From an uncultured Bacteroidota bacterium (GTDB lineage Bacteria > Bacteroidota > Bacteroidia > Flavobacteriales > Flavobacteriaceae), in NCBI GenBank assembly GCA_902511755.1, contig CABXGL010000013.1, forward strand, positions 1 to 40,579: a stretch of DNA of 40,579 nt, read 5' to 3'. The translations under genes and the position numbers were made by a program. Below the pieces are notes generated by a model. The model was not told where the DNA came from, did no database searches, and was given only the letters and a program-made list of their open reading frames with translations. Of the stretch, positions 1-40,579 are shown in pieces (the first letter of the stretch is position 1; every line of letters starts with the position of its first letter).

Positions 1-43
1 TATGAATGAATGGAGCAATGTATTTAACTTTATTTCTTTGTAA
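1..43 (+). CDS. Possible 3' end of an upstream gene (partial)
   Basis: One forward frame is open from the window edge to a TAA stop at 41-43 and ends in ...NEWSNVFNFISL. The next gene starts about 30 bases later on the same strand, so this may be the tail of the preceding gene. Only about 13 codons are visible and no family can be recognised. It may equally be intergenic DNA. Confidence 0.25.
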   Translation, partial: MNEWSNVFNFISL

Positions 44-72
44 ATGACCAATCATATGCCATTTTATATTTT

Positions 73-645
73 TTGGAAAAAGAAATTAAATTAAATGTTT
101 TGTTTTCAATACTTGATTTAGAAACTACTGGAGGGAAATTTAATGAAGAAGGAATAACAGAAATTGCTATTTATAAATTTGATGGAATTAAAATTATAGA
201 TCAATTTATAAGTTTAATTAATCCTCAAATTCCAATACAGCCATATGTAAAGCAACTGACAGGTATTAATAATAAAATGTTATTAAATGCTCCTAAATTC
301 TATCAAGTTTGTAAAAGAGTATTAGAGATTACAAATAACACAATATTAGTTGCACATAACGCGTCTTTTGACTACAGAATGTTAAAAGTTGAATTTAATA
401 GATTAGGATATGATTTTAATATTCCTCAATTATGTACAGTTAATATATCAAAAAAATTGATTCCCGATAAGAATTCATATAAACTTGGGAAATTAGCAAA
501 ATCATTAGGAATATCTATTTCAAATAGACATAGAGCATCAGGTGATGCGATGGCTACTGTAGAATTATTTAAATTATTGCTAAAAAAAGATAAGAATAAT
601 GATATTTTAAATAATATTATTAAACAAAAAAACAATAAATATTGA
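73..645 (+). CDS. DnaQ-like 3'-5' exonuclease (DNA polymerase III epsilon-like)
   Basis: This is a 190-residue DEDDh-family exonuclease, a fold that removes nucleotides from DNA 3' ends using two metal ions. All three exonuclease motifs are visible: Exo I with D15 and E17 in DLETTGG, Exo II around D100 in HNASFD, and Exo III with H153 and D158 in HRASGDAMAT. It covers the exonuclease domain only, with no polymerase or GIY-YIG part, so it may be the proofreading subunit or a stand-alone repair nuclease. The start is a TTG; no in-frame ATG precedes the DLETT motif. Its TGA stop overlaps the TTG start of miaA by 4 bases, implying co-translation. Confidence 0.85.
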   Translation: MEKEIKLNVLFSILDLETTGGKFNEEGITEIAIYKFDGIKIIDQFISLINPQIPIQPYVKQLTGINNKMLLNAPKFYQVCKRVLEITNNTILVAHNASFDYRMLKVEFNRLGYDFNIPQLCTVNISKKLIPDKNSYKLGKLAKSLGISISNRHRASGDAMATVELFKLLLKKDKNNDILNNIIKQKNNKY

Positions 646-1556
646 AAGCTTTAAGTAAAAAAACTTTAATAACTGTTTCAGGTCCAACCGCAATTGGTAA
701 AACAAAATTTAGTATAAATTTATCCAGAGTATTAAATTGTAATATAATTTCTTGTGATTCTAGACAATTTTATAAAGAATTATCAATTGGCACTGCAGTT
801 CCATCAATAAAGGAATTAAAGACAGTTAAACATCATTGTATTCAACATAAATCTATATTAGATACATATACAATTAAGGATTTTCAAAAAGAAGCATTAA
901 CTATAATTAAAAATGAATTTAAAATCCATGATTATGTAATAATGGTTGGAGGATCAGGATTATATATGGATTCTGTTATTAATGGCTTAGATGATTTACC
1001 CAATATTAATAATCAAGTTCGTAAAAATTTAAATTTAAAGTTCGAAGAATTTGGAATTGAATATCTGCAGAAGAAACTAAAGAAATTAGATCCTGTGTAT
1101 TATAATAATGTTGACAAACAAAATCCTAGAAGATTGATTAGAGCATTAGAAATATGCATTTCATCCAATAGACCATATTCTTCATTTATTGGAAAACAAA
1201 AAACTACTCATGAATTTAATCTATTTCATATTGGCATGAAAACAAACAGAGAATTGTTGTATAATAAAATAAATTCAAGAGTTGATAAAATGATTGACAT
1301 TGGTTTGTTAGAAGAAGTTAAAAACTTAATTAATTATAAAAAACTAAATGCATTAAATACTCTTGGATATAAAGAGTTGTTTCTTTTTTTAGAAGGTAAA
1401 ACAACATTAAAAGAAAGTATTGAAGAGATAAAGAAAAATTCAAGAAGATTTGCTAAAAGACAAATCACATGGTTAAAAAGAAAAAAAGATATTGTTTGGA
1501 TTAATAACGATGTAAATCCAGAAGAAATTAAAAGAAATTATTTTGATTTTAAATAA
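642..1556 (+). CDS. miaA: tRNA dimethylallyltransferase MiaA
   Basis: MiaA transfers a dimethylallyl group to N6 of adenosine 37 in tRNAs that read UNN codons, the first step of ms2i6A synthesis. The 304-residue length is normal for the family. The P-loop GPTAIGKT is at residues 14-21, the substrate motif DSRQFY at 39-44, and the family blocks RRLIRALEI and KRQITWLKR follow. The start is TTG, placed only two codons after a lysine-poor gap and overlapping the stop of the exonuclease gene (TTGA). The 3' end overlaps convergent purC by 19 bases. Confidence 0.95.
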   Translation: MKALSKKTLITVSGPTAIGKTKFSINLSRVLNCNIISCDSRQFYKELSIGTAVPSIKELKTVKHHCIQHKSILDTYTIKDFQKEALTIIKNEFKIHDYVIMVGGSGLYMDSVINGLDDLPNINNQVRKNLNLKFEEFGIEYLQKKLKKLDPVYYNNVDKQNPRRLIRALEICISSNRPYSSFIGKQKTTHEFNLFHIGMKTNRELLYNKINSRVDKMIDIGLLEEVKNLINYKKLNALNTLGYKELFLFLEGKTTLKESIEEIKKNSRRFAKRQITWLKRKKDIVWINNDVNPEEIKRNYFDFK

Positions 1557-2488
1557 TTTTCAACATTATCCGAAATTCTTTTTTCAATATTTGTAATATC
1601 TGCTTTTATAAATTTAGACCCAGTTATTTTTTCAAATAACTCTATATATCTTTCTGAAACCCCATTAATATAATCATCATTCATTTCCGGAATATATTGA
1701 CCTTTCTTTCCTTGAAAACCATTACGAATTAACCATTGTCTTACAAACTCCTTTGAAAGTTGTTTTTGAGGAGATTTTGTTTTTTGAAGTTCTTCATATG
1801 AATCCAGATAAAAATATCTTGATGAATCAGGTGTATGAATTTCATCTATTAACATTATTTTTCCATCTAAATTTTTGCCAAATTCATACTTTGTATCTAC
1901 TAAAATTAGTCCTTGATCATTGGCAATTTTAGAACCCTCCTCATAAAGCTTAATAGTATATTCTTCAAGTTTTAAATATTCTTTTTCAGAAATAATATTT
2001 TTTTTTAAAATATCTTCTTTTGATATATCCTCATCATGATTTCCATCAATTGCCTTTGTTGTCGGAGTAATTATAGGTATGGGGAATTTATCATTCTCTA
2101 TCATACCATCTGGCATATTGACTCCAGAAATTTTTCTAAAACCTGAATTGTATAATCTGGCAGCATGACCTGAAAGATATCCTCTTATCACCATTTCAAT
2201 CTTGAAAGGTTCACAAATTTCTCCAATAGAAACATTAGGATCTGGTGAACTTTGTAACCAATTTGGTATAATATGAGATGTTGCTTTAAGCATTTTTGAT
2301 GCAATTTGATTTAAAATTTGTCCTTTAAAAGGAATTCCTCTAGGCAATACTACATCAAATGCAGAAAGTCTATCTGATGCTATCATAACTAATAATTCAT
2401 TATTTACATTATAAACATCTCTAACTTTTCCAGAATATTTCGAGATTTGGTTTGTAAAATTAAAATCAGTTTTAGTAATTGTATTCAT
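1538..2488 (-). CDS. purC: Phosphoribosylaminoimidazole-succinocarboxamide synthase (SAICAR synthetase)
   Basis: PurC couples aspartate to CAIR using ATP in de novo purine synthesis. The protein is 316 residues, the longer form of the family that resembles yeast Ade1 rather than the roughly 240-residue E. coli type. Visible family blocks are GKVRDVY (20-26), SDRLSAFDVVLP (38-49), GQILNQIA, RGYLSGHAARLY, the DGNHDEDIS segment, DTKYEFG and the IDEIHTPDSSRYF segment. It lies 5 bases downstream of phoH and is probably co-transcribed with it. Its last codons overlap the end of convergent miaA. Confidence 0.96.
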   Translation of the reverse strand: MNTITKTDFNFTNQISKYSGKVRDVYNVNNELLVMIASDRLSAFDVVLPRGIPFKGQILNQIASKMLKATSHIIPNWLQSSPDPNVSIGEICEPFKIEMVIRGYLSGHAARLYNSGFRKISGVNMPDGMIENDKFPIPIITPTTKAIDGNHDEDISKEDILKKNIISEKEYLKLEEYTIKLYEEGSKIANDQGLILVDTKYEFGKNLDGKIMLIDEIHTPDSSRYFYLDSYEELQKTKSPQKQLSKEFVRQWLIRNGFQGKKGQYIPEMNDDYINGVSERYIELFEKITGSKFIKADITNIEKRISDNVENYLKSK

Positions 2489-2493
2489 ATAAA

Positions 2494-3444
2494 TTAATTA
2501 AAATCTTTAGTTTCCTTATAAGCATCAATTATTTTTTTAACAATACGATGTCTAATAACATCCCCATCATCTAAATAAATCATCTCAATTCCTTCAATAT
2601 TTTGAAGAATATTCTTTGCTTCTTTTAATCCAGATATTATTTTATTTGGCAAATCAATTTGACCAGGGTCACCATTTATCATAAATTTAGCATTATTCCC
2701 CATTCTTGTAAGAAACATTTTCATTTGATTATGAGTAGCATTCTGGCCTTCATCTAGTAAAACAAAAGCATTATCTAAAGTCCTTCCTCTCATATATGCT
2801 AATGGAGCGATTTCAATTATTCCTCTATGCATATAATCATCTAGTTTTTCAATTGTAATCATTTCTTTTAATGCATCATAAAGTGGTTGCATATAAGGAT
2901 CTAGTTTTTCTTTCATATCACCAGGAAGATAACCTAAACTTTCTCCAGCTTCTATAGCAGGTCTAGTCAATATAATTTTATTTACTTGCTTTTCTTTCAA
3001 TGCTTTAACTGCAATAGCAATTCCCGTGTAAGTTTTTCCAGTTCCTGCAGGACCAATAACAAAAACCATATCATTATTTTCAAATGCTTCAACAATTTTA
3101 ATTTGATTTAAAGTATGAGCTTTTATTTTTTTCTTTCCGACACCATATAATATAACTTTCTCATTCATATAAGCAATTAATTTATCACCATTTCCAGACA
3201 TTATTGAATTAATTATTTTTTCATTAATGTTATCAGTCTCTTTAATTATGAAAATTAATGAATCAAGCCTTTTTCTTAGTTCTATAATAAGTGAATTTTC
3301 TCCGTTGGCAATTACTCTATCTCCTTTAAAAATTATTTTTAGCCTAGGAAAATTTTGCTTAATTATTTTAATTATATCGAAATCATTCTTATCAAAAAAA
3401 TCAATTGGATGTATATCTTTAATAAAATATTCAAGTTTTTTCAC
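2494..3444 (-). CDS. phoH: PhoH family ATPase
   Basis: This is a 316-residue PhoH/YbeZ-type P-loop ATPase, a family linked to RNA metabolism and ribosome function. An N-terminal region of about 115 residues is followed by the ATPase core. Walker A is GPAGTGKT at 131-138, Walker B is LLDEGQN ending near 235 (DEAQN is the common form), and the sensor-like segment INGDPGQIDLP follows. It is the first gene of a two-gene unit with purC, and is transcribed away from the SAM hydrolase gene across an AT-rich 79-base gap. No ybeY follows it here. Confidence 0.9.
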   Translation of the reverse strand: MKKLEYFIKDIHPIDFFDKNDFDIIKIIKQNFPRLKIIFKGDRVIANGENSLIIELRKRLDSLIFIIKETDNINEKIINSIMSGNGDKLIAYMNEKVILYGVGKKKIKAHTLNQIKIVEAFENNDMVFVIGPAGTGKTYTGIAIAVKALKEKQVNKIILTRPAIEAGESLGYLPGDMKEKLDPYMQPLYDALKEMITIEKLDDYMHRGIIEIAPLAYMRGRTLDNAFVLLDEGQNATHNQMKMFLTRMGNNAKFMINGDPGQIDLPNKIISGLKEAKNILQNIEGIEMIYLDDGDVIRHRIVKKIIDAYKETKDFN

Positions 3445-3499
3445 TTAAGGTTAGTTTATTATTAATTGGCAAGTTGTAAATTTATGTAATTTTTAATCT

Positions 3500-3523
3500 C
3501 AAATATAAATTTTCTATTAACAA
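3500..3523 (-). promoter_or_regulatory. Candidate promoter of phoH-purC
   Basis: Read on the minus strand, TATATTTG at 3507-3500 is a perfect Bacteroidota -7 box (TAnnTTTG). A TTG lies at 3523-3521, but the gap is only 13 bases, shorter than the usual 17-23, so the -33 assignment is doubtful. It is 56 bases upstream of the phoH start. Confidence 0.35.
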
Positions 3524-4354
3524 ATGTCTGTTATTACATTAACAACTGATTTTGGAAACAAAGACCATTTTGTCGGTTCTGTAAAGGGGGCACTAAATAA
3601 TGAAATATCTAATGTCAACATTATTGATATTTCTAATGAGATATCTCCATTTAATATTATTGAAGGTGCATATATAATTGAAAATTCATACAAGAATTTT
3701 CCTGAAGGATCTATTCATATTATTGGGGTTGATTCTGAGAAAACTCCAGAAAAAAAGCATTTAGTAATTAAATTAGACGGGCATTTTTTTATATGCGCAG
3801 ATAATGGAATAATGTCTTTGGTTGCCAATAGGATTAAACCGGAAAAAATTATAGATATTAATATTCATAATTCTTCGAGTTCAAGTTTTACTGTTTTAGA
3901 TGTTTTTGTAAAAGTGGCTGCACATATTTATAGAGGAGGCTCAATTGACTTGGTTGGTAAAAAGATTGATCAACTAAAAGAATTATATGATATAAATCCT
4001 ATTTTAAATGAAAAAAACAATGAAATTACTGGAAACGTAATTTATATTGATAATTATGAAAATGTAGTAACTAATATTTCAAAGTTAGTGTTTGAAGAAT
4101 TCGGAAAATCTAGACCTTATGTTATAAATGCTAGAAATTATAAATTTAACTCTATTGTTAACTCATATAGTGGATCGATAAAATTTAATATTAAAAAAGA
4201 ATTAAGAAAAGAAGAGGGAAAAAAAATTGCATTATTTAATAAAGCTAATTTTTTAGAATTAGCAATATATAAAAGCAATCCTCTAATAACCGGAGGAGCT
4301 AGTAGTTTATTTGGGTTAAAATACAGAGATGTTGTTACTATTAAATTTCATTAA
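3524..4354 (+). CDS. S-adenosylmethionine hydrolase (SAM hydroxide adenosyltransferase, DUF62)
   Basis: The 276-residue protein belongs to the SAM hydroxide adenosyltransferase family (PF01887), which splits S-adenosylmethionine into adenosine and methionine with hydroxide as nucleophile. Diagnostic features are the N-terminal ITLTTDFGNKDHFVG, the HIIGVDS segment and ADNGIMSL. A smaller C-terminal beta domain of about 110 residues follows, ending with the ASSLFGLKYRD region. It stands alone, divergent from phoH and 78 bases before dnaN. Its physiological role in bacteria is not settled; related halogenases use chloride or fluoride, but nothing visible suggests that here. Confidence 0.85.
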   Translation: MSVITLTTDFGNKDHFVGSVKGALNNEISNVNIIDISNEISPFNIIEGAYIIENSYKNFPEGSIHIIGVDSEKTPEKKHLVIKLDGHFFICADNGIMSLVANRIKPEKIIDINIHNSSSSSFTVLDVFVKVAAHIYRGGSIDLVGKKIDQLKELYDINPILNEKNNEITGNVIYIDNYENVVTNISKLVFEEFGKSRPYVINARNYKFNSIVNSYSGSIKFNIKKELRKEEGKKIALFNKANFLELAIYKSNPLITGGASSLFGLKYRDVVTIKFH

Positions 4355-4378
4355 TAAATGTATAAAGTGTTAATAAAA

Positions 4379-4413
4379 TTGTTTTATTTTAACGTTATAT
4401 TCTAATATATTTA
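4379..4413 (+). promoter_or_regulatory. Weak candidate promoter of dnaN
   Basis: TTG at 4379-4381 is followed after 24 bases by TATATTTA at 4406-4413, which differs from the TAnnTTTG box in its last base. The spacing is one longer than usual. The box ends 19 bases before the likely dnaN start. Confidence 0.3.
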
Positions 4414-4432
4414 CTTGCTGATTTATTCGATT

Positions 4433-5551
4433 ATGAAATTCATTGTTTCAAGTTCCTTATTATTAAAAAACATTCAAATATTAGGTGGTATTTTAAGCAC
4501 AAATAATACATTGCCTATTTTAGATTATTTTCTTTTTGACATTTCAAAGAACCTATTAAAAGTTACTGCATCTGATTTAGAAACAACATTGTCAGCTGAT
4601 ATTGAAATTGAATCAAATGAGACAAGTTCAATTGCTATTCCAGCTAAACTTCTATTAGATACTCTAAAAACTTTTCCTGAACAGCCATTAACATTTAATG
4701 TTCTAGATAATAATACAATTGAAATAAGCTCAGATCATGGAAAATATGCCCTAGCCTATGGAAATGGAGATGAATTTCCTAAGACAGTATCTATCAGCGA
4801 TGCATCAAACTCAACTATATCTTCGCAAGTTCTATTTCAAGCTATTAATACAACAATTTTTGCTTCGGGAAATGATGATTTGAGGCCAGTAATGAGTGGA
4901 GTTTTTTTTCAATTTTCAAGTGAAAGTTCAACATTTGTAGCTACTGATGCTCACAAACTTGTTAGATATGTCAGAACAGATTTTAAATCTAATGAACTAG
5001 TAGAGTTTATTATGCCAAAAAAACCTCTTAATATCTTAAAAGGAATATTGATTAACAATAACTATGATGTTAATATTGAATACAATGAAAGTAATGCAAA
5101 GTTCACTTTTTCTAATTTATGCCTGACATGTAGACTTATTGATGGAAAATACCCTAATTATGAAGCTGTTATTCCTAAGGAAAATCCAAATGTATTAACA
5201 ATTGACAGATCCTTATTTTTAAATTCAACTAAAAGAGTAAGTATTTTTTCAAATAAAACAACTCATCAGATTAGATTAAAAATTACAGGTAATGAGCTTG
5301 TAGTTTCTGCAGAAGATTTAGACTATAGCAACAAAGCTGAGGAAAGACTTGATTGTAATTATAATGGAGATGATATCGAAATTGGTTTTAATTCAAGGTT
5401 TTTAGTAGAAATGCTATCTAATTTAACATCAGATGAAGTAAAACTTGAATTGTCTCTTCCTAATAGAGCTGGAATATTAACCCCTACAAAATCTGATTCT
5501 AAATCTGAAAAAGTTACAATGCTTGTAATGCCTGTTATGTTAAATTCCTAG
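4433..5551 (+). CDS. dnaN: DNA polymerase III beta subunit (sliding clamp)
   Basis: This is the ring-forming processivity clamp of the replicative polymerase. From the ATG at 4433 it is 372 residues, the usual length for Bacteroidota, beginning MKFIVSSSLLLKNIQ. The frame is open upstream to a TTG at 4415 (six more residues), but family proteins start at MKFIVSS. Three clamp domains of about 120 residues follow in order. Typical segments are TLPILDYFLF, FATDAHKLVRY-like FVATDAHKLVRY, and the C-terminal LVMPVML. It ends nine bases from convergent ilvC and is not next to dnaA or recF. Confidence 0.96.
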   Translation: MKFIVSSSLLLKNIQILGGILSTNNTLPILDYFLFDISKNLLKVTASDLETTLSADIEIESNETSSIAIPAKLLLDTLKTFPEQPLTFNVLDNNTIEISSDHGKYALAYGNGDEFPKTVSISDASNSTISSQVLFQAINTTIFASGNDDLRPVMSGVFFQFSSESSTFVATDAHKLVRYVRTDFKSNELVEFIMPKKPLNILKGILINNNYDVNIEYNESNAKFTFSNLCLTCRLIDGKYPNYEAVIPKENPNVLTIDRSLFLNSTKRVSIFSNKTTHQIRLKITGNELVVSAEDLDYSNKAEERLDCNYNGDDIEIGFNSRFLVEMLSNLTSDEVKLELSLPNRAGILTPTKSDSKSEKVTMLVMPVMLNS

Positions 5552-5560
5552 AGAAAATAA

Positions 5561-7030
5561 TTAATATTTTAATTTTTTCATATTACTCATATTTTTTCTT
5601 AAAATCATACCTGTTATTTCAATTGGGTGATTTGCTGTAACTGAGTCATATTTATTTAAGTTAATCATATCAATTTCTTTAACATTATTAATCATACCAA
5701 TGTGTGATTTATCAATTTTCTTCATAAATTCCGTAAGAAGAGGTAAACAAGAATGATTAAATAAATAACAACCGTATTCAGCAGTATCTGAAATAATTCT
5801 ATTCATTTCATATAGTTTCTTTCTTGCAACTAGATTAGCTATTAATGGCAATTCATGTAAAGATTCATAATATGCAGATTGATCAATAATTCCATTATTG
5901 ACCATAGTTTCAAAAGCAAGTTCAACTCCAGATTTAACGAAAGCTATCATTAATATTCCTTTATTAAAAAAATCATCATTAGAAATTTGAACATTTGAAG
6001 GATCAGTTTTTTCAAAATCAGTATTACCAGTGGCTTCTCTCCACTTTAAAAGATTATAATCATTATCATTCCAGTCATTCATCATGTTTTTTGAAAAATT
6101 TCCACTTAAAATATCATTCATATGATGATTAAATAATGGGGTCATTATTCTTTTTAAGTCATTTGAAAGTTCATGAACAGCTAATCTTGAACTATCATCT
6201 AATCTATTTATCATTCCTGTAATACCATTATGTTTTAATTCTTCAGTAATTGTTTCCCACCCATATTGAATTAATTTTGAAGAAAAGCCACTATCATAAC
6301 CTAATTCTATCATTTTATTAAAACATAAAATAGATCCTGTTTGTAATACACCACATAAAATAGTCTGCTCACCCATCAAATCAGATTTTACTTCAGCTAC
6401 AAATGAAGATTCTAAAACTCCTGCTTTGTGACCTCCTGTTGCAACTGCATACGCTTTAGCAAGATCTAATCCATTTCCATTAGGATCATTTTCAGGATGA
6501 ACTGCTATCAATGTTGGAACTCCAAAACCTCTAAGAAATTCTTCACGAACCTCAGTTCCTGGACATTTTGGAGCAACCATAATTACAGTTATATCTTTTC
6601 TTATCTGAATTCCTTCTTCAACAATATTAAATCCATGTGAATAAGATAAAACTGAATTTTTTTTCATCAATGGCATTGCCTGATTTACTACGTCAGTGTG
6701 ATTTTTATCAGGCGTTAAGTTTATTACAACATCTGCCTTTGGAATTAAGTCTTCAAAACTACCAACCTTAAAATTATTTTTTGAAGCATTTAAAAATGAT
6801 TCTTTTTTGTTTTTTATTGATGTGGATCGCAAAACATAGGAAATATCAAGACCTGAATCTCTCATATTTAGACCTTGATTTAAGCCTTGTGCTCCGCAAC
6901 CAATTATAACGATATTTTTTCCTTTAAGAATCTCTATACCATTTTCAAATTCTGAAGAACTCATAAACCTACATTTTGCTAGTTGTTCCTTCTTTTGATT
7001 GGAAGTTAATCGATTATAATAATTTTCCAT
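5561..7030 (-). CDS. ilvC: Ketol-acid reductoisomerase, class II
   Basis: IlvC isomerises and reduces acetolactate or acetohydroxybutyrate with NADPH and Mg2+ in valine and isoleucine synthesis. At 489 residues it is the long class II form with a duplicated C-terminal knotted domain, unlike the roughly 330-residue class I enzyme. The Rossmann motif is in [19 protein letters not shown] near residues 43-60. The segments [19 protein letters not shown] and [15 protein letters not shown] carry family substrate and metal residues. It is the last gene of the ilv operon, 6 bases after ilvN, and ends against convergent dnaN. Confidence 0.96.
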
Positions 7031-7036
7031 GTTTAA

Positions 7037-7570
7037 TTACTTATCAGTATTTAATCCTAAAATATTAGAAATATTCATAGCTTCTTTAGAAACTGAAATT
7101 CTTCCAGATCTTACAAATTGTAATAAACCATATGGTTCTAAAGAATCATATAGTTTTTCTGTTTCTTCTCTCCAGCCAGTTTTTTCAATAACAAAATAAT
7201 CAGGAGAGACTGTTACAATGTTAGCTTGACTATTTTTAATGATTTTTTGAATATGTTTTTCGTCAAATAGAGATTTAGATTTTACCTTATATAGTGCAGT
7301 TTCTAGAAAAATAGTTTCTTTATCAGTATGATAAAAGGCTGCTATAACTTCTATTTGTTTCTCAATTTGTTTAATGATGTTTTTAATTTTAGAGTCCGTC
7401 ACTGTTACTACAATAAGAAACCTGTAAATATTATCAATTTCAGATTGAGAAGTAGTTAAACTTTCAATATTAACATGTCGTTTTAAAAAAATAGCAGAAA
7501 TTCTATTTAATAATCCAATATTATTTTCAGTATAAACAGAAACTGTATATGTATTTAATTTATTACTCAT
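7037..7570 (-). CDS. ilvN: Acetolactate synthase small (regulatory) subunit
   Basis: This is the 177-residue regulatory subunit that confers valine feedback inhibition on IlvB. An ACT domain occupies roughly residues 6-85 (TVSVYTENNIGLLNRISAIF, then RRHVNIESL-like RHVNIESLT), followed by the small-subunit C-terminal domain ending with LEPYGLLQFVRSGRISVSKE. It lies between ilvB (5-base gap) and ilvC (6-base gap), as expected for an acetohydroxyacid synthase operon. Confidence 0.94.
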   Translation of the reverse strand: MSNKLNTYTVSVYTENNIGLLNRISAIFLKRHVNIESLTTSQSEIDNIYRFLIVVTVTDSKIKNIIKQIEKQIEVIAAFYHTDKETIFLETALYKVKSKSLFDEKHIQKIIKNSQANIVTVSPDYFVIEKTGWREETEKLYDSLEPYGLLQFVRSGRISVSKEAMNISNILGLNTDK

Positions 7571-7575
7571 AATTA

Positions 7576-9273
7576 TTATTCAAGTCTAACGTCAGAAACG
7601 GATGCTCCAGAGGGAATCATTGGAAATACATTGGCTTCTTTTTCTACACAGACTTCAAGAAAATAAGGTTTTTTTGAATTTATCATGTTTTTTATTGAAG
7701 ATTTTAAATCTTCTCTTTTATTAACTTTTTTAGCATCTATAAAATATCCCTTAGCTATTTTAACAAAATCTGGATTTGTCATTTCAGTAGAAGCATATCT
7801 TTTATCAAAAAACATCTGCTGCCATTGTCTTACCATTCCTAAATATTCATTGTTTAAAACAACGATTTTTACAGCACATCCTGTTTGAAATATAGTGCCT
7901 AATTCTTGGATAGTCATTTGATAACCTCCATCACCTATTATTGCAATAACTTCTCTATTGGGAGCTCCCATTTTCGCTCCAATAGCTGCTGGAAGTGCAA
8001 AACCCATAGTTCCTAATCCTCCAGAAGTAACATTTGATTTTGAATGATTAAAATTTGCATACCTACATGCAACCATTTGATGTTGACCTACATCAGAAAC
8101 TATTATGGCATTTCCTTTAGTAATCTCATTAATTTCTCTTATTACTTCACCCATTGTTAAACCTTCTTTTAATGGATGTAAATCATTTTTGATAACCTTT
8201 TCAAATTCCTTTTTATAAAAATAATGAAATTTATTAATCCAATTTGTGTGTGATTTTTCTTTAACTAATTTAATAAGTTCGGGTAAAGTTTCCTTAACAT
8301 TACCCATTATAGCAATATCAACCTCAACATTCTTATTTACTTCAGCTGGATCAATTTCAAAATGAATTATTTTAGCTTGTTTAGCATAGGTTTCTAAATT
8401 TCCTGTCACTCTATCATCGAAACGCATTCCAATTGCAAGTAACAAATCACATTCATTTGTTAGAACATTAGGTCCATAATTTCCATGCATTCCTACCATT
8501 CCTACATTCAATGGATGATCTGATGATAATGCAGACAACCCTAAAATAGTCCAAGCAGCAGGAATACCAGTTTTTTCTATAAATTCTTTAAACTCATTTT
8601 CTGCATTTCCTAAAATAACTCCTTGGCCAAAAACTATAAATGGTTTTTTTGAATTATTAATTAATTCAGCTGCCTTATTAATTTCACTAATTGAGAATTC
8701 AGGAATTGGATTATAACTTCGAATTGAGTTGCATTTTTTATATTTAAATTCCATCAATTCAAATTGTGCATCTTTAGTTATATCTATTAGTACAGGTCCA
8801 GGTCTACCAGATTTAGCAATATAAAAGGCTTTAGCTATTACTTCTGGAATATCTGATGCTTTTGTGATTTGACAATTCCATTTTGTAACTGGTGTAGAAA
8901 TTCCAATAATATCACATTCTTGAAATGCATCGGAACCTAATAAATGTGAAGCAACCTGGCCAGTTATACAAACCATCGGAGTTGAATCAATTTGAGCATC
9001 AGCAATACCGGTGACCAAATTTGTTGCACCTGGTCCAGATGTTGCTGTAACTACACCAACTTTTCCAGATACTCTAGCATATCCTTGAGCTGCATGGGTT
9101 GCTCCTTGTTCATGTCTTGTTAATATATGATTTAATTTATCCTCATATTTAAATAACTCATCATAAATTGGCATTATCGCACCACCTGGATAACCATATA
9201 TAATATCAACATTTTCTTCCAAAAGACTTTTGATAACAGCTTCAGCTCCCGATATTTTTTTTGTTTTTTTCAT
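7576..9273 (-). CDS. ilvB: Acetolactate synthase large (catalytic) subunit
   Basis: This thiamine diphosphate enzyme condenses pyruvate with pyruvate or 2-oxobutyrate. The 565-residue protein shows all three domains: an N-terminal pyrimidine-binding domain with the catalytic glutamate E55 in TRHEQGATHAAQGYAR, a central FAD-binding domain, and a C-terminal ThDP domain with GDGGYQMTIQELGTI and NNEYLGMVRQW. Its ATG directly follows the ilvD stop (TAA then ATG, no gap), and ilvN begins 5 bases after its own stop. These spacings support strict co-translation. Confidence 0.97.
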   Translation of the reverse strand: MKKTKKISGAEAVIKSLLEENVDIIYGYPGGAIMPIYDELFKYEDKLNHILTRHEQGATHAAQGYARVSGKVGVVTATSGPGATNLVTGIADAQIDSTPMVCITGQVASHLLGSDAFQECDIIGISTPVTKWNCQITKASDIPEVIAKAFYIAKSGRPGPVLIDITKDAQFELMEFKYKKCNSIRSYNPIPEFSISEINKAAELINNSKKPFIVFGQGVILGNAENEFKEFIEKTGIPAAWTILGLSALSSDHPLNVGMVGMHGNYGPNVLTNECDLLLAIGMRFDDRVTGNLETYAKQAKIIHFEIDPAEVNKNVEVDIAIMGNVKETLPELIKLVKEKSHTNWINKFHYFYKKEFEKVIKNDLHPLKEGLTMGEVIREINEITKGNAIIVSDVGQHQMVACRYANFNHSKSNVTSGGLGTMGFALPAAIGAKMGAPNREVIAIIGDGGYQMTIQELGTIFQTGCAVKIVVLNNEYLGMVRQWQQMFFDKRYASTEMTNPDFVKIAKGYFIDAKKVNKREDLKSSIKNMINSKKPYFLEVCVEKEANVFPMIPSGASVSDVRLE

Positions 9274-10950
9274 TTATATATCATCTGTTATACATCCTTT
9301 TGAAGCATCCGAAACAGTTTTAGCATATTTATATAAAACACCACTTTTAACTTTTAATTTGGGTTTTACCCAATTAGATTTTCTTTTTTCTAATTCTTCA
9401 TTTGAAATTTCCAAAGTTAATGTGTTTTTTACTGCATCAATAATTATTTTATCACCATTTTTTATTAAGGCAATATTTCCTCCATCTTGAGCTTCAGGAC
9501 TTATATGACCAACAACAAAGCCGTGGGTTCCACCAGAAAATCTTCCGTCAGTAATTAATGCTACATCTTTTCCCAATCCAGCCCCCATTATAGCAGCAGT
9601 AGGTTTTAACATTTCAGGCATTCCAGGGCCACCTTTAGGTCCTTCATAACGAATAACTATAACATCACCTTTCTCTACTAGTCCATTTTTTATTCCATCA
9701 TTAGCTTGGAATTCTCCTTCAAACACTTTTGCTAAACCTTTAAATTTCAAACCTTCTTTTCCAGTAATTTTCGCAACAGAACCATTAATAGCTAAATTTC
9801 CATAAAGTATTCTTATGTGTCCAGTTGATTTAATAGGATTATCAAAAGTTTTAATAATATCTTGATTTATATCTAATGAATTTACTTTAGACAAGTTTTC
9901 TCTTAATGTTTTTCCAGTAATTGTTAAACAATCTCCATCTAAATAATCATTCTCTAACATATATTTCATAACTGCAGGTATTCCACCAACATTATGTAAG
10001 TCTTCCATTAAAAACTTACCACTAGGTTTTAAATCAGCTAGAAAAGGTGTTTCATTACATATTTTTTGAAAATCATCTATTGAAAAATCTATATCTGCAC
10101 TTTTAGCAATTGCTAAGAGATGCAGAACTGCATTAGTAGAACCTCCAAGAACAATGATTAATTTAACTGCATTTTCAATAGATCTTCTAGTCACAATATC
10201 TCTAGGTTTTATATCATTGACTAATAAGTTTTTAAGAAAGGAACCTACTTTATAACATTCATCTATTTTATTATTACTCGTTGCGGGATTAGAAGAATTA
10301 TATGGAAGAGTCATACCCATTGCCTCAATTGCTGAAGCCATAGTGTTTGCGGTATACATTCCTCCACATGCGCCAGCACCTGGACAAGCGTTCTTTATTA
10401 TATCTTTAAATTGTTTTTCATCAATTTTTCCAGCAACATTTTCTCCCCAAGCTTCAAAAGCAGAAACTACGTCTAATTTTTTTCCATTATGACAACCTGG
10501 ATCAATTGTTCCACCGTATACCAAAATACCTGGTCTATTTAATCTTAACATTGCCATCAATGCACCTGGCATATTCTTATCACATCCAACTACTGTAACA
10601 ACAGCATCATAAGACATTCCTTGAATAACAGTTTCTATAGAATCTGCTATAATATCTCTAGAAGGAAGTGAAAATCTCATTCCATATGTTCCCATAGAAA
10701 TACCATCACTAACACCAATTGTATTAAAAATTAAACCTACAAGATTAGATTTATTAATTCCTGCCTTAATATGATTTGAAAGATCATTAAGATGCATATT
10801 ACAAGGGTTTCCCTCATATCCAGTACTTGCAATTCCAATTAAAGGTTTATTAAAATCCTCTTCTTTTAAACCTATAGCATGCAACATTGCTTGAGCAGCA
10901 GGTTGTGAGGGATCCTGAGTAACATTTTTACTATACTTATTAAGACTCAT
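9274..10950 (-). CDS. ilvD: Dihydroxy-acid dehydratase
   Basis: IlvD dehydrates dihydroxy acids to the 2-keto acid precursors of valine, isoleucine and leucine, using an iron-sulfur cluster. The protein is 558 residues. Cluster-ligand segments are [14 protein letters not shown] and [16 protein letters not shown]; the downstream signatures [12 protein letters not shown] and [21 protein letters not shown] are also present. It is the first gene of ilvD-ilvB-ilvN-ilvC. A strong terminator-type hairpin stands between its putative promoter and its ATG (see 10964-10995), so expression is probably controlled by premature termination. Confidence 0.97.
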
Positions 10951-10963
10951 TTTTATAAAAAAT

Positions 10964-10995
10964 AAAAAAAAACCTTCTCTTATTTAATGAGAAGG
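10964..10995 (-). terminator. Intrinsic terminator in the ilvD leader (putative attenuator)
   Basis: On the minus strand the arm CCTTCTC (10995-10989), a 9-base loop and the arm GAGAAGG (10979-10973) form a perfect 7-bp stem with four G-C pairs. Nine consecutive T residues follow (10972-10964). The hairpin ends 14 bases before the ilvD ATG. No minus-strand gene lies upstream whose transcript it could end, because the next gene is divergent. The plus strand has no T tract after it. A terminator in a 5' leader usually means attenuation. No Ile/Val/Leu-rich leader peptide with a credible start, and no second copy of an arm for an antiterminator, could be found. Confidence 0.75.
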
Positions 10996-11017
10996 ATTGA
11001 ATTTAAAAAATATATAT

Positions 11018-11047
11018 TAAAAATAACGTTTATTAATTATAAATCAA
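11018..11047 (-). promoter_or_regulatory. Candidate promoter of the ilvD-ilvC operon
   Basis: On the minus strand TTG at 11047-11045 is followed after 19 bases by TATTTTTA at 11025-11018, one base off the TAnnTTTG box. The spacing is ideal. It would start transcription near 11011 and give a leader of about 60 bases that is largely the terminator hairpin. Confidence 0.45.
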
Positions 11048-11065
11048 GATAAATGTATGTATTAT

Positions 11066-11098
11066 TTGTTAGTATCCATTTTATAAATTGTATTTTTA
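11066..11098 (+). promoter_or_regulatory. Candidate promoter of the aldehyde dehydrogenase gene
   Basis: TTG at 11066-11068 and TATTTTTA at 11091-11098 are 22 bases apart, within the normal range for Bacteroidota promoters; the last base of the -7 box deviates. It would be divergent from the ilvD promoter and 31 bases upstream of the gene start. Confidence 0.35.
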
Positions 11099-11129
11099 AA
11101 AATCAATCTTAATTATAAAAAAACTTATT

Positions 11130-12512
11130 TTGAAAGACCTAATTAAAAATGTAATAACCAAACAAAGGGCTTTTTTCAATTCAAAAAAAACCTTTGATAT
11201 TCAGAGAAGAAAAGAGTTATTAAAAAATTTAAAAAAAGAGATAAAAAATAATGAAAAAGAAATTGAATATGCTTTATTTAAAGATTTAGGTAAGTCTGAA
11301 GGGGAAAGTTATTTAACTGAATTACATTTTGTATACTCAGAATTAAACATAGCTATAAAAAACATTGATAAATGGGTTAAAAGAAAATCTGTTAGATCTT
11401 CTTTGTTAAATTTTCCATCATCTGATTATATTATTGCTCAACCATATGGAATTACTCTCCATATTTCACCTTGGAACTATCCATTTCAACTATCTATAGC
11501 TCCACTAATTGGAGCCATTGCTGCTGGAAACACAGTTGTTTTAAAACCTTCAGAATATTCTCTAAATACATCTCTTTTATTAGAAAAAATAATTGATAAT
11601 GTTTTTCCAGAGGATTTAGTTAAGGTTATTCAAGGAGGTCCAGAGGAAGCTGCCGAGTTATTAAATTATCATTGGGATTATATATTTTTTACAGGAAGCC
11701 TAAATGTTGGAAAAATAGTAGCTGAAAAAGCAGCAAAATTCCTAACTCCAACTACTTTAGAACTTGGTGGAAAAAACCCATGCGTTATTGATGAAACAGC
11801 TTCAATAAAAGTAACTGCAAAAAGAATTGTTTGGGGAAAATTTATTAACTGTGGGCAAACATGTATAGCTCCAGATTTTTTAATTGTAAATGAAAAAATA
11901 AAGAATGAGTTGGTTAATGAAATTATAAATGAAATAAAACACATTTACGGAGATGACGCACAGGTTTCAGATTCTTATGGAAGAATTATAAGTAAAAAGC
12001 ACATTGATTTTCTAAGTTCATTATTAAATAATGAAAACATTATTTATGGAGGAAAAATTGATTCAGAGAATAAATATTTTGAACCTACTTTAGTTGAAAT
12101 AACTGATTTTAATTCAAATTTAATGAAACAGGAAATTTTTGGACCAATTCTTCCTATATATCAATACAAAAATTTTAATGAAATTGATAAAATTATTAGT
12201 AGATATAAAGATCCTCTTGCATTATATATTTTTACTAAAAAAAGAAAATTTGGTGAAAAATTTTTGATGAACTATAGCTTTGGTGGTGGAGCTATTAATG
12301 ATACAGTTGTACATATTGTAAATGACAAATTACCATTTGGAGGAGTTGGTAATAGCGGAATGGGAAAATATCATGGTGAGTCTACTTTTAAAACATTTTC
12401 TCATTTTAAACCATACATTTCTAAGCCTTTTTGGATAGATCTTCCTCTAAGATATCCTCCATTTAAGAAAAAAATTAGCTTTCTTAAAAAGGTTTTAAAA
12501 TTAATTGAATAA
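11130..12512 (+). CDS. Aldehyde dehydrogenase (class 3 / fatty aldehyde type)
   Basis: This is a 460-residue NAD(P)-dependent aldehyde dehydrogenase that oxidises aldehydes to acids. The N-terminal layout and short length match the ALDH3 group (MKDLIKNVI..., WVKRKSVRSSLLNFPS), not the roughly 480-500-residue betaine or succinate-semialdehyde types. Visible motifs are SPWNYPFQL, KPSEYS, FTGSLNVGK, the general-base glutamate in LELGGKNP (about residue 210) and the nucleophile in NCGQTC (about 245). The start is TTG. It leads a three-gene run with the DUF2141 and nitroreductase genes. The true substrate cannot be read from the sequence. Confidence 0.9.
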   Translation: MKDLIKNVITKQRAFFNSKKTFDIQRRKELLKNLKKEIKNNEKEIEYALFKDLGKSEGESYLTELHFVYSELNIAIKNIDKWVKRKSVRSSLLNFPSSDYIIAQPYGITLHISPWNYPFQLSIAPLIGAIAAGNTVVLKPSEYSLNTSLLLEKIIDNVFPEDLVKVIQGGPEEAAELLNYHWDYIFFTGSLNVGKIVAEKAAKFLTPTTLELGGKNPCVIDETASIKVTAKRIVWGKFINCGQTCIAPDFLIVNEKIKNELVNEIINEIKHIYGDDAQVSDSYGRIISKKHIDFLSSLLNNENIIYGGKIDSENKYFEPTLVEITDFNSNLMKQEIFGPILPIYQYKNFNEIDKIISRYKDPLALYIFTKKRKFGEKFLMNYSFGGGAINDTVVHIVNDKLPFGGVGNSGMGKYHGESTFKTFSHFKPYISKPFWIDLPLRYPPFKKKISFLKKVLKLIE

Positions 12513-12518
12513 TTAATA

Positions 12519-12965
12519 ATGAAAAAATTGAAGATCTTAATACTATTATTATCATTTTCAATTAATGCACAGATTAGTAATAATTCTAATAATATTCAAA
12601 GATTTAAACTGGATATAGAAATTTCTAAAATTAAATATGAAGGAAACTTATATCTCGCTGTTTATAATAATGCAATTGATTTTAACTCTCGTGACAGATC
12701 TAATGACAGAGTATATTACGGAATAAAAGAAAATGTTAAAACAGGAAATCATATAATAGAAATAGAATTAAATAAAGGAATATATGCTTTAAAAATTTAT
12801 ATTGATAAGAATTATAACAATAAGTTTGATTTTAATATTTTTGGACTTCCAAAAGAACAATATGGGTTTTCTAATGATGCTATAAATTTATTTGGACCAC
12901 CAGACTTTGAAAAGGCATTAATTAAACTTAATATTAATAAAAAAATTAAGATAAATCTTAGATAA
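12519..12965 (+). CDS. DUF2141 domain secreted protein
   Basis: This is a 148-residue protein with an N-terminal signal peptide (KKLKILILLLSFSINAQ). The body matches the DUF2141 pattern: a beta-rich domain with LYLAVYNN, an aspartate/asparagine segment DKNYNNKFDFN that resembles a calcium-type loop, then FGLPKEQYGFSND and FGPPDFEKA. The family is common in Bacteroidota and its function is unknown. It sits 6 bases after the aldehyde dehydrogenase gene and 5 bases before the nitroreductase gene. Confidence 0.85.
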   Translation: MKKLKILILLLSFSINAQISNNSNNIQRFKLDIEISKIKYEGNLYLAVYNNAIDFNSRDRSNDRVYYGIKENVKTGNHIIEIELNKGIYALKIYIDKNYNNKFDFNIFGLPKEQYGFSNDAINLFGPPDFEKALIKLNINKKIKINLR

Positions 12966-12970
12966 GATAA

Positions 12971-13690
12971 ATGGAAAAAAATGTATCTGAAGCCATAAAC
13001 TTAAGAAGATCTGTTAGAATTTTTAAAAAAACAGATATTGATAAAGAAAAAGTAAAACAGTGTATTTATAATGGTTCATTAGCACCAAATAGCAGTAATT
13101 TACAATTGTGGGAGTTTATTCATGTAACCGACAAAGAAGTTAAAAAAAAAATAACTAAAGCTTGTTTAAATCAAAATGCAGCAAAAACCGCTAATCAACT
13201 AGTAGTCATTGTTGTTAGAAAAGATCTTTGGAAGCAAAGAGCTAAGGGGAATGCGAATTTCCTTAAGCAACAACTTAAAGAAGGTATAATATCAGATAAA
13301 AGTTATAAAATGGCTTTAAAATATTATACAAAGCTTATTCCATTTACTTATAGTGATTTTTTTGGAATTCTCGGAATTATGAAGTCATTTATAGCTCAAT
13401 TAACAGGAATATTTATGCCAATGTTTAGACAAGTAACATCATCTGATAAAAGGATTGTGTGTCATAAAAGTGCAGCATTGGCTGCACAAAACTTTATGAT
13501 TAGTATGTCAGCTATAGGATATGACACTTGTCCTATGGAAGGTTTTGATTCCTTAATGGTTAAAAAAATATTAAATCTACCTTCCAAGGCAGAAATTAAC
13601 ATGATTATAGGCTGTGGAATTAGAGATCAAAAAGGGATTTATGGACCAAGATATAGAGTTCCATTTAAAAGTGTCTATAAATCAATTTAA
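12971..13690 (+). CDS. Nitroreductase family flavoprotein
   Basis: This is a 239-residue FMN-dependent oxidoreductase of the nitroreductase family. The FMN phosphate-binding start is visible as LRRSVRIFKK, followed by GSLAPNSSNLQLWEF. The second FMN region is LAAQNFMISMSAIGYDTCPMEGFD, and the C-terminal part contains the MIIGCGIRD strand. Such enzymes reduce quinones, nitro groups or enones with NAD(P)H; the substrate is unknown. It ends the aldehyde dehydrogenase run and overlaps the end of convergent dsbD by 9 bases. Confidence 0.88.
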   Translation: MEKNVSEAINLRRSVRIFKKTDIDKEKVKQCIYNGSLAPNSSNLQLWEFIHVTDKEVKKKITKACLNQNAAKTANQLVVIVVRKDLWKQRAKGNANFLKQQLKEGIISDKSYKMALKYYTKLIPFTYSDFFGILGIMKSFIAQLTGIFMPMFRQVTSSDKRIVCHKSAALAAQNFMISMSAIGYDTCPMEGFDSLMVKKILNLPSKAEINMIIGCGIRDQKGIYGPRYRVPFKSVYKSI

Positions 13691-15640
13691 ATTATTCAAT
13701 CCTTCTTCAAGCCAATTCTGATAAACATCTTTGGAAGTGTATTGTATTGGAGAATTTAATATCTCTAATTCTGTATTCAACAAAACATAATATGGTTGTG
13801 ATGCAGTTTTAAAGTTTAATGCTTGAAATGTAGCAGATTTATCCCCAATAGTTCTAATTTTCTTTATTTTACCAGAATCATAAGTAAGATCAATTTGATC
13901 CTCTATTGGAAGTTCTTTCCTGTCATCTACATAAAGTGATATTAAAACAAAATTATCATTAATTAAATCAAATACAATTGGATCAGTCCATACATTCTCC
14001 TCGATTCTTCTACAATTTACACATGCCCATCCTGTAAAGTCTAATAATATTGGTTTATTCTTTTCTTTTGCAAATTGTAAACCTTTATCAAAATCTTTAA
14101 AACAGTTTAATCCCAATGGACAATCATTTATCTTAGGATATATACTATAAAAAGAAGGAGGAGGAAAACCACTTAAAAGACGTGCACTATTACTTCCATT
14201 TGGAAGTAATGCAGGACTTAAATATGCAGCAAAAATCAAGAAAAATATAGATAAACTAACATTGAATTTAGATCTTTTTACAGTAATAGTATCATATGGA
14301 AATTTATATACTCCTAGAAGGTAAAGGGATATCATCAAAGAAATAACAACCCAAATTCCTATAAACACTTCTCTTTTAAGGATTCCCCAATGTTCAACTA
14401 AATCTGCATTAGATAAGAATTTAAATGCGAAACCTAACTCCAGAAAACCTAATATTATTTTAAATGTATTCATCCATCTTCCTGATTTAGGTAAAGATTT
14501 TAGCATACTTGGAAAAAGAGCAAATAATGTAAAAGGAAGTGCTAATGCCACTCCAAAGCCAAACATTCCTATAGATAACTGAATTGCGCCACCTTGAGAT
14601 GAAATTGAACCTACTAATAAGGATCCTAGAATAGGTCCCGTACATGAGAAAGAAACCAGAACTAGAGTTAATGACATAAAAAACACCCCTATATATCCAC
14701 CAATAGTATTAGATTTTGAATCTATAGAATTTATCCAAGAGGATGGTATAGTTAATTCATAGAATCCAAAAAAAGAAAAAGCAAAAACTATGAAAATTAT
14801 AAAAAACAAAATGTTTAACCAGGCATTAGTAGAAATAGTATTTAAAATTTCAGGGTCTAAGGATTCAATGAAATAAAAAGGAATACTTAGAAGTAAATAA
14901 ATTAATATTATAAATAAACCATAAGTAATTGCTTTTAAAGATGATTTAGATTTCTTTTTTGTAAAAAATGAAACAGTTAGAGGAATCATTGGAAAAACAC
15001 AAGGAGTTAATAAAGCAAGTAAACCTCCTATAAAACCTAAAATTAAAAGATCAAAATAGTTGTTTCCTGAAATACTTTCTTTTGATGAATTTTTAGTTAA
15101 TAATTCTGTGTTTTTTAAATCTAATTTAAGAGGATTATTATCATCTAAAATTAAAGTTGTTAAATCCTTGTTGACAGCATTCTCTATAGATCCATCTAAA
15201 TTAAAAACCAATTCAGATTCTCTATAAATACATATAGAATCATTACAAGACTGATAAACTATTGTAGCATAAATTTTATCAGAGTTAGAGTCATTAACTT
15301 TAACTTCTTGTTTAAAAGTATTTGCATTAATAAAATAAGTTTGATCCATTCTGAAAACAGGATCATATTTAGTTATGGATTCGGATTCCTTCATTTGACC
15401 AATAAGTTCAAATGAAGATTTTTCATTATTCTTAAAAATAAATTCAGTTGGAATAGCGCCTCCATCAATTAAAAACTGTGAATATAGTCGCCATTCATTT
15501 TCAATTTCTGATGATGTAACTAATTCATAATGATTTTCCGATATTTTATTTACAGATGTTGTAAACGTAACTGGATTCTGAGAATGAATTAGTTGAAAAG
15601 AGAATAAAAAAACAAGAAATAAACTATAAAATTTTTTCAT
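13682..15640 (-). CDS. dsbD: Thiol:disulfide interchange protein DsbD-like (CcdA plus thioredoxin)
   Basis: This 652-residue inner-membrane protein would pass electrons from cytoplasmic thioredoxin to periplasmic thiols. A signal peptide (FYSLFLVFLFSFQLIHS) is followed by a periplasmic DsbD-alpha-like domain to about residue 190 and a CcdA-type membrane domain. That domain has the cysteine motif TPCVFPMIPLT near residue 210 and a second cysteine in SFSCTGPILG. The C-terminal thioredoxin domain has CVNC at 540-543, where E. coli DsbD has CVAC. Its ATG overlaps the tilS stop (ATGA), so the two are co-translated. Confidence 0.9.
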   Translation of the reverse strand: MKKFYSLFLVFLFSFQLIHSQNPVTFTTSVNKISENHYELVTSSEIENEWRLYSQFLIDGGAIPTEFIFKNNEKSSFELIGQMKESESITKYDPVFRMDQTYFINANTFKQEVKVNDSNSDKIYATIVYQSCNDSICIYRESELVFNLDGSIENAVNKDLTTLILDDNNPLKLDLKNTELLTKNSSKESISGNNYFDLLILGFIGGLLALLTPCVFPMIPLTVSFFTKKKSKSSLKAITYGLFIILIYLLLSIPFYFIESLDPEILNTISTNAWLNILFFIIFIVFAFSFFGFYELTIPSSWINSIDSKSNTIGGYIGVFFMSLTLVLVSFSCTGPILGSLLVGSISSQGGAIQLSIGMFGFGVALALPFTLFALFPSMLKSLPKSGRWMNTFKIILGFLELGFAFKFLSNADLVEHWGILKREVFIGIWVVISLMISLYLLGVYKFPYDTITVKRSKFNVSLSIFFLIFAAYLSPALLPNGSNSARLLSGFPPPSFYSIYPKINDCPLGLNCFKDFDKGLQFAKEKNKPILLDFTGWACVNCRRIEENVWTDPIVFDLINDNFVLISLYVDDRKELPIEDQIDLTYDSGKIKKIRTIGDKSATFQALNFKTASQPYYVLLNTELEILNSPIQYTSKDVYQNWLEEGLNNLN

Positions 15641-16908
15641 AAAACCTCAATTTTTAGAGAAGCATTATTATCCTTAAAAAACCTCCTATCAGGTCTTTTT
15701 CCAACAACCCATACAATTTCATCATTATTACAAAGAAGCCATTGGTTTTGTTTATCAAAGAAAGACATTTTTTCATCTTTATAATATTTTGATACAGTTT
15801 TTTTTCCTTTCATTCCAAATGGAAAAAAAAAATCACCTTTTTTCCATTTTCTTAAACAAAGTGGAAAATCAATTTCTTTTTTAGATAGATATATAGATTT
15901 CTTATTAAATTCTGTTTTAAACTCCCCTACTTCAATATTCATTTCAATTGGACTTAATAATCCTTTTATTCCAACTTCAAAAATTTGATCAATTCTATTG
16001 GTCTTCTCTTTTATAATTAAATTTGATCGATTACTTAAAAGAATATGAGTATTAGATTCTATAATTTTTCCTGATAGAGAATTACACAATTCTAATATTT
16101 GATCTGAATGCTTAAAATTGTATTCTTTAAATAAATGAAATATAAGATTACTATTTTTTTTTATAAAATTTTTTGAAATGGCTATCTCATCATCTTTTAA
16201 AGTGAAATTTTCATTTTTAATATTTTGAATATAGTTATCAACAATAAGATTAGATTCTTTTAAAAAAGTCATTGTTTTTTTTGATTGATCTAAAAAGTTT
16301 GGATGTAACTTTTTTAAAAGAGGAATAATTTCATTTCTAATTTGATTTCTTTGATAGTCATTTTTTATATTTGTAGAATCTTCTCTCCATTTAATATTGT
16401 TTGCTTTTGCATAATTCAATATCTCGTTCTTTGAAAAAACAAGTAATGGTCTTACAATTACATCATTTAATTGCTTAATTCCTGTTAGACCCTCTATACC
16501 AGATGCACGTGAAAGGTTTAAAATAAATGTTTCTAATGAATCGTCCAGATGATGTGCAGTTATCATGTAATCTAATTTTTCAGTCTTTAAAATATTATAA
16601 AACCATTTATATCTTAAATTTCTAGCAGCCATTTGCATGGAATGTTTTGGAAGCTGAGTAATAAATGATTTTGAAAAAAATGGAATAGAATTACTAAATG
16701 CATAGTTTTTTACAAATTCTTCATCTAAGTCACTTTCATCATTTCTTAAATTAAAATTACAATGTGCAATAGAAACATCATAATTCAATCTTTTCAACAA
16801 ATTAATTAAAACCATACTATCAACTCCACCACTCACACAAACCAGAAGTTTTGATTTATTTAAAAAACTAAGTTCTTTTTTAATATGTTTTGAAAATAGA
16901 TTATACAT
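15637..16908 (-). CDS. tilS: tRNA(Ile)-lysidine synthase TilS
   Basis: TilS attaches lysine to cytidine 34 of the AUA-reading tRNA-Ile, changing both its identity and its decoding. The 423-residue protein has the PP-loop SGGVDS at 26-31. Family blocks include the HCNFNLR...ESDLDEEFV region, the MITAHHLDDSLETFILNL segment and WREDSTN. The C-terminal substrate-binding domain has LRKWKKGDFFFPFGMKGKK. It overlaps dsbD by 4 bases and lies 67 bases downstream of lpdA on the same strand. Confidence 0.95.
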   Translation of the reverse strand: MYNLFSKHIKKELSFLNKSKLLVCVSGGVDSMVLINLLKRLNYDVSIAHCNFNLRNDESDLDEEFVKNYAFSNSIPFFSKSFITQLPKHSMQMAARNLRYKWFYNILKTEKLDYMITAHHLDDSLETFILNLSRASGIEGLTGIKQLNDVIVRPLLVFSKNEILNYAKANNIKWREDSTNIKNDYQRNQIRNEIIPLLKKLHPNFLDQSKKTMTFLKESNLIVDNYIQNIKNENFTLKDDEIAISKNFIKKNSNLIFHLFKEYNFKHSDQILELCNSLSGKIIESNTHILLSNRSNLIIKEKTNRIDQIFEVGIKGLLSPIEMNIEVGEFKTEFNKKSIYLSKKEIDFPLCLRKWKKGDFFFPFGMKGKKTVSKYYKDEKMSFFDKQNQWLLCNNDEIVWVVGKRPDRRFFKDNNASLKIEVL

Positions 16909-16975
16909 ATTTTACAATAATACTTTTTTTAATAATTTTAAAAGATCATAACTCCTTTCTGATTAAAACAAAGGG

Positions 16976-18379
16976 TTACATGTGCAGAGCTCTATTTTCT
17001 GTAGCTGCTAAAGCAGCTTCTTTAATAGCTTCTGAATATGTTGGATGAGAATGACTCATTCTTGAAACATCTTCAGCAGAAGCTCTAAATTCCATAGCAG
17101 TAACAGCTTCTGCAATTAAATCTGCTGCTCTTGCTCCAATTATATGAACACCTAAGATTTCATCTGTTTTTTTGTCAGCTAAAATTTTAACAAAACCATC
17201 AAGATCCATACTTGCTCTAGATCTTCCTAAGGCACGCATTGGAAACTGACCTGTTTTAAATTCTATTCCTTTAGCATTTAATTGTTCTTCTGTTTTACCA
17301 ACAGAAGCAACCTCTGGCCATGTATAAATAACATTTGGAATTAAATTATAATTAATATGTGGCTTTTGTTTAGCCATTATTTCTGCTACCATCACTCCTT
17401 CTTCTTCAGCTTTATGAGCTAACATGGGGCCTTTAATAACATCACCAATTGCATAAATATTATTAACATTTGTTTGTAAATTATCATTAACTTGAATCTG
17501 TCCTTTATCATTAAGCTTAATATCTAAAGAATTTAAGTTTAATCCATCTGTATAAGGTTTTCTACCAACAGACATCAAGCAATAATCACCATTAAAAGAA
17601 ACTTTCTCACCCTGATTATCTTCAGCCTCCACCCTTACATTTTTTCCTTCAGAAATAACATTATAAACCTTATGAGATAAATAGAATTTTATTTTTTGCT
17701 TTTTAAAAACTTTTATTAATTCCTTTGAAACTTCCGAATCCATAAATGGTGTAATAGTATTTGAATATTCAATTACTGATACTTCAGATCCAAGTCTATT
17801 GTATACCTGACCTAACTCAAGTCCAATCACTCCACCACCAATCACTATAAGTTTCTTTGGAATTTCTTTAAGTTCTAATGCTTCTGTAGAACTAATTATT
17901 CTTTTCTTATCAATTTTTGCAAAAGGAAGAGATACAGGTTTAGAACCTGTAGCTATAACAGCGTTCTTAAATGACAATTGAGTAATTTCAGATGAATTAT
18001 TTATATTAACAGTATTAGAGTCAACAAATGATCCTAAACCCTTAAATACTTTAATCTTATTCTTATTCATTAAAAAATCAATCCCTTTTATAGTTTGATC
18101 AACAACTTTTTGTTTTCTAGAAATCATTTTTTGTAAATCAACTTTAATGTTTCCTTCAATTGAAATTCCATGTGTTTCAAAGTGATTTATTGCATCATAA
18201 TAATGATGTGAAGAATCTAAAAGAGATTTTGAAGGAATACATCCGACATTCAAACAAGTTCCTCCAAGAGTATTGTACTTCTCTATTAAGGCAGTTTTCA
18301 TCCCTAGTTGTGAACATCTAATTGCACAAACATAACCGCCAGGACCAGAACCTATGACAACAACATCAAATTTATCCAT
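16976..18379 (-). CDS. lpdA: Dihydrolipoyl dehydrogenase (E3)
   Basis: This FAD/NAD enzyme reoxidises the lipoyl groups of 2-oxoacid dehydrogenase and glycine cleavage complexes. The 467-residue protein has the FAD Rossmann motif GSGPGG at 10-15 and the redox-active disulfide in GGTCLNVGC (C42, C47). The NAD motif is GGGVIGLELG, and the C-terminal dimer-interface active-site motif HPTYSE is near residue 442. It lacks a lipoyl domain and is not beside E1 or E2 genes, so one copy may serve several complexes. Convention favours the ATG at 18379. Confidence 0.96.
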   Translation of the reverse strand: MDKFDVVVIGSGPGGYVCAIRCSQLGMKTALIEKYNTLGGTCLNVGCIPSKSLLDSSHHYYDAINHFETHGISIEGNIKVDLQKMISRKQKVVDQTIKGIDFLMNKNKIKVFKGLGSFVDSNTVNINNSSEITQLSFKNAVIATGSKPVSLPFAKIDKKRIISSTEALELKEIPKKLIVIGGGVIGLELGQVYNRLGSEVSVIEYSNTITPFMDSEVSKELIKVFKKQKIKFYLSHKVYNVISEGKNVRVEAEDNQGEKVSFNGDYCLMSVGRKPYTDGLNLNSLDIKLNDKGQIQVNDNLQTNVNNIYAIGDVIKGPMLAHKAEEEGVMVAEIMAKQKPHINYNLIPNVIYTWPEVASVGKTEEQLNAKGIEFKTGQFPMRALGRSRASMDLDGFVKILADKKTDEILGVHIIGARAADLIAEAVTAMEFRASAEDVSRMSHSHPTYSEAIKEAALAATENRALHM

Positions 18380-18389
18380 GATTTTTTTT

Positions 18390-18397
18390 CAAAAATA
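18390..18397 (-). promoter_or_regulatory. Candidate -7 box of lpdA
   Basis: On the minus strand 18397-18390 reads TATTTTTG, a perfect match to TAnnTTTG. It ends only 10 bases before the lpdA ATG, so the transcript would have a very short leader. No clear TTG is found 17-23 bases further upstream. Confidence 0.35.
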
Positions 18398-18439
18398 CAA
18401 ATGTTTTGATTTATTTAACTAAAATGACTTATATAAAAT

Positions 18440-18471
18440 TTGATATAATATATAAGTAAATTATATATTAG
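18440..18471 (+). promoter_or_regulatory. Candidate promoter of the nhaC-like gene
   Basis: TTG at 18440-18442 and TATATTAG at 18464-18471 are separated by 21 bases. The -7 box differs from TAnnTTTG at one position. It is 23 bases before the TTG start of the antiporter gene and divergent from lpdA. Confidence 0.4.
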
Positions 18472-18494
18472 CAAAGAATAAATTATATGTTTAG

Positions 18495-19937
18495 TTGAAA
18501 AATAAAAAAATTCTTCTTTCTCTAACAGAATCACTTTTTCCCGTATTTATTTTAATACTTCTTCTAGCATACAATGTTTATCTGTACGGAGATTCAGCTA
18601 TGAATGGATCAAACCAATTTATATTGCTATTAGGAGCAGCTATAGCAATCGTACTTGGATTAAATAAAGGAATTCTATTTAAATCCATGATTGATGCTGT
18701 TTCCTTAAATCTAAAGTCTATTACAGGAGCAATTTTAATCTTGTTATTTGTTGGAGCTTTATCAGGAACATGGTTAATAAGTGGAATTATTCCTTCTATG
18801 ATCTATTATGGACTACAAGTTCTACACCCTTCCGTTTTTCTTCCATCTTGTTTAATAATATGTGCAATAATATCTATTTCAACTGGAAGTAGCTGGACAA
18901 CTTCTGCTACTGTAGGTATCGCATTAATTGGAATTGGAAGAGCTATTGATATTCCTGTAGGAATGGTTGCAGGAGCTGTTATTTCTGGAGCTTATTTTGG
19001 TGATAAACTATCCCCATTAAGTGATACAACAAATTTAGCCCCAGCTGTTTCTGGATCTGATCTTTTTACACATATTAAGTATTTGACTATAACTACTGTG
19101 CCCACAGTAATCATAACTTTAATTGTATTGTCAATTATAAATTTATTTATAGTATCATCTGGACCTACTGATCATCAATCTCTGTTAAATACTATTAATG
19201 ATACTTTTCATATTTCCCCATTTCTTTTTATAGTTCCTTTAATAGTAATATTTATGATTTTTAAAAAAACTCCTCCGTTAATTGCATTATTTATTGGAAC
19301 AGTTCTAGGAGGAATATTTGCAGTTATTTTTCAAACATCAATAATTAATCATATTTCTGGAAATTCAGAATTGACTTTTAGTAGTGCATATCAAGTTGTA
19401 TTAAATGCTATAACAATAGAAACCTCTATTGATTCAGGAGATCCTCTGTTAAATGACTTGTTTAATAGTGGAGGAATGAAAGGAATGTTAAATACTATTT
19501 GGTTAGTTATATGTGCCATGGTTTTTGGAGGTATAATGGAGGCAATAGGTGCATTAAAAAAGATAAGCTCTTCACTCCTTGAATTAGGAAAATCTACATT
19601 TTCAATTTTTGCTAGTACAGTTGGTAGTTGTTTAGCCATAAACTTAACAGCTTCAGATCAATATTTGTCTATTGTAATTCCAGGTAAAATGTTTTCAAAA
19701 GCATATGAAGATAAAGGCTTGGCTCCAGAAAATTTAAGTAGAACGCTTGAAGATTCAGGTACCGTCACATCGGTTTTAATTCCTTGGAATACATGTGGAG
19801 CATATCAATCTGGTATTTTAGGTGTTAGTGTAGCCGATTATTTTATTTATGCAATATTTAATTGGCTCAGTCCATTTATGACATTATTCATTGCAGCATT
19901 TAATATTAAAATACAAAAACTAAAAAATAAGGCTTAA
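18495..19937 (+). CDS. nhaC: Na+/H+ antiporter, NhaC family
   Basis: This is a 480-residue inner-membrane protein with about 11-12 hydrophobic segments. It has the NhaC-type signatures STGSSWTTSATVG and GAYFGDKLSPLSDTTNLAPA, the latter repeated in form near the C-terminus as the TASDQYLSIVIPGKMF region with LEDSGTVTSVLIPWNTCGAY. The family exchanges sodium for protons, and some members act as malate/lactate or amino-acid antiporters, so the exact substrate is an inference. The start is TTG. It is divergent from lpdA and 41 bases upstream of ftsK. Confidence 0.88.
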   Translation: MKNKKILLSLTESLFPVFILILLLAYNVYLYGDSAMNGSNQFILLLGAAIAIVLGLNKGILFKSMIDAVSLNLKSITGAILILLFVGALSGTWLISGIIPSMIYYGLQVLHPSVFLPSCLIICAIISISTGSSWTTSATVGIALIGIGRAIDIPVGMVAGAVISGAYFGDKLSPLSDTTNLAPAVSGSDLFTHIKYLTITTVPTVIITLIVLSIINLFIVSSGPTDHQSLLNTINDTFHISPFLFIVPLIVIFMIFKKTPPLIALFIGTVLGGIFAVIFQTSIINHISGNSELTFSSAYQVVLNAITIETSIDSGDPLLNDLFNSGGMKGMLNTIWLVICAMVFGGIMEAIGALKKISSSLLELGKSTFSIFASTVGSCLAINLTASDQYLSIVIPGKMFSKAYEDKGLAPENLSRTLEDSGTVTSVLIPWNTCGAYQSGILGVSVADYFIYAIFNWLSPFMTLFIAAFNIKIQKLKNKA

Positions 19938-19957
19938 AATTATTAATTATAAATCTT

Positions 19958-19965
19958 TACTTTTG
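19958..19965 (+). promoter_or_regulatory. Candidate -7 box of the ftsK operon
   Basis: TACTTTTG is a perfect TAnnTTTG match and ends 13 bases before the ftsK ATG. No TTG is found at the usual -33 distance, so the ftsK genes may also be read through from the antiporter gene. Confidence 0.35.
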
Positions 19966-19978
19966 TTATACACTTCCT

Positions 19979-22351
19979 ATGGCTAAAACTGATAACAAAG
20001 AAAAATCTAATAAATTATTTAAACTTAGTAGAGGCCAACAGATAATGCTTGGTGTATTTTTAATATTACTTTCAATTATAATTTTTGCCTCATTAACTTC
20101 ATATTTTAATACTTGGAGAACAGATCAATCAGAATTAGATAGTTTTTTTGATCGTGATGCTGAATCTGTAAACATTGCAAAGAAATTTGGCGCCCAAATT
20201 AGTCACTTTCTTATGTATAAAATGTTTGGATTATCTTCATATATCATTTCTTTTTTATTGTTTATTTCAGGTCTTTCATATTTTGTTGGAGCAAACTCTA
20301 ATAAATTAATTGAAAAATGGATTTGGGGGATTTTAATTGCTATTTGGTTCTCTTTATTTTTTGGATATTTCTTTACAAATCAAATGTTAGGTGGTGCAAT
20401 TGGACTTGAAATAACTGATTTTATAGCAATCTATACTGGTGATATTGGAGTATTATTAATATTAATTTTTGGTTTTGTTTCATTTATTGTTCTAAAAATT
20501 AAACTTACTCCAGAAAAAATTTATCAATGGATTAAAGAAAAATTTAAGTTTAATAGTAAAAAAAATGAAATTATTCCAAATGATGAATCCAAGGCAGATG
20601 ATTTAATAAACATAAAAGAAGAAGAAGAAGAAGAAAAAAAAGAATCAGAAGATGAATCTAATGTCAAATTGAATAAAGATTTGAAACCAACTATAGAAAA
20701 TTTTTCTTCAATAAAGAAGTCAGATAAGACAACTAAAAGTGATAAAGTAGATGATATTAAAATTGAAATTAAAGAAAATATAGAAGAAGAATTACTAGAT
20801 GAAGATTTGATTGCTAAAAATTTAGTAAAAAAATATGGTGAATATGACCAAACACTAGAGCTAAAAAACTTCCAACCTCCTTCAGTTGATCTACTGAAAG
20901 AATATGATAATGGAGGTGTAATTACAATAAATGAAGAAGAACTTGAAGAAAATAAAGAAAAAATAATTGATACACTTGGAAATTACAAGATAGGTATTGA
21001 TCAAATAAAAGCCACTATTGGACCTACAGTAACTTTATATGAAATAGTTCCTGAAGCTGGTATAAGAATTTCTAAAATTAAGAATTTAGAGGATGATATA
21101 GCTTTATCACTTTCAGCATTAGGAATAAGAATAATAGCACCAATTCCAGGAAAAGGTACAATTGGAATAGAAGTTCCAAATAAAAATCCTTCCATTGTTT
21201 CTATGAAATCTGTTATTTCATCAAAAAACTATCAAGAAGCAGAAATGGAACTTCCTTTAGCTTTAGGAAAAACAATTAGTAATGAAACTTATATTGTTGA
21301 TCTTACTAAAATGCCTCATTTATTAATGGCTGGTGCTACAGGTCAAGGCAAATCAGTTGGACTTAATGCAGTTTTAACTTCTTTAATTTACAAAAAACAT
21401 CCTTCTGAAGTAAAATTTGTATTAGTTGATCCTAAGAAAGTTGAGTTAACACTATTTAATAAAATAGAAAGACATTATCTGGCAAAACTTCCTGATACAG
21501 AGGAAGCTATTATAACTGATAATAAAGCAGTAATAAAAACTTTGAATTCATTGTGTATTGAAATGGATAATAGATATGAGATGCTTAAAAATGCAATGTG
21601 TAGAAATATTAAAGAATATAATACAAAATTTAAACAAAGAAAACTTAATCCTGAATCTGGAAATGTTTTTCTTCCATATATCGTTTTAATAATTGATGAA
21701 TTTGCAGATTTAATAATGACAACTGGAAAAGAGGTAGAAACACCTATAGCAAGACTAGCACAATTAGCTAGAGCTGTTGGAATTCATTTAATTATTGCAA
21801 CACAGAGACCTTCAGTGAATGTAATTACAGGAGTCATAAAAGCAAATTTTCCTGCAAGAATTGGTTTTAGAGTTACATCAAAAATAGATTCCAGAACTAT
21901 ATTAGATAGTGGAGGTGCAGATCAACTAATAGGTAGAGGAGATATGCTATATACACAAGGAAATGATCTTGTTAGAATTCAATGTGCATTTGTTGATACT
22001 CCTGAAATACAAAAAATAACTGAATATATTGGCTCACAAAAGGCGTATGGTAGTGCACATCTTTTACCTGAATATATTGGAGAGGAAAGCGGAACTTCAA
22101 TGGACAATAATATTGAAGACAGAGATGTTTTATTTAAGGATGCAGCTGAGGTAATTGTAATCGCTCAGCAAGGTTCTGCATCACTTCTTCAACGAAAAAT
22201 GAAATTAGGCTATAATAGAGCTGGCAGGATAATTGATCAATTAGAAGCTGCTGGAATAGTTGGGCCATTTGAAGGAAGTAGAGCTAGAGATGTTCTTATT
22301 TCAGATATAGCATCATTAAATGCTTTTTTAGAAAATGAAAAGAATAATTAA
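19979..22351 (+). CDS. ftsK: DNA translocase FtsK/SpoIIIE
   Basis: FtsK pumps chromosomal DNA through the division septum and helps resolve chromosome dimers. The 790-residue protein has an N-terminal domain of about four membrane segments to residue 185, then an acidic and lysine-rich linker (EEEEEEKKESEDE) to about 290. The alpha domain follows, then the RecA-like motor with Walker A GATGQGKS (about 452-459) and Walker B IIDEFAD (about 571-577). The C-terminal gamma winged helix (about 713-775, SLLQRKMKLGYNRAGRIIDQLE) reads polar DNA sequences. Its TAA overlaps the lolA ATG by one base. Confidence 0.97.
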   Translation: MAKTDNKEKSNKLFKLSRGQQIMLGVFLILLSIIIFASLTSYFNTWRTDQSELDSFFDRDAESVNIAKKFGAQISHFLMYKMFGLSSYIISFLLFISGLSYFVGANSNKLIEKWIWGILIAIWFSLFFGYFFTNQMLGGAIGLEITDFIAIYTGDIGVLLILIFGFVSFIVLKIKLTPEKIYQWIKEKFKFNSKKNEIIPNDESKADDLINIKEEEEEEKKESEDESNVKLNKDLKPTIENFSSIKKSDKTTKSDKVDDIKIEIKENIEEELLDEDLIAKNLVKKYGEYDQTLELKNFQPPSVDLLKEYDNGGVITINEEELEENKEKIIDTLGNYKIGIDQIKATIGPTVTLYEIVPEAGIRISKIKNLEDDIALSLSALGIRIIAPIPGKGTIGIEVPNKNPSIVSMKSVISSKNYQEAEMELPLALGKTISNETYIVDLTKMPHLLMAGATGQGKSVGLNAVLTSLIYKKHPSEVKFVLVDPKKVELTLFNKIERHYLAKLPDTEEAIITDNKAVIKTLNSLCIEMDNRYEMLKNAMCRNIKEYNTKFKQRKLNPESGNVFLPYIVLIIDEFADLIMTTGKEVETPIARLAQLARAVGIHLIIATQRPSVNVITGVIKANFPARIGFRVTSKIDSRTILDSGGADQLIGRGDMLYTQGNDLVRIQCAFVDTPEIQKITEYIGSQKAYGSAHLLPEYIGEESGTSMDNNIEDRDVLFKDAAEVIVIAQQGSASLLQRKMKLGYNRAGRIIDQLEAAGIVGPFEGSRARDVLISDIASLNAFLENEKNN

Positions 22352-22974
22352 TGAAAAATTATATCATAATAGTTTTACTACTATTTTATAGTAGTATATT
22401 TTCTCAAAATGATCCAAAAGCAGAGAAGTTATTAAATAAAGTCTCTAAAAAAATTGACTCGTCAAATGCCTATTCAATCGATTTTACATATTCGATAGAA
22501 AAAGAAATAAATTCTAATGGACGTGCTTTAATTAGTAAAGAAAAATATTATTTAGATTTTATGGGAATTATACAGATATGTGATTCAAAATTTGTTTATA
22601 CTATTGTCCCTGAAAATGAGGAAATAATGATTTCTGAAATTTCTAAAGAAAATTTCCAAACAATTCCACCTTCAAAATTATTAAGTTTTTATAGAGATGG
22701 TTATTTTGTGAAATGGCATGACATAAAGATAGATTCAAACCCTAAAATTCAATATGTAAAATTAATACCTATTGACTCTGATAGTGAAATAAGTCATTTG
22801 CTTCTTGGAATAAACACGGTTACTAATGATATATATAAATTAATTGAAATAGGAAAAAATCAAACAAAAACTATTTTAAAAGTAGATTCTATTCTCTACA
22901 ATGTAAAAATTAAAGAAGATAAATTTATTTTCAATAGAGAAAATTATAAAGATTATTATATAGAAGAAATATAG
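22351..22974 (+). CDS. lolA: LolA-like outer-membrane lipoprotein carrier protein
   Basis: LolA shuttles lipoproteins across the periplasm from the inner to the outer membrane. This 207-residue protein has a signal peptide (KNYIIIVLLLFYSSIFS) and the weakly conserved beta-strand pattern of the family: a helix with KAEKLLNKVSKKI, then strands SIDFTYSIEKEI, KYYLDFMG and KFVYTIVPENEEIMI. Identification rests on this pattern and on position: it follows ftsK with a 1-base overlap and precedes an LptF/LptG permease, a common Flavobacteriia order. Confidence 0.8.
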   Translation: MKNYIIIVLLLFYSSIFSQNDPKAEKLLNKVSKKIDSSNAYSIDFTYSIEKEINSNGRALISKEKYYLDFMGIIQICDSKFVYTIVPENEEIMISEISKENFQTIPPSKLLSFYRDGYFVKWHDIKIDSNPKIQYVKLIPIDSDSEISHLLLGINTVTNDIYKLIEIGKNQTKTILKVDSILYNVKIKEDKFIFNRENYKDYYIEEI

Positions 22975-22976
22975 AA

Positions 22977-24428
22977 ATGAAAATAATTGACAAATATATC
23001 TTAACATCATATTTAAAGATATTCTTTAGTTTCTTTATAATCTTAATGCTTATTTTTTTAATTCAAATTATTTGGGTTTTTATTGATGATCTTGCTGGAA
23101 AAGAAGTGGATTTTGAAATTATTTTTAAATTTCTATTATACTATTCACCAAAACTGCTTCCGCTTGTACTTCCGCTTACTGTTTTGTTAGCATCTATAAT
23201 GACTTTTGGAAACCTATCTGAAAATTATGAATTAGCAGCAATTAAATCTTCTGGAATATCCCTTTTTAAATCCATGAGAAGTCTAATTCTATTTAATCTG
23301 CTTTTATGTGTTGGAATGTTTTTTATAGCAAACACATTGATACCTTATGCAGAATTTAAATCCTATAATCTTAGAAAAAACCTTGCAAAACTTAAGCCTG
23401 CTTTAGCAATTACAGAGGGAGTTTTTAATGACATTAATACAATGAATATAAAAGTTGCTGAAAAATATGGTCCAGATAACAATCTATTAAAAGATGTAAT
23501 TATCCACAAGAATACTTACAATTCTAAAAATTTAATTGTAATAAAAGCAGAAGAAGGGGAACTGATTAATACTGATTCTGATGAAATTTTACAATTAATT
23601 TTAAAAAACGGGAATAGATATGAAGAAATTGAAAATCAAAAACCTTCAGACAAACAAGTAAAACCCCACACCTATGTTTCATTTGAGAAATATATAATGA
23701 ATATTGATCTTAGAGATTTTAATCAAGTTGATTTTGGAGAAGAGAAATACAATAACACATATAGAATGCAGAATATCTCACAGTTAAAATATAGTATCGA
23801 CTCTTTGTCAAAAAAACTAGCATTTAGATATTCAAATTTTGGAAAAAGCTTTTATACTAGAACCGGAATTACAAACTTCACAAGAAATGTAAGGATGGAT
23901 AAGAAACAAATAGATAAAAACCTTTATACTAACTATAAAATTCATTTAAGTGACTATCCTAAAGACATACAGGTCTCAATAGTTAATTCTTCATTAAATA
24001 ATTTAACTAGTCAGAAACAGGTTTTAAGTAATCAAAAAAACACCTTCTTTATAAAAGAAAAAATTATAAATCTTCACAAATTAAATCTTTTTGATAAATA
24101 TGCATTTGCTTTAACGTCAATTATATTATTTTTTGTAGGTGCTCCTCTTGGAGCATTAATTCGTAAGGGAGGATTTGGACTGCCTATGGTTGTTTCCTTA
24201 ATATTATTTCTAGCATATAATTTCATTGGTACTTTTACTAGAAATGCTGCAGAGGATGGTAGTATTGATGCAATGCTAGGAAGTTGGGTGCCTAATATAA
24301 TAATGTTTCCTCTAGGAATTTATTTAATTTGGAGAGCTTCAGCGGACAAAGCAATTTTTAATTTAGATAATTTATTAAATCCTTTTAAGCTGGCATTTAA
24401 TAAAATATTTTCAAGAAAAAAAGCATAA
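22977..24428 (+). CDS. lptG: LptF/LptG family permease (lipopolysaccharide export)
   Basis: This 483-residue YjgP/YjgQ family protein is the membrane part of the ABC machine that lifts lipopolysaccharide from the inner membrane. The N-terminal KIIDKYILTSYLKIFF with following membrane helices is the family opening, and PLVLPLTVLLASIMTFG matches its second block. A long periplasmic jellyroll region spans roughly 130-375, longer than in E. coli as is usual in Bacteroidota. The last membrane helices include FVGAPLGALIRKGGFGLP. It lies 2 bases after lolA. LptF and LptG cannot be separated from sequence alone. Confidence 0.9.
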   Translation: MKIIDKYILTSYLKIFFSFFIILMLIFLIQIIWVFIDDLAGKEVDFEIIFKFLLYYSPKLLPLVLPLTVLLASIMTFGNLSENYELAAIKSSGISLFKSMRSLILFNLLLCVGMFFIANTLIPYAEFKSYNLRKNLAKLKPALAITEGVFNDINTMNIKVAEKYGPDNNLLKDVIIHKNTYNSKNLIVIKAEEGELINTDSDEILQLILKNGNRYEEIENQKPSDKQVKPHTYVSFEKYIMNIDLRDFNQVDFGEEKYNNTYRMQNISQLKYSIDSLSKKLAFRYSNFGKSFYTRTGITNFTRNVRMDKKQIDKNLYTNYKIHLSDYPKDIQVSIVNSSLNNLTSQKQVLSNQKNTFFIKEKIINLHKLNLFDKYAFALTSIILFFVGAPLGALIRKGGFGLPMVVSLILFLAYNFIGTFTRNAAEDGSIDAMLGSWVPNIIMFPLGIYLIWRASADKAIFNLDNLLNPFKLAFNKIFSRKKA

Positions 24429-24458
24429 TCTAACCTATCTTTACATAAATTATCTTTA

Positions 24459-25592
24459 ATGACTCAAATCAACAATAAACTTAATTCAATATCAGAAGCC
24501 ATTGAAGATATAAAAAAAGGCAAGGTTATTATTGTTGTTGATGATGAAAATCGAGAAAATGAAGGTGATTTTATATGTGCAGCTGAATTAGCATCTCCTG
24601 AGATAATTAATTTTATGGCTAAATATGGTAGAGGACTTATCTGTATGCCATTAACTAATAAACGGTCTAAACAATTAAACCTAAATCCTATGGTTATAGA
24701 TAATACTGACCCTATGGATACTGCCTTTACTGTTTCTGTTGATTTAAAAGGAAATGGTGTAAGTTCTGGAATATCAGCTTCAGACAGATCTAAAACAATT
24801 AAAGCAATAGTAAATAAAAAAACTAAATCAAGTGATTTAGCAAGACCTGGTCATATTTTCCCTTTAATTGCTAAAGATGGTGGTGTTTTAAGAAGAACTG
24901 GTCATACTGAAGCTGCAATTGATTTTTCAAGATTGGCTGGGTTCTCCCCTGCTGGGGTAATCTGTGAAATAATGAAAGAAGATGGTTCAATGGCTAGACT
25001 TCCAGATTTGATTAATCTTTCTAAAAAACTTGATTTAAAAATTGTATCTATTGAAGATTTAGTTGCATATAGAATGAAGCATGATAGTCTAATTTCAAAA
25101 AAAGAAAGTTTCCTATTTAATACTCTTTTTGGAAAATTTAATCTTCATGCTTTTCAACAAACTAATAATGATCAAGTTCATTTGGCTTTGTCTAAAGGTA
25201 AATGGAAAAAAAATGAACCTGTAATGGTAAGAATAAATTCATATATTACTAACAATGATTTATTAAACTCATTTACTAGTTATAAAGATGAAAAGTTAGA
25301 TTCTGTATTTGACATGATTAATGTTAATGGAAAAGGTGTAGTAGTGTTTATAAATCAATCTCAAAGTTCTGATCATATATTACATAGATTAAAAGAATTA
25401 AAATCAACTCAAAAGAATGGTGAAATTAAAATCCCTCCTCCTATAATGGATAAAAAAGACTTTGGAATTGGAGCACAAATTTTACATGAACTCAATATAC
25501 ACAAGATTGAATTATTAACTAATAGAACTCAAATTAAAAGAGTTGGAATGGTTGGTTATGGTTTAGAAATTGTAAAATATATTAAGTACTAA
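24459..25592 (+). CDS. ribBA: 3,4-dihydroxy-2-butanone-4-phosphate synthase with a degenerate GTP cyclohydrolase II domain
   Basis: Residues 1 to about 205 form a complete RibB domain for riboflavin synthesis. The acidic loop is DDENRENEGDF, and the other catalytic blocks are FMAKYGRGLIC, SAGISASDR-like SSGISASDRSKTI, RPGHIFPLIAKDGGVLRR, GHTEAAIDFSRLAG and CEIMKEDGSMARL. Residues 206-377 align with RibA but are degraded. The place of HSECLTGD with its zinc cysteine reads NSYITNND, the RCDCG pair is absent, and RQEGRGIGL is replaced by INQSQSSDH. The structural tail KDFGIGAQIL...GYGLEI is kept. GTP cyclohydrolase activity is therefore unlikely. It overlaps the convergent permease gene by 4 bases. 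Confidence 0.92.
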   Translation: MTQINNKLNSISEAIEDIKKGKVIIVVDDENRENEGDFICAAELASPEIINFMAKYGRGLICMPLTNKRSKQLNLNPMVIDNTDPMDTAFTVSVDLKGNGVSSGISASDRSKTIKAIVNKKTKSSDLARPGHIFPLIAKDGGVLRRTGHTEAAIDFSRLAGFSPAGVICEIMKEDGSMARLPDLINLSKKLDLKIVSIEDLVAYRMKHDSLISKKESFLFNTLFGKFNLHAFQQTNNDQVHLALSKGKWKKNEPVMVRINSYITNNDLLNSFTSYKDEKLDSVFDMINVNGKGVVVFINQSQSSDHILHRLKELKSTQKNGEIKIPPPIMDKKDFGIGAQILHELNIHKIELLTNRTQIKRVGMVGYGLEIVKYIKY

Positions 25593-26353
25593 AAGAACCA
25601 AAGTTTAAAGGCCATAAAAACTACTATTACTGTAAGAAAAATTCTTATAACACCCTCTCCCTTCTTCACTGACCATCTACTAGTAAGCCATCCTCCATTT
25701 AAGGTTCCAATACCTAAACAAATTCCGTATGACCAGTCAACCATATCATTGAAAACAAATGTAATAAAGGCTCCTAGAGTATATACCAATACAATCACAA
25801 CCTTTGTTGCATTAACTTGTAATAGATTTAATCTATTAAAAAAATGTAAAAACAACATTATAATAAATCCAATTCCAGCATTAACAAACCCACCATAAAC
25901 TCCAATAAAAAAGAATGCTATACAAGAATAGACCAAATATTTTCCAGTAGTTCTAACTTCTAGTGTTGATTTAACAATTCTCGGTTTAAATATTATAATC
26001 AACACTACCAAAATCATTATAATTGAAAGGATTTTATTAAAAACCTCCCCTTCAATATCAATTGCTATATGGGCACCAATTACTGATCCAATTAAAGCGA
26101 ATGTACCTAGGTATGCACTAAAAGGATATGTATTTAAGCCTTTGCTTTTGAATCCCATATTAGCTGAAAATGCAGTCATCATTATTGCAATTCTGTTAGT
26201 TCCATTTGCAACTGAAGGAGGAAGACCTAAGAAAATAAGTAATGGCAAAGTAATTAAAGAACCTCCACCAGCCATAGTATTGATGATACCAACAATAAAT
26301 CCAACCAATACTAAAAGAGGATATTCCCAAGAGAATTCAGCAAACAATTCCAT
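25589..26353 (-). CDS. TauE/SafE (TSUP) family permease
   Basis: This 254-residue protein has about eight membrane segments. The family's repeated half-signatures are visible: VGFIVGIINTMAGGGSLITLPLLIFLGLPPSVANGTNRIA in the first half and IGVYGGFVNAGIGFIIMLFLH in the second. Members export sulfite, sulfonates or sulfoacetate, but the substrate cannot be assigned here. It is convergent with ribBA and divergent from the tRNA-Ser gene, and appears to be the last core gene before the accessory region. Confidence 0.88.
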   Translation of the reverse strand: MELFAEFSWEYPLLVLVGFIVGIINTMAGGGSLITLPLLIFLGLPPSVANGTNRIAIMMTAFSANMGFKSKGLNTYPFSAYLGTFALIGSVIGAHIAIDIEGEVFNKILSIIMILVVLIIIFKPRIVKSTLEVRTTGKYLVYSCIAFFFIGVYGGFVNAGIGFIIMLFLHFFNRLNLLQVNATKVVIVLVYTLGAFITFVFNDMVDWSYGICLGIGTLNGGWLTSRWSVKKGEGVIRIFLTVIVVFMAFKLWFF

Positions 26354-26404
26354 TGTCCTAATTTAGTTATAATAAGTCTATCTTTTTATTAATAATTAAC
26401 AAAA

Positions 26405-26435
26405 TTGTAACAGAATAAAAAAGGGTATATATTTG
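26405..26435 (+). promoter_or_regulatory. Promoter of tRNA-Ser
   Basis: TTG at 26405-26407, a 20-base spacer and TATATTTG at 26428-26435 match the Bacteroidota housekeeping promoter exactly in both boxes and spacing. Transcription would start within a few bases of the tRNA 5' end at 26445. It is the best promoter in the window. Confidence 0.8.
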
Positions 26436-26444
26436 CATCCCATT

Positions 26445-26529
26445 GGAGGAATGGCAGAGTGGTCGAATGCGGCAGTCTTGAAAACTGTTGAGGGTCACAC
26501 CTCCGGGGGTTCGAATCCCTCTTCCTCCG
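26445..26529 (+). tRNA. tRNA-Ser (anticodon TGA)
   Basis: The acceptor arms GGAGGAA (26445-26451) and TTCCTCC (26522-26528) pair fully, followed by discriminator G. The anticodon stem surrounds the loop CTTGAAA with anticodon TGA at 26479-26481, reading UCA. A long variable arm (GAGG...CCTC) marks it as a class II serine tRNA, and GGTTCGAAT gives the T loop. CCA is not encoded. A strong promoter precedes it and a hairpin terminator follows directly. It stands between core genes on the left and accessory genes on the right. Confidence 0.97.
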
Positions 26530-26530
26530 C

Positions 26531-26570
26531 AAATACCCTTGTAAGTCATTGATTTACAGGGGTATTTTTA
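26531..26570 (+). terminator. Intrinsic terminator after tRNA-Ser
   Basis: The arm AAATACCCTTGTAA and the arm TTACAGGGGTATTT form a 14-bp stem with a single G-T wobble around a loop of about nine bases. It runs into TTTTTA. It begins one or two bases after the tRNA discriminator. Confidence 0.8.
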
Positions 26571-26586
26571 AAGAAATTTAGTTATT

Positions 26587-27006
26587 ATGAATTGGAAATG
26601 TAAGCATACCTGGAAAAGAGCAAGAATAAATACTTTATGGTGTTTATTGGGTTGTTCTATTGGAGACTTTGGAACAATATTCTATTTCCAAAATGTAGAG
26701 CACGATTGGAGTACATTTGAAATAATGAGTTTAGCAATAGTAAATGGACTGTTAACCTCTATTATTTTAGAAACAATAATTCTTCTAAAACAAATGGGTT
26801 TTAAAATTGCGCTAAAAACTGCCTTAGGTATGAGTTTTATATCAATGGTAGGTATGGAATTGTCTATGAATATTACTGATGCAATATTAACTGGTGGTGC
26901 AATATTAACTTGGTGGGCAATACCAATAATGTTGTTTGTGGGATTTATAACACCGCTACCTTATAACTATTGGAGATTAAAAAAGTATAATGTAAGTTGC
27001 CATTGA
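26587..27006 (+). CDS. DUF4396 domain membrane protein
   Basis: This 139-residue membrane protein matches DUF4396. Features are the cysteine-containing N-terminus (C5, C19, C23 in WKCKHTWKRARINTLWCLLG) followed by SIGDFG, a central helix with the ETIILLKQ segment, the GMSFISMVGMELSMNITD block, and the C-terminal end YNYWRLKKYNVSCH. About four hydrophobic segments are visible. Cysteine and histidine at both ends hint at metal binding, but the function is unknown. It is the only plus-strand gene right of the tRNA and starts just after the tRNA terminator. Its stop abuts a half copy of the 56-bp repeat. Confidence 0.8.
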   Translation: MNWKCKHTWKRARINTLWCLLGCSIGDFGTIFYFQNVEHDWSTFEIMSLAIVNGLLTSIILETIILLKQMGFKIALKTALGMSFISMVGMELSMNITDAILTGGAILTWWAIPIMLFVGFITPLPYNYWRLKKYNVSCH

Positions 27007-27008
27007 AC

Positions 27009-27036
27009 TAAAAGAAGAAGATATGCCTATGGTTTA
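27009..27036 (-). repeat. 56-bp junction element, left-half copy (copy D)
   Basis: Read on the minus strand, 28 bases starting with TAAACCATAGGCATATCTTC are identical to the left half of the full copy at 35157-35212. The first three bases (27036-27034) are the TAA stop codon of the small membrane protein ending here. Similarity fades beyond position 28. It lies just after the stop of the convergent DUF4396 gene. Confidence 0.85.
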
Positions 27037-27213
27037 AGGTTTTTGATTAAAAATCTTCGTTGGAATAACATACAAGAAGATTATAATACAAATAGGTAAA
27101 ATGACATCAATAATGACTCCTTCTCCTTGAAATAATTTAACTATTCCATAAATAACCCAACCAATCAGTATAATTAGTGTAATCCTGCCTAATGGTTTTA
27201 AAAGCTTTTTCAT
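27034..27213 (-). CDS. Small two-helix membrane protein
   Basis: From the ATG at 27213 this is a 59-residue protein starting MKKLLKPLGRI, with two hydrophobic helices (ITLIILIGWVIYGIVKLF and VIIDVILPICIIIFLYVI). The frame is open to a further ATG at 27228. I prefer 27213 because that ATG overlaps the TGA of the preceding 35-residue gene (ATGA) and gives a typical basic N-terminus. No family is recognised. Its TAA stop is the first codon of a repeat element (copy D). Partnership with the 35-residue and HXXEE membrane proteins is inferred from the operon layout. Confidence 0.6.
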   Translation of the reverse strand: MKKLLKPLGRITLIILIGWVIYGIVKLFQGEGVIIDVILPICIIIFLYVIPTKIFNQKP

Positions 27214-27317
27214 TCGCTTAAATACCATTCAGTAATAATAGAACCTCCATAATATCCAACTGTAAATGCAATAATTATAAGAATTGTAACTTTAACCCAG
27301 GATTGCCATTTTTTCAT
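27210..27317 (-). CDS. Tiny single-helix membrane protein (35 residues)
   Basis: A 35-codon frame starts MKKWQSWVKV, has one hydrophobic stretch (VTILIIIAFTVGYYGGSII) and ends in TEWYLSE. An ATG two codons upstream (27323) is an alternative start. It lies 25 bases after the HXXEE gene, and its TGA overlaps the ATG of the next small membrane gene by 4 bases. The basic N-terminus, the transmembrane pattern and the ATGA coupling support a real gene. No family is recognised and function is unknown. Confidence 0.5.
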   Translation of the reverse strand: MKKWQSWVKVTILIIIAFTVGYYGGSIITEWYLSE

Positions 27318-27342
27318 ATCCATAATAGTAGAATTAGTTTTT

Positions 27343-27867
27343 TCATATTAATAATCTATTAACCCAGATATAATAAAAGGCACATAGTAAAATCGAGTAT
27401 CTAATAATCTCCGGACCTATTATTTCAAAAAGCGCAAAAGTCATTATACCTAAAAAGGATAGTACAAATAATTCCAAACGATTCTTTAAAAAACCTTCTT
27501 TAAGCGCGGACCTAATAATTAAAACATTTATAGGGATATAAAGACATATCGCTGTTATTAACCCTGGACTAAAATCATTGTAGTAAATGCTAAAAAATAT
27601 ATGGAAGAAAGCATTCGCAACTTGTGTTGTCATTAAATAAAACAAAACAATATGTGCGCTTCCCCTGTTATTCTTAATTAGATGAATAAAAATTGATAGT
27701 AGGATTAGTGAAATGAGAGTAACCAAAATTTCTTCTGTGCTACTTGGGTTATTATCTAAAAAATATCTTAATCTCCATTCTCTAAAATTAAATACTATGT
27801 GCTCCTCAAAATGATGAAGGGCATATATTAATGGCCCAAGAACTATTAGATTTTTAAATTTTTTCAC
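27343..27867 (-). CDS. HXXEE domain membrane protein
   Basis: This 174-residue membrane protein has about five hydrophobic segments and carries the HXXEE signature near its N-terminus as HHFEEH (residues 18-23), with a later TTQVANAFFHIFF segment typical of the family. The function of HXXEE proteins is unknown; the conserved His and Glu residues could bind metal. The start is a GTG that forms the last three bases of repeat copy C. It heads a small operon with the 35- and 59-residue membrane proteins. Confidence 0.75.
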   Translation of the reverse strand: MKKFKNLIVLGPLIYALHHFEEHIVFNFREWRLRYFLDNNPSSTEEILVTLISLILLSIFIHLIKNNRGSAHIVLFYLMTTQVANAFFHIFFSIYYNDFSPGLITAICLYIPINVLIIRSALKEGFLKNRLELFVLSFLGIMTFALFEIIGPEIIRYSILLCAFYYIWVNRLLI

Positions 27868-27893
27868 AATCTAAATATAAGAATTGCTGAATT
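27865..27893 (-). repeat. 56-bp junction element, right-half copy (copy C)
   Basis: On the minus strand the 29 bases 27893-27865 match the last 29 bases of the full copy at 35157-35212 with two differences. They include AGCAATTC, a TATATTTA box and the terminal TTGTG, whose GTG is the HXXEE start codon. The left half of the element is missing. An AT-rich inverted repeat (27911-27919 with 27932-27940) lies just upstream, at the end of the TPR gene. Confidence 0.85.
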
Positions 27894-27929
27894 GCATCAT
27901 TTTTAGATGAATGATTATTTGAATGAATG

Positions 27930-29015
27930 TTAATAATCATCTATAAATCCATCATATGCTTCAGTTTGGCATTTATGCATCACTAGATGTTTTTTTGATA
28001 ATTGTACAATATAAGTATCCTCCGACTTGGCAGCTTTTTCCCAATCTGCGCAAGCTCCATTTAAATCTCCAGATAATTGTTTTACATAGCCTCTTGAAAA
28101 GAGAAAATATACTTCATCAGGCTCAAGTTCCATGAGTTTAGTGTAGTCTTCTATAGAACCCTTATAATCTTCAGACTTTCCTTTTGCCTGTGCAATTGCC
28201 TGCAGATAATAACTAGTTTTATTAGGATTAAGCTTTAAAGCTTTAGTATAGTCTTCTATAGCACCTTTATAATCTTCTAAATTACGCTTTGCATTCCCTC
28301 TTTCACTATAACTATCCTCATCAGGCTTAAGATTTATGACTTTAGTAAAGTCTTCCATAGAACCCTTATAATCCTTTAATCTAGATTTTGCCCACGCCCT
28401 TTCATTGTAAGCCTTTATATTATCAGGATCAAGCTCTATGACTTTAGTATAGTCTTCTACAGCACCCTTATAATCTCTACTTATATTATTTTTAGTATCT
28501 CTATATTTTTTTGAATTAGCTCTTTTACTGTAAGCTATTATATTATCAGGATCAAGTTCTATGATTTTAGTGTAGTCTTCTATAGAACCCTTATAATCTT
28601 CAGCATTATGTCTTTGTGACGCTCTTCTATAGTAAGCTGGTATGTTATCAGGATCAAGTTCTATGATTTTGGTAAAGTCTTTTATAGCAGCCGACCAATT
28701 ATAATCTAATAAATTAGATTTTGCATTCCCTCTTTTATAGTAAGCTGGTATGTTGTCAGGATCAAGCTCTATGACTTTAGTATAGTCTTCTATACCACCC
28801 TTATAATCTAATAAATTAGATTTTGCATTCCCTCTTTTATCGTAAGCTTTTATATTATCAGGATCAAGTTCTATTGCTTTATTATAGTCTTCTAAAGCAC
28901 CTTTATAATCCATTATTTTACTTTTTTTGATACCCATTTTAACAAATTTCCTTGCACTTTGGCTATAAGATGTGTAACTAAATAAGATGAGTAATACAAT
29001 TAAAAGTTTCTTCAC
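27930..29015 (-). CDS. Secreted tetratricopeptide-repeat protein
   Basis: This 361-residue protein has a signal peptide (KKLLIVLLILFSYTSYS) followed by about nine TPR units of 34 residues with the pattern DYKGAIEDYTKVIELDPDNI..AY..RGNAKSNL. Such solenoids bind other proteins, so a periplasmic or surface scaffold role is likely. Two units carry insertions (DYNWSAAIKDF and YRDTKNNISRDYKG). Repeat DNA is nearly identical between adjacent units, suggesting recent expansion. The start is GTG, the last codon of repeat copy B; no ATG is available before the basic start of the signal peptide. Confidence 0.85.
   Translation of the reverse strand: MKKLLIVLLILFSYTSYSQSARKFVKMGIKKSKIMDYKGALEDYNKAIELDPDNIKAYDKRGNAKSNLLDYKGGIEDYTKVIELDPDNIPAYYKRGNAKSNLLDYNWSAAIKDFTKIIELDPDNIPAYYRRASQRHNAEDYKGSIEDYTKIIELDPDNIIAYSKRANSKKYRDTKNNISRDYKGAVEDYTKVIELDPDNIKAYNERAWAKSRLKDYKGSMEDFTKVINLKPDEDSYSERGNAKRNLEDYKGAIEDYTKALKLNPNKTSYYLQAIAQAKGKSEDYKGSIEDYTKLMELEPDEVYFLFSRGYVKQLSGDLNGACADWEKAAKSEDTYIVQLSKKHLVMHKCQTEAYDGFIDDY
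28699..28840 (-). repeat. Tandem 102-bp coding repeat inside the TPR gene
   Basis: A 40-base segment containing TAATAAATTAGATTTTGCAT occurs at 28699-28738 and again at 28801-28840, exactly 102 bases (34 codons) apart, with no or almost no change. Neighbouring units are more diverged. This is the clearest part of a longer TPR-encoding repeat array. Confidence 0.8.
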
Positions 29016-29068
29016 AACATAAATATATGAATTGCTGAATCAAAAGAAGAAGATATACCTATAGTTTA
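29013..29068 (-). repeat. 56-bp junction element, full copy (copy B)
   Basis: Read on the minus strand the element runs from TAAACTATAGG through ATATCTTCTTCTTTT and AGCAATTC to TATATTTATGTTGTG. It is the same length as the copy at 35157-35212 and matches it at 49 of 56 positions. Its first three bases are the stop codon of the MORN-protease gene, and its last three are the GTG start of the TPR gene. Confidence 0.9.
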
Positions 29069-30043
29069 GAAAGTTAATTCTCCAGCTTCTATATCTATAC
29101 TGAATGATTTTGATGGAGCTAACAAAGCATTTAAGCCAAGTAAATTAGAGGCATTTACATTGTCCAATACACTACATTGAATATCTTCAATCTCATATTT
29201 ACCTATTTTCATTTTATCAATGAGGTATGTTGCTCCTTTAACAATATCTCCATTAGCAATTTCAAATGAATTATCTGTTTTATTTTTAATTTTTATTTGC
29301 TTTAAAGTAACAAGAGCATAAAAAATTTCTTTATTAATCACGACAGTTGATGCTCCAGAATCCAATACCATAGGAAACTTTGTTCCATTAAAATCTACTT
29401 CAACAATTATGCTACTTTGATTATAAAAAATTGGAACTGCATTAGGATTGTTTTTGTTTGCATCTATCCAATCATTTTCAAACCAATTACCATCATTTTG
29501 AATTCCACCCTCTGGTGTTATAATTTTACCTATACCTTGTCTTTTGCCATTTAGAACTCCACCTAAATATTTGTTACCATTAGCATATTCAATTTCACCA
29601 TTTTTATCATTTAAAATATCATTGATAAAATTTCCTTTATAAATTCTAAAGTCGCCACCTACTAATGGTTGTTTTTTTTCACCTTTTCCATTCAATTTCC
29701 AATCAGTTATATTATTCTCAATTATTTTAGTAATAAATCCGTTTTTTATTGTACCATTAGGCATTGTAATTTTTCCTTCTTTTGTTCCGTCAATATTAAT
29801 AACATCTTCTCCATCAGTAAAATAACCTTCAAAAATTATTTTATTTTTTTTTCCAAAATTTTCATAAGTATATTTTCCTAATCCCTCAGGGAATTTATTT
29901 TTAAATTCTCCCTCATACGTTCCTTTTGTACCCGTTAGGTTATATTTTTTTGTTCCTATTCCATCATCACAATCTCCTTTTATACATTGAGAATTAGCAA
30001 TAAAACAAATTAAAAGAGTTGAAGTTATTAGTAGTTTTTTCAT
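29066..30043 (-). CDS. Secreted MORN-repeat protein with a C-terminal retropepsin-like aspartic protease domain
   Basis: This 325-residue protein begins with a signal peptide (KKLLITSTLLICFIANS). Residues about 40-190 contain MORN-type repeats (TYEGEFKNKFPEGLGKY, YKGNFINDIL...NG, YLGGVLNGKRQGIGKI), beta-hairpin units that bind membranes or proteins. Residues about 210-325 form a single-copy aspartic protease domain with the active-site motif LDSGAST (D228) and the downstream LGLNAL segment. One DSG motif means it must dimerise, like retropepsins. The combination suggests a protease anchored or targeted by MORN repeats. Its TAA stop is the first codon of repeat copy B. Confidence 0.8.
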   Translation of the reverse strand: MKKLLITSTLLICFIANSQCIKGDCDDGIGTKKYNLTGTKGTYEGEFKNKFPEGLGKYTYENFGKKNKIIFEGYFTDGEDVINIDGTKEGKITMPNGTIKNGFITKIIENNITDWKLNGKGEKKQPLVGGDFRIYKGNFINDILNDKNGEIEYANGNKYLGGVLNGKRQGIGKIITPEGGIQNDGNWFENDWIDANKNNPNAVPIFYNQSSIIVEVDFNGTKFPMVLDSGASTVVINKEIFYALVTLKQIKIKNKTDNSFEIANGDIVKGATYLIDKMKIGKYEIEDIQCSVLDNVNASNLLGLNALLAPSKSFSIDIEAGELTF

Positions 30044-30065
30044 TTTAGATAATATTTTTTAATTA

Positions 30066-31589
30066 TTAATTGTTTTTTCTAGGTAATAGATTATCGTGCA
30101 TTGCGGCATGATATACAAATGAAGCAACAATTACAGCGTTCTTTTTTATATCTTCAATTGGGATAGTATCATAATAGTCAAGATTAGTATGACCGCCTGT
30201 ACCTCCTACTCTATCTTGCAAAAATTGGAAAGCTGGTAAGCCTACCCTATCAAATGGAATGTGGTCAGTACTTCCTACACTTTGTGATGCAATAGTAGTC
30301 ATTCCAAGATCTTTAAAGGGTGACATCCAAGATGTAAATGCTTGTCGGACATGCTCATTGTCTTGTAAATAAATTCCACGATACTGCCCTGGTCCATAAT
30401 CTTGATTAAAATAAGCAGAGAATTTGTCATAATCTCTTTTTTTACCAATGTTAGGATCATTTGGATTACCAAAATGTTTATTTACATATTCTCTAGAGCC
30501 ATAAAGTCCTTGTTCTTCACCTGACCAAAGAGCGATACGAATAGTTCTTCTGGGTTTAATATCAATTGCTTTTAATATACGCATGGCTTCTAACATTACA
30601 GCAACACCTGAAGTATTATCACTTGCGTTTGGACTTGCATGCCATGTATCAAAATGAGCCCCTAACATAACTATTTCATCTTTAAGATCTGTCCCTGGAA
30701 TTTCACCTATCGTATTTCGGGCCTTTCTTCTATTCTTGCCAATTTTATTTTTTATTTCTAACTCTATTTTTATTGGAATATCTCTTTTTGCAATACGAAC
30801 CATTCTGTTATAATGTTCAGGTGTAACAGCAACAATTGGCAAGTGATCTAATGTTTCTTCACGTCCCCATTTATCTTGCTTAGCACCTGGACGAGCAAAA
30901 CCTCTAACCGCTGCAATCCAACCACTGCGCGACTCTAATATTGCAATTACGCCTTCATCTTTAAAAAAAGAATTTCTTTCAATTGTTGAAACCAAATCAG
31001 GATTAGATGGAGGGCGAGGTCCTCTTGCTTCTTTTGGAAATGGTTTTTGTGAAATTTCAAATAATTCACTATCAGTATATCTAGGCGTGCCCTTACTATA
31101 TCTATCTAAATCAATTTTTGGTGGTGGTGTAGCTAAAACAGCTTTCCCATTAAGTTTACCTCTATACTTATTAAAGTCTGATTTAGTTATTATTTCTACA
31201 AGGCTAACTGACAATTTTTTTCTACCATCTATCCCTGGTGTGTGTGATATTGGATAACCAACCATTACTTGCTGATCTGGTTCTAAAAGATGAAGAGAAA
31301 AATATTCATTGTCCCAACTAACTCCATAATCCATGAAAGGTTCAAGTTTAGTGTTTTTTAAGCCAATACGCTTCATTTCTATAATTAACCAATCTTGGGC
31401 ACGTCTCATATCTTCTGAATTAGTTAGACGGGCTCCTAGTACATCGGTCATATAAGATAAAGTATTCGCAATTTCAGATCGTTGAAAACCTTCTTCACGT
31501 ATTTTTGAAACAGTTTCCAAATCAACTTCATATGTAAGTTGACCAAAAGAAACAAGAGGAATGAATATTAGTATTATTAGTTTTTTCAT
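30066..31589 (-). CDS. Secreted M28 family metallopeptidase
   Basis: This 507-residue exported zinc aminopeptidase or carboxypeptidase starts with a signal peptide (KKLIILIFIPLVSFG). The metal ligands of clan MH are visible: His in LGAHFDTW, the bridging Asp in ASDNTSG, the Glu pair in WSGEEQGLYGS, the Asp in FNQDYGPGQ and the final His in STDHIPFD. An insert at about 130-250 looks like a PA domain. It lies between the CocE/NonD hydrolase (60 bases) and the MORN protease (22 bases), giving three hydrolytic enzymes in a row, likely for extracellular or periplasmic peptide breakdown. Confidence 0.9.
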   Translation of the reverse strand: MKKLIILIFIPLVSFGQLTYEVDLETVSKIREEGFQRSEIANTLSYMTDVLGARLTNSEDMRRAQDWLIIEMKRIGLKNTKLEPFMDYGVSWDNEYFSLHLLEPDQQVMVGYPISHTPGIDGRKKLSVSLVEIITKSDFNKYRGKLNGKAVLATPPPKIDLDRYSKGTPRYTDSELFEISQKPFPKEARGPRPPSNPDLVSTIERNSFFKDEGVIAILESRSGWIAAVRGFARPGAKQDKWGREETLDHLPIVAVTPEHYNRMVRIAKRDIPIKIELEIKNKIGKNRRKARNTIGEIPGTDLKDEIVMLGAHFDTWHASPNASDNTSGVAVMLEAMRILKAIDIKPRRTIRIALWSGEEQGLYGSREYVNKHFGNPNDPNIGKKRDYDKFSAYFNQDYGPGQYRGIYLQDNEHVRQAFTSWMSPFKDLGMTTIASQSVGSTDHIPFDRVGLPAFQFLQDRVGGTGGHTNLDYYDTIPIEDIKKNAVIVASFVYHAAMHDNLLPRKNN

Positions 31590-31649
31590 AGTCTTAAATT
31601 AATTTAATTCTTAATTTAATCAAAATAGAGAAACTTTTGTTAGCTGGTT

Positions 31650-33500
31650 TTACTTTTCTACTATAGGTAATTCAATATATGTTGAATTTTTACTATTACA
31701 GTAAATAGTATGAGTTGCCCTTATAAAGTCACTATCTTTTGCTTTAAAAATGTTTGGGACATAGTTTTGTGGGTTGCGATCTATTATTGGAAACCAAGTG
31801 CTTTGTATTTGAATCATTATTTTATGTCCTTTTAAAAAAACATGATCTATTTGATGTAAGTCTATTATAATCTCTTCTGGTTTATTTGGTATAAATGGTT
31901 CTGGTTTCTCGAAACTTTTTCTAAAACGACCTCTAAAAACTTCCATAGTAACAGGAAATTGATATCCACTCATGGTTATGTCTTCTTTATAAAAATCAGG
32001 ATATACATCTATGATCTTCACAATGAAATCGGCATCAGTAGCAGTGGTACTGGCATTAATATATGCTTTTATCTTTCCAGTTACTGTTAAATTTTCTGTT
32101 AAGGTTTCTGTTGTAAAATTCAATACATCTGGTCTAGAACTAACGAAGCGCTGGTCTTCTACATGCCAAGAACTCCAGTTACTTTCTGATGTAAATGTTG
32201 ATTCTATTGGTCTTTTTCTATAAGGAATTGGTTTTGAAGGATCACTTATATAGCTTACCGATCCTGATTCTAAATTTGGTTTATTAAAAGAACTTGTATT
32301 GTCTATATGAGTATATAATCGTTTGATTGTTGCATTTTTTGCTGGCCACGCATCATATGATTTCCATGTATTAGAACCCGTTTGAAAAGTATACACCTCA
32401 TTATATATTCCCTCACCAATCCCTTTTAACCAATAATCAAACCATTTTTTTTCAAAATCCCGAAACCACTCAGATGTATTGCTTCCAAATTCTATTTCCC
32501 CAAGTGAATTACCATCATCAAACGACCATTGGCCATGATTCCATGGACCAAGAATCATATAATTTTTATTAGAAGTATCCTTCTTTTCTAAATGTTCATA
32601 CATTACTTGAGGACCCATCAAATCTTCTGAGTCGTAATACCCACCTACATGTAAAATAGGAATTTCAGGAGCATGAATATTGGTTAAACTTGATTGTTGT
32701 TTCCAATAATTATCGTAATTAGGATGGTCTACGAAATCATTCCATGATGAAAATTTACCTTTAAAATATTTTTCATTAACATTATTTAAAGCCCCAAGGT
32801 TTAAATACCAATCAAATACATCATATTGAGGAAATGGAAATAAACTAAGAGACTCTTTAATGTTTTCAACCAAATATGCATACTCTAATGCATAACTTAA
32901 TCTAAATGCACCATTATGATGAAAATCGTCACCTAAAAACATATCTGCTGGTGAAGCCTGTGGAGAGCTTGCTTTTAATGCTGGATGTGGGTCTACTGAA
33001 GCTTGCAAAGAAGTAAGTCCTGGATAAGAAATACCATAAATACCAGCCTTGCCATTGTTATTAGATATGTTTTTAATCAACCAATCTACAGTATCATAAG
33101 CATCAGTACTCTCATCAGTTTTAGAGCTATCTTTTAAATGATACAAGGGTTTGGCTACTTCAAAAATACCTTCACTTTTAGATCTTCCTCTTATGTCTTG
33201 AATTACAAAAATATATCCTCCCTCAGCTAATCTCTTAGGAACTGGCATGTTTTCAGTTTTAATAGAATCTCCTTTCTTATAAGATGTTTCAGAGCCGTAA
33301 GGTGTTCTTTTTAAAAGAAATGGAAAAGATTCTGTATTTCCAATAGGTTTTAATATTTCGGTATATAGCATTATTCCATCTCGCATAGGAATCATGTGTG
33401 ATTCTTTTGTGTATAATTTAATACTCGTATTGTCTTGAGCAATAAGAATATTGAAAGAAACAAGTGGAATAATTAATAATAGCAGAATTAATTTTTTCAT
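31650..33500 (-). CDS. Secreted CocE/NonD family hydrolase (X-Pro dipeptidyl-peptidase S15-like)
   Basis: This 616-residue exported alpha/beta hydrolase resembles alpha-amino-acid ester hydrolases and glutaryl-7-ACA acylases. It has a signal peptide (KKLILLLLIIPLVSFN). The nucleophile is S158 in GIYGISYPG, the likely acid is Asp in HVGGYYDSED, and the likely base is His in GPWNHGQW. A C-terminal jellyroll of the S15 type follows from about residue 420 (NLTVTGKIKAYINAS). It may cleave peptides, esters or amides. It follows the GMC oxidoreductase by 15 bases on the same strand. Confidence 0.88.
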   Translation of the reverse strand: MKKLILLLLIIPLVSFNILIAQDNTSIKLYTKESHMIPMRDGIMLYTEILKPIGNTESFPFLLKRTPYGSETSYKKGDSIKTENMPVPKRLAEGGYIFVIQDIRGRSKSEGIFEVAKPLYHLKDSSKTDESTDAYDTVDWLIKNISNNNGKAGIYGISYPGLTSLQASVDPHPALKASSPQASPADMFLGDDFHHNGAFRLSYALEYAYLVENIKESLSLFPFPQYDVFDWYLNLGALNNVNEKYFKGKFSSWNDFVDHPNYDNYWKQQSSLTNIHAPEIPILHVGGYYDSEDLMGPQVMYEHLEKKDTSNKNYMILGPWNHGQWSFDDGNSLGEIEFGSNTSEWFRDFEKKWFDYWLKGIGEGIYNEVYTFQTGSNTWKSYDAWPAKNATIKRLYTHIDNTSSFNKPNLESGSVSYISDPSKPIPYRKRPIESTFTSESNWSSWHVEDQRFVSSRPDVLNFTTETLTENLTVTGKIKAYINASTTATDADFIVKIIDVYPDFYKEDITMSGYQFPVTMEVFRGRFRKSFEKPEPFIPNKPEEIIIDLHQIDHVFLKGHKIMIQIQSTWFPIIDRNPQNYVPNIFKAKDSDFIRATHTIYCNSKNSTYIELPIVEK

Positions 33501-33515
33501 TTAATTAAAATAATT

Positions 33516-35159
33516 TTAGGTAGTGTTTAAAATCATATCTGCTGCTTTTTCTGCAATCATATATACAGGAGCATTAGTGTTTCCAGAAACAATTTTAGGC
33601 ATAATTGAGGCATCAACTACTCTCAAATTACTAATCCCATGTACTTTTAAAGAAGAATCTACTACAGACATCTTATCTGTTCCCATTTTACAAGTACCTA
33701 CAGGATGATAGACTGTTTCAAGAGTTTTTTTTATGTGTTCAATAAGAAAATCGTCTGAAGATCGATTAATAGGAAGTCTATCTAATTTAATATGTTTTTT
33801 TAAGGATTCATCTTTCATTAGTTTAAATACTAGCTTGCCTCCTTTAATAAGTTTATCCAGATCATCTTTTTCTTGTAAAAAATTAGGCTGAATAATTGGT
33901 GGTGCTTTTGGATCTGAAGATGAAAGACTAACGGTTCCTCTACTTTTAGGATGTAATAATGTTGGCAGTATAGTAAAACCATCTACTCTTGGATAATCAT
34001 AAAGATCATAGGCATCATAACCATACTTATTATCTATACATATTGGAGAAAAATGTAATTGAAAATCTACTTTTCCACCCATTTGATCAAGATCAAAAAA
34101 GGCTACACCTTCTAGAGGACCAGCACAAAAAACTCCTTTATTGTTAACATAGTAATTCCAAGCAGCTTTAAGTTGATTTAATGGTGAGATATAATGATTA
34201 ATACCTTCTTGAGTTTTTGATTGTGCACATATTGGATAAAACAAATGATCCTGTAAATTCTTACCAACTCCATTTAATTCATGTAAGCAATCAATACCAT
34301 GTTTTCTTAATTCGTAAGTTTCTCCAATTCCAGACAACATTAATAGTTGTGGTGATTGAAAAGATCCAGCAGAAAGTATGATCTCTTTTTGTACATATAC
34401 TTTAACTTTTTTTGAACCTTTAATATACTCTACTCCTACAGCTTCCTTACCATTTAAAATCACCTTACAAACTTGAGCATTTGTTATAGCAGTCAAGTTA
34501 TTTCTATTTAAAACAGGTTTTAAAAAAGCTGCTGCTCCGCTATGACGTTTTCCATTTTTAATAGTACTATGAACCAAACTAGCTCCCTCCTGATTTAATC
34601 CATTATAATCATCATTTTTTGGTATACCCATTTTTTCACAAGCTGAAATAAATCCATCAACATAAGGTGTTTTAAATTTTGTTGGAAGCGTAACATTTAA
34701 TTCTCCAGAACTTCCATGAAAATCAGAATCTACCTTATCTATTTGTTCATGATGTTCTGATCGTTTAAAATAAGGTAGCACATCTTTATATCCCCAACCA
34801 TCATTACCAGCCTCTGCCCAGCCATCATAATCTTCAGCATTCCCTCTTACATAAGCCATAGCATTTGTAGAACTACTACCACCTAAGGCTTTTCCCCTGG
34901 GCAAATAGATTTTTCGATTCAATACATTAGACTGATTTTCGGACCAAAAACCCCAATCTTGTTTGCTTTTATGAACCTTTAAGTAAGCACCGGGAATATG
35001 AATATTCATATTTGAATCCGGTCCTCCTGCTTCTAATAATAGAACTGAATTTTGGGGATTTTTAGACAAACGATTTGCCAATACACAACCTGCAGAACCT
35101 GCACCAATTATAATATAATCGTAATATTCTCCTGAAAATGGTTCGTTTGAAATTTTCAC
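33516..35159 (-). CDS. GMC family FAD-dependent oxidoreductase (choline dehydrogenase-like)
   Basis: This 547-residue flavoprotein oxidises alcohols or related substrates. The FAD Rossmann motif GAGSAG is at 19-24. The first GMC signature [19 protein letters not shown] and the [15 protein letters not shown] segment follow. The second signature is around [17 protein letters not shown], and the C-terminus has active-site histidine in VYHPVGTC and asparagine in [10 protein letters not shown]. It lacks a signal peptide. It resembles BetA in size, but no betaine genes are near and the substrate is unknown. Its GTG start is the end of repeat copy A. Confidence 0.9.
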
Positions 35160-35212
35160 AAACTAAATATAAGAATTGCTAAATTAAAAGAAGAAGATAT
35201 GCCTATGGTTTA
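35157..35212 (-). repeat. 56-bp junction element, full copy (copy A)
   Basis: Read on the minus strand it runs from TAAACCATAGG through ATATCTTCTTCTTTTA and AGCAATTC to TATATTTAGTTTGTG. The GTG is the start codon of the GMC oxidoreductase. Here the upstream gene (GH117-like) stops 23 bases before the element, unlike copies B and D. It matches copy B at 49 of 56 positions and copy D at 28 of 28. Confidence 0.9.
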
Positions 35213-35235
35213 TTAGTCATTGTTACCACCAATTA

Positions 35236-36273
35236 TTAATTTTTATATTTAGATTCTTCTAAATTAATTTCATACCTAAACAAATGTGGCCATTTATTAT
35301 TCTTTATACTTCCATAAAACATTGAAATACCCCACGATATTCCTTCCTCTTGTTTTGATGTATCTCTAAAATTACCTACACGGTATGAACCGGGAGCTTT
35401 AGGATAATCATCACCAAAAGAAGCTACCATTTTAAAGTTAATACCATCCTCCGAAAATTGCAGGGTTTTCCCCTCCGGCCCATGACTTGAAATTAAACTC
35501 ATTATACCTCCTTGATATGGCCAAACCATCACTTCGTGACCACTTTTAATAATTGGATTATTTTTATGTTTTATATAAGGTCCATATGGTTTATCGGCAA
35601 TTGCAACCCCTAATTTTGTATGTCTTGGTCCCTCTTTACCATATTTTCGGCTTCTGCCCTTATAATACAAATAGTACTTGTTATTTCGGTAAACCATACA
35701 TGCATCATCAATTCTGTAACTGTCAAAATGTTCGATACTATCACTAATCTCTAATATTGGCTTTGAAGATACACGCACAAAAGGTCCGTCAGGAGAATCA
35801 GATACAGTAAGCCCAATGGCAGTAATATCTGTTTCTGAATTGTTTTCAAACTTACCCTCCTGATTTCCAGGAGTGGGCTTAACCCCGGTATAAAACAAAT
35901 AATACTTTCCTTTTGAGACTAAAATATTCGGAGTAAATACACTATATGCGTCCCAGCTGCCGGTATTCCCTCTGGGTATTGCTTCCCCTTTTTCTTCCCA
36001 GGTTTCACCATCTATAGAGCTTGCGTACCAAACGGATGCGTTATAGCCACTATAGCCACCAAATATTTCAGATATTTCTGTTTTTGTGTACCATAAGTAA
36101 TAAGTGTCACCCACCTTAATTACATCCGACGGATCTCTGCGGGTTACACCAGTTTCGGGCTCAAGTCCCTTTAGAATTGAATAACTAAAAGATACACTAT
36201 TGATTTTAATCTCAGTGTTTTTTTTAGAAGTACAACCTATTAAAACTAATAACAGTAGTATGAGTTTTCTCAT
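35236..36273 (-). CDS. GH117-like glycoside hydrolase lipoprotein (five-bladed beta-propeller)
   Basis: This 345-residue lipoprotein has a short signal peptide and lipobox ending at C14 (LLVLIGC). The body resembles GH117 and the related GH43 clan: RRDPSDVIKVGDTYYLWYT, WDAYSVFTPNILVSKGKYYLFYTG, DACMVYRNNKYYLYYKG, KLGVAIADKPYGPY and SGHEVMVWPY. GH117 enzymes release 3,6-anhydro-galactose or galactose-type sugars from red-algal oligosaccharides, but the sequence does not settle the specificity. Much of the gene is richer in G+C than its neighbours. It follows the AlkA-like gene by 9 bases in the glycan operon. Confidence 0.75.
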   Translation of the reverse strand: MRKLILLLLVLIGCTSKKNTEIKINSVSFSYSILKGLEPETGVTRRDPSDVIKVGDTYYLWYTKTEISEIFGGYSGYNASVWYASSIDGETWEEKGEAIPRGNTGSWDAYSVFTPNILVSKGKYYLFYTGVKPTPGNQEGKFENNSETDITAIGLTVSDSPDGPFVRVSSKPILEISDSIEHFDSYRIDDACMVYRNNKYYLYYKGRSRKYGKEGPRHTKLGVAIADKPYGPYIKHKNNPIIKSGHEVMVWPYQGGIMSLISSHGPEGKTLQFSEDGINFKMVASFGDDYPKAPGSYRVGNFRDTSKQEEGISWGISMFYGSIKNNKWPHLFRYEINLEESKYKN

Positions 36274-36282
36274 AAATTATTA

Positions 36283-36888
36283 TTAAATATCTGCAAATTT
36301 ATTTTTTTCAATAGATTTCCACAGTAACAAACAAGCTATTGTTTTATAAGGAGACCATTTTTCAACTATCCTATCTAATTTTTTATTATCTAAATTATTT
36401 ATCTGATAATTTATTTTAATACTGTTAATTAAAGCTAAGTCACCTTTAGAAAAGATATTTTTTTTAAATAAAATAAAAATTAAAAACATTTGAGCTGTCC
36501 AATTTCCGACTCCTTTAATTCCTGTTAGTTCCTTTATAACCAAACTTTCTTCTTCTTTAAAAAAATCAAATTTACTTTTTAGAAAGTATCTATAAACATT
36601 TTTTATGTACTCTACTTTTCTAAATGATATTCCAATAGATTGTAATTCTAAATTCTGAATTTTTAAAATCTGATTATGAGTTTTTTTCTCTATTAATTTC
36701 CTAAACCTTTTCTTTATAGTTATAGCCGCTTTAAAGCTTACTTGCTGTTCAATAACTAATAATGAAATTGCTAATGCTAAATCACTTTCTTTTCTGTCAT
36801 TTATTGTTATTTGGTCTCCTATTTTCATAATAAGAGACTTCATGACAATATCATTTTTTAAATGCTTAAATGCATCATTGTAATTCAT
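36283..36888 (-). CDS. AlkA-like DNA-3-methyladenine glycosylase (HhH-GPD)
   Basis: This 201-residue base-excision repair glycosylase would remove alkylated bases such as 3-methyladenine. The helix-hairpin-helix is LTGIKGVGNWTAQMFLIF (121-138) and the catalytic aspartate is D150 in SKGDLAL. It is shorter than E. coli AlkA because the N-terminal TBP-like domain is missing, like many bacterial minimal forms. The gene is very AT-rich. Its start overlaps the end of the GH29 gene by 14 bases and the GH117-like gene follows after 9 bases, so it is embedded in a glycan-degradation operon. Confidence 0.85.
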   Translation of the reverse strand: MNYNDAFKHLKNDIVMKSLIMKIGDQITINDRKESDLALAISLLVIEQQVSFKAAITIKKRFRKLIEKKTHNQILKIQNLELQSIGISFRKVEYIKNVYRYFLKSKFDFFKEEESLVIKELTGIKGVGNWTAQMFLIFILFKKNIFSKGDLALINSIKINYQINNLDNKKLDRIVEKWSPYKTIACLLLWKSIEKNKFADI

Positions 36889-37984
36889 TTATTTTTTCAC
36901 CTAACTTAGTTAAAGTTATTATATCCTCATGATGGATTGACCCGTCAGGAAGGGGACCAACATTCATTAAAAGATTTGTATCGTTTTTAATAGCATCTAA
37001 ATAATATCTATAAACATCATCAAAATTTTTATGTTTAGCGTTTTTATCGTATCCCCAATATCTTGATTGTAATGAAGTACAAACTTCCTTAGGCTTTAAT
37101 TTATTCAATTCATATGCTATTCTTGCAACTTCATATTGACTTCCAACTCTTTTACTAAAATTATGTTCTGGAGCTGAAAAATCTTCATCTCCATTAGCTC
37201 CTTGTTTAAATGAAATTAATGCATGTTTACTAATTGATCTGATTAAAGCATAGGTTTCTTCTATTGGAAATATTTCATGATTGGCATAATATCCCATTAT
37301 TGGATCTAACCATATTCCAGCTATTTCAGGATATTGAGTTAACAATTCTTTTAACTGGTTATGGGCAAATTTGATGTAATTACTAAAATCTTCTTTATTT
37401 TTATACTTATATTCTTTTTGATTTTCTTTATATGCAGGTCTTGCATTACTCCACCCATCTAATCTAGAATAGAAGTATGGATGACTCCAATCTGCTGCAT
37501 AAGAGTAGTATAAGAAAAGACCAATTTTTTTCTCTTTACATGAATTATAGAGTTCACCTATTAAATCTCTTCGTGCAGGTGATTTAACTGAATTATAATC
37601 ATTTTGCTTGGTATCAAATAATGAAAAACCATCGTGATGTTTCGATGTGATGGTGATATATTTCATGCCTGCTGAAATTGCCAAGTCAGTAATTTTATCA
37701 GCATCAAAATTACTTGGGTTAAATGTTTCTTTAAGTTTAGCATAATCAGAAACCGGAATTGTATCTCTTAGCTGAACCCATTCTCCCTTTTCAAGTTGTG
37801 AGTACAATCCATAATGAATAAACAATCCAAGTTTTGATTTTTTAAACCACTCTAGATTGGCTTTTCTGGGATTACTTTTATAAAGATCACCATAATCACT
37901 TAGATAATTAGGCGTTTTGGATTGATTTAAGTCATCACAACCAAAGATTAATATTCCAATTATTAAAAATTTTAAGAATTTCAT
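36875..37984 (-). CDS. GH29 family alpha-L-fucosidase lipoprotein
   Basis: This 369-residue enzyme is predicted to release alpha-L-fucose from glycans. A lipoprotein signal ends at C16 (ILIFGC). The GH29 barrel shows WFKKSKLGLFIHYGLYS, the TSKHHDGFSLFD block (H116, H117) and the nucleophile D227 in GIWLDPIM. The usual LWxD element appears as IWLD. NVGPLPDGSIH closes the catalytic domain. There is no extra C-terminal carbohydrate-binding domain. Its ATG overlaps the sulfatase stop (ATGA). Confidence 0.9.
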   Translation of the reverse strand: MKFLKFLIIGILIFGCDDLNQSKTPNYLSDYGDLYKSNPRKANLEWFKKSKLGLFIHYGLYSQLEKGEWVQLRDTIPVSDYAKLKETFNPSNFDADKITDLAISAGMKYITITSKHHDGFSLFDTKQNDYNSVKSPARRDLIGELYNSCKEKKIGLFLYYSYAADWSHPYFYSRLDGWSNARPAYKENQKEYKYKNKEDFSNYIKFAHNQLKELLTQYPEIAGIWLDPIMGYYANHEIFPIEETYALIRSISKHALISFKQGANGDEDFSAPEHNFSKRVGSQYEVARIAYELNKLKPKEVCTSLQSRYWGYDKNAKHKNFDDVYRYYLDAIKNDTNLLMNVGPLPDGSIHHEDIITLTKLGEKINELQ

Positions 37985-39546
37985 TTATTTAAGATATTTT
38001 TAATTTGTTTCCAATTATCCATACCATCATTCTTTTGTCTTATGCCATCAGTACTTCTTCCATCCAAAATGATTTTTGCTAAAGCGTTTTTTAATTCATT
38101 AACTTTTTCAGGGTAAATGCCTATTACGTTTTTGGTTTCCGATATATCATTTTTCAAATTATAAAGCTGCATAGTTGGTAAATTAAGGTTTTCTCTTTCG
38201 ATATCTATTGGCCTTGGGTAACTCCAACCACCAGAGCCAGGAGTAAAAATTAATTTCCAATCTCCTTTTCGAATCGCAAAAGAACCATTTATAGAATGGT
38301 GTACAGTATATTGTCTAATATCCCGAAGGCTTTCGCCATTAATTAAAGGTAACATATTATAACTGTCTTCTCCCTCAGAATCTTTGATTTCATAGTTTGC
38401 TATTGCAGCACACGTTGCAAAAAAATCTGTAGTACATATAATATTAGAAATAGTGGCTTTTTTTGCTATGGCTGGCCATTCAACAATAAATGGCACTCGA
38501 TGACCTCCTTCAAAAATATCTGCTTTTGCACCTCTATAAATATGACTAGGATTATGTTTTACTTGTGCTAATTCTTTATAGTCAGCTCTTGGAGAACAAC
38601 CATTATCACTTGTAAAAACTAGTAATGTGTTGTTTGTTAACCCATTATTTTTCAACGTCGTTCTTATCTGCTTTAAGACATCGTCCACTTGCATAACAAA
38701 ATCTCCATACATGTTTGTATTACTTTTACCCAAAAATTCTGAAGTTGGTAAAATAGGCGTGTGTGGTGCAGATAGGGGTAAATATAGAAAGAAAGGTTTT
38801 TCTTCTTTGCTATGTTTTTTAATATAGCTAACAGCTTTATCAGCAATCGTTTGCAGTACAGTAGTGTGATCAAAATCTTCTGAAGTCAAACCATCCCTCC
38901 AAAATCCTTTATAATCAACAGACTGAGTAGTTTTAATAGGAATTTGAGTAGGAAAATCATTCTCAACCCAAACATATGGAGGCATATCTAATGATCCGGC
39001 AAAACCATAAGAATAATCAAACCCGTTAGTTGATGGTCCATTATTAATAGGAGAATTAAAATCTATATCAACAAGTTTATCAATTGGTATGAGTTTATTA
39101 TTATCTTCCTTTTTAACATTCCAATTCCAACCTAAATGCCATTTCCCAATAAATGCTGTGCTATAACCTTTACTTTTTAGCATGCTTGCGATAGTTGTTC
39201 TGTTCTCTTTTATTAAAGCTTTAGAATATCCATTTAAAACACCACTTTTAAGTGAAGTTCGCCAATTGTAGCGTCCTGTAAGGATCCCATAACGTGTTGG
39301 TGTGCAAACTGCAGAAGACGTATGTGCATCTGTAAAAACAACTCCGTTATCTGCCATAGAATTTATATTGGGAGTAGGTATCTTACCATCTTTATTGAAA
39401 TATTGTACATCTCCATAACCCAAATCATCAGCTAAGATGTATACTATATTTGGTTTTCTATTATTCTCTTTTTTTGATATAGATTCTTCATTACAAGAGA
39501 TAGAAAGAATTAATAGAACCAAAAGAAATCTTTGATAAGCTTTCAT
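37981..39546 (-). CDS. S1 family sulfatase lipoprotein
   Basis: This 521-residue arylsulfatase-type enzyme removes sulfate esters. The lipoprotein signal ends at C18 (LLILSISC). Metal ligands are in LADDLGYGD (D40, D41). The formylglycine motif is C81-T-P-T-R, followed by YGILTGRYNWR. Further ligands are in FTSDNG and the GKWHLG segment. Activity needs a formylglycine-generating or anaerobic maturase, not seen in this window. Next to fucosidase and other glycosidases its substrate is probably a sulfated algal polysaccharide. It is coupled by ATGA overlaps to GH18 upstream and GH29 downstream. Confidence 0.92.
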   Translation of the reverse strand: MKAYQRFLLVLLILSISCNEESISKKENNRKPNIVYILADDLGYGDVQYFNKDGKIPTPNINSMADNGVVFTDAHTSSAVCTPTRYGILTGRYNWRTSLKSGVLNGYSKALIKENRTTIASMLKSKGYSTAFIGKWHLGWNWNVKKEDNNKLIPIDKLVDIDFNSPINNGPSTNGFDYSYGFAGSLDMPPYVWVENDFPTQIPIKTTQSVDYKGFWRDGLTSEDFDHTTVLQTIADKAVSYIKKHSKEEKPFFLYLPLSAPHTPILPTSEFLGKSNTNMYGDFVMQVDDVLKQIRTTLKNNGLTNNTLLVFTSDNGCSPRADYKELAQVKHNPSHIYRGAKADIFEGGHRVPFIVEWPAIAKKATISNIICTTDFFATCAAIANYEIKDSEGEDSYNMLPLINGESLRDIRQYTVHHSINGSFAIRKGDWKLIFTPGSGGWSYPRPIDIERENLNLPTMQLYNLKNDISETKNVIGIYPEKVNELKNALAKIILDGRSTDGIRQKNDGMDNWKQIKNILNK

Positions 39547-40579
39547 AATTTAATTTCATCTACCATAGTTTTTAACAAACCATTTTGTTTCTTATCATTC
39601 ATAAGCTGCCAAAACATGATTCCACCAAGATTATTATCTAGTGCGTATTGAGATTTAAGTTTTATTGATTTATGATCATCAAATGTTGCAAAAATTTTAT
39701 TAATACTATCGTATGCGTATGGTGCTTTTGCTAAATTATCCCAATAAAAACTAAAATTAGATCGTACATCTTCAAAATTAATTTGACTATAACTTCTGTT
39801 CCATTCAGCATTTTGATTAAGACCATTGTTAATATTTTCAACATTTTTAAACGTTTTAATGTAAAAAGCACCCCCAATAAATATTTGCTTAGGATTTACA
39901 CCTAGATTTATCAATGCTTCAATTGATGATTCTGCAGATCTATCTTGAAATTCATTAGAAGATAGAGCTGTATGATGACCTGTTTTACTAGAGCCTGATC
40001 CATAGAAATCATAGGTCATAAGATTTACATTATCAACTAAAGGCATGACTTTATCCCATTCAACTGAATTTTCAAAAAATCTAGTAGATGCACCAGCAGC
40101 AAAACTTAACACATCACCTTTCTTCATGTATTTTCTTAATTGAACGACTAAGTCGGTAAAATTTTCTTTGTCTTCAGGTTTATAATCATGTCCAGGAAAT
40201 CCGGAAATTCCAGGATATTCCCAATCTAAATCAATACCATCTGCATTAAATAATTCTATGATATTAGCAGTGGAAATTGCAAACTCTACTCTACCCTCTT
40301 CTGTACTAAAAGCATCAGAACAGGTTTTACAACCACCCCAACCACCAAGTGATACTAAAACCTTTAATTTTGGATATTTCTTTTTTTGATTAACAACATT
40401 TAATAAAGTAAGACTATCTACTTCATTATCAATAGCTAATTTGTTTCCTTTCAAGTGTAGAAAACTATATATTATCTGGTCAACTCCATCTAAATTAAAT
40501 TCATCAATTGATTTTTCATCACCAGCATAATAAGCTATAACTTGAGGTTTTATATCAGAATTATTAGTACAGGATATAA
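39543..40579 (-). CDS. GH18 family glycoside hydrolase, 5' end beyond the window
   Basis: The reading frame stays open to the window edge, so the start is missing. The visible part begins with a lipobox-like ISC (Cys at 40571-40569) followed by QVIAYYAG, the first strand of a GH18 barrel, then VLVSLGGWGG and the catalytic DGIDLDWEYP, with the acid/base Glu codon near 40220. It continues through LMTYDFYG and ends with the GGIMFWQLMND strand. GH18 includes chitinases and endo-beta-N-acetylglucosaminidases; the substrate is not determined. It is the most upstream visible gene of the sulfatase/fucosidase operon. An internal TTG at 40454 is not the real start. Confidence 0.9.
   Translation of the reverse strand, partial: ISCTNNSDIKPQVIAYYAGDEKSIDEFNLDGVDQIIYSFLHLKGNKLAIDNEVDSLTLLNVVNQKKKYPKLKVLVSLGGWGGCKTCSDAFSTEEGRVEFAISTANIIELFNADGIDLDWEYPGISGFPGHDYKPEDKENFTDLVVQLRKYMKKGDVLSFAAGASTRFFENSVEWDKVMPLVDNVNLMTYDFYGSGSSKTGHHTALSSNEFQDRSAESSIEALINLGVNPKQIFIGGAFYIKTFKNVENINNGLNQNAEWNRSYSQINFEDVRSNFSFYWDNLAKAPYAYDSINKIFATFDDHKSIKLKSQYALDNNLGGIMFWQLMNDKKQNGLLKTMVDEIKL

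Follow-up and report, generated by a model that had tools for sequence, protein, structure and literature searches.

A 56-bp element that recurs between unrelated genes in a 40,579-nucleotide stretch of flavobacterial DNA (the window) is, by comparison of its copies, a composite of two modules, a 28-bp site and a separate 5' module. The element is probably the attachment site of an integron-like tyrosine-recombinase cassette system, in which the site is the recombinase's own 3' coding end. The evidence is comparative; recombination, circular intermediates, and expression are predictions drawn from it.

The initial annotation described two full copies of 56 bp matching at 49 positions (A and B), a right-half copy (C) matching A at 27/29 positions, and a left-half copy (D) matching A at 28/28, all of which was confirmed (Table 1). 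The best unrelated positions of the window reach 32/56 for the full element, 21/29 for the right half, and 19/28 for the left half. Copies B and D open on the stop codon of the preceding ORF and copies A, B, and C close on GTG starts, as had been stated, while the description of the element as running exactly from stop to start holds for B only, as A lies 23 bp after the preceding ORF (end 35236).

Table 1. Repeat copies, genes, and the bounding tRNA in the variable region of the window.
Feature	Position	Strand	Description
Copy A	35157..35212	-	Site (35185-35212), then a 5' module that closes on the GTG of the GMC oxidoreductase gene
Copy B	29013..29068	-	Site opening on the MORN/aspartyl-protease stop codon, then a 5' module to the GTG of the TPR gene
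Copy C	27865..27893	-	5' module alone, ending on the GTG of the HXXEE gene; without site core
Copy D	27009..27036	-	Bare site; first bases are the stop codon of the 64-aa ORF 27034-27228
A-to-B unit	29069..35184	-	GMC oxidoreductase, S15 peptidase, M28 peptidase, MORN/aspartyl protease
TPR-repeat protein gene	27930..29015	-	After site B
HXXEE-motif protein gene	27343..27867	-	After the module of copy C
64-aa ORF	27034..27228	-	Ends on site D
DUF4396 gene	26587..27006	+	Between site D and the tRNA; orientation opposite to other units
tRNA-Ser(tga)	26445..26530	+	Bounds the variable region

The site reads (C/T)TAAAC-CATAGGCATATCTTCTTCTTTTA, followed by a tail whose length varies between copies. 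The left part of the whole element, TAAACCATAGGCATATCTTCTTCTTTTA, is nearly invariant, and the right part continues as CAATTCTTATATTTAGRTTGTG (the window form), as AAAATTATTGTAAATTGTA, or in a longer form. Translated on the opposite strand, the longer continuations give ...MGHSSLNVSLTYLRGLEVAELKEEDMPMV-stop, a tyrosine-recombinase C-terminus, and the left half gives ...SLTYLRGLEVAELKEEDMPMV-stop. Judged by this comparison, the left half corresponds, in reverse complement, to the final codons and stop of an integrase gene. The 5' module (CAATTCTTATATTTAGRTTGTG...) also occurs without the site, in copy C and at C4:27385. The right half ends at start codons, often continuing into similar signal-peptide DNA, and is a 5' module separate from the site, probably supplying a promoter plus start and, by inference, acting as a promoter/secretion module.

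The assembly that contains the window comprises 1.41 Mb in 57 contigs and is 68% complete. Outside the window it holds 11 strong copies of the repeat (E <= 4e-6), seven of them on contig C2 inside about 10 kb, three on C11, and one on C6. Allowing up to three mismatches, the repeat turns up in 19/22 genomes of the same genus, own included, and in 0/38 genomes outside it, and a control pattern read backwards gave no match in the same 60 genomes. The initial annotation had held that such boundaries would not be shared by chance, a view that these matches and the control bear out. It had also called for a genome scan, against the possibility that further copies were lacking or lay only beside neighbors duplicated together; copies proved to be many, in this genome and across the genus, and their neighbors differ. 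The window-type site (<= 3 mismatches) occurs in 6/395 genomes of a sample of the order, own included. The exact 22-bp core was found in at least 115 stretches of a genome contig collection; among the matches listed, record titles are mostly Flavobacteriaceae, Flavobacteriales, or Bacteroidetes and include Polaribacter (with Polaribacter filamentus ATCC 700397), Lacinutrix, Marinoscillum, one Cytophagales, and one Rhodobacteraceae MAG. Records with AG- and AH- names are presumably single-cell genomes, which would speak against binning error.

The link between the repeat and a recombinase is seen where the site is still part of a gene. Among the loci listed, 13 of 236 core matches (<= 3 mismatches) continue into frames of 343-374 aa, and these intact integrase loci belong to other marine Flavobacteriales, outside the window's genus. 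In 7 of the 13 loci, bare sites form an array 3' of the integrase (one in L093, six in L107, one in L114, two in L152, two in L158, one in L166, and three in L175). The order at L107 is gene(+), site, gene(-), site, gene(-), site, gene(-), site, gene(+), site, gene(-), site, and an integrase-end site, the last being the 3' end of an integrase encoded on the opposite strand. A scan of the 5' side of the integrase in 17 entries, two of which are second copies of one place and one of which (L132) gave 1 base, returned no site at fewer than five mismatches and two at five that look like chance; it missed a real but diverged site that lies 2.8 kb 5' of the integrase in L149. The same layout is found at L255, which has an independent integrase subfamily and its own site variant, matching 36/39 and 34/39 at two places and 25/39 at two more (shuffle maximum 22). 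One extra site each is present at L248 and L250, and several other-subfamily integrase loci have no array in the stretch examined.

Sites within an array all point in one direction, with one site per unit. A unit consists of the right part of a site, a ragged integrase 3' remnant, one or more genes, and (C/T)TAAAC, and 157-159 site-to-site units carry no integrase of their own. The 159 unique units have a median size of 814 bp, which the four-gene A-to-B unit of the window exceeds. The longest ORF runs toward the right-hand site in 122 units and away from it in 36, with none in the remaining one. Among the 122 forward ORFs, 51 stop over 30 bp short of the site, 13 stop on its TAG, and 27 stop on its TAA; in these last, stop and site coincide because the site itself carries the TAA used as stop. 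The DUF4396 gene follows a site in both the window and L119, in opposite orientations.

Units recur between loci independently of their surroundings. Comparison of 157 segments, requiring at least 80% inside coverage and less than 99.3% identity, gave 115 pairs, some of which represent one genome under two names. Thirty of the 157 units have a counterpart in a different locus that is 68-96% identical, and for these no base of the 500-bp flanks could be aligned. Both 500-bp flanks had 0 bp aligned in 77 pairs (4 of them with less than 100 bp of left flank testable), and 11 pairs had an aligned flank of at least 200 bp, including self-matches and duplicate records of one place. The unit C2:110254-110598 of the window's own genome recurs with different neighbors in L159, L118, L131, L117, and L149, and the window ORF 27034-27228 has a counterpart in L129, 94.7% identical in the part that matches and without flank similarity. 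Where the right neighbor bears no site, identity stops at TAAAC or TAAACCA (L071, L165, and L259). In some recurring units the left site is shortened or absent (L117, L149, L153, L113, and L160), which would reflect either loss or a first place in the array.

The boundaries of the site and the linkage of its flanks indicate where exchange occurs. In 269 sites, positions -40 to -8 carry no more than 0.08 bits of information, against 0.17 at -7 and 1.07 at -6, and values stay at or above 0.94 bits from -6 to +22, giving a sharp left edge. Right edges are ragged, at 19-217 bp (231 sites without an integrase frame). A set of 193 bare sites provided 48 pairs sharing only the upstream gene, 40 sharing only the downstream gene, and 2 sharing both. 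Identity from -20 to -7 is 0.56-0.77 in same-upstream pairs, 0.20-0.45 in same-downstream pairs, and 0.29-0.38 in random pairs, and base -1 agrees in 6/11, 0/5, and 77/1480 of the respective comparisons. At +23..+33, informative cells agree in 54/174 same-downstream, 26/236 same-upstream, and 3891/29303 random comparisons; same-upstream identity is slightly above random at +24, +25, and +28. Since bases to the left track the upstream gene and the tail tracks the downstream gene, this comparison locates the exchange within the site, between base -1 and the tail, a placement made from pairs that are not independent and around a core (0..+22) too invariant for finer resolution. A recombination junction or mobile-cassette boundary, both initially suggested for the element, is thus well supported by unit recurrence, the arrays, and exchange inside the site.

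In the mechanism proposed here, the integrase, or a relative supplied in trans, would recombine two sites across an overlap near TAAACCA, and recombination between sites would insert or excise units, probably as circles. As this overlap contains the final integrase codons with their stop, the integrase would keep a usable reading frame after an insertion. The arrays of the window's genus consist of sites alone and would depend on an enzyme supplied from outside, as no full-length integrase of the site-linked family was found in the 22 genus genomes, most of which are incomplete assemblies.

The candidate enzyme carries the catalytic domain of a tyrosine recombinase. Twelve aligned integrases are 44-67% identical to the first, and their last ~50 residues are nearly invariant, in part through selection, the loci having been chosen by core sequence. 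All three proteins scanned pass the cut-off of PF00589 (40.8, 48.1, and 47.0 bits vs 27.1), and two scores against the IntI model TIGR02249, 18.7 and 20.2 bits, are far below its cut-off of 265. R209, K237, R297, H320, and Y329 are invariant in the 12 integrases and are putative catalytic residues, with the first His of HxxR apparently replaced by Tyr. An AlphaFold model (mean pLDDT 76, pTM 0.48, residues 320-346 below 50) matched lambda Int, an integron integrase, and XerA in Foldseek, at low TM-scores and with a low-confidence C-terminus.

Protein searches found integrase matches, some of them fragments, in 23/395 genomes of the order sample (E <= 1e-25) and in 2/395 of a phylum sample (E <= 1e-40). 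All integrases found by protein and read have other 3' ends, LxxxDMP/DLP plus a few variable residues. Within the genus, fragments covering 26-76 model positions are present in 7/22 genomes, and other PF00589 proteins account for 18 matches in six genomes; three of these 18 (338, 338, and 401 aa) were considered as the site-linked integrase and rejected, their C-termini being different. A phage, plasmid, or viral home was likewise rejected: the exact form of the 22-bp core is absent from IMG/VR contigs, and plasmids and phages gave no integrase match at E <= 1e-5.

The integrase loci share a second association. Inspection by eye found tRNA sequence beside the integrase 5' end in 16 of 17 right flanks, L125 being the exception. 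The tRNA sequence is mostly a 3' part that begins within the D or anticodon arm, and is reversed in L185 and L175, which look related; ARAGORN calls tRNAs beside the integrase in L247, L253, L158, L156, and L114. This adjacency indicates that the enzymes probably live on tRNA islands, and the tRNA may be another, or the actual, target of the integrase instead of the site. Arrays in the window's own genome lie near tRNA-Ser (window), tRNA-His, tRNA-Arg, and tmRNA. The tRNA-Ser side of the window locus is present in 19/22 genus genomes; 9 of 18 sister contigs end within 400 bp of this tRNA, and the remainder carry other content. In the near relative G007, 87 bp separate tRNA-Ser from the GMC gene, an interval filled in the window by 7 kb of other units, and the 5' flank of this GMC gene lacks both site and module. 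A module without a clear site stands in front of the GMC gene of G016.

Several observations count against the cassette model, namely the tRNA sequence beside integrase 5' ends, the lack of a full-length integrase in the 22 genus genomes, units without a left site, the 5'-side site of L149, the opposed orientations of the DUF4396 gene, and the many integrase loci of other subfamilies without an array in the stretch examined. The tRNA association would fit a history in which integrase islands accrete at tRNA genes and their integrases decay from the 5' side, leaving inactive 3' stubs, and the remnants, which are ragged on one side only, and the position of genus arrays near tRNA and tmRNA genes would fit it as well. 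Under such accretion, site and tail should pass on together with the upstream cargo; the main evidence against it is that the tail is linked to the downstream gene instead. It also gives no reason for junctions with unrelated cargo to fall on one and the same base of the integrase stop codon, and we regard it as unlikely.

RecA-type homologous recombination between dispersed repeats of 28-60 bp, with no dedicated recombinase now at work, is somewhat less probable again. Identical repeats of this length can recombine, and the genus offers many near-identical sites and no full-length integrase of the site-linked family among those found. Shuffling of this kind moves units that already exist; it would not produce a base-exact left edge over hundreds of unrelated genes, and the integrase at one end of the arrays is unexplained. 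A shared regulatory leader, in which the whole 56 bp would be a promoter or leader copied before genes, was another initial suggestion. The right half, with its start codons, its similar signal-peptide DNA, and a TATATTTAG that resembles the Bacteroidota -7 element, may be a regulatory leader. For the left half this role was rejected, since on the other strand it codes for the end of the integrase protein and the genes in the units behind it face either way, and as an account of the entire element it is very improbable.

The cassette system favored here resembles integrons and CALINs (attC arrays without an integrase). In both, a tyrosine recombinase lies at an end of the array, the units mostly hold a single gene and have one site each, the sites share a direction, and some arrays have no integrase. 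The present system differs in that its integrase is of a type other than IntI, its site is the 3' coding end of the integrase gene itself in place of an attI next to the 5' end, and the main ORF is reversed in about a quarter of units (36/159). An attC-like folding was also rejected for the three window sites A, B, and D, which have no hairpin on either strand (z -0.3 to +1.6 against base-composition shuffles). With two defining features, IntI and the attC hairpin, thus missing, the system is not classed as an integron. CIMEs share integrase-less units between attachment sites, tandem stacks, and dependence on an enzyme in trans (putative here), whereas the present units are small, many per genome, and bounded by a site derived from an integrase end. 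For tRNA-targeting islands, P4-like integrases, and tycheposons, the likeness lies in a tyrosine recombinase by a tRNA, variable cargo, and small marine genomes; the repeated internal sites between cargo genes set the present arrays apart. No description of such a cassette system was found in the portions of the open-access PMC literature covered, nor in the passages covered of PMC12416821.

The system appears to behave like an integron built from non-integron parts, by which these marine bacteria would swap genes. A broader proposal, to which we give an even chance, is that it is an integron-like system of separate, second origin: a tyrosine recombinase of Bacteroidota would use its own 3' coding end as cassette site, each captured gene would carry the recombinase tail, and a shared promoter/signal-peptide module would allow immediate expression and export, the whole having reached several families of marine Flavobacteriales and, judging from record titles, other Bacteroidota. 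Gain and loss of single genes in small-genome marine Bacteroidota are poorly known; given a defined site and a candidate recombinase, such exchange could be counted in metagenomes and probed by laboratory experiments. Such a pair would also demonstrate that an unrelated integrase, together with a site within coding DNA, can give rise to integron-like arrays.

A PADLOC scan of 10 proteins for defense cargo left eight without a match. The TPR protein had two weak matches, and a Dcm-type methyltransferase beside the C2 array had strong ones.

One stretch of signal-peptide DNA is repeated in the source genome, in which a 38-mer from the start of MKKLLLLLLFIPLVSFGQ gave 13 matches with up to three mismatches and the reversed control pattern gave none at the same tolerance. 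Eight of these copies lie within arrays, the runs of candidate cassette joints (28-bp sites) with gene units between them, or adjoin a site. Across the 55 pairs formed by 11 genes, with one entry shifted by a base, mean identity was 62% over the first 54 nt and 30% over the following 150 nt. By visual inspection, stubs of signal-peptide DNA also occur without a gene. The 5' module, the right half of the 56-bp element, was found before a short gene with the site absent, and the TPR gene of the window is made up of tandem DNA repeats of about 102 bp.

At one locus, as judged by eye, the tmRNA 3' end and its hairpin are present twice and flank a single gene and a single site, a layout that resembles an island without an integrase. 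Some sites are followed by a conserved stretch beginning CTCAGAACCTCACTATTATACA, whose end lies close to tRNA-Ser or tmRNA; in several genomes this stretch is also located directly 3' of tRNA-Ser. A Dcm-type methyltransferase gene immediately precedes the array on contig C2. Judged by eye, a type I restriction specificity subunit appears to end ahead of the site on contig C11. A DUF4396 gene follows a site in both the window and another genome, in opposite orientations, with 92% identity over 437 bp.

Locations of the features described (L numbers, fetched loci; C numbers, contigs of the source genome, G000)
Feature	Location
Signal-peptide 38-mer	G000 contigs C2, C3, C4, C6, C11, C43; L042
Gene-less stubs	L042:10609 and 13834
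5' module without site	C4:27385-27413 (L046)
TPR gene	window 28114-28939 (tandem repeats)
Gene and site between tmRNA 3' ends	L043:390-2530
CTCAGAACCTCACTATTATACA... stretch	L043, L099, L124, L142, L146, L260; L318, L320, L322, L329, L330
Dcm-type methyltransferase gene	L042:4429-5358
Specificity subunit end	L044:5811-6010
DUF4396 gene	L119:6865-7301; window 26587-27006
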